Source: Candidatus Krumholzibacteriia bacterium
GTDB taxonomy: Bacteria; Krumholzibacteriota; Krumholzibacteriia; LZORAL124-64-63
Assembly: GCA_024762975.1 (NCBI GenBank)
Contig: JANTGJ010000015.1
Location: 1 to 44,200 of the forward strand
Length of the DNA stretch: 44,200 nucleotides
Reading direction: 5' to 3'
The notes under the pieces are model-generated. The model had not been told where the DNA came from. It saw only the letters and a list, made by a program, of their open reading frames with translations, and did no database searches. The stretch's first letter is position 1. The number at the start of each line of letters is the position of its first letter. Shown in pieces: positions 1 through 44,200 of the stretch. Both the position numbers and the translations under genes were made by a program.

Positions 1-1800
1 GATGGCATTGTCCAGAATCCGCCCCAGAGCCACCTGGAGCACCTCGACATCGCACAGCAGTTCCCAATCGCCTTCTTCGTCCAACTCGAACTCCAACTCC
101 AGCCCCCGCTGCTCGATTCGTTCGCGCAACGGTGTCAGGCACGCGGACAGGAGCTCGCCCGCCGGCACGGCCTGCAGCTTCAGTTCGCGGTCGGTGTTCT
201 GGATCGAGATCATCTGGATCGCGTCGTTCATGAAGTCGCGCAATCGGCCCGCACTGTGGTCCATGATCTCGGTGATCTCGCCCAGATTCATGGACTCCAG
301 AGCTTCCCGCAATGACTCCTCGCATCGCCCGATCGTGGATTTCAGGTAGTCGATGCCGCCCATGATCGAGGTCAACGGCGTACGCACCTCATGCGAAATC
401 AACACGAGAAAATCATCCTTGGCCTTGTCCAGGGCGCGCAAATCGTGCAGCGCGGTGGCCAGTCGCCCGGTTTTCTCTCCCAGCTGGCGATTGGTCTCGT
501 CCAGGCTGCCGGCCATGGTGTTGAAGTAGGCAACGAGCTGCTCGACCTCATTGGACCGACCCGGCTGCATCCGGATCGAGTAGTCGCCTTCAGCCAGGCG
601 TTCCATATTGTGGGACACCGAGTTCAGTCGAAGGGAGAAGGGTTTCATCACCTGGGCGATGCCGATGAATGACCCGAGCAGGGCGACCAGTGCCACCGCC
701 AGGATCGCCACGATGTAGCGCACCGCAACCGCCTTGACACCGCTGGCCGGACGCGCGATCAGCAGGGACATCGGCAATTTCCCGGGCCGCGAAGCGGTGA
801 CCATCCATGGGGTCTGGCGCCAGCCGATCAACTGGGAATCGGTACCGGTCCAGGGGGCCTCGATCCATTGGTTCAGGTCCGCGCCGGAGAGTTCATCGAA
901 TATCCCGACCTGATTCAACTCGGGTTGATCGCACAGATGGATACCCGCATAGGGCATTCCCGTCCGCGAGCCCAGAACCAGACCGTCCTGGCCGAGTGCG
1001 CACCACCAATCCTGCAACGGCAGTTCCTGAACCAGCGCATTCAGATCGAGAAAGAAAACGCCGTGCGTACTGGCTTCGCTCCAGGCCGGTGCGCGATCCG
1101 ATTCGGCACCCGGCATCGGATCGCTTCGACCGCCCTGGCGGCGATTGCGGACCAGCACCGGCAACAACGCATGCCGCGAAGAGCGACCGGCGCGCGAGGC
1201 CCCGACTTCGGAAACCTGGACCAGGACCGGTGGCAGCAGGTAGGTCGTATGAAAGAGATCACCGTCGATCCGCAACAGTTCTTCCGGACGGTGTGTTCGG
1301 CACCAGGATGCCAGATCCAGATTCGGAAGCAACAGATCCCGGTGTCCTTCCAGCCAAGCGTCCAGAATCCGGTGGTTCGCCACGTTGTTCAGCGAATCAC
1401 GGAACGCACGGCGTACCTGGGGTGAGGTGGACGTCCCCTGCGCCGACACCAGCGCCGCCGCCCCGACGAGCGGAAATTCCGTCACATGTTCAAGCCAGCT
1501 CTGGCGCGCTATTTCGAGCTGTTCCGGTGCCCAACCCGGCCCGCCTCCGATCCGGCTCCAGCTCTTTTCCTTCCACGACTCGATGGTCATGGCTTCCAGG
1601 CTCGCGCGGTGACGCAGGCTACTCTCGAAAACATCCATCTCGTTTTGATGATGCAGTGCCGACTGTTCGTTCAGGTTGCCCAGGAAAACGGCGAGCGAGA
1701 AGGCACCCACCGCCAGGACGGTCACGAACACGACGGGAATCACGCGCAGAAAGACCCGCGTGTGGGTGAAGTAGTTCAACCGTTTCCAGAAGGTGCGCAT
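1..1800 (-). CDS. sensor histidine kinase, 3' end cut by window edge
   Basis: 600 codons are visible from an ATG at 1800, preceded by AAGGGAG, and the gene runs off the left edge. A membrane segment lies near residues 14-36, followed by a large extracytoplasmic region of about 315 residues with no domain I recognise. A second membrane segment lies near 356-380, then a HAMP-like linker to about 432. The phospho-acceptor H-box reads LVLISHEVRTPLTSIMG with His470, and the visible part ends in the N-box (RILDNAI) of the ATPase domain. This is the standard layout of a membrane histidine kinase that autophosphorylates in response to an external signal. The G boxes, and any receiver domain, lie outside the window. 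No response regulator is seen here, and the link to the neighbouring polysaccharide genes is unproven. Confidence 0.9.
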   Translation of the reverse strand, partial: MRTFWKRLNYFTHTRVFLRVIPVVFVTVLAVGAFSLAVFLGNLNEQSALHHQNEMDVFESSLRHRASLEAMTIESWKEKSWSRIGGGPGWAPEQLEIARQSWLEHVTEFPLVGAAALVSAQGTSTSPQVRRAFRDSLNNVANHRILDAWLEGHRDLLLPNLDLASWCRTHRPEELLRIDGDLFHTTYLLPPVLVQVSEVGASRAGRSSRHALLPVLVRNRRQGGRSDPMPGAESDRAPAWSEASTHGVFFLDLNALVQELPLQDWWCALGQDGLVLGSRTGMPYAGIHLCDQPELNQVGIFDELSGADLNQWIEAPWTGTDSQLIGWRQTPWMVTASRPGKLPMSLLIARPASGVKAVAVRYIVAILAVALVALLGSFIGIAQVMKPFSLRLNSVSHNMERLAEGDYSIRMQPGRSNEVEQLVAYFNTMAGSLDETNRQLGEKTGRLATALHDLRALDKAKDDFLVLISHEVRTPLTSIMGGIDYLKSTIGRCEESLREALESMNLGEITEIMDHSAGRLRDFMNDAIQMISIQNTDRELKLQAVPAGELLSACLTPLRERIEQRGLELEFELDEEGDWELLCDVEVLQVALGRILDNAI

Positions 1801-1982
1801 CGACTCCCTTGCCGCAGCGGATCGATTCCGTTGCCGGTTTCCCGGATGGCCCGTGGCTGCCCGCCCTCTTCGCGGGACGGCAACGTTGAATTCCCACTGG
1901 AACTATCGGCAGGAATGGCCGAAGGTTGACTGTGGAAGCATCGGAACGATTCGCCGCGGACGCGGCACAACGACGGAACGCC

Positions 1983-3257
1983 ATGGCCAAGCGCAAGATC
2001 CTACTGATCAACAAGTTCTACCACGACCGGGGCCGCGCCGGCGGGGTGGGGCGCTATCTCGTCCAGGAAGAAGAGGATCTGGCGGCGCGCGGCTGGGAGG
2101 TCATTCCGTTCGCGATCGCGGACGAGGAAGCCCGGCCCAGCCCCTGGTCGAAATATTTCGTCCGTGCCCGGGACTACAGTACGCCGCGCCTGGGGAGCGG
2201 CGCCCTCGGTGACGCGCTGTCATTGGTCTGGAATCGCGAGGCTGCCGACAAGCTGGATCGTCTGATCCGCGACTGCCGGCCCGACGTGGCGCATCTGCAC
2301 AACATCTATCATCACCTCAGCCCCTCGATCCTGCCTGTGCTGCAGCGTCACGGAATTCCGGCCGCGATGACCCTGCACGACCTGCGATTGCTCTGTCCGG
2401 CGATCCACATGATGCGCGACGGGAAGATCTGTGAACGATGTCGCGGCGGTCAACTGCATCAGGCGGTATTGGGAAAGTGCGTGAAGGACTCGCGCCCCGC
2501 TTCGTTCCTGGCTGCTGCCGAGACCTTTTACCAACGAATGCTCGGAATTTATCCTGCCACGATCCAACGCTTTCTCTGTCCCAGCGATTTCTACCGTCGC
2601 AAATACGCCGAATGGGGCTATCCCGCCCAGCGGTTACAGCACCTGCCGAATTTCGTCGATCTGGATTTCTGGCGCCCGGAATCGATCCCCGCCGCGGAGC
2701 AGGACTCCTACTTGTATTTCGGACGTATCTCGAAGGAGAAGGGGCTGCGCACCCTGCTGGATGCGCAAAAACTGTGGGAAGAGGGCTACGAGGCGGGAAC
2801 GATCCGGCAGCGGCCCTTGAAGCTGCTCGTTGCCGGCAGCGGTCCCTGCGAAGGCAATCTGCAGGTACACGCCCAGGCCCTGCGCCTGAAGACCTTCGAG
2901 TTCCTCGGTGCGCTGGACATCGAGGGACTGCGGCAGGCGCTGGCGCGCGCCGTATTCACCGTACTGCCTTCGCAGTGGTACGAAAACGGTCCGATGGCGG
3001 CGCTGGAATCTCTGGCCGCCGGAATCCCGTTGGTCGGTACCGCGGTTGGCGGCATCCCCGAAATGATCGTGGACGGCCAGACCGGCGTGGTCGTGCCTGA
3101 TCTGACTCCCGAAGCACTGCTGGCAGGCTTGCTGCGAGCGCAGGATCTACCCGACGCGTCGCGGTCCTCCGCTCGCCGATGGGCCGAGCAGCACGCCGAC
3201 CGCGCAGCGCACATGGACCAACTGGCCGCCATCCTGGAACGTACGGCTCGTACCTAG
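1983..3257 (+). CDS. GT4-family glycosyltransferase
   Basis: This 424-residue protein looks like a cytoplasmic GT-B retaining glycosyltransferase. The N-terminus reads KILLINKFYHDRG followed by GGVGRYL at residues 20-26, the usual first beta strand and glycine loop of the acceptor domain. The donor-domain start is YFGRISKEKG, followed by LVAGSGP. The nucleotide-sugar binding acidic pair lies in ENGPMAALESLAAGIP near the C-terminus. I chose ATG 1983 because it starts directly at the domain; an in-frame TTG at 1926 would add 19 residues unlike the family. It is divergent from the histidine kinase and ends 5 bp from the convergent methyltransferase. The sugar donor and acceptor cannot be read from sequence. 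Confidence 0.85.
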   Translation: MAKRKILLINKFYHDRGRAGGVGRYLVQEEEDLAARGWEVIPFAIADEEARPSPWSKYFVRARDYSTPRLGSGALGDALSLVWNREAADKLDRLIRDCRPDVAHLHNIYHHLSPSILPVLQRHGIPAAMTLHDLRLLCPAIHMMRDGKICERCRGGQLHQAVLGKCVKDSRPASFLAAAETFYQRMLGIYPATIQRFLCPSDFYRRKYAEWGYPAQRLQHLPNFVDLDFWRPESIPAAEQDSYLYFGRISKEKGLRTLLDAQKLWEEGYEAGTIRQRPLKLLVAGSGPCEGNLQVHAQALRLKTFEFLGALDIEGLRQALARAVFTVLPSQWYENGPMAALESLAAGIPLVGTAVGGIPEMIVDGQTGVVVPDLTPEALLAGLLRAQDLPDASRSSARRWAEQHADRAAHMDQLAAILERTART

Positions 3258-3262
3258 CCTTG

Positions 3263-3919
3263 TCAGGACCTCTTCCGGATCACCAGTTGATAGTTCGAAC
3301 GCTCCGGGTGCCATCGGCCCAACGAAAGGATCCGGAGCAATCCCATCGCTCCTCGATAGAGCAGGTGGAAGGGTTCGGCCAGCTTCTCCTCGCCATACTC
3401 CTCGTGAACGACCTCGTGCTCGGCCAATCGCTTTTTCAGGGCGCCCGGTGCGATACAGAACTTCAACGTCGTCGGGAAGATCGAGTACTCGACGCGATAG
3501 ATCAGTTTGTAGGCCAGATGATGGAACCAGAAGGGAGTGAACTTGGTCACCAGACCCTTGACCGACAGGGCATTGGGAACTGCCAGCACCAGCAGGCCGC
3601 CAGGCCGGGTCCAGGCCAGCATGTTGTCCAGCGCGGCCTCGGGATCGTCCACGTGCTCGAGTACGAAAATCGAAACGACGACATCGAATTGGCGGTCCAG
3701 TTCAAAGGTCTGCACGTCACCCAGGAAGGTCTCGTCGGCGTATTGGTTGCGCTCCAGTTGATCCGCCGAAATATCCAGCCCGGCGATCTTCATCGTCTCG
3801 GGGTAGGCGAAGTGCTTGAAGCGGCCGCAGCCCGCTTCCAGAACCCTCGTGCCGGGACCGTGCTCGGCTTCCTGCGCGGTGATCAGAGCTTCCACACCGG
3901 AGGTGGTCAGAACACTCAC
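3263..3919 (-). CDS. class I SAM-dependent methyltransferase
   Basis: This 218-residue protein has a Rossmann-fold methyltransferase core. Motif I is VLEAGCGR (residues 26-33), the acidic ribose-binding residue is D49 in GLDIS, and motif IV is FDVVVSIFVLEHV near residue 78, followed by the RPGGLLVLAVPN strand. This matches the Methyltransf_11/UbiE-like group. I chose the GTG at 3919 because GGGGAGGT lies at ideal spacing upstream and it clears the protease stop at 3978; an ATG at 4030 would overlap that gene. It follows the secreted protease on the same strand by 58 nt and is probably cotranscribed with it. The substrate is unknown; a sugar, lipid or small molecule are all possible. Confidence 0.85.
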   Translation of the reverse strand: MSVLTTSGVEALITAQEAEHGPGTRVLEAGCGRFKHFAYPETMKIAGLDISADQLERNQYADETFLGDVQTFELDRQFDVVVSIFVLEHVDDPEAALDNMLAWTRPGGLLVLAVPNALSVKGLVTKFTPFWFHHLAYKLIYRVEYSIFPTTLKFCIAPGALKKRLAEHEVVHEEYGEEKLAEPFHLLYRGAMGLLRILSLGRWHPERSNYQLVIRKRS

Positions 3920-3977
3920 GGCCGGACCTCCCCGAGGGAAGGTCCGGTAGCGGGGCGATTCCGGATCGCAGCGGGTG

Positions 3978-6900
3978 TCACGATTCGACCCGCACCGGCA
4001 CCTCGAGCACGCGGCGTCCCGTCTGGTCACCCGGGCGACGGTCGTCGGTATGCGAGTCCTCGAAACGAATCGTGCCGAAAGTGGCCATGCCGTCGGGCGC
4101 CGCGGGCCAGTCGCCGTCGAACTTCACCTTCAGGTCCGTCGGTACGCCGCAGTACAGGCGCAGGTCACCACCACCGGCACGTTGGATCGAACCGCGCAGC
4201 GGTGTTGCCAGATGGAACTTCTGCTCCAGGTCAAAGCCCCAGCTCTCCTGATCCTCGGCGATTGCGAAAGCACCGACCACTTGCAGCGTATACGTAGCAC
4301 TGGCCACGCCCGCAGGCAGACGAACGCCCGTATCGGCTTCCAGCCCCTCAAAGGAGCCATTGCGTACGGACTTGCCCGAGCTGTCCAGGATGTTCACCGC
4401 GCAGTCGGTGAAGTAGTTGCCGGTCTTCTTGTCCATCAACAGGTGGAACGAAGCGCGCGGCGTGGCCGCATCGAGTTGGAAGGACATCGTCCACTCGTCC
4501 GTCTCGCTCACCTCGATGGCTTCGCTCTTGGTGAAGCCCTCCAGCGCCGCAGAAGCTTTCCCGCGGAAAACTCCGGGGAAGGCGCGGGTGACGGTTAGCG
4601 CGGCAGAGGCGCTCTTGCCGGGTTCGGGCCTCTTCAGGCTGGTCAGCTCGACCGGATCCACGTCGTAGCCGTCGAACGAGATCGTCAAACGGTAGTCCGT
4701 CAGATCCCGGGCCGTGATCCGGCCCTGGATATCGATTTCCCAGATTCCAGGGTACAGTTCGTCCCCCAGGACCACGGCATCGCGAATCGGATGATCGTCG
4801 GGTGTAGCATAACCGGTGAAGCCCCCGCGATGATGCCCCTCGGGATTGTTGATCCCGATCAGGGCGGCAGCGCCGGACTTCGAGCCCACATCCTGGCTGA
4901 CTTCCAGACGCACGCGCATCGCCGAAGCACCGGCCGGAACGTTCACATAGTAGCGATCGACACAACTCTGGGCCAAATCCTTGCCCTCGTAGACCTTCAT
5001 GAAGCCGCTCTCGGCTCCGACCGGATCGCCGACCACGACGGTGTTCCAGAGCGAAAATTCGCGCGCGGCCAAACCACTCAGGTCACCTCCGTCGAGGCTG
5101 GCGATGACGCGGGCCTCATGCGAACCGGGCCGCTGCAGCTTCCTGCCGTCATACTCGCAGACCACGCTCATGGCCATATCGCCGCGAAGGTAGCGGTCGC
5201 CGGACACGACCTTCAACCAGGGTGCTTCGCTCTTGAAGGAAAAGCTGCGGAAGTAGGCATCCTTCCGGTCCGGTCCCAGGTCGGGATGAAAGACGGGCCG
5301 CACGCGGAAGGTCACGCGCTCCGGAGCCACCGGCGCCCCGCCCGGCGTACGCCAGTAGGCCGCATCCGAAATGCCGTCTTCCTGCAAAGGACAGGTGGTC
5401 TCGATGTCGTACCACAGAATGTCATGCGCCGATTCGCTCCGGGCCAGCTTCTGCAACACCTTCCAGGCAGCCCCGGTATTGACCAGACCGCCCCCCTGAT
5501 CCAGCAGACTCAGCCCGGGAATGGGCGAGCCGCCCGCAATCAGGGCCCGCTTCACCATGCCCCAATGGATCTCCAGTCCTTCGGCCTGTGCGGCACCGAC
5601 CAGGCAGGCAACCGCACCCGCGGTTTGCGGCGAGGCCATGCTGGTACCGTTGAAACGAGCCATGCCGTCGACATAGCCGGGCACGGTGCTGAGGGCCGAT
5701 CCGGGCGCGACGACGTCCGGCTTGGCGGTCTCGCCACCGCGACTGGAGAAATTGAACAGCGTGTTGCGATCCATACGGGCGTTGTACAGGTCGGCGCCCG
5801 AAGCAACGGACAACGAAGCTCCGACACTGATCACGCTCCAGGCCGTGGCCGGTAACCCGACCGTGGACAGGCCGGGACCGGAGTTTCCGGCGCTGGTGCA
5901 AATGTACAATCCCGGCGTCTCACGCAATTTGTCGTTCAGCCACTGACCCATCTGGTCGTCGCCCTCTTCGACCGAATCGATGCCGAAGCTCATGTTGATG
6001 ACGACGGGGATGCCCCACTTCTCTTCGAAATCCGCGGCCCACTCGAAACATTTGCGCATGCTCGAGGTGCGGGTCGCGCCGCCGGCCAGGCGATTGTCAC
6101 CCAGCTTCAGCGAAACCAGCCAGGCGCCGGGCGCCCCGCCGTCCAGGCCCTCCTGTCCACTGACATTGTGGCCGGTCGCAATGCCCGCACAGTGGGAGCC
6201 ATGCGAGCCATCGTCGAAGTGGAACTCGACGGTCGGGGCCTCCGCATGGCCCAGGAAATCCTCGTTGGAGCGTACATTCAGTTCCCAGGCCATCAGCGCG
6301 CGCGAGTCCGGCGCGTTGTCGCTGGCCAAGGCAAAAGCGTCGTAGTTGATGTGGTAGTCTCGCAGCAGATTCTCGTCCGCGAGGTCGCCATTACCGTCGG
6401 TATCTACCGCTACGACCCAGACGCTGTCCGAAGCGCGCTCCTCGGCGACGGTGGCTGCCGCCGTTTCGTTCAGCCCCATCAGCATTTCATAGCCGCGCCC
6501 CACCCCCAGGGCCGCTTCCACTGCCGCACGATCGGCGGCATAGACCACGAAACCGAATTGGTCGCTGTGGTCTCCATCGTCGTTCAGATCGTATACGCTG
6601 GGGTTGTTGACGAAGTCTTTTTCCCCGATCACACCGATGTAGACCGTCTGATCCGCGGTCGGCGGAACAGGCAGGCCGGCGGCTCCGCGCAGGAGGTAGT
6701 CCTCGGAGGTGCGAAACACGGGCGCGGCTCCGGTGCCGGATTCGTCCCGTTCAGCCGCTTCGGTTTTCCAATCACCCTCGGTACTGAAGTCCCGCACGGC
6801 GATCAACTTGACCTGGCCCGTCGAGGTTTCGCGCAGACCGGGCGCGAAGGCGTCGACGCCCGTATCGAGGATGGCGACGGCCACGCCGCGGCCATCCCAC

Positions 6901-7064
6901 TCCGGATGCGCAGTTCGGAACGCCTGTGCTCCGGTCTCGGAACTGGGCAGGTAGTTCCAGACGCGGTCGGCTTTTTCTTCGGCGACGGCCAAGCCGGCAG
7001 CCAACACGAGTACCAGCAGCGCGGCAGCAAGGGCCATTCGGGACAGGATGTTACGGGACAGCAT
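3978..7064 (-). CDS. secreted S8 serine protease, tripeptidyl-peptidase-II-like
   Basis: This 1028-residue protein starts at ATG 7064, six bases after GGAGGT. It has a signal peptide (about residues 1-28, hydrophobic ALAAALLVLVLAAGLAVA). Subtilisin-fold catalytic residues are visible: D67 in AILDTGVD, H288 in DGSHGSHCAG, oxyanion N394 in SAGNSGPG and S475 in FNGTSMASPQTAG. The insert of about 200 residues between Asp and His, the IGDxRL-like SLKLGDNRLAG segment and the long beta-rich C-terminus resemble tripeptidyl peptidase II rather than ordinary subtilisins. Two Asp-rich loops, DLNDDGDHSD (159-168) and DTDGNGDLAD (221-230), could bind calcium. Eukaryotic TPPII is cytosolic, so export is noteworthy. 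It would act in the periplasm or outside the cell. Candidate promoter at 7132-7160. Confidence 0.88.
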   Translation of the reverse strand: MLSRNILSRMALAAALLVLVLAAGLAVAEEKADRVWNYLPSSETGAQAFRTAHPEWDGRGVAVAILDTGVDAFAPGLRETSTGQVKLIAVRDFSTEGDWKTEAAERDESGTGAAPVFRTSEDYLLRGAAGLPVPPTADQTVYIGVIGEKDFVNNPSVYDLNDDGDHSDQFGFVVYAADRAAVEAALGVGRGYEMLMGLNETAAATVAEERASDSVWVVAVDTDGNGDLADENLLRDYHINYDAFALASDNAPDSRALMAWELNVRSNEDFLGHAEAPTVEFHFDDGSHGSHCAGIATGHNVSGQEGLDGGAPGAWLVSLKLGDNRLAGGATRTSSMRKCFEWAADFEEKWGIPVVINMSFGIDSVEEGDDQMGQWLNDKLRETPGLYICTSAGNSGPGLSTVGLPATAWSVISVGASLSVASGADLYNARMDRNTLFNFSSRGGETAKPDVVAPGSALSTVPGYVDGMARFNGTSMASPQTAGAVACLVGAAQAEGLEIHWGMVKRALIAGGSPIPGLSLLDQGGGLVNTGAAWKVLQKLARSESAHDILWYDIETTCPLQEDGISDAAYWRTPGGAPVAPERVTFRVRPVFHPDLGPDRKDAYFRSFSFKSEAPWLKVVSGDRYLRGDMAMSVVCEYDGRKLQRPGSHEARVIASLDGGDLSGLAAREFSLWNTVVVGDPVGAESGFMKVYEGKDLAQSCVDRYYVNVPAGASAMRVRLEVSQDVGSKSGAAALIGINNPEGHHRGGFTGYATPDDHPIRDAVVLGDELYPGIWEIDIQGRITARDLTDYRLTISFDGYDVDPVELTSLKRPEPGKSASAALTVTRAFPGVFRGKASAALEGFTKSEAIEVSETDEWTMSFQLDAATPRASFHLLMDKKTGNYFTDCAVNILDSSGKSVRNGSFEGLEADTGVRLPAGVASATYTLQVVGAFAIAEDQESWGFDLEQKFHLATPLRGSIQRAGGGDLRLYCGVPTDLKVKFDGDWPAAPDGMATFGTIRFEDSHTDDRRPGDQTGRRVLEVPVRVES

Positions 7065-7077
7065 GAGATACCTCCGG

Positions 7078-7107
7078 CCGGAACCGGGTTTTCCGGATCC
7101 GGGTTTT
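7078..7107. repeat. CCGGAA/TTCCGG palindrome and CCGGGTTTT direct repeat
   Basis: CCGGAA (7078-7083) and TTCCGG (7091-7096) form an inverted repeat with a 7-nt spacer. CCGGGTTTT occurs at 7084-7092 and again at 7099-7107. The block lies in the predicted 5' untranslated region of the protease gene, between promoter and start codon. It could be an operator or an mRNA hairpin. No function can be assigned. Confidence 0.4.
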
Positions 7108-7131
7108 GGAAAATTCGGGGAACCGAACGAT

Positions 7132-7160
7132 ATTATAGGCGGCTCGAGCACCCCGAACAA
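7132..7160 (-). promoter_or_regulatory. candidate sigma-70-type promoter for the protease
   Basis: On the minus strand there is a -35-like TTGTTC at 7155-7160, a 17-bp spacer and a perfect TATAAT at 7132-7137. Transcription would start near 7125, about 60 nt before the protease ATG. The -10 is perfect and the -35 matches three of six positions. Confidence 0.5.
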
Positions 7161-7238
7161 GATTCATTGGACCACCGACTCGACGGCATCGGATTCGCCG
7201 CCCGCCGACGCGGCCCGACTTTGGAAAGGTTGAAAACG

Positions 7239-8423
7239 ATGAAGGATATCGAGAAACGCGGCCTCAACACCAAGATCATCCACGCCGGCCAGCATATCGA
7301 TCCGGCCACGGGAGCCGTTGCGACTCCGATCTACCAGACCTCCACTTTCGCTTTCCGTGATGCCGACCATGGAGCCGCCTGCTTCGGCGGCGAGCCCGGC
7401 TACAAGTACACGCGTCTGGGGAATCCGACGACCGAGGCTCTCGAGAAGAACCTCGCCACGCTCGAAGGCGGCTGCGGCGGTCTGGCCGCGGCGACCGGCA
7501 TGGCGGCCGTGAATATGGTCTACCTCACGCTACTCGGTCAGGGCACGCACGTGGTCGCCACGGAATCGCTCTATGGCCCGAGTCGCATGATCCTGGAAAC
7601 CGAGTACCCGCGCTTCGGCGTCGAAAGCAGTTTTGTCGACTCTTCGGATCCGCAGAACGTGGCTGACGCGATGCGCGACGATACCAAGCTGGTCTATATC
7701 GAGACTCCCGCGAACCCGACCCTGAAAATGACCGATGTGGCGGCCTGCGCGGAAATCGCCCACCAACAAGGGGCGCTGCTCTGCTGCGACAACACCTTCG
7801 CCTCGCCCTACCTGCAAAATCCCTTGGAACTGGGCGCCGATATCGTCCTTCACAGCATGACCAAGTTCATCAACGGGCACACGGATGTCGTGGCCGGCAT
7901 GGTCGTGGCCAAGGACGCCGAGGTTCTCGCGAGATTGCGGAAGGTGCACTACAATTTTGGCGGGACGATGGATCCCCACCAGGCCTGGCTCGTGTTGCGC
8001 GGCATCAAGAGCCTCGCCCTGCGGATGGACCGGGCGCAGGAAAACAGCCTGAAGCTGGCACACTTCCTTGAGAATCACGAGAAAGTTTCCTGGATCCGCT
8101 ATCCGGGTCTCGAGAGCCACCCCCAGTACGAACTGGGCCAACGGCAAATGCGCGGTCCCGGCGCCGTCATGAGCTTTGGTGTCCGGGGCGGCCTCGAGGC
8201 GGGCAAGACCCTGATCAACAACGTCGAGATTCCCGCGCTGGCTGTCAGCCTGGGCGGCATCGAGTCGCTGATCGAGCACCCTGCGAGCATGACCCACGCG
8301 GGCATCCCGCTGGAGGAGCGCCTGCAGGCCGATATCACTGACGACCTGGTCCGTATCGCCGTCGGTTGCGAGACGTACGAAGACCTGGAGAACGACATGG
8401 CACGCGTTCTGGACATGATCTAG
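7239..8423 (+). CDS. PLP-dependent gamma-lyase (methionine/cystathionine gamma-lyase family)
   Basis: This 394-residue protein belongs to the Cys/Met-metabolism PLP family, fold type I, cytoplasmic and usually tetrameric. Visible are YTRLGNPT (phosphate-binding Tyr from the neighbouring subunit, 58-64), D184 in CCDNTFASPYLQ, and the aldimine lysine K209 in HSMTKFINGHTD. The C-terminal HPASMTH motif is also typical. The closest recalled relatives are methionine gamma-lyases, but the specificity cysteine of that group (YGC in the Pseudomonas enzyme) is Pro here (LYGPSR) and the Lys-Asp pair is replaced. Cystathionine gamma-lyase or a sulfhydrylase therefore remains possible. ATG 7239 follows GGAAAGG; the frame is open far upstream, but that part is antisense to the protease. 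Confidence 0.88.
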   Translation: MKDIEKRGLNTKIIHAGQHIDPATGAVATPIYQTSTFAFRDADHGAACFGGEPGYKYTRLGNPTTEALEKNLATLEGGCGGLAAATGMAAVNMVYLTLLGQGTHVVATESLYGPSRMILETEYPRFGVESSFVDSSDPQNVADAMRDDTKLVYIETPANPTLKMTDVAACAEIAHQQGALLCCDNTFASPYLQNPLELGADIVLHSMTKFINGHTDVVAGMVVAKDAEVLARLRKVHYNFGGTMDPHQAWLVLRGIKSLALRMDRAQENSLKLAHFLENHEKVSWIRYPGLESHPQYELGQRQMRGPGAVMSFGVRGGLEAGKTLINNVEIPALAVSLGGIESLIEHPASMTHAGIPLEERLQADITDDLVRIAVGCETYEDLENDMARVLDMI

Positions 8424-8477
8424 CCCATCGCCGGATCGCTGTTCCGTCCTGACGCGCAACCCTGCCCGCGGAGTGAC

Positions 8478-9779
8478 ATGCACGAGAGTTGGCTGAAGCA
8501 GAACGCGAACGGCGAGACCACGGACGTGGATATCTGGGCGGTGTCCTTCACCGCCCATCCTCTTTTGGACCCGGAGTTCCCGCAACATCGTTCCCGGTTG
8601 CTGGAGTTGGGTCGCATGACCTATTTCCGGATCCGGCGCGACAACGAAGCCTACCGACAAACACTGCTGCGCTACTTCTTTTCCCCGCATCTGAACCCGG
8701 CCGAACCGATCGGCCTGTCACAACTGAAAGCGCTGGCCCGGGAGTATCTGCTGGAAGCGGATATCTATCTCGCCTCGGCCATCGACCTGCTGCCGACCGA
8801 GAGCCGGCAGGCCGTCACTCCACTGGCCGAGGTCTGCGCCTGCGACGATGTGCGGGACCTGATCGGAATGGCCTTCCACGGTCGCAGCGGACGCCTACGC
8901 TACGAGGCCCGGCGCAAGCTGTTCCTCGGCCAGACGCTGTTGCACATCGACCAGTCGCGCGAGATCCAGGACGGCCCGAAGCACCTGGCCAGTTTCGAGG
9001 AGATCCTGGCCTCGGGCCTCTGGCAATACACCCGTCAGGTACACGACCTGCGCATCGGATTTCACGTGCAGGAGAACGGTTGCGACATCAACTACACCTC
9101 GCGACCGACCGAGGCCGATCGACGCCTCGATTTCCGGAGCACGTTTCTCGAGAAGAAGCACGGGCACCGGACCATCTCCCTGGATGTGCTGTACTACAAT
9201 TGCCGTTTCAAGCGATCGGTCACGAATATCGGTATGGAAGCCGTCGACGGGGTCGAGAGAGTCCTGGAGCGTCCCCGCTGGGGTCAGATGCGCACCGCCA
9301 GCAGTGGTTCGATCCTGTCCAAGATGATCCGCAAGGGAATCAACCATCCCGACGAGATCGGCGATCTGATCGGCGCCATGTTCATCGTGAACGACAACGA
9401 ATCCCTGAACGACCTGCTATTGATGCTGGACTCGTGCCTGGCCACGCCCTTTGGCTGGCGCAATGTGACGGACACTTTGGCCGGCAACCCGAACGGCTCT
9501 GCACTGAACCACTACAGCAGCAAGGAATTCAAGGTCTTCAAGGGGGATGTGGACGTACTGCACAGCGACAACGACGATCGAACCGCACCGTACCGATTCC
9601 CGGTCGAGATCCAGATCTTTACGCTGGAAGGTTATCTACGGACGGTTTGCAGCTCCCATGAGGCAAGCCATCGCGCCCTGAAGCTGCGTCAATTCCTGTT
9701 CGGGCTGGTGCCGCGGATCTTCCCGCGGGGTATCTACGGATCGGATTGGCTGGTACCCGAAAAAGTGACCGGCAACTAG
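8478..9779 (+). CDS. uncharacterised protein with a divergent RelA/SpoT-like nucleotidyltransferase region
   Basis: This 433-residue protein has no signal peptide or membrane segment. The first 270 residues are unfamiliar. The C-terminal part resembles the (p)ppGpp-synthetase fold in motif order: SGSILSKMIRKG (277-288), DEIGDLIGAMFIVND (292-306, like the DLxGxRI strand), NPNGSALNHYSSKEFKVF (337-354, in the place of the GYxSxH loop), VEIQIFTLEGYLRTV (376-390, like EVQIRT) and HEASHRALK (394-402, like HWxYK). E378 would match the catalytic glutamate. The match is by eye and remote, so the function is not established. ATG 8478 has GGAG just upstream. It lies 54 bp after the gamma-lyase on the same strand and is convergent with the next gene by 11 bp. 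Confidence 0.6.
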   Translation: MHESWLKQNANGETTDVDIWAVSFTAHPLLDPEFPQHRSRLLELGRMTYFRIRRDNEAYRQTLLRYFFSPHLNPAEPIGLSQLKALAREYLLEADIYLASAIDLLPTESRQAVTPLAEVCACDDVRDLIGMAFHGRSGRLRYEARRKLFLGQTLLHIDQSREIQDGPKHLASFEEILASGLWQYTRQVHDLRIGFHVQENGCDINYTSRPTEADRRLDFRSTFLEKKHGHRTISLDVLYYNCRFKRSVTNIGMEAVDGVERVLERPRWGQMRTASSGSILSKMIRKGINHPDEIGDLIGAMFIVNDNESLNDLLLMLDSCLATPFGWRNVTDTLAGNPNGSALNHYSSKEFKVFKGDVDVLHSDNDDRTAPYRFPVEIQIFTLEGYLRTVCSSHEASHRALKLRQFLFGLVPRIFPRGIYGSDWLVPEKVTGN

Positions 9780-9790
9780 ATCCTGGCCGA

Positions 9791-11554
9791 TCAACGCAAC
9801 CGGTCCAACTCACGGGTCAGGGCGTCCAGACGATCCGAGAACTCCTCCCGCTTCTCCGACAGTGCGTCCAGCAACCGTGCGCGGTAGTACCTCACGCCCT
9901 CGGACAGGTTGCGCTTGACGGTCTCGACATCCTTCAGATCGTCACGCCGCCGCGCCAGATCCTCGCGCAGCCGATCCACGTGCAACGAGAACTCCTTGAT
10001 CAGCATATGCGGCCGGCTCTGATCCAGCGGCAACCGGACGCGACCGTAGATGTGGTCGACCATCTCGCGCAGCTTGGCCTCGCGCGAGAAGTACACCGTA
10101 TTGGGGCCGCAACAGACCGCGGTCTTGGCTTCCGGATCGATACCCGCCGGTACCGTGGCGCTGCCTGCCAGGTCGTGGCAGATACAGGCTTTGGCGGTGA
10201 TCTCTTCGGTAATCCGGGCGCGGTCAGCCTCGCTCATGGACTGGGTCTGGAGCTCGTTCAGTTTGCGGCGCTGGTAGGCGCGGGAGGCCGTGCAGATCGG
10301 TGCCTTCGTGAATTCCACATTCGACACCAGGAAGCCCTTGGGACAGGCGCTGCCCGGCTTGCCTTGCTGGATCATGCGCAATCGCTGCAGCTCGCTGGCC
10401 GAGCTTCTCAACGACCAGAAGGGGACACCCAGCGGCGAAGCCTGGCTCAGGTAGACATCCTTCTCCCCGGCCGCTTCGATCTTGCGCACATGCTCGTTGT
10501 CGATGTTCACGACCTCGGGCACGAGCAGGAACGGACTTCCCCAGCCGGTGCCATCGACTCCGTAGTACTGTTCCAGCAGCTGACTTTCCTCGGCGGTGCC
10601 GATCCCGCCCTGCACCGTGACCCGGAAATCCGGCATACTTTCGGGAGCATTGCGTCCCAGTGTTTCGAGTCCGCGCAACCAGATATTGTACAGTTGTTCC
10701 TGCAACGTCTTGCGACGATCATGGAACTCATCGAGCACCGGGCCGAGCAACGTGCCCTTGCCACCGAAGGCGTGTCCGCCGCAATTGAGGCCGGACTCCA
10801 CCCGAAACTCGCTCACCCACAAGCCCTGCCGAGCGAGCAGTTTGCCCTGAATCAGGGCCGAACGGAAATCGCTCACTTTCAGCACGATCCGTTTGCGGAT
10901 CTCGCCGGTCTCGTCGGGGAAAAAATCGCTGAACTCGGACAGGTAGGAAAAGAGCTTCCGATTCATACCGGCCGAGAGGATCACCGAAGAGGTCAGCTTC
11001 GACTGGGCATAGCCGCGCAGGGCGGTCATCGCGTCGGAGAAGCGCGGCCCCAGATCCTGACCGCGGCTCAGCTTGGCGCGATCCAGCTTGGTCATGATAT
11101 TCACGTCGATGGCGCCGGGGCGGATCATCTTACGCAATTTTTCCTGCAGGCGGGAACGCTCTTCCCCACCCAGCGTCGTCTGCAATTTTTCGTAGGTCGC
11201 ACGCAACGGCGACTCGGGCAACATTTCGAAATACTTGCTCAGTTCGCTACCCCGTTCGAAAGCAGCCGACTTCAGTTTGTCGAACTGTTCCGAAACCAAA
11301 TCATCCATCAGGTTCAGGTACGAGGTGATGCGGTGCGCACGCGCATCCTCGGATGCGGCGGAGATCTCCTCGTACTGTTCTCCCTTTTGGCCGGACAGGC
11401 GCTGGCGCATTTGCTCGATCAGCACATCATCCACCAGCGAAACCACCGAGGAGATGCCAAAACGGGCCACCTTCAGGGGAGTATCGATGGTAAATCCGGT
11501 CCCCATCACCGGGATGTAGAACTTGTGGACGGGGTTCATCAGGGGGTGGGCCAT
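9791..11554 (-). CDS. nitronate-monooxygenase-like FMN TIM-barrel protein with Cys-rich C-terminal region
   Basis: This is a 587-residue protein. Residues 1-45 (MNPVHKFYIPVMG, then VARFGISSVVSLVD) look like the first barrel strands of the NMO/FabK group. GLNCGGHAFGG (256-265) resembles their GxEAGGH substrate loop. VQGGIGTAEE (315-323) followed by YYGVDGTGWGSPFLLVPE (330-347) matches the FMN-phosphate motif (GGIxxxxxxxxALxxGADGVQxGTRFLxxxE). About 190 helical residues are inserted between barrel segments. After the barrel come cysteines C404, C421, C457, C459 and C481-C482 in CPKGF, PIC, CICHD and CCGPN, a possible metal or iron-sulfur site. The tail is coiled-coil-like. ATG 11554 is preferred (GAGGGA upstream) over 11575. 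The substrate is unknown. Confidence 0.6.
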   Translation of the reverse strand: MAHPLMNPVHKFYIPVMGTGFTIDTPLKVARFGISSVVSLVDDVLIEQMRQRLSGQKGEQYEEISAASEDARAHRITSYLNLMDDLVSEQFDKLKSAAFERGSELSKYFEMLPESPLRATYEKLQTTLGGEERSRLQEKLRKMIRPGAIDVNIMTKLDRAKLSRGQDLGPRFSDAMTALRGYAQSKLTSSVILSAGMNRKLFSYLSEFSDFFPDETGEIRKRIVLKVSDFRSALIQGKLLARQGLWVSEFRVESGLNCGGHAFGGKGTLLGPVLDEFHDRRKTLQEQLYNIWLRGLETLGRNAPESMPDFRVTVQGGIGTAEESQLLEQYYGVDGTGWGSPFLLVPEVVNIDNEHVRKIEAAGEKDVYLSQASPLGVPFWSLRSSASELQRLRMIQQGKPGSACPKGFLVSNVEFTKAPICTASRAYQRRKLNELQTQSMSEADRARITEEITAKACICHDLAGSATVPAGIDPEAKTAVCCGPNTVYFSREAKLREMVDHIYGRVRLPLDQSRPHMLIKEFSLHVDRLREDLARRRDDLKDVETVKRNLSEGVRYYRARLLDALSEKREEFSDRLDALTRELDRLR

Positions 11555-11783
11555 GGCGCACGTTCCCTCGTTCATGGAAGCGGAGTGTCTGCGATTCGGT
11601 GCGCGCCCCTCCGTGGGAGCGTCACCCTACCGGCACAAGGTAGCACCGGAGCGCGATACGACAACCATACCTGTCTCGGACACAGGAGTCAAAATGCGTT
11701 CACAGGAGAAAGGACCGGAGCTGGCGGGCGGGTTCCGGCCGGACACTGCCCCGTGGAGACTGAGAGAAGGAGTCGGGCGGCCG

Positions 11784-13064
11784 TCAGAACGTATAGTCAT
11801 CCATTTCATACCGTTGCCGAATGCTGTCCCGTTCGACAATCGCGAACTCGAACGGCACCTGCCCCCCTGCACCGGCAAAGTCCAGAACGATATGCCCTCG
11901 CGCGAATTCGCGTACGATGCGTGTATCTTCGAAGGTCGCAGGTCCGGCCGGTGGACCCAGGTCCACCTCCACTTCCGGCCAACCGTAACGATAGGCCGCA
12001 CCCTCCGGGTAATAGACCGGAAGAGTTCCGGTCAGCAACCCGATCACACGATTGAACTCCGAGCGGCGCCAGAGGACGAGTTCCTGGTCCTCGCCCGGCG
12101 CCAGGAAACGATCGGTGCTGGAAAGGATCAGCCAGGGCCCACCGTTCTGCGTCCGAGCCCAGGAGCGAGCGGCGAAGAGGTTGTTGTGGCGCTCCGGATC
12201 GAGCGCTCCCCCAACTTCGTCTCTCCCCCATGCGTAGCGTGGAAAGTGCTCGTAGAACATCCCGTCCAGAAGCGAGGCGAAGGTCGAGTCGGTCGTGGCC
12301 CGGGCCCCGTTGGCCACCTGGATCACATCGTCGCCCAACGCATTGCGCACCCGCAGGATCAGATCCTCGCTGGCGGCCCGGTAAGCCGCCATCTCGTCCT
12401 CATCGTCGCGGTGGGCGATTCCGTCACCATCCAGGTCCATCTCGCCCTCGACGCCGGCAATGTCCTGCGGTACCCACAAATAGTCATTGAAGTGGTCCCA
12501 GAAGATGCCGTCCAGCACGTTCGAATGGGCGGACCAATGATCGACCAGGACCTGGACGATGGCCTGACGGCAGGCCGGATCCAGTACATTCAGCAACACC
12601 TTGCCGGGCCACGAAAACATGGTATCGCCGGTGGTCGTGTACGACCAGTATTCTCGGGTCGCGGCGTACCAGTCGGTAGCGTACCGGGCAGGTTGATCCG
12701 TCGAGCGCACACCCTCGCCCCAGGCCAGCCAGGAGTCGTGCGCGTTGACATAGCCTACGATACGGATATCGGGATTCAATTCGCGGATCGCATCCAGGGC
12801 GCCCTCATTCAAACCATCACGCCACACGGCAGCCGTTTCCAGGACGACGAAATCGGCCCGGGCGAATTTCTGCTGTTCGACCGGATCGGCTAAATCCGGC
12901 TGCCCCCAGTCGACGATCGCCGTCGTCGCCCAGTAATCCTCGGGCAGATCGCGATCCGGGTCGGTACCCGTTGCGGTATCCTGATTGGTGGGATTCTCGG
13001 CTACCGTACACCCCGCCATTGCAAGCCCGGCGGCCAGAAGAAGGAAGATTGCCCGATGAAACAC
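11784..13064 (-). CDS. lipoprotein, putative GHL15-type glycoside hydrolase
   Basis: This is a 426-residue protein. The GTG at 13064, preceded by GGGGAG, gives a clean lipoprotein signal: MFHRAIFLLLAAGLAMAGC with the lipobox cysteine at 19. A TIM-barrel-like body follows with ATTAIVDWGQPD, DFVVLET, IVGYVN and DGIFWDHFND (185-194). This resembles the family called hypothetical glycosyl hydrolase 15, in which acidic residues in the DGIFWD strand are likely catalytic. DLDGDGIAHRDDED (210-223) looks like an inserted calcium-binding loop. The protein should be anchored to the outer or inner membrane facing the periplasm or surface, and may trim or degrade polysaccharide. Activity has not been shown for this family to my knowledge. 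It is divergent from the GT at 13262. Confidence 0.72.
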   Translation of the reverse strand: MFHRAIFLLLAAGLAMAGCTVAENPTNQDTATGTDPDRDLPEDYWATTAIVDWGQPDLADPVEQQKFARADFVVLETAAVWRDGLNEGALDAIRELNPDIRIVGYVNAHDSWLAWGEGVRSTDQPARYATDWYAATREYWSYTTTGDTMFSWPGKVLLNVLDPACRQAIVQVLVDHWSAHSNVLDGIFWDHFNDYLWVPQDIAGVEGEMDLDGDGIAHRDDEDEMAAYRAASEDLILRVRNALGDDVIQVANGARATTDSTFASLLDGMFYEHFPRYAWGRDEVGGALDPERHNNLFAARSWARTQNGGPWLILSSTDRFLAPGEDQELVLWRRSEFNRVIGLLTGTLPVYYPEGAAYRYGWPEVEVDLGPPAGPATFEDTRIVREFARGHIVLDFAGAGGQVPFEFAIVERDSIRQRYEMDDYTF

Positions 13065-13261
13065 GATTTTCTCCCCGTCTGAACTCAATCTGCACGATCC
13101 CCTTCCTTATTCAGGGGGCGCATTCGAACCTCCGCAAGGGGTGCGCCAGACCGAAAAGTCGGGGAAATGGTGGAAAGTCGAGCGCCAAAAGGCTATAGAT
13201 CGGTGGCTTGCGGACGAAACTAACCCAATGAAAACGGAGTATCCCCCGGCCGGGAAGGACC

Positions 13262-14521
13262 ATGAGCGCAACGACCGAAATCACGACGACGAATCCGGCC
13301 CCCGGCGGCGGCATGCGCGGGCGCATCGCCATGGTCGCCTATACCCACTATATGACGGACCCACGCTGCCGACGCGAGGCCGCCCTGGCCGCGGAAGGCG
13401 GTTGGGAGGTGCATTTTTTCGCCCTCTCCAGCGACGGAAAATCCCGCACTTCGACGGTCGAGGGAATCACGCTGCATGAACTGCCGATGCCGCGCTACCG
13501 CGGTGGTAGCGCAGCAGCCTATGTGCTGAGCTACCTTCGTTTCTTCGTCCTGGCGAAGTGGGCAGTATTCCGGAAGCATCTGAAGCACCGTTTCGATATC
13601 GTACACGTCAACACGATGCCCGACTTCATGGTCGGCACGGCGCTGTTGCCGCGCATGTTGGGCGCCAAGGTGATTCTGGACATCCACGACGTGATGCCCG
13701 AGATCTACATGACGAAGTTCCGGGTCGATGCCTCGCACTGGAAGATCCGCCTGATCAAGGGCATCGAAGTGCTGTCGGGAGCCTGTGCGCACAAGGTGCT
13801 GACGGCAGAACACCCGAAGGGCACGCTGCTGGCCGAACATGGCATTCCCGACGACAAGATCCAGGTACTGCTGAACCTGCCCGACGATGCGCTCTTCGTG
13901 CCGCAATTCACGCTGCCGGATCCGGCCCTATCCGCCCCGGCGACAGATCCGAACTGCGAATTCCGACTGATCTATCACGGAACACTGGCGCACCGCCTGG
14001 GGCTGGACAACGCGATCGGCGCACTGGATGTGATTCGCGACGAGATCCCGGGCGCGCGACTGCAGCTTTTCGGCGACGGGGACCACCTGCCCGATCTGCA
14101 CGCGATGACCGATGCGGCGAATCTTTCGGACCGGGTCTGGTTCTCGGACGCTTTCCAGCCCATCGAGACCATCATCCCGGCGATTCGCCAGGCGCATCTG
14201 GCCGTGCTACCGACCCGGCACGAGATCAGCACCGACTACATGCTGCCGACGAAGTTGCTGGAATACCTCGCGTTCGGCATTCCGTCGATCTTTACGCCGA
14301 CCAAGACCGTGCGCCACTACTTCGGGGATGATCATCCGCTGTTCATCCTGGATCCGACACCGGAACAGACGGCGAAGAAGATCCGCTGGGTCCGCGCCAA
14401 CTATGCCGAAGCCAAGCGATTGACCGCCGAGCTGCAGGAGAGCTGGTACTCGCGCTACTATTGGCCGGAACACAAAAAGAGCTACCTGCGATTGTTGGAC
14501 GAGCTGAAATCGGGACCATGA
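13262..14521 (+). CDS. GT4-family glycosyltransferase
   Basis: This is a 419-residue GT-B glycosyltransferase. The N-terminal domain begins RIAMVAYTHYMTDPRCRREA after a polar leader of about 20 residues. DIVHVNTMPDFM and ILDIHDVMPE are typical of the acceptor-domain strands. FRLIYHGTLAHRLGLD opens the donor domain. The C-terminal sugar-nucleotide motif is DYMLPTKLLEYLAFGIPS, with its acidic residue in the KLLEYLA segment. It is cytoplasmic. ATG 13262 follows GGGAAGG. It precedes the MBOAT gene by 120 bp containing a promoter, so it may be a separate unit. Donor unknown. Confidence 0.87.
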   Translation: MSATTEITTTNPAPGGGMRGRIAMVAYTHYMTDPRCRREAALAAEGGWEVHFFALSSDGKSRTSTVEGITLHELPMPRYRGGSAAAYVLSYLRFFVLAKWAVFRKHLKHRFDIVHVNTMPDFMVGTALLPRMLGAKVILDIHDVMPEIYMTKFRVDASHWKIRLIKGIEVLSGACAHKVLTAEHPKGTLLAEHGIPDDKIQVLLNLPDDALFVPQFTLPDPALSAPATDPNCEFRLIYHGTLAHRLGLDNAIGALDVIRDEIPGARLQLFGDGDHLPDLHAMTDAANLSDRVWFSDAFQPIETIIPAIRQAHLAVLPTRHEISTDYMLPTKLLEYLAFGIPSIFTPTKTVRHYFGDDHPLFILDPTPEQTAKKIRWVRANYAEAKRLTAELQESWYSRYYWPEHKKSYLRLLDELKSGP

Positions 14522-14534
14522 ACAGGCTAGCCTA

Positions 14535-14563
14535 TTGGGTTTTTGTCACCTATGTGATATAAT
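14535..14563 (+). promoter_or_regulatory. candidate sigma-70-type promoter for the acyltransferase operon
   Basis: TTGGGT at 14535-14540, a 17-bp spacer and a perfect TATAAT at 14558-14563 stand out in AT-rich sequence between two GC-rich genes. The leader to the MBOAT start would be about 70 nt. It probably drives the run 14642-21741. Confidence 0.55.
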
Positions 14564-14641
14564 CCAAGCCTGAGAGACATCACCGCGCCGACATCCGCCG
14601 GATCGCCACCCGCGAATCGCGATCCAGAAAGCCACCCTCGT

Positions 14642-16063
14642 ATGCTTTTCAATTCACTCATTTTCCTGGCATTTCTCTGTGTGGTGCTGGCGATCTATCC
14701 ACGGCTGAACTGGCGCCGTCAGAACCTCTTTCTGCTCGTCGCCAGCTACTATTTCTACGGCAGCTGGGACTGGCGTTTCACTTCACTGTTGATGATCTCG
14801 ACCGTGGTCGACTATTTCGTCGGACCCGCGCTGCATCGCACCGCCGATCCGCGACGACGCAAGCAGCTGCTGCTGGTCAGCATGATCTCCAACCTGGGCA
14901 TCCTGGGCTTTTTCAAGTATTTCAATTTTTTCGTCGATTCGGCGGTCGTCCTGTTGGCCAGCCTGGGCCTGAATCCGAACGAGCCGGTACTGAACGTGGT
15001 GCTGCCGGTCGGCATCAGCTTCTACACGTTCCAGACGATGAGCTACACGATCGACATCTATCGCGGCAAACTCGAACCGGCGCGCAACTTCATCGACTTC
15101 GCACTCTTCGTTTCCTTCTTTCCCCAGCTGGTCGCCGGCCCCATCGAACGCGCGCGGGTCCTGCTACCGCAGATCAACCAACCGCGGAGCGTCACCCGCC
15201 AGATGGTGATGACCGGCCTCAACCTGATGGTGCTGGGATTCTTCAAGAAAGTGTTCATCGCCGATACGATGGCGCCACTGGTCAGCCAGGCCTTCAACGA
15301 CCCCGCCGCCATGAACACCGGTCAGTTGATGACCGGTCTGTACGCATTCTGTTTCCAGATCTACGGGGATTTCTCGGGCTATTCGGATATCGCGCGCGGC
15401 GTCGCCCGCCTGCTGGGCTTCGAGTTGATGATCAACTTCGAGGCGCCCTACACCAGCCGCAGCATCACCGAGTTCTGGAGACGCTGGCACATCTCACTGT
15501 CCAGCTGGTTGCGCGACTACCTGTACATCTCGCTGGGCGGCAACCGCGGCGGCAAGCTGATGACCTACCGTAATCTGTTCCTGACGATGTTTCTGGGCGG
15601 GTTGTGGCACGGAGCCGCCTGGACCATGGCCATCTGGGGCGTCATGCACGGTACCTACCTGGCCGTGCACAAGATGATGCTGGGCGACCGGCCACTGGAT
15701 ACGAGTTGGCCTCGCACCTTCAGCGGTTGGATCGTCAATCTGGCCAAGATCGTGGTCACCTTCCACCTGGTCGCACTGACGTGGATCATGTTCCGGGCCC
15801 CGTCTTTCACCGCGGCACGCGACTACATCGTGGGCATCGCCCGATTCGACGAACCGTTGCAGATCCAGCCCATCGTCTTTTTCGCCGCGGCGATCATGAT
15901 CGTCCTGGATATTCTGCAGAATCACTTCGGGGAGCATACGTGGGTCGTCTCGGCTCCGCGTCCCGTAAAATACGTGATGCTGCAGGTGATGCTCGTCAGC
16001 ACGCTGGCTGCGGCGATCTACCATGTCAATACCGTCGTCCCTTTCATCTACTTCCAGTTCTAG
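14642..16063 (+). CDS. MBOAT-family polysaccharide O-acyltransferase (AlgI-like)
   Basis: This is a 473-residue polytopic membrane protein of the AlgI/PatA type, which passes acyl groups (usually acetyl) across the inner membrane for sugar modification. It starts with a hydrophobic LIFLAFLCVVLAIYP segment. SFFPQLVAGPIERA and EFWRRWHISLSSWLRDYLYI are family hallmarks. LGGLWHGAAWTMAIWGVMHG carries two conserved histidines, H323 and H336, the latter in the position of the invariant MBOAT histidine. Its length fits the family (about 470-520). The ATG lacks a clear ribosome-binding site. It is followed 20 nt later by an SGNH protein, its usual periplasmic partner. The acceptor sugar is unknown. 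Confidence 0.93.
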   Translation: MLFNSLIFLAFLCVVLAIYPRLNWRRQNLFLLVASYYFYGSWDWRFTSLLMISTVVDYFVGPALHRTADPRRRKQLLLVSMISNLGILGFFKYFNFFVDSAVVLLASLGLNPNEPVLNVVLPVGISFYTFQTMSYTIDIYRGKLEPARNFIDFALFVSFFPQLVAGPIERARVLLPQINQPRSVTRQMVMTGLNLMVLGFFKKVFIADTMAPLVSQAFNDPAAMNTGQLMTGLYAFCFQIYGDFSGYSDIARGVARLLGFELMINFEAPYTSRSITEFWRRWHISLSSWLRDYLYISLGGNRGGKLMTYRNLFLTMFLGGLWHGAAWTMAIWGVMHGTYLAVHKMMLGDRPLDTSWPRTFSGWIVNLAKIVVTFHLVALTWIMFRAPSFTAARDYIVGIARFDEPLQIQPIVFFAAAIMIVLDILQNHFGEHTWVVSAPRPVKYVMLQVMLVSTLAAAIYHVNTVVPFIYFQF

Positions 16064-16082
16064 CCCGGGAGCGCAGCTGAAG

Positions 16083-17252
16083 ATGATCAAGAAGTGGAGC
16101 CTGCGAATTCTCTGGACGGCCGTCGGACTGATCGTGGCCTGTGGCTGGGGTGAGGTCATCACGCGCGCCTTCTATCCGCAGAATGTCGATACGATCCTGG
16201 ACATCCTGCGGCACGACGAGGTCTGCGGATATATCTATCAGCCGAACGTCAGCGTCGCCGAGCGCGGACGCGGCTACGACGTGCCCTTCGAGACCAACAG
16301 CGTGGGCCTGCGCGAGCGCGAGATTCCGCGGAAACGCGACGATGTGCTGCGCATCCTGGTCATCGGCAACAGCTTCTGCGTCAGCCACGGCGTCCGGGTC
16401 GAGAAGAGCTTCGCGCGGGCTATCGAGGACGCACTGAACCGACGCGCGGATCGATTCGCCGGCTACTCGGCGGTCGAGACGATCAATGCCAGCAATGCCG
16501 GTTACAACCCGTACAACTACCGGATGGCCTATCGCAGGTGGGCGCCCGAAGTCCAACCGGATCTGGTGATCGTCGGCTTCGTGGCCGACAAGGAGTGGCA
16601 GTGTGATCCGCAGGGAACACAATATGTCGTCGAGAACGGACTGCTGACCGGCCGCTTCCGCCCCGGACAAACTCCTCGCCGGCACGGGTCCAACCCGCTG
16701 CAATCGGTCCGCAAGAGCCTGGCGCGAAACAGTCATTTCTATGTGCTGCTGAGGAATTTCCTCTACTACAACGAGAAGATCGACCGCCTGTTGAAGCGCG
16801 GGGACGGCGAGGACACGGCCGTGCGCTCGCTGCGTCCCTACCTGGTCCCGACACCGGAAGCCGTCGACCGGGGCTGGCAACGAACCTTCGATCACATGAA
16901 GGCGTTGCGCGACGAGGTCCGCGCTGCCGGTGGCGAGTTGCTCATCGCCTCGATTCCCGAAATGACCGAAATCGACCCTGCCTACCGGACCACACTGCGC
17001 GAACAGGCGGATCTCGCGCCGGACCGGATCGATGTCCAGTTGCCGCAGCGGCGCCTGCGCGAGTTCTGTTCCGACGTGGGGATCGCACTGGCGGACATGG
17101 GGCCCGCCGTCGAGGCCGCCCACGACACCGGACGGGCCTACCTGTTCGACAACCACTGGAATGCGCGGGGTATCGCCGCCGGCGCCGAAGCCGTGGCCGA
17201 GCGACTGCAGGCGCTGACACTGCCGCCCTTCGTTGCGGATCCGACCCCCTGA
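16083..17252 (+). CDS. SGNH/GDSL hydrolase-like protein, MBOAT partner
   Basis: This 389-residue protein has an N-terminal signal-anchor (residues 7-21), which places the domain in the periplasm. The catalytic pieces of the SGNH fold are visible: ILVIGNSFCVSHGV with S97 as the nucleophile, ETINASNAGYNPYN with an oxyanion Gly/Asn region, and FDNHWNARG with D356 and H358. The order (Ser first, Asp/His last) is the ordinary SGNH order, unlike the permuted AlgX/AlgJ domains. Next to an MBOAT gene it most likely transfers or removes O-acyl groups on the polysaccharide. ATG 16083 was chosen; an upstream ATG at 16023 would overlap the MBOAT gene and displace the membrane anchor. Confidence 0.85.
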   Translation: MIKKWSLRILWTAVGLIVACGWGEVITRAFYPQNVDTILDILRHDEVCGYIYQPNVSVAERGRGYDVPFETNSVGLREREIPRKRDDVLRILVIGNSFCVSHGVRVEKSFARAIEDALNRRADRFAGYSAVETINASNAGYNPYNYRMAYRRWAPEVQPDLVIVGFVADKEWQCDPQGTQYVVENGLLTGRFRPGQTPRRHGSNPLQSVRKSLARNSHFYVLLRNFLYYNEKIDRLLKRGDGEDTAVRSLRPYLVPTPEAVDRGWQRTFDHMKALRDEVRAAGGELLIASIPEMTEIDPAYRTTLREQADLAPDRIDVQLPQRRLREFCSDVGIALADMGPAVEAAHDTGRAYLFDNHWNARGIAAGAEAVAERLQALTLPPFVADPTP

Positions 17253-17345
17253 ATCCTTGGATCAAGCCGCCTTGCCAAACGCCGTCCGCTGTGACACGGT
17301 GTGGCGGCAGAAACCAGAGCCTTGACACGAAAGCCGAACCGCCGG

Positions 17346-18155
17346 ATGAGCACGACCCAGGTATTTTTCCGCAATGATGACGTGAACCGCATGGAGCCCG
17401 GCCTGCGCGAGATGACCGGATTGTTCACCGCGCGAGGCATCCCGATCTCCCACGCGGTCGAACCGGCCAACCTGACCGACGAGGTCCGCGACTGGCTCCT
17501 GGAATTCGACGCCGACCAGGTCGAGATCGTGCAACACGGATTTGCGCACACCCGACACGACCAGGGCGAGTTCGGTGGCGATCGTTCTCGCGAAGACCAG
17601 CGCCGTGACCTGGATATGGGACTGACCCTGCTGCGCGAGGCGTTTGGCGATCGCTTCTTCCCGGCCATGAGTTTTCCCTTCGGCAGCTACAACGAGTACA
17701 CCGTGCCCTTGCTCGACGAGTTGGGCTATCCCGTCGTCAGCAGCCACCGGCGTCATCAATTTTCGCGACAGGTTTTCTATGCGCTGGGCCGACTGCTGCG
17801 CCGCGGTCGCTGGCTGGGCCGCCACGTCTCGCATCATCTGCACCCCTATCCGGGAACCCGGGTGCTGGAAGTCTCGGTAACGATCTCGCCGATCCGTCGC
17901 TATTTGAAAACACCGGCAGGTACGGATTGCGAATTCCACCCGCTCGAAGATCTGAAGGCGATGTTCACCCGGTGTCGCAGGCAGTCTTCGGTCGTGGGAA
18001 TCGTGTTGCATCATCGCTACCATTGCGACGAGGAGCGGTTGGCCCCACTGGCTGAGCTGCTGGATTGGCTGCAGCAACAACCGGCCGTGGAGTTCACCGA
18101 TCTGCGATCGATCGCCACCGGTCATGGGGCTTCGCGCGGCGGAGGTGCCGGATGA
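17346..18155 (+). CDS. NodB-type polysaccharide deacetylase family protein
   Basis: This 269-residue protein has no signal peptide. The metal and catalytic Asp pair is D11-D12 in FFRNDDVN. The second metal motif HGFAH gives H64 and H68. FPFGSYNEYT fits motif 3, and VLHHRYH near residue 223 supplies the late catalytic-His region. This is the carbohydrate esterase 4 fold, which removes N- or O-acetyl groups from sugars. The lack of an export signal suggests it acts on a cytoplasmic lipid-linked or nucleotide-linked intermediate. It ends in a 4-nt ATGA overlap with the following GT, so the two are translationally coupled. ATG 17346 was chosen because the motif follows directly. Confidence 0.85.
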   Translation: MSTTQVFFRNDDVNRMEPGLREMTGLFTARGIPISHAVEPANLTDEVRDWLLEFDADQVEIVQHGFAHTRHDQGEFGGDRSREDQRRDLDMGLTLLREAFGDRFFPAMSFPFGSYNEYTVPLLDELGYPVVSSHRRHQFSRQVFYALGRLLRRGRWLGRHVSHHLHPYPGTRVLEVSVTISPIRRYLKTPAGTDCEFHPLEDLKAMFTRCRRQSSVVGIVLHHRYHCDEERLAPLAELLDWLQQQPAVEFTDLRSIATGHGASRGGGAG

Positions 18156-19354
18156 GCCGCATTCCCCGCGACGTGATCTGCTTCGGCAACGATTTCTACG
18201 CGGCCTCGAAGGTCAGCGTCCGGCAGATCGTAGAGCACCTGCACGGCCGCGGCAGCCGCCTACTGTGGGTCAACCCGGTGCCGATCCGTTTTCCGAACAC
18301 GAAACAGAAGGACTTCTGGAACAAGGTACAGTCGAAGGCGCGCACGCATGCGCGCTTCCTCTCGCGACAGGGCGACAACCTGTATGTCTATTCGCCGATC
18401 TACCTGCCCTTGTACAAGGGGCCGGGGTTTTGGCTGAACCGCCTCGCGGTGTCGGCGCAGGTGTTGCTGGTACGATTGCTCCTGGGCATCCGCAGCCCGC
18501 TGATCGTGGGCTCGACCTGGACGACCTGGTTTGCACGGTGGAGCTACGTTGGAGCGCCGCTGCTCTTTCATTTCGCCGACAAGATCAGTTCCTTCCGCGA
18601 AGTCTCGCAGTATCCGGAACGACGTCGACTGCTCGAAAAAATGGAAGCCGAGTTGATCGACCGCGCGACCTTGAACACCTGCAGTTCGCGCTCGATCCAC
18701 GAACATGTGCTGAACGTGGCGGGCGGCGATGAGGCGAAAGTGAAATATCTGCCGCACGCAATCGCGGCGGGAGTCTTTCGGCTCGATGAGGACGCTACGG
18801 AGCCGGTCCCGGCACAGATGGCCTCGCTCGAAGGCCCGATCGCCGGCTACTTCGGCTCGCTGACCGAGACCAACGACAAGGACACGTTCCTGTATGCCGC
18901 CCGAGCCCTGCCCGACTGGAATTTCGTCTTCATCGGCAAGACGGTGGGTGACTATTCCGAGCTCGAGGCATTGCCCAATGTACATTTCCTGGGCCCCCAG
19001 CCGCACGCATCGCTGCCCGCGTTTGGCGCCCGTTTCGACGTGACCTTCATGGGTTGGAAGGCACATGAGTGGATCACCAACTGCTTCCCGCTCAAGACAC
19101 TCGAGTACCTGGCGCTGGCCAAACCCATCGTCTGCTCGGGCCGCATCGATGAATTGGCCGAGCGTTTTCCGCAATTCGTGCGGATTACCGGCTCGCCTGC
19201 GGAATTCACCTCCGCGTTGACCGAGGAACGCGATCGGGACCATGAGGATCTCCGCCGGGCACGGCGGGAAGCCGTACGGCTTGAGACCTGGGACCATCGC
19301 CTGGAAGAGATCCTCGCGGCTCTGCAGCAACTGGATGCGAAGTATGGCGTTTGA
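18152..19354 (+). CDS. GT4-like glycosyltransferase
   Basis: This 400-residue protein opens with DVICFGNDFYAASKVSVRQ and RLLWVNPVPIR, typical of a glycosyltransferase subgroup found in polysaccharide loci. Donor-domain signs are PIAGYFGSLTETND, WNFVFIGKT, NVHFLGPQPHASLPAF and FPLKTLEYLALAKPIVCSG, in which the KxxEYLA segment replaces the stricter EX7E motif. It is cytoplasmic. The start overlaps the deacetylase stop (ATGA), and its end overlaps the adenylating enzyme by 11 nt, so all three belong to one operon. Specificity unknown. Confidence 0.85.
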   Translation: MSRIPRDVICFGNDFYAASKVSVRQIVEHLHGRGSRLLWVNPVPIRFPNTKQKDFWNKVQSKARTHARFLSRQGDNLYVYSPIYLPLYKGPGFWLNRLAVSAQVLLVRLLLGIRSPLIVGSTWTTWFARWSYVGAPLLFHFADKISSFREVSQYPERRRLLEKMEAELIDRATLNTCSSRSIHEHVLNVAGGDEAKVKYLPHAIAAGVFRLDEDATEPVPAQMASLEGPIAGYFGSLTETNDKDTFLYAARALPDWNFVFIGKTVGDYSELEALPNVHFLGPQPHASLPAFGARFDVTFMGWKAHEWITNCFPLKTLEYLALAKPIVCSGRIDELAERFPQFVRITGSPAEFTSALTEERDRDHEDLRRARREAVRLETWDHRLEEILAALQQLDAKYGV

Positions 19355-20687
19355 GGACCTGAACGAGAGTCTTCGCCTGGCCCTGCTCGACCGCGGACGC
19401 GGTACGCGCATCGCTCCGCGCCTGCGCACCGGTCGCCAGGTTCAGTGGCTCGGGCGCGATGAACTCGAGGCCCGACAACTGCACGCGTTGAATGATCTGC
19501 TGCGCTTCGCTCAGCGCACAATCCCCCACTATCGCGACCTGCTGGGCCCGGTCGGCCTTCCCCTGCGAAGCGTGAGCGAACTGGGCGGCCTGCCGATCCT
19601 GACCAAAGCGATCATTCGCGGGAATCCAACCGCCTTTCTGCCCGACAGCGAGGGCGAGAAGTACCGCGAGCGCAAGACCGGCGGCTCCACCGGCGACCCG
19701 TTCCGCTACCGTTCGGGAATGACCGCGCTTTCAGGCCAGTGGGCTGCGATTTTTCGCGCCTGGGGATGGTCGGGCTACCGATTGGGGCAGCGCATGGTCA
19801 CTCTGGGCGGAGGTTCGATTTCTCCCGCCGGCGGTCTGACGCGTGCGGAGAGGATTTATCATACGTTGCGGCGCAACGAGCCGATCGACTGTGCCGAACT
19901 CTCTCCGGCGAAGCTGGCGAAAATTGTCGAACAACTGAGGCGAGCCCGACCGCATCTGGTCTATGGGTATCCCTCGGTGCTCTACGAAGTCGCGCGCCGG
20001 ATACAGGATCAGGGTCAGCCGCTGACCGGCGTCGGCAGTGTCGTCACCACCTCGGAAATGCTCTTCCCCGGCCAGCGCCGCCTACTGGAAGAGGCTTTCG
20101 AGGCTTCCGTCTTCGATTTCTACGGCTGCAACGAGCCGGACCTGATCACAGGCGAGTGCGGTCATCACACGGGCTACCATATCGCGATGGACAACAGTGT
20201 CGTCGAGGTGGTCGATGAACAGGGGCGCCAGTTGCCCGACGGCGAGGTCGGTCGCATCGTGGCCACCGGTTTACACAACCGGGCCCAGGTTTTCGTACGC
20301 TACGACACCGGAGACCTCGGCGCACTGGATCGCACCCCCTGCGCATGCGGGCGCGGCCTGATTCGACTGCGCGAGATTCAGGGCCGCAGTCGCGACCTGG
20401 TGCGCAAACCGGACGGATCGACGGTACACGGTGTGGCCATCAACCAGTTGGCCCTGACCCGCACCTGGATCGACCGCTACCAACTGGTGCAGGAGCGAAG
20501 CGGCAACCTGGAGCTGAACGTGGCATGCGGCGAAGAACCGCCCCCGGATCGCGCCGCCGCATTGGCCGACGAACTGGGCCGCTTGACGGAACGCCCCGTG
20601 GTGGTTGTTTTCAACCGTCCCTTCCGCATCACCAGCGGCCGGAAGGCCCGTGTCGTCCTGTCCCTGCTGGAGGATCACGATGCCTGA
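19344..20687 (+). CDS. CapK/PaaK-like AMP-forming ligase family protein
   Basis: This 447-residue protein resembles phenylacetate-CoA ligase and the CapK proteins of capsule loci. The adenylate-binding loop is TGGSTG (112-117). Further family motifs are YGYPSVLYEVA, TTSEMLFPGQR, FYGCNEP and RYDTGDLGAL. A PCACGRGL cysteine motif (C333, C335) is followed by the hinge IQGRSRD. The C-terminal mini-domain is short. Family members activate carboxylic acids as acyl-AMP; in surface-polysaccharide operons they may supply amino-acid or acyl substituents, but this is not proven. It overlaps both neighbours (11 nt before, 8 nt after), implying strict co-expression with the GT and the CapA-like protein. 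Confidence 0.83.
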   Translation: MAFEDLNESLRLALLDRGRGTRIAPRLRTGRQVQWLGRDELEARQLHALNDLLRFAQRTIPHYRDLLGPVGLPLRSVSELGGLPILTKAIIRGNPTAFLPDSEGEKYRERKTGGSTGDPFRYRSGMTALSGQWAAIFRAWGWSGYRLGQRMVTLGGGSISPAGGLTRAERIYHTLRRNEPIDCAELSPAKLAKIVEQLRRARPHLVYGYPSVLYEVARRIQDQGQPLTGVGSVVTTSEMLFPGQRRLLEEAFEASVFDFYGCNEPDLITGECGHHTGYHIAMDNSVVEVVDEQGRQLPDGEVGRIVATGLHNRAQVFVRYDTGDLGALDRTPCACGRGLIRLREIQGRSRDLVRKPDGSTVHGVAINQLALTRTWIDRYQLVQERSGNLELNVACGEEPPPDRAAALADELGRLTERPVVVVFNRPFRITSGRKARVVLSLLEDHDA

Positions 20688-21741
20688 GCGCACCCTTCAA
20701 CTGAGTGCCGTGGGAGACGTGATGCTGGGTGACAGCTCCCATTTCCTGGGCCGCGGCGTGGGATCGAAGATTGCCCTCCACGGCGCCGAGTATCCCTTTG
20801 CTTCGATTGCGCCCTGGCTTGGCGATTCGGACCTGTTTCTGGCAAACCTGGAGTCTCCGCTTTCCTCCACGCCCGGCCGCAATGCCTGGCAAAAGGTCTA
20901 CCGCGGAGCCGCCGACTCCGCGCGAGGCCTGCGATTGGCGAAACACAATATCGTGACCCTGGCCAACAACCACATTCTCGAGCACGGCACACCGATGCTG
21001 CACGAGACCCATGGCGCCCTCGCTGCCGCCGGAATCGAGTATGCCGGTTTCGCGGCCGACGGTTCGCATCGGGACGGTGTATTGCGCTGGGAGCAGAACG
21101 GCCTGTCGCTGGCCCTGTTTGCCGATTCCCTGATCCCCGAGTTTTCGCGCTGCCCCCGCGATGCCGCGGCGACCGAATCCTGGCTGTTGGATCAATTGGC
21201 CGCTGAGACCGCCGACCTGCGCATCGTTTCGCTGCACTGGGGTGACGAGTATGTCACCGTACCCTCGCCGCAGCAGATCGAATTGGGCCACAAGCTGGTC
21301 GCTGCCGGCGCGACGCTCGTGTTGGGGCATCACCCGCACGTGCTGCAGCCGATCGAACGGATCGACCACTCGCTGATCGCCTACAGCCTGGGCAACTTCG
21401 TATTCGATCAGGACTGGAGTGAACTGACCCGCGGCGGCGGCGTGCTGCAGGTGGAGTTGGGCAACGAGGGTGTGCGCGATTGGAGTTTCCGTCCAACGGT
21501 CCTGGATCGCCATTGCCGACCGGAGCCGGCGGACGGCCAGCAAGCGCGGTTTCTGCGCACCCTCGTCGAAGGACCGGTGGTCAGGGAGCCCGCTCGATAC
21601 CGGGCGCTGCTCGCCGAGGGGCTGCGCACACATCGCATCGCCATGAAAACCGAATTGTTGCGCAACTGGTATCGGGTCAGGAAAGACACCTTGAGTTTTC
21701 TGATGTCCAAAAAGCGCCGCCCGCGCCCACGGATCGGCTGA
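20680..21741 (+). CDS. CapA-family (PGA_cap) metallophosphatase-like protein
   Basis: This 353-residue protein shows the CapA calcineurin-like core: GDVMLGD with D13, LANLESPLS (N56, E58), LANNHILEHG (N97, H98, with E101 where Asp is usual), SLHWGDEY and GHHPHVLQPIE. Members act in poly-gamma-glutamate synthesis and in tailoring of capsules, and carry an acidic/His metal site. No signal peptide is visible with the ATG at 20680, which follows GGAGG at good spacing and overlaps the previous gene by 8 nt. The last 30 residues are very basic. It ends the + strand run, 3 bp from a convergent GT. Confidence 0.86.
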   Translation: MPERTLQLSAVGDVMLGDSSHFLGRGVGSKIALHGAEYPFASIAPWLGDSDLFLANLESPLSSTPGRNAWQKVYRGAADSARGLRLAKHNIVTLANNHILEHGTPMLHETHGALAAAGIEYAGFAADGSHRDGVLRWEQNGLSLALFADSLIPEFSRCPRDAAATESWLLDQLAAETADLRIVSLHWGDEYVTVPSPQQIELGHKLVAAGATLVLGHHPHVLQPIERIDHSLIAYSLGNFVFDQDWSELTRGGGVLQVELGNEGVRDWSFRPTVLDRHCRPEPADGQQARFLRTLVEGPVVREPARYRALLAEGLRTHRIAMKTELLRNWYRVRKDTLSFLMSKKRRPRPRIG

Positions 21742-21744
21742 ATA

Positions 21745-22947
21745 TTAGGCGCCTTCGTCACCGGGGGCCTGGAGGTGGTACAGCGCTTCGAGCTGATCCA
21801 CCAGCTTCTCGAAGCTGAAATCGGCGGCCACGCGTTCCCGCGCCGCGCGCGAAGCCTCCGTGCGTGCCGCGTCGTCCAGCAGCCAGCCCTCGATGGAGTC
21901 GGCCAGTGCCTCCGGATCTCCCTTCGCGGCCAGCTTGCCGGTCCGTCCCTCCTGCAGCACCTCACTGACGCCCGGGATGGCATACGCCGCTGCGGGCAGT
22001 CCCGCGGCCATCGCTTCGAGCAGCACCAGGGGCAGACCCTCCCACAGTGAGGACATGCAGAACACATCGGCCGCCTGCATCACCTCGTCCAGGTGGATCA
22101 GGTTTCCGGGCAGCACGATGTGCGAGTCCAGGCCTTCGGCCTCGATGCGGGCCAACAGACCGGGACGCGACTCCCCGTCCCCGGCGATGACCAGACGGAA
22201 AGACCGCCCTCGTTCCTTCAGCAACGCCGCCGCGTCGACCAGATCGCCGAAGTTTTTCTGATCCCCGAAACGACCCGCCGCCAACACGAACGGCACGCCC
22301 TCGTCGACGCCGAACTCGGACCGCAACCCGGTACGTCGCCCGGCAGTGATCGGTTCGGGCAACGCCACGCCGTTGGTCACGACACTGATTCGTTCGGCTT
22401 CCGCCGGCCCCGCCCGCAGCGTGCGGATCAAGCTGGTGCGCACCTCGTCGCTGACGGCCACGGTGCCGGCGCAACGACGCAGGATCATCTGGTAGGCACG
22501 CTTGCGCAGGTGCGCCAGCACGCGGGTATCGACCTCTCCGTACCGGAATTCCTCGTTGTTGTGGATGGTGGCCAGCACCGGACAGATCCCGCGCAATGAC
22601 AACAACAGTCCCCAGAAATTGGCTCCGGGCAGATGAGTTTGCACGACACCCAGGTTCAGGCGCCGAACGTGCTCGGTAATCAGGCCCTGGCCCTGTCCCA
22701 GCGACAGCAGAAAATAGAAGGGATTGCGGATCGAGGCGCGCCAGAATTCGAGGTAGTGCACGTGCACGCGATCGTCGATCTTCGCGCTCAGCGGTCCCGG
22801 CTCGGTCAGTACGATGAGATGCGACTCGTGCCCACGCGCCGCCAACGCATTGGCGATGCGTACGGCCAAGTTCTCGGCACCGCCCATGGTCATCGTCTCG
22901 ACGATCTGGGCCACCGGTTGCAGGGTCACGGCAGTCTCTTCGGTCAT
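21745..22947 (-). CDS. GT4-family glycosyltransferase
   Basis: This 400-residue GT-B enzyme has VAQIVETMTMGGAENLAVRIA at the N-terminus (the GGAE loop), VVQTHLPGANFWG, FVLAAGRFGDQKNFGDLV opening the donor domain and SSLWEGLPLVLLEAMAAGLP with the EX7E-type acidic pair. The rest matches the standard group 1 fold. Cytoplasmic. Its ATG overlaps the stop of the upstream MqnE-like gene (ATGA), so the two are translationally coupled. Donor unknown. Confidence 0.9.
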   Translation of the reverse strand: MTEETAVTLQPVAQIVETMTMGGAENLAVRIANALAARGHESHLIVLTEPGPLSAKIDDRVHVHYLEFWRASIRNPFYFLLSLGQGQGLITEHVRRLNLGVVQTHLPGANFWGLLLSLRGICPVLATIHNNEEFRYGEVDTRVLAHLRKRAYQMILRRCAGTVAVSDEVRTSLIRTLRAGPAEAERISVVTNGVALPEPITAGRRTGLRSEFGVDEGVPFVLAAGRFGDQKNFGDLVDAAALLKERGRSFRLVIAGDGESRPGLLARIEAEGLDSHIVLPGNLIHLDEVMQAADVFCMSSLWEGLPLVLLEAMAAGLPAAAYAIPGVSEVLQEGRTGKLAAKGDPEALADSIEGWLLDDAARTEASRAARERVAADFSFEKLVDQLEALYHLQAPGDEGA

Positions 22948-23942
22948 GCCTCGTCCACGGGATGATAGGAGTCGTCGCGTTGCCGCGGTCGATATCCGGA
23001 CTGCGTGATGATCCGCTCCAGATCGGCGGCGGTCAAGGCGGGACTGCCCGCAGGGCGAAAGACAGACTCCACCTCCGTTCTTTCGAAGCCCACGTCATCG
23101 GCGCCGCACGAAATGGCCCGCCGAACCGTTTCCTCGTCCAGACCGGCCGCATCCAACTGGACGATCACCCCGCGATCCAGGGCCAGGCGGGCCCAGGCGA
23201 CGGTGCGCAACAGATCCTCGCGCGCGCTTGCCCGCCGCGATTCGAGCTGGTTCCAGGTTTCAGGGGCAGCGAAAAACGGCGCCGACCCGCGATCGACTGC
23301 TTGGATGACCAACACCGCCAGACCGCCCCTGCGATGATGGAAATCACTGATACGCAGGAGGTGCTCGACACGGTCCATCGCCGTTTCGACATGTCCGACC
23401 ATCCAGCCCGCCGAAACCGGGATCCCGGCCAGTCGAGCTTCCTGCAGGACCGCGAGCCACTCGGCCGCGTTGACCGATTCGGGCCAAAGCGATGCGCGGA
23501 CCCGGTCGGACAGCACTCCGGCATCGCCGCCGGGCAGAAAGCGGTGGCCCCTCGCAACCCACGCAGCCACCTCGACGGCCAGGGAACGACCCTTCGATCG
23601 AGCGGCGTTCGCGATCTCCGTTACGGTCGGCCCCGATGCGATCGTCCCATCGGACCACCCGACGGTTGCGCTTTCCGAACGCCGCAGGGTGGCTGCTTTC
23701 GTCAAGTCGCCCAGCGCCGCTTCCTCGAACAGGCACAGCAACTCCCCGCCGGTCAGGGGGCGGTCAGCCGCTTCGCCCAGCAGCTCCAGCGCAAAAGGCG
23801 TCGACTCCTCGATTGCGAGCAGCGGTTCGATCTCGGGGACCGGCGGTTCCTGCGCCGCGGATCCGCTGCGCCGGGCGAGGATCTCGTGATATCGATCCGG
23901 ATCCATCGGGCCGGGATCCGGTGCACCAGGAAATGGTTTCAT
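22944..23942 (-). CDS. degenerate MqnE/CofH-like protein lacking radical-SAM cysteines
   Basis: This protein of about 332 residues shows the C-terminal half of the aminofutalosine-synthase/CofH family: FLPGGDAGVLSDRVRA (135-150), VNAAEWLAVLQEARLAGIPV, GWMVGHVETAMDRVEHLLR (about 179-197), and a tail resembling the family ending (SGYRPRQRDDSY). The N-terminal part, LTGGELLCLFEEAALGDL, also fits the family. The segment that should carry the CX3CX2C cluster and about 60 following residues is absent; only two scattered cysteines remain. Radical SAM chemistry is therefore not possible by the usual mechanism. It may be a binding or scaffold protein, or an enzyme with new chemistry. The start is uncertain: ATG 23942 chosen, GTG 23975 possible. 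Coupled to the following GT. Confidence 0.68.
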   Translation of the reverse strand: MKPFPGAPDPGPMDPDRYHEILARRSGSAAQEPPVPEIEPLLAIEESTPFALELLGEAADRPLTGGELLCLFEEAALGDLTKAATLRRSESATVGWSDGTIASGPTVTEIANAARSKGRSLAVEVAAWVARGHRFLPGGDAGVLSDRVRASLWPESVNAAEWLAVLQEARLAGIPVSAGWMVGHVETAMDRVEHLLRISDFHHRRGGLAVLVIQAVDRGSAPFFAAPETWNQLESRRASAREDLLRTVAWARLALDRGVIVQLDAAGLDEETVRRAISCGADDVGFERTEVESVFRPAGSPALTAADLERIITQSGYRPRQRDDSYHPVDEA

Positions 23943-24050
23943 GCGAACCGTACTTTCGGAATTCGGGCGCTCCACGTGATCGTCAGCGCCGTTCCCTGCG
24001 AATATAGCTGCCGACGATCCGATCCGAACCCGGAAAATCTCCCCAACGAA

Positions 24051-25364
24051 CTATTTCAAAAGGGTGACTCGCGTCTCGGACTCTCCATGAGTGGTGTGCA
24101 ATAGGGCCCGATATACGCCCGAAGCGACGACATCACCGCCATCGGTACACCCATCCCAGCCGTAGCTGTGTTCGCCGCAGCTGCCGAAGCCGTTGTACAC
24201 GCAGCAGACGCGCCGCCCGGCCAGGTCGAAGATGGAGACGTCGATCTCATCGTCCTGATCGATCCGGACCCGCAGGTCGGTGTGGGCATTGAACGGATTC
24301 GGTGCCGCAGCCACCGCGCAACTCAAGGCGGGTAGACTCTCGACTCCGGTCGGCATCGGTTTCCAGACCAGATCGCCTCCCAGGTCGACACACTCGGTTC
24401 GCCCGCGGTAGTAGGCCACCGCATCGCCGAACGTCATCACCGTACCCCCATTGGCCCGGACCAGATCGACCATCCAGGCCAGGTCCTGGCAGGACATCCC
24501 TGCCGAGTGGTAGTTGATGTCGCCGTACGCATCGTCGTCATCACCGAAGTGGTGAGAGTAGATCACGAACATGCCCCCGTCGGCCACCGCCTGGTCGATG
24601 TAGGGTTGTGTCGCGGTGACGAACTCCTCATAGGTGAAATGGACCGGCGGGTCGGCGCTGTGGTCGCCGAAAAATACCGTCGTGTAGTGTGCCACGGGAA
24701 CGCGGAACAGGCTGATGCCCCCCTCCCAGGAATTTCGTGCCGGGACGGTGAAATCGCCATAGCTGAACGTGCTGTAACTGCTGTTCTCCCCGTAGCGGGC
24801 CCCGATGTATCCTTCCTCGATCAGGGCGGCGATCACCGCTTTTGAATGACGGTGATTGGGGTAGGCCAGGGTGCGGACCTGACAGGGTTCGATCTCCACC
24901 AGCGCGGCCACGCTGTCCCGTTCGATCTCCGCCTGGAAATAGACCTCCGCTTCGCCCGGCTCGAATCCATCGCACATGAAGTAGGCCAGCAGGGACCCGC
25001 GCGGAGGGATCGGACAATCCGTGGGCACACCGGTGTGTCCATGGCCGTAGCCGTGATTGGCGATCTCGAAGCCTTCGGCGGCCAGCCCCTGCAACTCCAC
25101 TGGGGTCAATTTCTTGGGATGGTCACGCACCGACGAATTGATGGAAATCGTGAAACGCATGTCCTTCTGGCGAGCCACCTCGGCCCAGTCCAGATTGCAT
25201 TTCGTCCCGTCATCGGTCATCAGCACAAAGACGAAGGGATGGCCGTTCCATCGCCAGGTCTTGGCCGATTCCCCGGCGGCGGACGCGGAACCGGCGGAAA
25301 TGAGAGGCAGCACGATCAGGCAAAGAAGACACGACAGGAGACGGCACACGCGAAGATACGGCAT
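24051..25364 (-). CDS. secreted polysaccharide deacetylase-like protein with C-terminal FlgD/T9SS-like domain
   Basis: This 437-residue protein has an N-terminal signal peptide (about 1-30, LLSCLLCLIVLPLISAGSASAA). The deacetylase-like core has MTDDG (D51-D52), NHGYGHGH (H104, H108) and LAYPNHRHS, the metal and catalytic motifs of a NodB-type fold. The last 85 residues start with AAPNPFNAHTDLRVRI and continue VSIFDLAGRRV, WDG and GVYRALL. This is the FlgD-like/type A sorting-like domain common on secreted proteins of the FCB group. Many cysteines in the C-terminal domain may form disulfides. It is probably surface-exposed or released. ATG 25364 follows GAAAGGT, with a strong promoter upstream. 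Confidence 0.83.
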   Translation of the reverse strand: MPYLRVCRLLSCLLCLIVLPLISAGSASAAGESAKTWRWNGHPFVFVLMTDDGTKCNLDWAEVARQKDMRFTISINSSVRDHPKKLTPVELQGLAAEGFEIANHGYGHGHTGVPTDCPIPPRGSLLAYFMCDGFEPGEAEVYFQAEIERDSVAALVEIEPCQVRTLAYPNHRHSKAVIAALIEEGYIGARYGENSSYSTFSYGDFTVPARNSWEGGISLFRVPVAHYTTVFFGDHSADPPVHFTYEEFVTATQPYIDQAVADGGMFVIYSHHFGDDDDAYGDINYHSAGMSCQDLAWMVDLVRANGGTVMTFGDAVAYYRGRTECVDLGGDLVWKPMPTGVESLPALSCAVAAAPNPFNAHTDLRVRIDQDDEIDVSIFDLAGRRVCCVYNGFGSCGEHSYGWDGCTDGGDVVASGVYRALLHTTHGESETRVTLLK

Positions 25365-25448
25365 GAGCTCATACCTTTCGAAACAGGTGCTGGAAATACA
25401 GATTTGACGGTTTAAAACGGGGCGAGATCAATCTGATACGATCAAATC

Positions 25449-25478
25449 ATTATATGGTACCAAAGAAGAGTCAGGCAA
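25449..25478 (-). promoter_or_regulatory. candidate sigma-70-type promoter for the secreted deacetylase
   Basis: On the minus strand TTGCCT (25473-25478), an 18-bp spacer and a perfect TATAAT (25449-25454) lie in an AT-rich patch. A start near 25442 would give a leader of about 78 nt before ATG 25364. Confidence 0.55.
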
Positions 25479-25506
25479 ATGAAAACGACGCGACCGCCGC
25501 TACTTC

Positions 25507-26250
25507 TCATTCCTCCAGCGGTGTCTTCAACTCGTCCAACCGGGCCATCGTCTTCTGCCAGGTGACTCCATCCCGGCGCCCCATCCACTGATTGGCCAAG
25601 TGCAGGAAGACGTCGCCGCCCGCCTTGCTGCGGTACAGTCCCGAACGCCGGCGGTCCTCGAGATCACGGCCGACAAACTCCTGGAGTTTTTCGAACGCGC
25701 GGTCGTCGGTCATCAGGTCGCGGTAGCTGAGCAACAGATAGTCGCTCGTCGATTTTTCGAGAATGTTGATCAGGTTCAGGTTGTGATCCTGCCAGATGGT
25801 CAGATATTCATCCGCGCGCCGGAAGTTCCGGTAGGAGCGCTTGAATCCCCATTTGAATCGAGGCCAGACCTCACTCGGTTCGCGGTAGGTGGCAATGATC
25901 CTGTGCTCGGGCAATTCCTTCTTCCACAAATCATAGACCAGTACGTTTCTGGGATCCTTGAATCCCCAATCGCCGCCCAGGGCCTCGCCGTCCGCAATGA
26001 TCTTTCGCATCTCGGTCCAAACGCCTTCGGAAAGATCCGGCCGCCGACTGCTGTGCAGATCCAGCACTCCGAAATCCGTGGTACCCAGAATTCGCATATC
26101 GAGATTCAGGACGGTCTGCCGCTCGTACTTGTTGCCCCGGTCGTACGAGATTCCCTCGTCGAAATCACCCATATTGATGCCCGAATGGTGCAGAATCTGT
26201 GACAGTAGGGTGGTGCCGGATTTGTGCATCCCGAGAACGACGTAGATCAT
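25507..26250 (-). CDS. sulfotransferase-family protein
   Basis: This 247-residue protein begins MIYVVLGMHKSGTTLLSQIL, the 5'-phosphosulfate-binding loop of PAPS-dependent sulfotransferases (K10, SGTT). IIATYREPSEVWPRFK fits the 3'-phosphate-binding strand with its Arg, followed by a serine-containing helix. DYLLLSYRDLMTD is a further family strand. It would transfer sulfate from PAPS to a sugar hydroxyl or amine, in the cytoplasm. The ATG at 26250 is preferred because AGGTGA lies six bases upstream; a GTG nine bases earlier is possible. It follows the flippase gene by 144 bp. The acceptor is unknown. Confidence 0.83.
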   Translation of the reverse strand: MIYVVLGMHKSGTTLLSQILHHSGINMGDFDEGISYDRGNKYERQTVLNLDMRILGTTDFGVLDLHSSRRPDLSEGVWTEMRKIIADGEALGGDWGFKDPRNVLVYDLWKKELPEHRIIATYREPSEVWPRFKWGFKRSYRNFRRADEYLTIWQDHNLNLINILEKSTSDYLLLSYRDLMTDDRAFEKLQEFVGRDLEDRRRSGLYRSKAGGDVFLHLANQWMGRRDGVTWQKTMARLDELKTPLEE

Positions 26251-26394
26251 TGCTTTCACCTGGTCTTGAATGGAGGGGCCCTACGGCTCGACGGCCGGGC
26301 GCCAAAACTAGCCCATCAGGAAGTATATCGCCAGATTCGGCGGGAATTGAACCGAAAGCTCACCCCGCGCACGATCTTTCGTCCACAAAGGCTC

Positions 26395-27897
26395 TCACGC
26401 ATCGTTCGGACCGTGCCGTCCGGCGAGCCAGCGGACCGGATCAACGAGGGCGATCGGCGAGACGCTGTTCAGCGTCCCGTAGAAATTGACCGAGTTCGTC
26501 ATACTCACGAACAACAGGAAAAGTAGTAGACCCACCGCGCCCGCCGCCGCAATCATCAACAGCCCCCACCCCGCGTACTGCGCAGCCAGCAGGCACCCCA
26601 TCAGCAGTGCAGATGCCACCAGGGAGCTGAAAAAACGGCGCGTGGGAAATTCGAAGGCCAGTTTCCTGCGCAGCAGCCAGGCGGCCAGAAAATAAGCCCC
26701 GATTCCGGTCAGGAACAGACTCAAGGCGACCCCGTTCTCGTACCATCGCGGCGCCAGGAAGATCAGCAGGGTCAGCAGCAGAACCGACTCCCCGGTCGTC
26801 GATATCACCCGGACGATCGGCTCACGCGTCACGAACAAGGCCCGGCCCACCGGAGCCACATACAACTGAGCCAGCTGCGCCAGGCACAGCAGGATGCAGG
26901 GAATGACCGCTGATGTGTACTCCGGTCCCGCCACCAATGTCACAAAGGTCGGCGCGATACCGGCCGCGATGGCGATGGCCGGCATCATCGTATGCGAAAT
27001 CAACTCGTAGAGGCGGGGAATGTACCGGGTAATTTCGTCCGGTTGGCTCGCCTTCTTGGCGACCTGGGCCGTCAGGACATTGTCGACGGAACCACGCAAC
27101 ATCGTCAGCAGCTGCGGCAGGCGTTTGGCAATGAAATAGGTCGCGATCGCCGAGGGACCGAGCGCACCGGCAATGATCCAGTTGTCCCCCTTGTTCCGGA
27201 AGTAGACGAGGAAGCTTTCGAGATAGAAAGGCGCCGACATCTTCAGAAGTTTCCAGGCCGGATACCAACGCCGCTGCCGGATGAACACGATATCCCGCAG
27301 GAACCAAAGGGAGAGCAACGTGCAGATCGCATCGACGGTAACCAGCGCGATCGCCAGCCCGGTCACCCCCCAGAGAATCACGAAAGATCCGCCCAGCAGA
27401 GCCCGACTCAGGGCGCCGGTCGTTTGGACCGCGGAAATCCGGTGGAAGCGCGAATCGGTCCACAGCAGATAGTAGCCGACATCGCGCGCGGCCACGAAAA
27501 AGGCTCCGATCGCGATGATGCGCATCAGACCGACGGTTTCATCCGACTCGAACAGCCAACGCGACATCCACGGAGCCAGCACGAGGTTCAACACCGAGAA
27601 CGCGGCCGCTCCGAGCATCAGGATCAAACTGCTCGTCGAGATCAGGGCCTGTGCCTCGTCGGGGTCCGTTTTCAATCGCGAAGGCAGCATGCGCAAGAGG
27701 GTCGGACGCAAGCCGAAACCGAAAAATACGACCGCGAAGGATCCGACCATGGTGTAGATCGGAATCAGCGAGAGTTCGACCTTGGTCAGATAGCGGGCGT
27801 AGAACGCGACCATCACCAGTCCGACGGCCTTGACCGCTACATTCGCCGACATCAACTGCAATACGCTCAGGATGGATTTTCCGACGCGTGCCGCCAT
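26395..27897 (-). CDS. Wzx-type polysaccharide flippase (MOP superfamily)
   Basis: This 500-residue membrane protein has about 12-14 hydrophobic segments. It begins MAARVGKSILSVLQLMSANVAV followed by GLVMVAFYARYL, the usual Wzx/RfbX opening, with FGLRPTLLRMLPS after TM2 and FRNKGDNWIIAGALG in the middle, matching the family repeat. It would translocate lipid-linked repeat units across the inner membrane. ATG 27897 overlaps the stop of the acetyltransferase gene by one base (TGATG), showing translational coupling. A longer frame exists upstream but is antisense-like and polar, so I exclude it. Confidence 0.9.
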   Translation of the reverse strand: MAARVGKSILSVLQLMSANVAVKAVGLVMVAFYARYLTKVELSLIPIYTMVGSFAVVFFGFGLRPTLLRMLPSRLKTDPDEAQALISTSSLILMLGAAAFSVLNLVLAPWMSRWLFESDETVGLMRIIAIGAFFVAARDVGYYLLWTDSRFHRISAVQTTGALSRALLGGSFVILWGVTGLAIALVTVDAICTLLSLWFLRDIVFIRQRRWYPAWKLLKMSAPFYLESFLVYFRNKGDNWIIAGALGPSAIATYFIAKRLPQLLTMLRGSVDNVLTAQVAKKASQPDEITRYIPRLYELISHTMMPAIAIAAGIAPTFVTLVAGPEYTSAVIPCILLCLAQLAQLYVAPVGRALFVTREPIVRVISTTGESVLLLTLLIFLAPRWYENGVALSLFLTGIGAYFLAAWLLRRKLAFEFPTRRFFSSLVASALLMGCLLAAQYAGWGLLMIAAAGAVGLLLFLLFVSMTNSVNFYGTLNSVSPIALVDPVRWLAGRHGPNDA

Positions 27898-28529
27898 CAG
27901 CTGCGAAGCTCCCGCGCCGGATTTCCCGCCACGATCACGCCATCGGGGACCGGCTTGGTAACCACGGCACCGGCACCGACGGTTGCGCCGTTGCCGATCG
28001 AGAGGTGGGGCAGAATGGTGCAATTGGCCCCGATGTAGGCGTTCTGGCCGATCTCCACCCGCCCCAGAACCACGGCATTGGGCGAAACAATCGTCTGTTC
28101 GCCCACCGTCGAATCGTGCATCACGTTGGCGCGGGTATTGAGCACGACGAAATCCCCGATCACGACATCCGCCGAGACATTCGTATCGATATCCAGGATC
28201 ACACCCGCTCCCAGACGAGCGGTCGGGGACACGCGCGCCGACGGGTGGATCAGCGAAGCGAAGCGAAATCCCAGATCCTGATAGTGCTGTACCAGCTTGC
28301 GCCGCAAGGCGGCACCGCCGACGCCCAGGATCAGCGGGAGGTGCTTCATCCGCTCGGGAAGATCGGCCGCAGCCGCGTCATCTCCCAGGACGGGGATCCC
28401 CCGGATCTCCGTTGCTTTCGTCGGGGTCAGCAAGCCGGCCAGCTTCACACCGGCATCGGCACAGAGTTCGACGATTTCGCCGAAATCGCCCACCAGCAAC
28501 GCCTCCTGCGGGTTCTTCAGATCACTCAC
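27897..28529 (-). CDS. PglD/NeuD-type sugar O/N-acetyltransferase
   Basis: This is a 210-residue protein. The N-terminal small Rossmann-like domain (ALLVGDFGEIVELC) is followed by a left-handed beta-helix of hexapeptide repeats from about residue 92 (HPSARVSPTARLGAGV through IGANCTILP). The catalytic histidine of the PglD group is seen as H138 in NVMHDSTVG, followed by VSPNAVVLG. Such enzymes acetylate the 4-amino group of nucleotide-activated 4-amino-4,6-dideoxy sugars from acetyl-CoA. GTG 28529 follows AAGGAGAG and overlaps the aminotransferase stop (GTGA). The neighbouring aminotransferase and LegB make this role likely. Confidence 0.88.
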   Translation of the reverse strand: MSDLKNPQEALLVGDFGEIVELCADAGVKLAGLLTPTKATEIRGIPVLGDDAAAADLPERMKHLPLILGVGGAALRRKLVQHYQDLGFRFASLIHPSARVSPTARLGAGVILDIDTNVSADVVIGDFVVLNTRANVMHDSTVGEQTIVSPNAVVLGRVEIGQNAYIGANCTILPHLSIGNGATVGAGAVVTKPVPDGVIVAGNPARELRS

Positions 28530-29653
28530 AGACTCTCCTTCAGAATCCGGCAGACCGTCTCGACCTGGGCCTCGGTCAGGCGCGGGAACATCGGCAGCGT
28601 GATTTCGTGATCGGTCGCATGGTCGGTCTTCGGCAGGTCGCACCGGAATTCCTCGTAGATCGAGAAACGGTGCACGGCCGGATAGTGGACACTGGTCTGG
28701 ATCCCCCGCTCGGCCATCCGTTGCCTCACCGCATCGCGCCGCTCGGCGCCCCCGCCGGCCAACACGACAGGCAGAATGTAATGCGATGAGCCCTCGATCC
28801 GCCCGCGGTAGGGCAGGATCACATCGGTCAGGCCTTCCAGTCCCGATTCATAGGCGGCTCTCAGTTCGGCACGCCGCCGTACATCCTCCGCCAACCGGTC
28901 CATCTGGGCCAGGATCAGCGAACCACGGATATCGTCCAATCGGTAGTTGTAGCCCAGCTCGACCACGTCATAGCGCGTTGCGTGCCCGCTGGCGCGCTCG
29001 AAAGACAGCGACGTCATCCCATGGGCGCGCATCAGCTTGGCTTTCGCTGCCAGCTCGGCGTTGTTCGTCGCCAACAACCCGCCTTCGGCGCAGGTGATGT
29101 TCTTGTTGGAGAAGAAACTGAAACAGCCGAAATCACCCAGCGATCCCAGCGGTTTTCCCTGCCAATCGGCCAGCGGCGAGTGCGCCGCGTCCTCGACCAC
29201 GGCGATCCCGTGGGACCGGGCCGTCGACAGGATCGAATCCATCTGCGCGGCGAAACCGCCGTAGTGCATCGGGATCACGGCCTTGGTGCGGTCGGTGATC
29301 TTGGCGGCGAAATCGTCCGGATCCATCGAGAGGTCTTCCAGGGAACGGATATCCGCAAAGACCGGATCGGCCCCCACGTAACGAACCGCGTTGGTCGTCG
29401 CGACGAAGGTCAACGAGGGAACGATCACCTCGTCGCCCGGCCCGACGCCCAGCGCCTTGAGGGCCAGATGCAACGCCGCGGTACAGTTGGTCAGCCCCAA
29501 CGTGTGCTCGACGCCGAGGTGGTCAGCGAAGCGTTGCTCCAGTCGATGAACCTTGGGGCCCATCGAAATCCATCGCGTACGCAGGGTGTCCAGAACGGCC
29601 TTTTCCTCGGCCTCGCCGAAGTTCAGATCGAACAGTGGTATTTCAAAATCCAT
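28526..29653 (-). CDS. DegT/DnrJ/EryC1-family sugar aminotransferase
   Basis: This 375-residue PLP enzyme has LGLTNCTAALHLALKALGV and GDEVIVPSLTFVATTNAV near the N-terminus, VEDAAHSPLA (Asp binding the pyridine nitrogen) and the aldimine lysine K184 in FSFFSNKNITCAEGG. Its length fits the family. It would transfer an amino group from glutamate to a 4-keto-6-deoxy nucleotide sugar, the step between LegB-type dehydratase and PglD-type acetyltransferase. ATG 29653 begins at the domain (MDFEIPLFDLNFG); upstream codons are not family-like. It overlaps the acetyltransferase gene by 4 nt. Confidence 0.9.
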   Translation of the reverse strand: MDFEIPLFDLNFGEAEEKAVLDTLRTRWISMGPKVHRLEQRFADHLGVEHTLGLTNCTAALHLALKALGVGPGDEVIVPSLTFVATTNAVRYVGADPVFADIRSLEDLSMDPDDFAAKITDRTKAVIPMHYGGFAAQMDSILSTARSHGIAVVEDAAHSPLADWQGKPLGSLGDFGCFSFFSNKNITCAEGGLLATNNAELAAKAKLMRAHGMTSLSFERASGHATRYDVVELGYNYRLDDIRGSLILAQMDRLAEDVRRRAELRAAYESGLEGLTDVILPYRGRIEGSSHYILPVVLAGGGAERRDAVRQRMAERGIQTSVHYPAVHRFSIYEEFRCDLPKTDHATDHEITLPMFPRLTEAQVETVCRILKESL

Positions 29654-29740
29654 CGTCTCTACGCATCTCCGGGTCCGGGTTGTGAAAACGGCCCGCGAAG
29701 CGGGCATCGTACAGCATCGGCATCCGCCGGAATTTCTCGA

Positions 29741-29768
29741 GTGAATCCTCGCTTCACGATAGCGTGAA
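29741..29768. promoter_or_regulatory. alternative hairpin element upstream of the aminotransferase
   Basis: GTGAA (29741-29745) can pair with TTCAC (29753-29757). TTCACG (29753-29758) can instead pair perfectly with CGTGAA (29763-29768). The two stems share one arm and exclude each other. The element lies in the 146-bp gap between the GT and aminotransferase genes. Function unknown; it could be a short attenuator or a protein-binding site. Confidence 0.3.
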
Positions 29769-29799
29769 TCGGCGAGCGGATCATCCAAAAACGCGCGAC

Positions 29800-31023
29800 T
29801 CAACTCAGGTGCGCGACGAAGAGTTCCGTCAACTCCTCGATGTACTTCCCCAGTGACCGCCTTTTCGCATTGGCCAGCGCATGGCGCCCCATCTCCACCA
29901 GCTGGTCAGGATCGCCGGCGATGCGCGAGAAAATCGCCGCCAGAGCCGCCGTGTCGTTGTATTCGTACCGGAAGCCGTCGACGCCCTCGGTCAGGATCGA
30001 AGCGAATCCGCAATTGTTGGAAGAGATCACGGGCAGCCCCGCCGCCAGGCATTCGATGATCGTGACCGGCCCGGCGTCCGTGATCGAGGGGGAAACAAAG
30101 ACATCGGCTTCCTCCAGCAAGGGCCCCAGATCGGGTGCGAAACCACGAAATTCGACCCGCTCGAGATCCGCAAAATCCCGCTCGATCACGGTCTGTACGG
30201 CGGGATCGACACGCCCGCCAATCACCAGGCGGCTACCGCTCGCATCGTCGGCCTCGAAGCGCCTCCAGGCCTCCAGCAGATAGGTGATGCCCTTGACGAA
30301 GTGGAGATGCGAGACATGGAAAAAGGTCACCGGCCGGGGGCCGGCAGGGCGTTTGCGGCTCTCCGCCAGGTGGGCGTACTCCTGCGGCTCGAAGGTGCAG
30401 AATTCATTCAGCGGCAGCAATCGTTCGGGCTCGAAAAATCCCGCATACGATTCGTACACATACTGACCGATCCGCGGCCCCAGCGTCACGATCCGATCCG
30501 CCAGCACCATCGCCCCGGCCAGGCGTTCGGCCCGCTGCAGATCGGAAATCGGACCGCACGGTTCCAGACCGTTCCGCATCTCCTCGTTCCGCGCCAACGT
30601 GTAGTTGACCAGCGAATGCGGTACCGAAGCGAAGAGCCAGACCCGCATTCCTGCGGCTTTGGCCCGGCGAACGCTGTCCAGGATCAGCGGACGCGTCGTG
30701 AACAGAAGCCCGTCCGGATCTGCGGGCAGATGTCCGGCTACAAAGCGGTCGAAGAGTTCCTCACTCATCCGTCGCACGTTCAACCCGCCGGCGATGCGGC
30801 CGGCTCGATGCAGGACCTTGGACTGGAAGCGGCACCAGGGATTCTCGTCCATGACCGCGATCCGCTCCGCCGGAATCTCCAGATCCGGCGCCGCCCGACG
30901 GCAGATCACCTTTTCCAGCAGCCCCTTCTCGTGCAGGTTGACGGCCAGACGGTAGCTGGCATAGCCGAATCCGGCCAGCGGGTCGTTCGAAAGGGGTTCA
31001 TAGAAGACAAGGGTGACCTTCAC
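29800..31023 (-). CDS. GT4-family glycosyltransferase
   Basis: This 407-residue protein begins VTLVFYEPLSNDPLAGFGYASYR. The acceptor domain contains VWLFASVPHSLVN. VTFFHVSHLHFVKGITYLLEA opens the donor domain, and SITDAGPVTIIECLAAGLPVI carries the nucleotide-sugar motif. Cytoplasmic. GTG 31023 has GGAG at five bases. It is the first gene of its minus-strand group and is divergent from legB across 269 bp. Donor and linkage unknown. Confidence 0.85.
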   Translation of the reverse strand: MKVTLVFYEPLSNDPLAGFGYASYRLAVNLHEKGLLEKVICRRAAPDLEIPAERIAVMDENPWCRFQSKVLHRAGRIAGGLNVRRMSEELFDRFVAGHLPADPDGLLFTTRPLILDSVRRAKAAGMRVWLFASVPHSLVNYTLARNEEMRNGLEPCGPISDLQRAERLAGAMVLADRIVTLGPRIGQYVYESYAGFFEPERLLPLNEFCTFEPQEYAHLAESRKRPAGPRPVTFFHVSHLHFVKGITYLLEAWRRFEADDASGSRLVIGGRVDPAVQTVIERDFADLERVEFRGFAPDLGPLLEEADVFVSPSITDAGPVTIIECLAAGLPVISSNNCGFASILTEGVDGFRYEYNDTAALAAIFSRIAGDPDQLVEMGRHALANAKRRSLGKYIEELTELFVAHLS

Positions 31024-31071
31024 GGCAGCTCCGGCTCGGGAATCGATTCTGGCGACGCTTCCAGGGTCTCC

Positions 31072-31100
31072 AAGGTAGGTAAGGCGGGAATGCCTGTAAA
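31072..31100 (-). promoter_or_regulatory. weak candidate promoter for the GT
   Basis: On the minus strand TTTACA (31095-31100, five of six matches) stands 17 bp from TACCTT (31072-31077, weak -10). It lies in the divergent gap before the GTG at 31023. Confidence 0.3.
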
Positions 31101-31133
31101 CGGGAAACTAACACCAAAACCAGGCGTTGAGCC

Positions 31134-31163
31134 TTGCCACCGGTCCCTACCTGCTGATATCTT
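31134..31163 (+). promoter_or_regulatory. weak candidate promoter for legB
   Basis: TTGCCA (31134-31139), an 18-bp spacer and TATCTT (31158-31163) lie in the divergent gap. The rest of the 269-bp gap holds no gene or strong repeat that I can see. Confidence 0.35.
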
Positions 31164-31292
31164 ACCGCGCGGCGGTCCTGTCGACTCAAGCCGCGCAAAT
31201 CCGAGCCGATTCATCAGGTACCGAACGGAGGGACCGCCGGGCCATGCGCCGGCCGTCGTTCCTGCTGTCGTCCATCCGGAAAGCGGAGAATC

Positions 31293-32303
31293 ATGGATCT
31301 GAAGGGCAAGAAAATCCTCGTCACCGGCGCCGACGGTTTCATCGGCTCACACCTGACCGAGGAGCTCGTCCGACGCGGCCACGAGGTACGCGCCTTCACG
31401 CTCTACAATTCGTTCAGCTCCTGGGGCTGGTTGGACCAGTCTCCGGACGAGATCCGGCGTGAATTGGATGTATTCGCCGGCGATGTGCGGGATCCGCACG
31501 GCGTCAAGACGGCAATGGAAGGCTGCGACGTGGTGCTGCACCTGGCCGCCCTGATCGCGATCCCCTACTCGTACCATTCGCCGCACTCCTACGTGGGCAC
31601 CAATATTTCGGGCACGCTGAATATCGTGCAGGCGGCCCGCGAGCTGGGGATCGAACGTGTCGTACACACCTCGACCAGCGAGACCTACGGTACGGCACGC
31701 TTCGTACCCATCACCGAGGATCATCCGTTGCAGGGCCAGTCGCCCTACTCCGCATCCAAGATCGGCGCGGACCAGATCGCTCTGTCCTACTATACTTCTT
31801 TCGAGACACCGGTTTCGGTCATCCGTCCGTTCAACACCTACGGCCCGAGGCAGTCGGCCCGCGCGGTGATCCCGACGATCATCACACAGATCGCCAACGG
31901 CGCGAGAAAGATCAAACTGGGCTCGCTCGAACCGACTCGAGACTTCAGTTTCGTGATGGACACGGTACGCGGATTCCTGGCCATCGCCGAAGCCGATGAC
32001 TGCATCGGCAAAGTGACCAACGTCGGCAGTTCGTTCGAGATCTCGATCGGGGACACCGCAGCCCTGATCGCCGAGGTGATGGGAACCGAGGTGGAGATCG
32101 AGGCCGACCAGCAGCGCATCCGCCCCGCCAAGAGCGAGGTCGAACGCCTCTTCGCCGGCATCGGGAAAGCCAGGGAACGCGCCGGCTGGGAGCCCGAGTA
32201 CGCCGGCCGCGAGGGCTTCGGCCGCGGGTTGAAGGAAACGGCCGAATGGTTCGCCGATCCGGCCAACCTGGCCCAATACAAGTCCGATCGTTACAACATC
32301 TGA
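31293..32303 (+). CDS. legB: NAD-dependent nucleotide-sugar 4,6-dehydratase LegB
   Basis: This 336-residue short-chain dehydratase has the dinucleotide motif VTGADGFIGSH (10-20), TSTSETYG (127-133) and the catalytic Y152 and K156 in SPYSASKIGAD. The segments YNSFSSWGWLD, LIAIPYSYHSPHSY and RPFNTYGPRQSARAVIPTII match LegB proteins of legionaminic acid synthesis strongly as I recall them. LegB converts an NDP-GlcNAc (GDP-linked in Campylobacter) to the 4-keto-6-deoxy product. It is followed 26 nt later by a sugar nucleotidyltransferase. The matching aminotransferase and acetyltransferase lie on the other strand, 1.6 kb upstream. Confidence 0.93.
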   Translation: MDLKGKKILVTGADGFIGSHLTEELVRRGHEVRAFTLYNSFSSWGWLDQSPDEIRRELDVFAGDVRDPHGVKTAMEGCDVVLHLAALIAIPYSYHSPHSYVGTNISGTLNIVQAARELGIERVVHTSTSETYGTARFVPITEDHPLQGQSPYSASKIGADQIALSYYTSFETPVSVIRPFNTYGPRQSARAVIPTIITQIANGARKIKLGSLEPTRDFSFVMDTVRGFLAIAEADDCIGKVTNVGSSFEISIGDTAALIAEVMGTEVEIEADQQRIRPAKSEVERLFAGIGKARERAGWEPEYAGREGFGRGLKETAEWFADPANLAQYKSDRYNI

Positions 32304-32329
32304 CGACAGAGCAGGAAAGGCACGTAGCA

Positions 32330-33025
32330 ATGAAGGCAGTGATTCTCGCCGGCGGTCTGGGAACCCGACTTCGCCCGTTCACCGAGGTGATCCCCAAGCC
32401 CCTGTTGCCGATCGGCGATCAGGCCGTTCTCGAGGTCCAGATCGAGCACTTCAAGAAGTACGGCTTCGACGAGATCATTTTGGCCACGAACTACAAGTCC
32501 GACTACATCGAGAAGTTTTTCGGGGATGGCTCGCGCTACGGAGTCACGCTGACGATCAGCAAGGAAGAGAAACCTCTGGGTACCTGCGGACCGCTGACGC
32601 TACTGAAAGAACGCCTAACGGAACCCTTCGTCGTCGTCAACGGCGACATCCTGACCGCGCTGGACTTCGGCAAGTTCTACGACTTCGCTCAGGAAAAGAA
32701 TTCCGTCCTGACGCTGGCCATCAAGAAGATCTTCACGCCCTTCGCATTCGGCGACATCTTTTTCGACGGCGACCGCGTAACCGGGATCGAGGAGAAGCCG
32801 GATCTGGTCAACTACATCCTTACGGGCATCTACTGCATGCGCCCGGAGATCTTTGATCACATCCCCGACAACGAATTTTTCGGCATGGACACCCTGATCC
32901 GGAATCTCCTGGAGAAGGAGATCGAAGTACTCAAGTACGAGATGCTCGAGTACTGGCTGGATATCGGACGCGAGGACGACTACCACAAGGCCCAGGAGAT
33001 CTACCAGGGCCACTCGAAGTCCTAG
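32330..33025 (+). CDS. sugar-1-phosphate nucleotidyltransferase
   Basis: This 231-residue NTP_transferase-fold protein shows the signature AVILAGGLGTRLRPFTE (3-19), IPKPLLPIGD with K23, and metal-binding D106 in VVNGDIL. It has only the catalytic domain; the CBS pair seen in some PtmE-type guanylyltransferases and the left-handed helix of GlmU are missing. It would make the NDP-sugar used by LegB. The base (G, U, dT) cannot be read safely. ATG 32330 has AGGAAAGG upstream. It ends 3 bp from the convergent PIG-L gene. Confidence 0.9.
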   Translation: MKAVILAGGLGTRLRPFTEVIPKPLLPIGDQAVLEVQIEHFKKYGFDEIILATNYKSDYIEKFFGDGSRYGVTLTISKEEKPLGTCGPLTLLKERLTEPFVVVNGDILTALDFGKFYDFAQEKNSVLTLAIKKIFTPFAFGDIFFDGDRVTGIEEKPDLVNYILTGIYCMRPEIFDHIPDNEFFGMDTLIRNLLEKEIEVLKYEMLEYWLDIGREDDYHKAQEIYQGHSKS

Positions 33026-33028
33026 CGA

Positions 33029-33673
33029 TCATCCCAGCAGGAATTTGTTCGTTGCGAACCCTTCGGCCCGCGGCACGCCCAACATGCGTCCGTAGGTGCG
33101 CGAGGTCTCGTCCAGCCAGGCCTCCCATTCCTGGCCCGCCCGGCTCCACTGACCGGTATAGCACTCCAGCGAGGCGATTTTCGCCTCCCAGGTATCGGAG
33201 ATATCCACGAACAGGTTCGGTGTGAACACTTCCCGCAGATAGAAGTTGATGCCCCCCATCAACACCCGCGGAATCCGCCGACTGGCCGAGACCGCAATCC
33301 GGGAGGCCACCTCGTGATCATGATGCAGGTCCCGGTCCCAGGGCATGATCAGGGTGTCGACATCATGTTCCTCGATGCGCTGGAGCACCTCGACCACGTG
33401 CCGATCCTCCCAGGCCAGATCCATGGCGGGATAGCCCAGATTCTCGACCTCGACTCCCAGAGTACGCGCAGCAGACTCCCCCTCGGCGCGGGCCTCGGCC
33501 GGATCGCGTTGCAACTCTCCTTCGGGTGATCTCCAGACGCCGTCGGTGAACAACAGGAAGCGGACTTTGCGGCCCTCGTTCACCCAGCGCGCCACCGTAC
33601 CGCCGGCCATCAACTCGATGTCGTCCGGGTGTGCGCCGACACAAAGCACGCTCTTGATCGAGTCAATAGACAT
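33029..33673 (-). CDS. PIG-L/LmbE-family N-deacetylase
   Basis: This 214-residue protein has the zinc motif AHPDDIE (H15, D18) and the second histidine motif in DRDLHHDHEVA (H117-H120). The family removes N-acetyl groups from GlcNAc-type substrates. It is cytoplasmic with no signal peptide. Its start overlaps the GNAT gene by 11 nt. The position beside LegB and the nucleotidyltransferase suggests a role in preparing or remodelling an amino sugar; alternatively it may act with the GNAT protein to swap one acyl group for another. Confidence 0.9.
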   Translation of the reverse strand: MSIDSIKSVLCVGAHPDDIELMAGGTVARWVNEGRKVRFLLFTDGVWRSPEGELQRDPAEARAEGESAARTLGVEVENLGYPAMDLAWEDRHVVEVLQRIEEHDVDTLIMPWDRDLHHDHEVASRIAVSASRRIPRVLMGGINFYLREVFTPNLFVDISDTWEAKIASLECYTGQWSRAGQEWEAWLDETSRTYGRMLGVPRAEGFATNKFLLG

Positions 33674-34622
33674 CGGAATCTCCCATGGTCAGCAGCAATT
33701 CTCCGTCTCCGGGCACTTTCTCGCCGAAGGCGGGGTCGGCACGCCAGATCAGGTTGGTGGTTCGCACGACCTCGCGAAATCCGATTTCGCGCGCCATGCC
33801 GGTCAGGGGATTCGCACCCCAGAACCAGGACTCGAAGCCCTCCGCCTCGCCATCGCTGATCGACGACTGCAGCGCCCGCAGGGCGGCGGCCAACTCGTTC
33901 ACGTCGCCGGGCCCGACCAGTTCGACCACATCGATCGAGCGGGCCGGTGCGAAGTACTTGCCCACCACCAGAAGGGATAGCTCGCCGTCACGGAAGCCCC
34001 GGATCGTATGATAGTTGCGTCCAACCTGCGGCGAATAGCGCAGCTTCAGGTAACCGGGAGAACGTAGCGTGTGCAGGGCCACCCCCTGCCAGCACCTCTC
34101 GAAAAGCTGCAGATCGTCACTCGAGAACTCACCCGCAGGCTCCGCTTTAAACTCCAGGTCCGAGCAGCCCTCCGGCAATGCGGAAAAATCCAGCCGCAAG
34201 GTCGGGATCTCGTCCAGTAGCGTGTAGCCACCCTTGTTCTCGAAGATCCAGCGCGAATTCTCGTTCGGAAAACCAAACACGAAGGGCACGTTGCGCTCGT
34301 CGAAGAGGCGTGAACTCTCGACCATCAGCTTCGTGTAGATGCCCTGCCCTCGTACGTTGGCATCGACCAGGGCATCCTGCAGGCGGAAAACCTCCAGATC
34401 GCGGCCCCGGTATCGAAAGGGAACAGCGACCGATGCCGTCGAGCCCACCAGGCGGCCCTCGAATTCGGCGACCGGACAAATGCCCCGCCCCGCGGGATTG
34501 TCGATAAACAACCAGCGAAACCGCTCAGGTGGAAACGGTCGCTCGACGATGACCTCGAAGAGATCCCGGATGGATTGCTCGTCCGAATCGACGAACTCAC
34601 GGATCTGCAGGGCTTCGGACAC
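33663..34622 (-). CDS. GNAT-family acyltransferase
   Basis: This 319-residue protein has an N-terminal GNAT fold: IREFVDSDEQSIRDLFE at the start, VAEFEGRLVGSTASVAVPF, then LQDALVDANVRGQGIYTKLM, where RGQGIY is the acetyl-CoA pyrophosphate loop. The C-terminal half has a second GNAT-like arrangement but no clear loop. I chose GTG 34622 (AGGAG six bases upstream); the open frame before it is antisense-like. It lies between the SPOR-ATPase and the PIG-L gene with the latter overlapping by 11 nt. Acylation of an amino sugar exposed by the deacetylase is a reasonable inference. Confidence 0.8.
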   Translation of the reverse strand: MSEALQIREFVDSDEQSIRDLFEVIVERPFPPERFRWLFIDNPAGRGICPVAEFEGRLVGSTASVAVPFRYRGRDLEVFRLQDALVDANVRGQGIYTKLMVESSRLFDERNVPFVFGFPNENSRWIFENKGGYTLLDEIPTLRLDFSALPEGCSDLEFKAEPAGEFSSDDLQLFERCWQGVALHTLRSPGYLKLRYSPQVGRNYHTIRGFRDGELSLLVVGKYFAPARSIDVVELVGPGDVNELAAALRALQSSISDGEAEGFESWFWGANPLTGMAREIGFREVVRTTNLIWRADPAFGEKVPGDGELLLTMGDSDVY

Positions 34623-34663
34623 GGGTACTCCTGGTTCTGCCTCATAGCGGTTCGACGCCGAAA

Positions 34664-36370
34664 TCAGCGCTGGGAAATCCTCGAGTAGGTGATCTCGCCA
34701 CTCGCCTTGAGTTTCCCGACGGCATCCTCGGCAGCCTGGCGACTGGCGAACGGTCCGAGATAGACCCGGTGCCAGGAACGACCGGTCGAGTAGGGCGACA
34801 GTTTCACATAGGCGTTCCAACCGTCCTCGATCAACCGATTGCGGAAATTGGTCGCGCGGGCAGTTTCCTGGAACGAGGCCACATGCACGATGAACGAATC
34901 GACCACGGCGGGCGCCGGCGCCGGAGGCGTCGATACCACTTCCCGGGGCACGGGCTGCCCGGTCGCCGCGTTATCCGCGACTTCCTCGGCTTCCTCGGCT
35001 TCCTCGGCTTCCTGTGCCTGACCCGGATCCTGCCGACTCGACGCCACCTCGGTCTGCGCTGCGGCAACCGTCGCATCGGCAGGCTGCCCACCCTGTTCCC
35101 GGACCTGACTGGGCTCGGGCACCGGCGCCGGATGGTCGGTTGCCGGTTTGGCCGGATGCTCCGTAGCCGGTTCCGTCGAAGTCCCCGCCGGACCCGTTTG
35201 ATCCGGCATTGCGTCCTTCTGCGGTGAATCCGCAACCGTCGACTCGGACGAATAGCCACGCAACAGCGGCGCCCAGTTCGGACGCGTGAGCCAACCTGCG
35301 GCGATCAGCAGCAGGACGAGAATGACCATCCAAAGAGCTCGGCGTCCGCTCCGCTTCTCTCTCGCCGCAGTGGCATAGACCGGCGCGTCCGGATCCGACC
35401 GCGGTGCGGTCTCCGGAACGGCCTCGGGCGGCGCCGCAGGCACCGGCGCCGATGCCGGTTTCGGAGCCGGTTTCGGGGCCGGTTTCGGTTTCGGAGCCGG
35501 AGCCGGGGCCGGGGCCGGGTTCGAGGCCGGGGCCGCCTTCGCCGCGGCCGGGAGCGTCATCCCCAGCAGGCCTTCGACTTCATCCCGGGACTCTTCGACC
35601 AGTTTGCTCGAAATCATCTGCGCCTGGGCAACGTAACCCGAAAGCATCGCCTTGCTGCACAGGTAGTTGACGACCCGCGGCACACCACGGCTCAATTCGA
35701 AGAGACGATCGAGTGCAGCCTTTTTGAAGAGAGGCTTCGTCCGCCCGGCCTTGGACAGCCGGTGCTCGATATACTCGTCCATCTCCTGGCGAGACAGTGT
35801 TCCGAAAGTGTATGAGACCTTGATCCGCTGTCTCAGCTGCCGCAATTGCGGCGTGTCGAGCTTCGCCTGAAGTCCGAGTTGCCCCGTCAGTACGATCTGT
35901 AGAACCTGTCCGCCCGGCTGGGCGAGATTCAACAGCAATCGCACGCTTTCCAGGGATTCCAGCGTGAGGTTCTGCGCCTCATCGATCACCAGGAGTACCG
36001 AGCGATTGTTCGTGCGCAGGCGAATCAGTTCCTGCTCGAGTTGGTGCAGCAGGTTGGCGATCGGCTTCCCTTCGGCCGGGTCCTTGCCCAGCTTCAGCAG
36101 GATCATCCGCACGAGTTCGGCAAAACCGACGGTCGTGACGTTGATCGATACCGGCAGGACGCTGCCCGAGACCTGCTCCAACAGGCGATGGATGGCGAGC
36201 GTTTTCCCCGTTCCGATATCTCCCGCGATGAAGATCACGTCCTCTTGCTGCTCGAGTCCGTACACGAGATGCGCAACGGCTTCCTCGTGGACGCTCGAGG
36301 GGTAGAGGAAACCCAGATCGGGGTTCAGAGAGAACGGATCCCTCCGCAGGCCATAGTATTCCTGGAACAT
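34664..36370 (-). CDS. ExeA/GspA-like AAA ATPase with transmembrane helix and C-terminal SPOR domain
   Basis: This 568-residue protein begins MFQEYYGLRRDPFSLNPD, the opening of the ExeA and XrtA-locus ATPase group. Walker A is GDIGTGKT (50-57) and Walker B is LLVIDEAQ (D130, E131). The AAA part ends near 270. A Pro/Ala/Lys linker (about 275-325), one transmembrane helix (345-361), an acidic repeat-rich stretch and a SPOR domain (about 488-568, VHVASFQETARATNFRNRL) follow. ATPase in the cytoplasm and SPOR in the periplasm would couple energy to peptidoglycan, perhaps positioning the export machine. ATG 36370 follows AGAGGT and a strong promoter. Confidence 0.9.
   Translation of the reverse strand: MFQEYYGLRRDPFSLNPDLGFLYPSSVHEEAVAHLVYGLEQQEDVIFIAGDIGTGKTLAIHRLLEQVSGSVLPVSINVTTVGFAELVRMILLKLGKDPAEGKPIANLLHQLEQELIRLRTNNRSVLLVIDEAQNLTLESLESVRLLLNLAQPGGQVLQIVLTGQLGLQAKLDTPQLRQLRQRIKVSYTFGTLSRQEMDEYIEHRLSKAGRTKPLFKKAALDRLFELSRGVPRVVNYLCSKAMLSGYVAQAQMISSKLVEESRDEVEGLLGMTLPAAAKAAPASNPAPAPAPAPKPKPAPKPAPKPASAPVPAAPPEAVPETAPRSDPDAPVYATAAREKRSGRRALWMVILVLLLIAAGWLTRPNWAPLLRGYSSESTVADSPQKDAMPDQTGPAGTSTEPATEHPAKPATDHPAPVPEPSQVREQGGQPADATVAAAQTEVASSRQDPGQAQEAEEAEEAEEVADNAATGQPVPREVVSTPPAPAPAVVDSFIVHVASFQETARATNFRNRLIEDGWNAYVKLSPYSTGRSWHRVYLGPFASRQAAEDAVGKLKASGEITYSRISQR
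34981..35014. repeat. 9-bp tandem repeat (CTTCCTCGG, about 3.7 copies)
   Basis: CTTCCTCGG repeats at 34981, 34990 and 34999, with a partial copy at 35008. It encodes an acidic Ala-Glu-Glu run in the periplasmic linker of the SPOR protein. In-frame repeats of this kind can change copy number without breaking the reading frame. Confidence 0.7.
35453..35536. repeat. imperfect GCCGGTTTCGG repeats
   Basis: Short degenerate repeats based on GCCGGTTTCGG and GGAGCCGG occupy this stretch. They encode the Pro-Ala-Pro-Lys linker between the ATPase and the membrane helix. Confidence 0.6.
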
Positions 36371-36418
36371 GCAAAACCTCTGGATGAACTCCCCGGTGGA
36401 TTCCGGGCAACTCCCCTG

Positions 36419-36447
36419 ATTATATCACATTACCTCGGCCGACTCAA
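36419..36447 (-). promoter_or_regulatory. candidate sigma-70-type promoter for the ATPase-SPOR operon
   Basis: On the minus strand TTGAGT (36442-36447), a 17-bp spacer and a perfect TATAAT (36419-36424) precede the ATPase gene. Transcription would start near 36412. The -35 box overlaps the stop codon of the upstream GT gene. Confidence 0.6.
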
Positions 36448-37631
36448 ATTTCGTCGGCTCCATTGCGGCCCGCAACAGCGGCCTCGAACAGACGTTCGTA
36501 CTCGCGGACCATGCGCTCCAGCGAAAATTGCTCCGCGATGCGTTCGCGACCCGCTCGCCGTACGCGCGCCAATCGCTCAGGATCAGACAGGGAGGCTGCC
36601 GTCAGCACGGCCCATTCCTCGATCTGCCGGGACGGGACCTCACCTTCCAGCGGAGGCGGCGAGGTCAATTGCCCCGCCAGAGCATCATCGCCGTCGGCCA
36701 GTTCGCGTATCTGCGGTATGCCCGGCGCCACGAACGGGGCACCCGCGGCCATCGCTTCCATCACGTTCAACGGCAGCCCCTCGTTGCGGGACGTGGAAAC
36801 GAAAAGGTCGCAGGCCGCCAACAAGCCGGGCACATCCGAGCGCAAACCCAGGATCGTCACCCCCCCCGGGCCCGCCTCGACCCGACTGCGCAGCTGGTCC
36901 TCCAGCGGCCCCCGCCCGCACAGATAGCCATGAACCGCCTGTCCCTGTTCGCGTAGCTTCCAGACCAACTCCAGGAACGATTCGGGAGCCTTCTGGTCAC
37001 TGAACCTGCCGACAAAGAGCAACATGAGCTGTTCCTCGTCGTGGCCGATCTCGGCCCTTTTCGCACGATTCTCCTGCCCCGACCGCGGTCGGAATTTCTG
37101 CAGATCGATCCCGTTGACAACCGTTACGACCTTCTGTTCGGGCATGCGCTCGATCTCGATACTCGCTTGCCGCACCGTCTCCGATACCGCCATCACGCAG
37201 TCGATGTTGCCGGACTGGGAACTGTACCTGCGGATCTGCCTGGGGCTCATGTCGCGGTAGACGAGATGGCGCGTCCAGAAGCGGTGCGGGATTCCGGCCC
37301 AGGCCCCCACGCGCACGGCCCAGTAGTCCGAGCCGCGATTGTGCCCGTGCACGACGTCGTAGCTGCCCCGTTTCAACTGGCGGTAGAATCGCCACAGCGC
37401 CAACGGCGAACGGAAATGATTCTGGTAAATCACGCGCGTAGTGATGCCGGCCTCACGGAAGCGTCGCCGCATTTCGGGTTCCTCGTCGGAGCGCGGTTCC
37501 AGGGCACCGAGCACTTCGACATCGTACCGGGAGGCGTCGTGCCCACGCGCCAGATCCAGCACGACGGCTTCAGCGCCGCCGATCCCAAAATGATTCAGGA
37601 CATAGCAAATCCGGATCCTGCGGTCAGCCAT
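36444..37631 (-). CDS. GT4-family glycosyltransferase
   Basis: This 395-residue protein opens RICYVLNHFGIGGAEAVVLDLA with the GGAE loop. DVVHGHNRGSD and WTRHLVYRDMSP follow. MLLFVGRFSDQKAPESFLEL starts the donor domain, and TSRNEGLPLNVMEAMAAGAPFV carries the EX7E-type acidic pair. Cytoplasmic. It overlaps the preceding GT gene by 8 nt and ends the long minus-strand export operon, just before the promoter of the next unit. Specificity unknown. Confidence 0.92.
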   Translation of the reverse strand: MADRRIRICYVLNHFGIGGAEAVVLDLARGHDASRYDVEVLGALEPRSDEEPEMRRRFREAGITTRVIYQNHFRSPLALWRFYRQLKRGSYDVVHGHNRGSDYWAVRVGAWAGIPHRFWTRHLVYRDMSPRQIRRYSSQSGNIDCVMAVSETVRQASIEIERMPEQKVVTVVNGIDLQKFRPRSGQENRAKRAEIGHDEEQLMLLFVGRFSDQKAPESFLELVWKLREQGQAVHGYLCGRGPLEDQLRSRVEAGPGGVTILGLRSDVPGLLAACDLFVSTSRNEGLPLNVMEAMAAGAPFVAPGIPQIRELADGDDALAGQLTSPPPLEGEVPSRQIEEWAVLTAASLSDPERLARVRRAGRERIAEQFSLERMVREYERLFEAAVAGRNGADEI

Positions 37632-38880
37632 CGGCTCTTCCTTGCAGCACTTCCAGTCGGCGATCGAAGATTCCGGACAGCCGCTGGGCGTTTCGTGTCA
37701 TGTCGTATTCGGATTCGATCCGTTCACGCGCGCGATCGGCCATCGCCGCAGCCGCGTCCGGGTCCGTCAGAATTCTTTCCAGCGCATCGGCAACGGTGAC
37801 GGGATCATGCGGATCGATCAGCAGTCCCGAAACCCCGTCCTGGATCAACTCCGGCACTCCGGTTACCCGGGGCCCAACGACCGGCACGCCACGCGCCATC
37901 GCCTCCATCAGTGATACCGGAACACCTTCGCTGAAGCTGGTCAGGATACACGCATCGGCGCGATCGAGGAACCCGGGAATGCGGCCATGATCGACGCCGC
38001 CGTGGAATTCGATCCGGTCCAGGCAGCCTTCCGACTCGGCCAGTTGCCGCAGGGAGGAAGTCAGGCCCAGATCGTCCTGGCCTACCAGATGCAACTGAAA
38101 CTCGATGCCGCGCCGCTCGAGGTGCCCACAGGCACGAACCAACGTCTCGTGATTCTTGATCGGATACAGGGTAGCGACACAGAGGATCTGTCCGGGCGGG
38201 GCCTCCGCGGTTCGCCTCTCCCGTCGGGGAAACTGATCGATCAGGATCCCGGTCCGATTGACCTCGATCCGCTCGCCCTCGACTTGCGGACACAACCGAA
38301 GCATCGCCTTCCGATTGTATTCGGATACGGCGATGACGAAAGCCGCGCCCCGGACCTTCGAGCGCAGGTGGAAGCGACTGGGCGGATAGACCGTGGCGCT
38401 GCCGTGCGCGGTAAAACTGAAGGTATTCCCGTTCAGCCGGGCACTCACCAACGCCGCAGTGGCCGCCTTGAACGCGAAATGTGCGTGTACATGATCCTTC
38501 CGGTCCCGCATCAACCAGGCGAAATAGACTCCGACCAGCACATGGCTGAACGAGCGCGCCACCTTGCCCAGGCGCCCATTTCGATTTTCCCACGGTAGTG
38601 TGAAAAAGAGCCCCAACAAAACCAGCGGGCGATGCAGCAGGTAGTGGAGCACGGCCCGCAGCAGGTCCAGGATCGGAGCCGGTCGCACATTCCGAATTCG
38701 ATCGGCGAACTCCGCCGCCTCGGCGGGACAGAACTCACCGGGAATCAGGGAATGAATCTCGACGTCGAACCCGGAACGCTCGAGCACCCGAATCTCGTTG
38801 TAGATGAAGTTCAGCGTTCCACTGGGGAAACGCTCCATGACATACACGATTCGCCGCCGGCTGGGCCCCTTTCCGCTCAT
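37624..38880 (-). CDS. GT4-family glycosyltransferase
   Basis: This 418-residue protein starts RIVYVMERFPSGTLNFIYNEI, an opening typical of the WcaL/AmsK-like subgroup of GT4. HVHAHFAFKAA and FSFTAHGSATVYPP are subgroup motifs. ILCVATLYPIKNHETLVRA opens the donor domain and TSFSEGVPVSLMEAMARGVPVV holds the EX7E pair. A hydrophobic stretch at about residues 80-98 suggests membrane association. ATG 38880 lies 7 nt after the sulfotransferase stop; an upstream frame start at 38958 would overlap that gene. Confidence 0.9.
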   Translation of the reverse strand: MSGKGPSRRRIVYVMERFPSGTLNFIYNEIRVLERSGFDVEIHSLIPGEFCPAEAAEFADRIRNVRPAPILDLLRAVLHYLLHRPLVLLGLFFTLPWENRNGRLGKVARSFSHVLVGVYFAWLMRDRKDHVHAHFAFKAATAALVSARLNGNTFSFTAHGSATVYPPSRFHLRSKVRGAAFVIAVSEYNRKAMLRLCPQVEGERIEVNRTGILIDQFPRRERRTAEAPPGQILCVATLYPIKNHETLVRACGHLERRGIEFQLHLVGQDDLGLTSSLRQLAESEGCLDRIEFHGGVDHGRIPGFLDRADACILTSFSEGVPVSLMEAMARGVPVVGPRVTGVPELIQDGVSGLLIDPHDPVTVADALERILTDPDAAAAMADRARERIESEYDMTRNAQRLSGIFDRRLEVLQGRADG

Positions 38881-38887
38881 CGGAGGC

Positions 38888-39751
38888 TCACTCCTCCCGG
38901 GCGTTCCGCTGCTGCAGCCTCTTGACCCGCGGCAGGTAGAACAGGCGGCGATAGGCATGATACTTCAGGAGATTCAAATTGCTCACCTGATCGCGTCCAT
39001 GCTCCTGATAGCGGGCCAGGTCTTCGGCCAGGCGAGGACCATACTCCCGCCGATATTTCGGAAAGAGGTCATGGACCACCCACTCGTACAGGGGGAACTC
39101 CTGATCATACATTTCCCGGATCTGGTCGCACTTCTTCGGATCGGCCAGCAGCGACCGGGCGATCGTGTTGTCCCGGGCCGTATTCTTCCGCCGATAGGCG
39201 ATGCGCAGATCCGGAGCGAAGAGCTTCTGAAACAGCACCAGCGACTCGTCGAAGTGTTCCATCAAGCCCACGAAGGCGCGCTTGGACTCGATCAGCCGGA
39301 TCGCCTCATTCACGTCGACATTCGGCGAGAGCATCTTGATCTGGTGATTGTGATGCGTTTCCCACCCGACCCACTGGTCCCACTCGAAATGCTTGAAACC
39401 GTAGAGGCTGGTGTAGTCGTCGCTTGTGACATGGAACTGGTAGTGCGAGGCGCCGCGCTTGAGCGGCTCCCGGAGAAAGAGCAGGTATTGGACCTCGGGC
39501 ACGACCTCTTCCACACCGGACCACAGCGCCACGTGGTGCCCCCCCAGGCTGCGCATGCCCGGCATGATACTTTTCAGCTGGCGAATCTCCTGCGGCCCGA
39601 ATTTCGGGATCGTGAATCGCGTCTTCTCGGGTGATTCGATGCCATGCGGCTTCATCAGGGAAGCATCACAATGCGCCGCGCCATAGGCGCTGCGCAGAAG
39701 CGATTCGATGGTACGACCACCGGTTTTCGCCACATGTACGAATGCGATCAA
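38888..39751 (-). CDS. sulfotransferase (Sulfotransfer_2-like)
   Basis: This 287-residue protein begins IAFVHVAKTGGRTIESLLR, the PAPS 5'-phosphosulfate loop of the heparan-sulfate 2-O-sulfotransferase-like group (K9, TGG). LGGHHVALW and LLFLREPLKRGASHYQFH give the 3'-phosphate Arg and Ser. It is a cytoplasmic or membrane-peripheral enzyme likely to sulfate the polysaccharide or its lipid-linked precursor. The start is a TTG at 39751 with AGAGGG at good spacing, overlapping the polymerase stop (TTGA). It differs in type from the sulfotransferase at 25507-26250. Confidence 0.85.
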   Translation of the reverse strand: MIAFVHVAKTGGRTIESLLRSAYGAAHCDASLMKPHGIESPEKTRFTIPKFGPQEIRQLKSIMPGMRSLGGHHVALWSGVEEVVPEVQYLLFLREPLKRGASHYQFHVTSDDYTSLYGFKHFEWDQWVGWETHHNHQIKMLSPNVDVNEAIRLIESKRAFVGLMEHFDESLVLFQKLFAPDLRIAYRRKNTARDNTIARSLLADPKKCDQIREMYDQEFPLYEWVVHDLFPKYRREYGPRLAEDLARYQEHGRDQVSNLNLLKYHAYRRLFYLPRVKRLQQRNAREE

Positions 39752-41250
39752 ATCGAACCCTCTTCCGAAAGATACCGTGCATCGCGTTCAGCGGGCCGAT
39801 CCGACGGGAAGCCCACAACCACACCCGCGAAGAAGTACGGTAGGATGTTGATCAAACCAAAGAAGCGATAGTTGATCGCCAGGCCACCCACCAGATAGGA
39901 AATGGTCAGGGCGCCGAACAGCGCCAGCAGGTCCCGGTTGAACCACTCCCCCTGTGGATTTTCCTTCCATCGTTTGATGTAGATTCGTGCCACCACGGAC
40001 ATGAAGCCGAACCAAAGGAGCATCCCGATGAGTCCCTCCTCGGCCATGCGCCCCATATACATGTCGTGGATCGAACCGTGATCGCCCATCTTCTTTTTCA
40101 CGTAGCCGATGCCGGGTACATAGACACCCTGGCTGTACTTGTCGGCTTTCTGCTTGAACATGAAGTATCCGACACCGAAAATCGGTTTGTCCTGAATCGC
40201 CTTCATCGTAGCGTAGAGCACGCCGGCCCGGTTCTCGATCGTCCCCGTATTTCCGATCCGCTCGGCCAACAGCCCGTCCTGTTGCGCCCGCATGATTCCC
40301 AATGTACTGCCCAGCACCCCGAGCACGACCAGAACCAACACGATCTTCCGGTAGGACGGCCGCAAGACGGCCATCACGCCCAGCCCGACGATCGCCGCCA
40401 GCCAGCCACCCCGGGTGTACGTGAACAGCAGACCCACCGCTCCGATTCCCAGATTGGCCCAAAGGAGCAATTTGCGCGAAGCGCGGATGTGCCGCGTGAC
40501 CAGGAAAAAATGAACCAGCAGGTACATGCCCAGGATCTGACCGAAAACGGCCGGTTGCAGAAAGGGCCCCCGCGAACGACCGATCCACCGGTAATTCATG
40601 TCATAGATGATCGACTTGGGCCAGATCAGGAACATGATCCTGAACTGCTCCGCAATCGATACGACCCAAAAATAGACCGTGATCCCCACGAACGAGAAGA
40701 TCACCATCGCGATGTGCTTCTGTTCCTCGAAGAACTGCTTGGCGAAGAAGTAGGCCAGCATCGGCATCAGGCTCGAGACGGTCCAGAGATTGAAACGCGA
40801 CCCGTCGGCGATGAACATCGCGTTGAACAGGATGTAGAACGTATGCAGCAACAGGAGCATATCCGGCAGGATCGGCGCCTTGAAGGGGTTCTTGCCGAAC
40901 AGCCAACCCAGGAGCATGATCACCATCACCTGGATCTGCAACAGGCGAACGATGGAAACATCGGGCAGGCCGGGCATCCGGATCATGCCGACGGTATGAA
41001 AACCGGAAAGAAAGACCAGCCAGAGTACGAACACCAGCACGGGTGAGCGCAAGGCGAGCGCACCGGCCAATACGACGGCGAGCATGCCGCCTGCCAGGGC
41101 CACCAGGCCGATCGGTCCCAGGAAAAGCTGGGCCAGATACGAAAGGAAAGCAAAGCACGCGGCGAGCAGTACCGTGCCGATGAACTCGCCGAGGCCGTGC
41201 CGATGACCGAGTAGGCTCAGCCCTTCGGAGTCTGGCACAAGGAGTTTCAT
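39748..41250 (-). CDS. O-antigen ligase/polymerase-like membrane protein (Wzy/WaaL family)
   Basis: This is a 500-residue polytopic protein with about 11-12 membrane segments and a large periplasmic loop. The LLFTYTRGGWLAAIVGLGVM stretch is the hallmark of the Wzy_C/O-antigen ligase domain, and the loop before it contains YRWIGRSRGPFLQPAVFGQI. GYFMFKQKADKYSQGV and a catalytic-loop HGSIHDMYMGRMAEEGLIG follow, again typical. It would polymerise or ligate lipid-linked repeat units on the periplasmic side. It overlaps the chain-length gene by 4 nt and the sulfotransferase by 4 nt. Confidence 0.9.
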   Translation of the reverse strand: MKLLVPDSEGLSLLGHRHGLGEFIGTVLLAACFAFLSYLAQLFLGPIGLVALAGGMLAVVLAGALALRSPVLVFVLWLVFLSGFHTVGMIRMPGLPDVSIVRLLQIQVMVIMLLGWLFGKNPFKAPILPDMLLLLHTFYILFNAMFIADGSRFNLWTVSSLMPMLAYFFAKQFFEEQKHIAMVIFSFVGITVYFWVVSIAEQFRIMFLIWPKSIIYDMNYRWIGRSRGPFLQPAVFGQILGMYLLVHFFLVTRHIRASRKLLLWANLGIGAVGLLFTYTRGGWLAAIVGLGVMAVLRPSYRKIVLVLVVLGVLGSTLGIMRAQQDGLLAERIGNTGTIENRAGVLYATMKAIQDKPIFGVGYFMFKQKADKYSQGVYVPGIGYVKKKMGDHGSIHDMYMGRMAEEGLIGMLLWFGFMSVVARIYIKRWKENPQGEWFNRDLLALFGALTISYLVGGLAINYRFFGLINILPYFFAGVVVGFPSDRPAERDARYLSEEGSI

Positions 41251-42665
41251 GACTTCCGGGCAGGACGGATTTCAGAAATCGAACCCAGTACCGGAATCTC
41301 GAGAACTTCTTCCGCTTGTCGACGGCTGTAGATCTTGTGGTCGTTGATATCCACGAAGATCGCAGCCACCAGGCCCAACACGATCGCCAGGATCGCAGCC
41401 AACATCAGGTAAATGGTCCGCTTTCCCTGACCGATTCCCATCACGACCTGCGGAACATTCAGCGGCACGATGTTACTGACCCGCAGATCACTCTCGGCCT
41501 CCATGCGGACTTCACCCCGCTTGACCTGCATGGCTTCGAGCAGCTTGCGTTGCGCCAGGATTTCCATATCCAGGGACGCGACCCGGCGTTCGATTTCGGG
41601 GTATTGCATGATCTCTTTGCGGTACGCCTCGAATGAAGCGTTGAGAGAGTTTTCGTGTTCTACCAACTCCTGCAACTCGACTTCCAGGTTCCGCACGAAC
41701 ATCGAACGGGCGTCGAGAAAGACCATCTCGGTCTTGTCCACGTATTCCATTTGTCGTACGACAAACAGTGAACTGTCGTTGTAGCTGAGCCGCAGCTTCT
41801 CCAGTTGCAGACGTGCGTCGTTGAAATCGGAGAACGCACCGAGCAGCATGGCATTGGCGCTCCCGGTCGCGCGCGGTATGAAATACTTGTCCGCGGCGAT
41901 CTCTCGACGAATTTCGGCCAGCCGCCGTTCCATGCCTTCGCGATTCGCCCGGGCCGACAGGAACTGATACTCCATTTGCCGCATATATTGAATCGAAGAC
42001 GTCTTGTTGATCTCGAAAGAATTGATACCGCCGTCCTCGAATACCTGGGCACGCTCGGACATCAGGTCATCGATCTCACCCTGGAGCTGGTCAACCTGCT
42101 CGGTGTAGTACTGCGTCGCACCGGTGTTGTTCTTGCTCTCGGCATTGAACTCGACGTACGCCTCGGTCACGGCATCGACGACCATCAGTGCAAATCGCGG
42201 CAGATGATCGGAAAAGTTGATGCTGAGAATATCGCTTTCCGCCACCTGGGAGCAATGGATCCCCTCGAGGATCGCCCCCTTGAAATCATCAGGACCGGTG
42301 ACACCCGCGAATCTCGGATCCAACTCCTGCAGGATCTGCAGCGAATCCATCAGGGCCGCCGCGGCCTTCTCGGCCACCGGGGTACTGGATGCGACCTGCC
42401 CCGCCGTACTCATCATCACGTCATGTTCGACACCCCGGTTGACCCGGAAGGTCGGCGAATCCGTGCTCAGGCCCTCGACCAGTACCTGGGAACTGGCCGT
42501 ATAGGTGTCCACGGTATTCATGGTTCCCAGCACGGAAAATACGATGATCGGCACCGAGACCGCGAGCACGATCCACCGACGCCGAAAGAAGATCACGAGA
42601 ATGTCGCGCAGCGTCAGCTTACGATCCTGCGTCACCTTGGCGGGATAGGGTGTTATCTCGTTCAC
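41247..42665 (-). CDS. Wzz/GumC-type polysaccharide chain-length determinant
   Basis: This 472-residue protein has one N-terminal membrane helix (WIVLAVSVPIIVFSVLG), the Wzz motif region YTASSQVLVEG, a long periplasmic coiled-coil middle (about 190-370), and a second helix (TIYLMLAAILAIVLGLVAAIF) preceded by the Pro-containing NIVPLNVPQ. The short cytoplasmic tail carries no kinase domain; the kinase-like protein is a separate gene upstream. It controls polymer length with Wzy and contacts the exporter. I prefer GTG 42665 because GAAGGTGA lies upstream; GTG 42674 is possible. Confidence 0.9.
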   Translation of the reverse strand: MNEITPYPAKVTQDRKLTLRDILVIFFRRRWIVLAVSVPIIVFSVLGTMNTVDTYTASSQVLVEGLSTDSPTFRVNRGVEHDVMMSTAGQVASSTPVAEKAAAALMDSLQILQELDPRFAGVTGPDDFKGAILEGIHCSQVAESDILSINFSDHLPRFALMVVDAVTEAYVEFNAESKNNTGATQYYTEQVDQLQGEIDDLMSERAQVFEDGGINSFEINKTSSIQYMRQMEYQFLSARANREGMERRLAEIRREIAADKYFIPRATGSANAMLLGAFSDFNDARLQLEKLRLSYNDSSLFVVRQMEYVDKTEMVFLDARSMFVRNLEVELQELVEHENSLNASFEAYRKEIMQYPEIERRVASLDMEILAQRKLLEAMQVKRGEVRMEAESDLRVSNIVPLNVPQVVMGIGQGKRTIYLMLAAILAIVLGLVAAIFVDINDHKIYSRRQAEEVLEIPVLGSISEIRPARKS

Positions 42666-42700
42666 GACAGTCACCTTCGTTTTACGACCCGGGCCGCCGG

Positions 42701-43507
42701 CTAGCGGACCAACCGATCGATCTTGTCGATGTTCACCAGGCCATAGATGTCCCAGAAGAAATCAGCCATCTCGCCCGCGGAACCGAATATGGATTTGGTC
42801 AGATAGCCCAGATCACCCAGCTTGGATTGCGGAACGTAGACGATGTCATAGGCCCGCAGGTCGAAGTAGGTGAGATCCATGATGCCTTCATCCTCGATGT
42901 GGCTCAGATCATGGGTTCGAATGACAAATCCGTCTTCTCCTGCCCGCAGTATGGCGACATTGGACTTCTCGGCGGCTCTCGTGAATCCGCCGGCGGCCGC
43001 GATCGCCTGCATGACGCCCGTGCCAGCCGCAGGCAGCTTGTACAGCCCCGGGTGCTCCACATTGCCCATCACATAGACTTCGGGAGTGCTGACTTCGACA
43101 ATCACCAGACTCAGGTCGGGATTGCGATACTCGCGCCCATAGAGCTCGTTCAAGTGACTGTCGAGCTCGGGAATGGTCCGTCCGGCGGCCCGCACACTGC
43201 CGATCCCCGGCAAACTGATGTAGCCGTCGGGCAACACGAGAATCCGTTCCCGGTTCAAATCCGGTTCGTACTGGAAAGCGATCTGCAGGACGTCCCCGGC
43301 GCGGATGCGGTAGCGCGCTTCCTTGGCTTGGTCTCGCGCGGCGATCTGCTCCGGTGTATAGGGCACCATACGGGTCCGTACCGGCTGCCGACTCGAGCCG
43401 CAACCGGACGCCGCAGCCAGGAGCAACAGTACTACGATGCATGCCAACGGAATTCTCCGGGCACGGCTCGTACGCCGGCTTCCCGGTTCACCAATCGTGG
43501 TTTTCAT
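42701..43507 (-). CDS. Wza-type outer-membrane polysaccharide export lipoprotein
   Basis: This 268-residue lipoprotein has signal peptide LACIVVLLLLAAASGC with lipobox C36. The poly-export domain starts at YRIRAGDVLQIAFQYEPDLNRE, and LPDGYISLPGIGSVRAAGRT is its conserved core. VYVMGNVEHPGLYKLP begins a SLBB domain. It forms the outer-membrane exit pore or its periplasmic collar; the size is nearer GumB/KpsD-minimal than full-length Wza. ATG 43507 has AGGA at five bases and stands 6 nt after the BY-kinase-like gene. Confidence 0.93.
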   Translation of the reverse strand: MKTTIGEPGSRRTSRARRIPLACIVVLLLLAAASGCGSSRQPVRTRMVPYTPEQIAARDQAKEARYRIRAGDVLQIAFQYEPDLNRERILVLPDGYISLPGIGSVRAAGRTIPELDSHLNELYGREYRNPDLSLVIVEVSTPEVYVMGNVEHPGLYKLPAAGTGVMQAIAAAGGFTRAAEKSNVAILRAGEDGFVIRTHDLSHIEDEGIMDLTYFDLRAYDIVYVPQSKLGDLGYLTKSIFGSAGEMADFFWDIYGLVNIDKIDRLVR

Positions 43508-43513
43508 GAAATC

Positions 43514-44200
43514 CTACAGCCTCCGGTACAGAAAATCGGGCAAATGATAACTGCGCCGATTCAACGTGGTCCCCAGAACCTTCACGTCCAGGGACTGCAT
43601 GCGCTCCAGCCCGTGCTTGACGACTTCGTACTTCAAACGCTTGCTCTCGACGACAACGACCAGGCCCAGCGTGGGCCGGGCCAGATGCGCCACTTCGACG
43701 CTGTCGAGAATAGGGGGCGCGTCGATGATTGTGAAGTAGAAGGATCGCTTGAGATTCTCGATCAGGCGCAGGTACTCGGGGCCCTTCAGATAGTCCAGGG
43801 CATTCATCTTCCGAGTGCCGTTGCCGGCCACGACCAGCTCGGCCGTGTTGTCGAAATCGGGCAGGGAGTCCGGGTTCGCCAGCAGTTCGCGGAAATTGAT
43901 GGAACTGTCGACGATTTTCTGCTGAGGCTTTCGGAAGTTGCCATCGATCCAGGCCACCTTGCGACCGACCATCATGGCGAGGTACCGGGCACAGTTGTAC
44001 GAGACGTAACTGTTCCCTTCACCGCCGGTCGTGGACGCAAAAGTAACCACCGAGCCGGTGGTTTCCGAATTGTGATTGATCAGGGAATTCGCCAGTTGCT
44101 CAAACTCGCCGACACGGTCGGCGGTCAGAGGCGGGAACAGGTTCCCCTGGTCGAATGTGCGCAATCGCTCATTCAAATCCAGCGGTCCCTGCGAAGACCT
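43514..44200 (-). CDS. BY-kinase-like P-loop protein (CpsD/ExoP type), 5' end cut by window edge
   Basis: The frame stays open to the right edge, so the N-terminus may be outside; a TTG at 44176 is the only in-window start. The fold is that of the bacterial tyrosine kinase/ParA group: VVTFASTTGGEGNSYVSYN is the Walker A region and FTIIDAPPILDSVE is Walker B. The Walker A lysine is replaced by Asn (GGEGNS in place of GEGKS) and Walker A' reads WIDGNFRKP instead of DxDxRxP. The C-terminus has only two tyrosines, not a cluster. It may be a regulatory pseudokinase for the chain-length protein encoded downstream. Degenerate versions of this motif exist in other polysaccharide loci. Confidence 0.85.
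   Translation of the reverse strand, partial: RSSQGPLDLNERLRTFDQGNLFPPLTADRVGEFEQLANSLINHNSETTGSVVTFASTTGGEGNSYVSYNCARYLAMMVGRKVAWIDGNFRKPQQKIVDSSINFRELLANPDSLPDFDNTAELVVAGNGTRKMNALDYLKGPEYLRLIENLKRSFYFTIIDAPPILDSVEVAHLARPTLGLVVVVESKRLKYEVVKHGLERMQSLDVKVLGTTLNRRSYHLPDFLYRRL

Follow-up and report, generated by a model that had tools for sequence, protein, structure and literature searches.

The window, by which we mean the whole stretch of 44,200 nucleotides that was analysed, carries an exopolysaccharide (EPS) locus in which a glycosyltransferase (GT) gene is preceded by a reading frame related to mqnC. MqnC is the cyclic dehypoxanthinyl futalosine synthase, an iron-sulfur enzyme of menaquinone (vitamin K2) synthesis. 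The features of the locus, together with those found within the MqnC-related protein, are collected in Table 1. The window genome (3.8 Mb, 96% complete, 265 contigs) was compared within a set of 38 genomes of one bacterial family, recorded as Candidatus Krumholzibacteriota, in which three genera are of particular concern: g1 (the window genome and G001), g11 (G011 and G020) and g13 (G013, G022, G029 and G035). The frame of interest opens with an ATG codon backed by homologues (MKPFPGAPDPGPMDP in the window against DLRPFPDAGDNSPMDP in the intact MqnC of G036) and contains no internal stop. Its end overlaps the start of the next GT by ATGA (GAGGCATGACC), exactly as the first-pass annotation had read it, and this GT belongs to the GT4 family (Glycos_transf_1).

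Table 1. Features of the EPS locus in the window and of the MqnC-derived protein, with the MenD genes of the three genera
Feature	Position	Strand	Basis or remark
GT4-family glycosyltransferase	21745..22947	(-)	Glycos_transf_1 1.6e-37; start overlaps stop of MqnC derivative by ATGA
Cluster-less MqnC-derived protein, 331 aa	22944..23942	(-)	TIGR03699 match, no CX3CX2C, AlphaFold2 (AF2), Foldseek
C-terminal half, residues 201-332, strongly diverged	22947..23342	(-)	absent in g11, mostly absent in g13
alpha4-beta5-alpha5 segment, residues 143-200 (LSDRVR, GHVET, DRVEHLLR)	23343..23516	(-)	conserved positions
Deletion junction, residues 89-105	23628..23678	(-)	beta1-alpha1-beta2-alpha2-beta3 and cluster loop missing; alignments, AF2 strand 93-97
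N-terminal helical part, residues 46-88, best-kept region	23679..23807	(-)	19/24 conserved MqnC positions retained
N-terminal extension motif PMDPDRYHEIL, residues 12-22	23877..23909	(-)	typical of MqnC in the bacterial family of the window
Secreted polysaccharide-deacetylase-like protein with FlgD_ig tail, directly upstream	24051..25364	(-)	Polysacc_deac_1 2e-4, FlgD_ig 1.9e-5, both slightly under cut-off
XrtA/PEP-CTERM-associated ATPase with SPOR domain, locus marker	34664..36370	(-)	TIGR03015 2.2e-70 (below cut-off), SPOR 1.2e-12
Exopolysaccharide polymerase (Wzy_C), chain-length determinant (Wzz), export protein (Poly_export/SLBB), tyrosine autokinase-like protein	39748..44200	(-)	
MenD, three deeply different types	G000:C4:23940-25217; G011:C167:3720-4868; G013:C1:1834199-1835521		

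The gene had initially been described as an MqnE/CofH homologue devoid of the cysteine motif. The kinship and the missing motif both stand, since the protein is a relative of this family and contains two cysteines, neither of them in a CX3CX2C context, but its nearest family is MqnC. The best family model is TIGR03699 (E 1.2e-30, 106.6 bits), which aligns residues 104-327 with model positions 125-340; by this score, set against a cut-off of 428.1 bits, the protein falls outside the MqnC family proper. The CofH (3.9e-27) and MqnE (2.8e-24) models rank behind it and are far below their own cut-offs, and the sole Pfam match, CofH_C (the C-terminal region of CofH and MqnC), is slightly under its cut-off. 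Identity to any homologue is only 32-40%, yet the similarity is far above chance. Common descent is further indicated by the shared locus, with the order mqnA, intact mqnC, GT in G036 and the same order minus mqnA in the window. From these sequence comparisons we conclude that the window gene is derived from mqnC and not from mqnE or cofH. A PyrR phosphoribosyltransferase-like match past the deletion junction (window 23532-23669, residues 92-137; E 0.005 with NCBIfam, 0.1 with PDB) was set aside as probably due to chance.

Alignment with the local full-length MqnC proteins (about 400-417 aa) confirms that a segment is missing from the window protein, although it comprises roughly 80 residues, from VTYIIDRN... 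to ...WIHGF, and not the 60 or so first estimated. This segment covers beta1 to beta3 of the barrel, including the cluster loop, with strand labels according to the established radical SAM barrel. The protein lacks the [4Fe-4S] ligands and the SAM-binding half of the barrel and thus does not qualify as an active radical SAM enzyme. The parts that remain have been preserved very unequally. Within the alpha4-beta5-alpha5 segment, 20/41 conserved MqnC positions are retained in the window, as compared with 36-37/41 in g11 and 15-17 in g13, and residues E186, R191, E193, H194 and R197 are invariant among the cluster-less forms. The C-terminal half is the most eroded, with 2/17 conserved positions kept in the beta6 region and 21/49 in the C-terminal region proper, and the MqnC motifs TFQP, WVTQG and GANDLGSxMMEE have been replaced. 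At the other end, an extension with the motif PMxPxx[YF]x(E/Q)L is carried by most intact MqnC proteins of the family and is kept in the cluster-less forms of g1 and g13; the PMxPxxYxEL motif was not found in the non-MqnC-type ORFs of the loci examined.

The AlphaFold2 model of the window protein, computed from 16 sequences, reaches a pLDDT of 76.5 and a pTM of 0.76 and consists of N-terminal helices (49-57, 65-74 and 77-88, pLDDT about 83-93), the later barrel strands and, at the junction, a newly formed predicted strand (93-97) in which the two sides of the deletion are rejoined. The corresponding protein of g11 is modelled with higher confidence (pLDDT 87.9, pTM 0.83). Solved MqnE structures (PDB 6xig/6xi9) are the best fold match for both models, with E values of 1e-13 and 2e-11: Foldseek places the window model closest to 6xig_A (E 1.1e-13, TM 0.67 by query length), and the g11 model is nearest to MqnE as well (TM about 0.8 by query length). 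Both AlphaFold alignments included intact homologues, which biases the models toward an MqnE-like fold. Structure prediction, from which a refutation could have come, instead points to MqnE, and a contracted, cluster-free version of the MqnE-type fold is plausible on the basis of these models.

Such a fold could suggest that a nucleoside or sugar nucleotide can still bind in the contracted barrel, which would act as a sensor or as a co-substrate carrier for the GT, a role close to the nucleoside or sugar-like ligand proposed in the first-pass annotation. The predicted MqnE-type fold and some conserved positions that remain (GHVET, R191, E193, H194, R197) would be compatible with such binding. 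The idea is nevertheless weak because the C-terminal motifs are precisely the part that was lost: they are replaced in the window, the region that held them has disappeared from g11 and for the most part from g13, and much of the barrel is gone. We regard ligand binding as improbable.

With the window protein as a query, in addition to intact MqnC proteins from other genera, further cluster-less ORFs were found in both species of g11 (204 aa) and in G013, G022 and G035 of g13 (about 220-240 aa, as compared with 331 aa in g1); the G035 gene is split over two contigs with a 28-base overlap and gives 237 aa when joined. The cluster part is absent from every one of these forms. The C-terminal part is missing as well from those of g11; in those of g13 it is mostly gone, together with the fourth strand. 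Shared by all three genera are the N-terminal pair of helices (GGELL..EEA.L.DL..A) and the segment around DRV, GH/N-x-ET and ERVEHLLR. A chimeric or mis-joined contig that dropped the cluster-coding segment, or a comparable binning error, might be feared in an assembly of 265 contigs. The recurrence of cluster-less forms in separate assemblies of three genera, the in-frame deletion junction and the absence of the remaining futalosine pathway make such an artefact very hard to believe.

The fate of that pathway was followed across the family. MqnA/MqnD (PF02621) are missing from every g1, g11 and g13 genome among the 38, the window genome included, and neither a full MqnC nor a full MqnE was found in these genera. 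The intact mqnE whose search elsewhere in the window genome had been advised could not be found by a genome-wide search, and no intact mqnC was found either; the partner enzymes MqnA, MqnD and MqnE are all lacking there. The only other matches to the MqnC and MqnE models in this genome are short radical SAM core matches in two ORFs of 475 and 391 aa (G000:C101:9945-12760, L047). Outside g1, g11 and g13, MqnA/MqnD are absent from a single genome, G008 (89% complete), which has a full MqnE. Five genomes (G012, G021, G026, G027 and G016) have MqnE and MqnD and lack both mqnA-mqnC and the GT; the exopolysaccharide island is probably missing from these bins, and their futalosine pathway would otherwise be incomplete. 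The classical pathway was judged by MenD alone, which passes its cut-off in seven of the 38 genomes, each of them a member of g1, g11 or g13, and in none of the others. The futalosine and classical pathways are almost mutually exclusive, a single organism among 1,294 proteomes having both (PMC3914697). Because MqnA/MqnD are absent and MenD is present, g1, g11 and g13 appear to have swapped the futalosine pathway for the classical one, and these same three genera are those with a cluster-less MqnC.

In the rpoB tree the three genera are not grouped together: g11 falls with g3/g6/g14, g13 with g4 (97.9% support) and g1 among g7-g10/g12. Genus g4 has mqnA and a cluster-bearing mqnC, truncated by its contig. 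The MqnC tree places g11 within g3/g6 (70-91% support) and leaves g1 and g13 on long branches without resolved placement. With the genera set apart by rpoB and their MenD proteins sharing only 24-38% identity, the pathway was probably switched three times independently. This count is provisional, as it depends on a single-gene tree in which the taxon G002 has a suspiciously long branch.

In all three genera, the cluster-less gene lies in an XrtA-type exopolysaccharide locus, at the place taken by intact mqnA-mqnC in other genomes of the family, where these two genes commonly adjoin EPS genes, and the earlier view of a cluster-less fold recruited to a polysaccharide locus is borne out for an MqnC/MqnE-type fold. 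The constant context is the locus as a whole (ATPase, Wzz, Wzy, export protein, tyrosine kinase, flippase and sulfotransferases) and not the GT alone. G011 has the XrtA-type ATPase first, then the GT and then the cluster-less gene, once more with overlap by ATGA, so that the coupling to the GT is seen in both gene orders, in g1 and g11. A sulfotransferase-like gene separates the two in G022 and G035. The cluster-less gene of G013 stands immediately after the XrtA-type ATPase, and that genome has no close homologue of the GT. Homologues without the cysteines, for which a check had been suggested, are thus conserved, and adjacent to a GT in g11, but the tie to the GT is loose in g13. A strict partnership is weakened by the G013 protein, which has no close GT homologue, and by G001, which has the GT without the protein. 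The orthologous GT also adjoins intact mqnA-mqnC in G036, G003, G005, G006, G014, G023 and G030, and by this synteny the GT tie of the window gene is in part inherited. In several genera, a conserved gene of about 430 aa (..AHPLL..; window 8478-9779 on the (+) strand, L040:6918-8192, L036:4849-6183) is oriented convergently to mqnC or its derivative; it has no match in NCBIfam, its window copy has none in Pfam, and in G011 it shows only a weak RelA_SpoT match.

A gene on its way out after the pathway switch, of which the window copy would be a pseudogene still open by chance, must be considered at this point. In the sister species G001, all that remains of mqnC is a relic of about the last 32 codons (L059:10719-10840; LRHDHPLTASNLEGIITGVGLPPILREYGNNFQG, then a stop), located just upstream of the orthologous GT and overlapping its start, with an alignment score of 43, where 300 shuffles reached at most 35; because only this end is kept, the gene can be dispensable within g1. 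Decay would also agree with the differing amounts retained between genera and with the weaker constraint on the window copy, about 2.5 times less than on intact MqnC: over the same columns, omega on the window branch is 0.14 as compared with 0.056, and omega=1 is rejected (2dlnL 39.9), on a branch that spans time before and after the deletion and has saturated dS. The g11 and g13 comparisons fall entirely after cluster loss and clearly speak against decay. The cluster-less pair G011 and G020 has a dN/dS of 0.16 at a dS of 0.50 (neighbouring genes 0.055-0.09); codon models purpose-written for this analysis give an omega of 0.23 for the two g11 tips and reject omega=1 for them (2dlnL 39.0) and for three g13 sequences (2dlnL 156.6). 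Purifying selection after the loss of catalysis is hence found in two of the three genera, in a data set where dS is saturated on most branches, g1 contributes one cluster-less sequence and the assemblies are of MAG quality. For the window copy itself, a stop-only simulation with 1.0-2.2 neutral changes per codon leaves the frame open in just 2.4% to 0.2% of runs, frameshifts uncounted, and none was seen; the coherent fold predicted for the protein likewise argues against a relic. Decay strikes us as rather unlikely.

We therefore lean, with a little more belief than doubt, toward the window gene encoding a retained and functional, non-catalytic protein of the EPS locus, a pseudoenzyme derived from MqnC. 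In g1, g11 and g13, the part of the barrel that houses the [4Fe-4S] cluster and SAM is gone from MqnC, while the helical part and the contracted barrel have remained at the EPS locus, presumably with a non-catalytic contact or regulatory role in EPS synthesis. Most probably the remnant would act as an adaptor or regulatory partner that is translated together with its target, either the neighbouring GT4 (in g1 and g11) or another EPS component, for example the XrtA-type ATPase, with binding through the N-terminal extension and helices and the GHVET-ERVEHLLR face; this adaptor mechanism is put forward tentatively. A protein-binding role of the extension is what its sequence conservation points to, because the extension is kept in g1 and g13 even though the enzyme is gone. 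Its persistence without catalysis means that the intact MqnC may already have had two jobs. The MqnC of this family could then be both a menaquinone enzyme and a structural or regulatory part of EPS synthesis, each pathway replacement discarding the catalytic half and setting free the second job, at least three times. We offer this extension of the argument as a speculative possibility.

If true, nature would have performed a repeated separation-of-function experiment, in which what remains after pathway replacement reveals the second function of a radical SAM enzyme. This suggests a route to moonlighting enzymes, namely to look for the survivors of non-orthologous pathway replacement. It would also link menaquinone genes to exopolysaccharide loci, where mqnA-mqnC are placed in this family.

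A literature search found no cluster-less MqnC derivative and no precedent in Krumholzibacteriota, and the comparison is best made with four known systems. Like MqnC (TIGR03699), the window protein is encoded at the same locus, beside the same GT4 as in related genera, and bears the N-terminal extension common to the intact MqnC of the family; it differs in the absence of CX3CX2C and of beta1-beta3, in its replaced C-terminal motifs and in the loss of the rest of the pathway. MqnE, the aminofutalosine synthase (6xig/6xi9), is the best match in fold, whereas the window sequence is nearer to MqnC and lacks the cluster and at least two beta-alpha units. In the biosynthetic radical SAM enzyme QueE of E. 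coli, a separable second function has been traced to a lineage-specific region (PMC11142719); QueE keeps its catalysis, whereas here the catalytic part is wholly lost and the second function is the inferred one. With pseudoenzymes in general (reviewed in PMC10211241), the window protein shares the loss of a catalytic motif and the keeping of a fold under selection, but it has parted with a large portion of the barrel and not with single residues.
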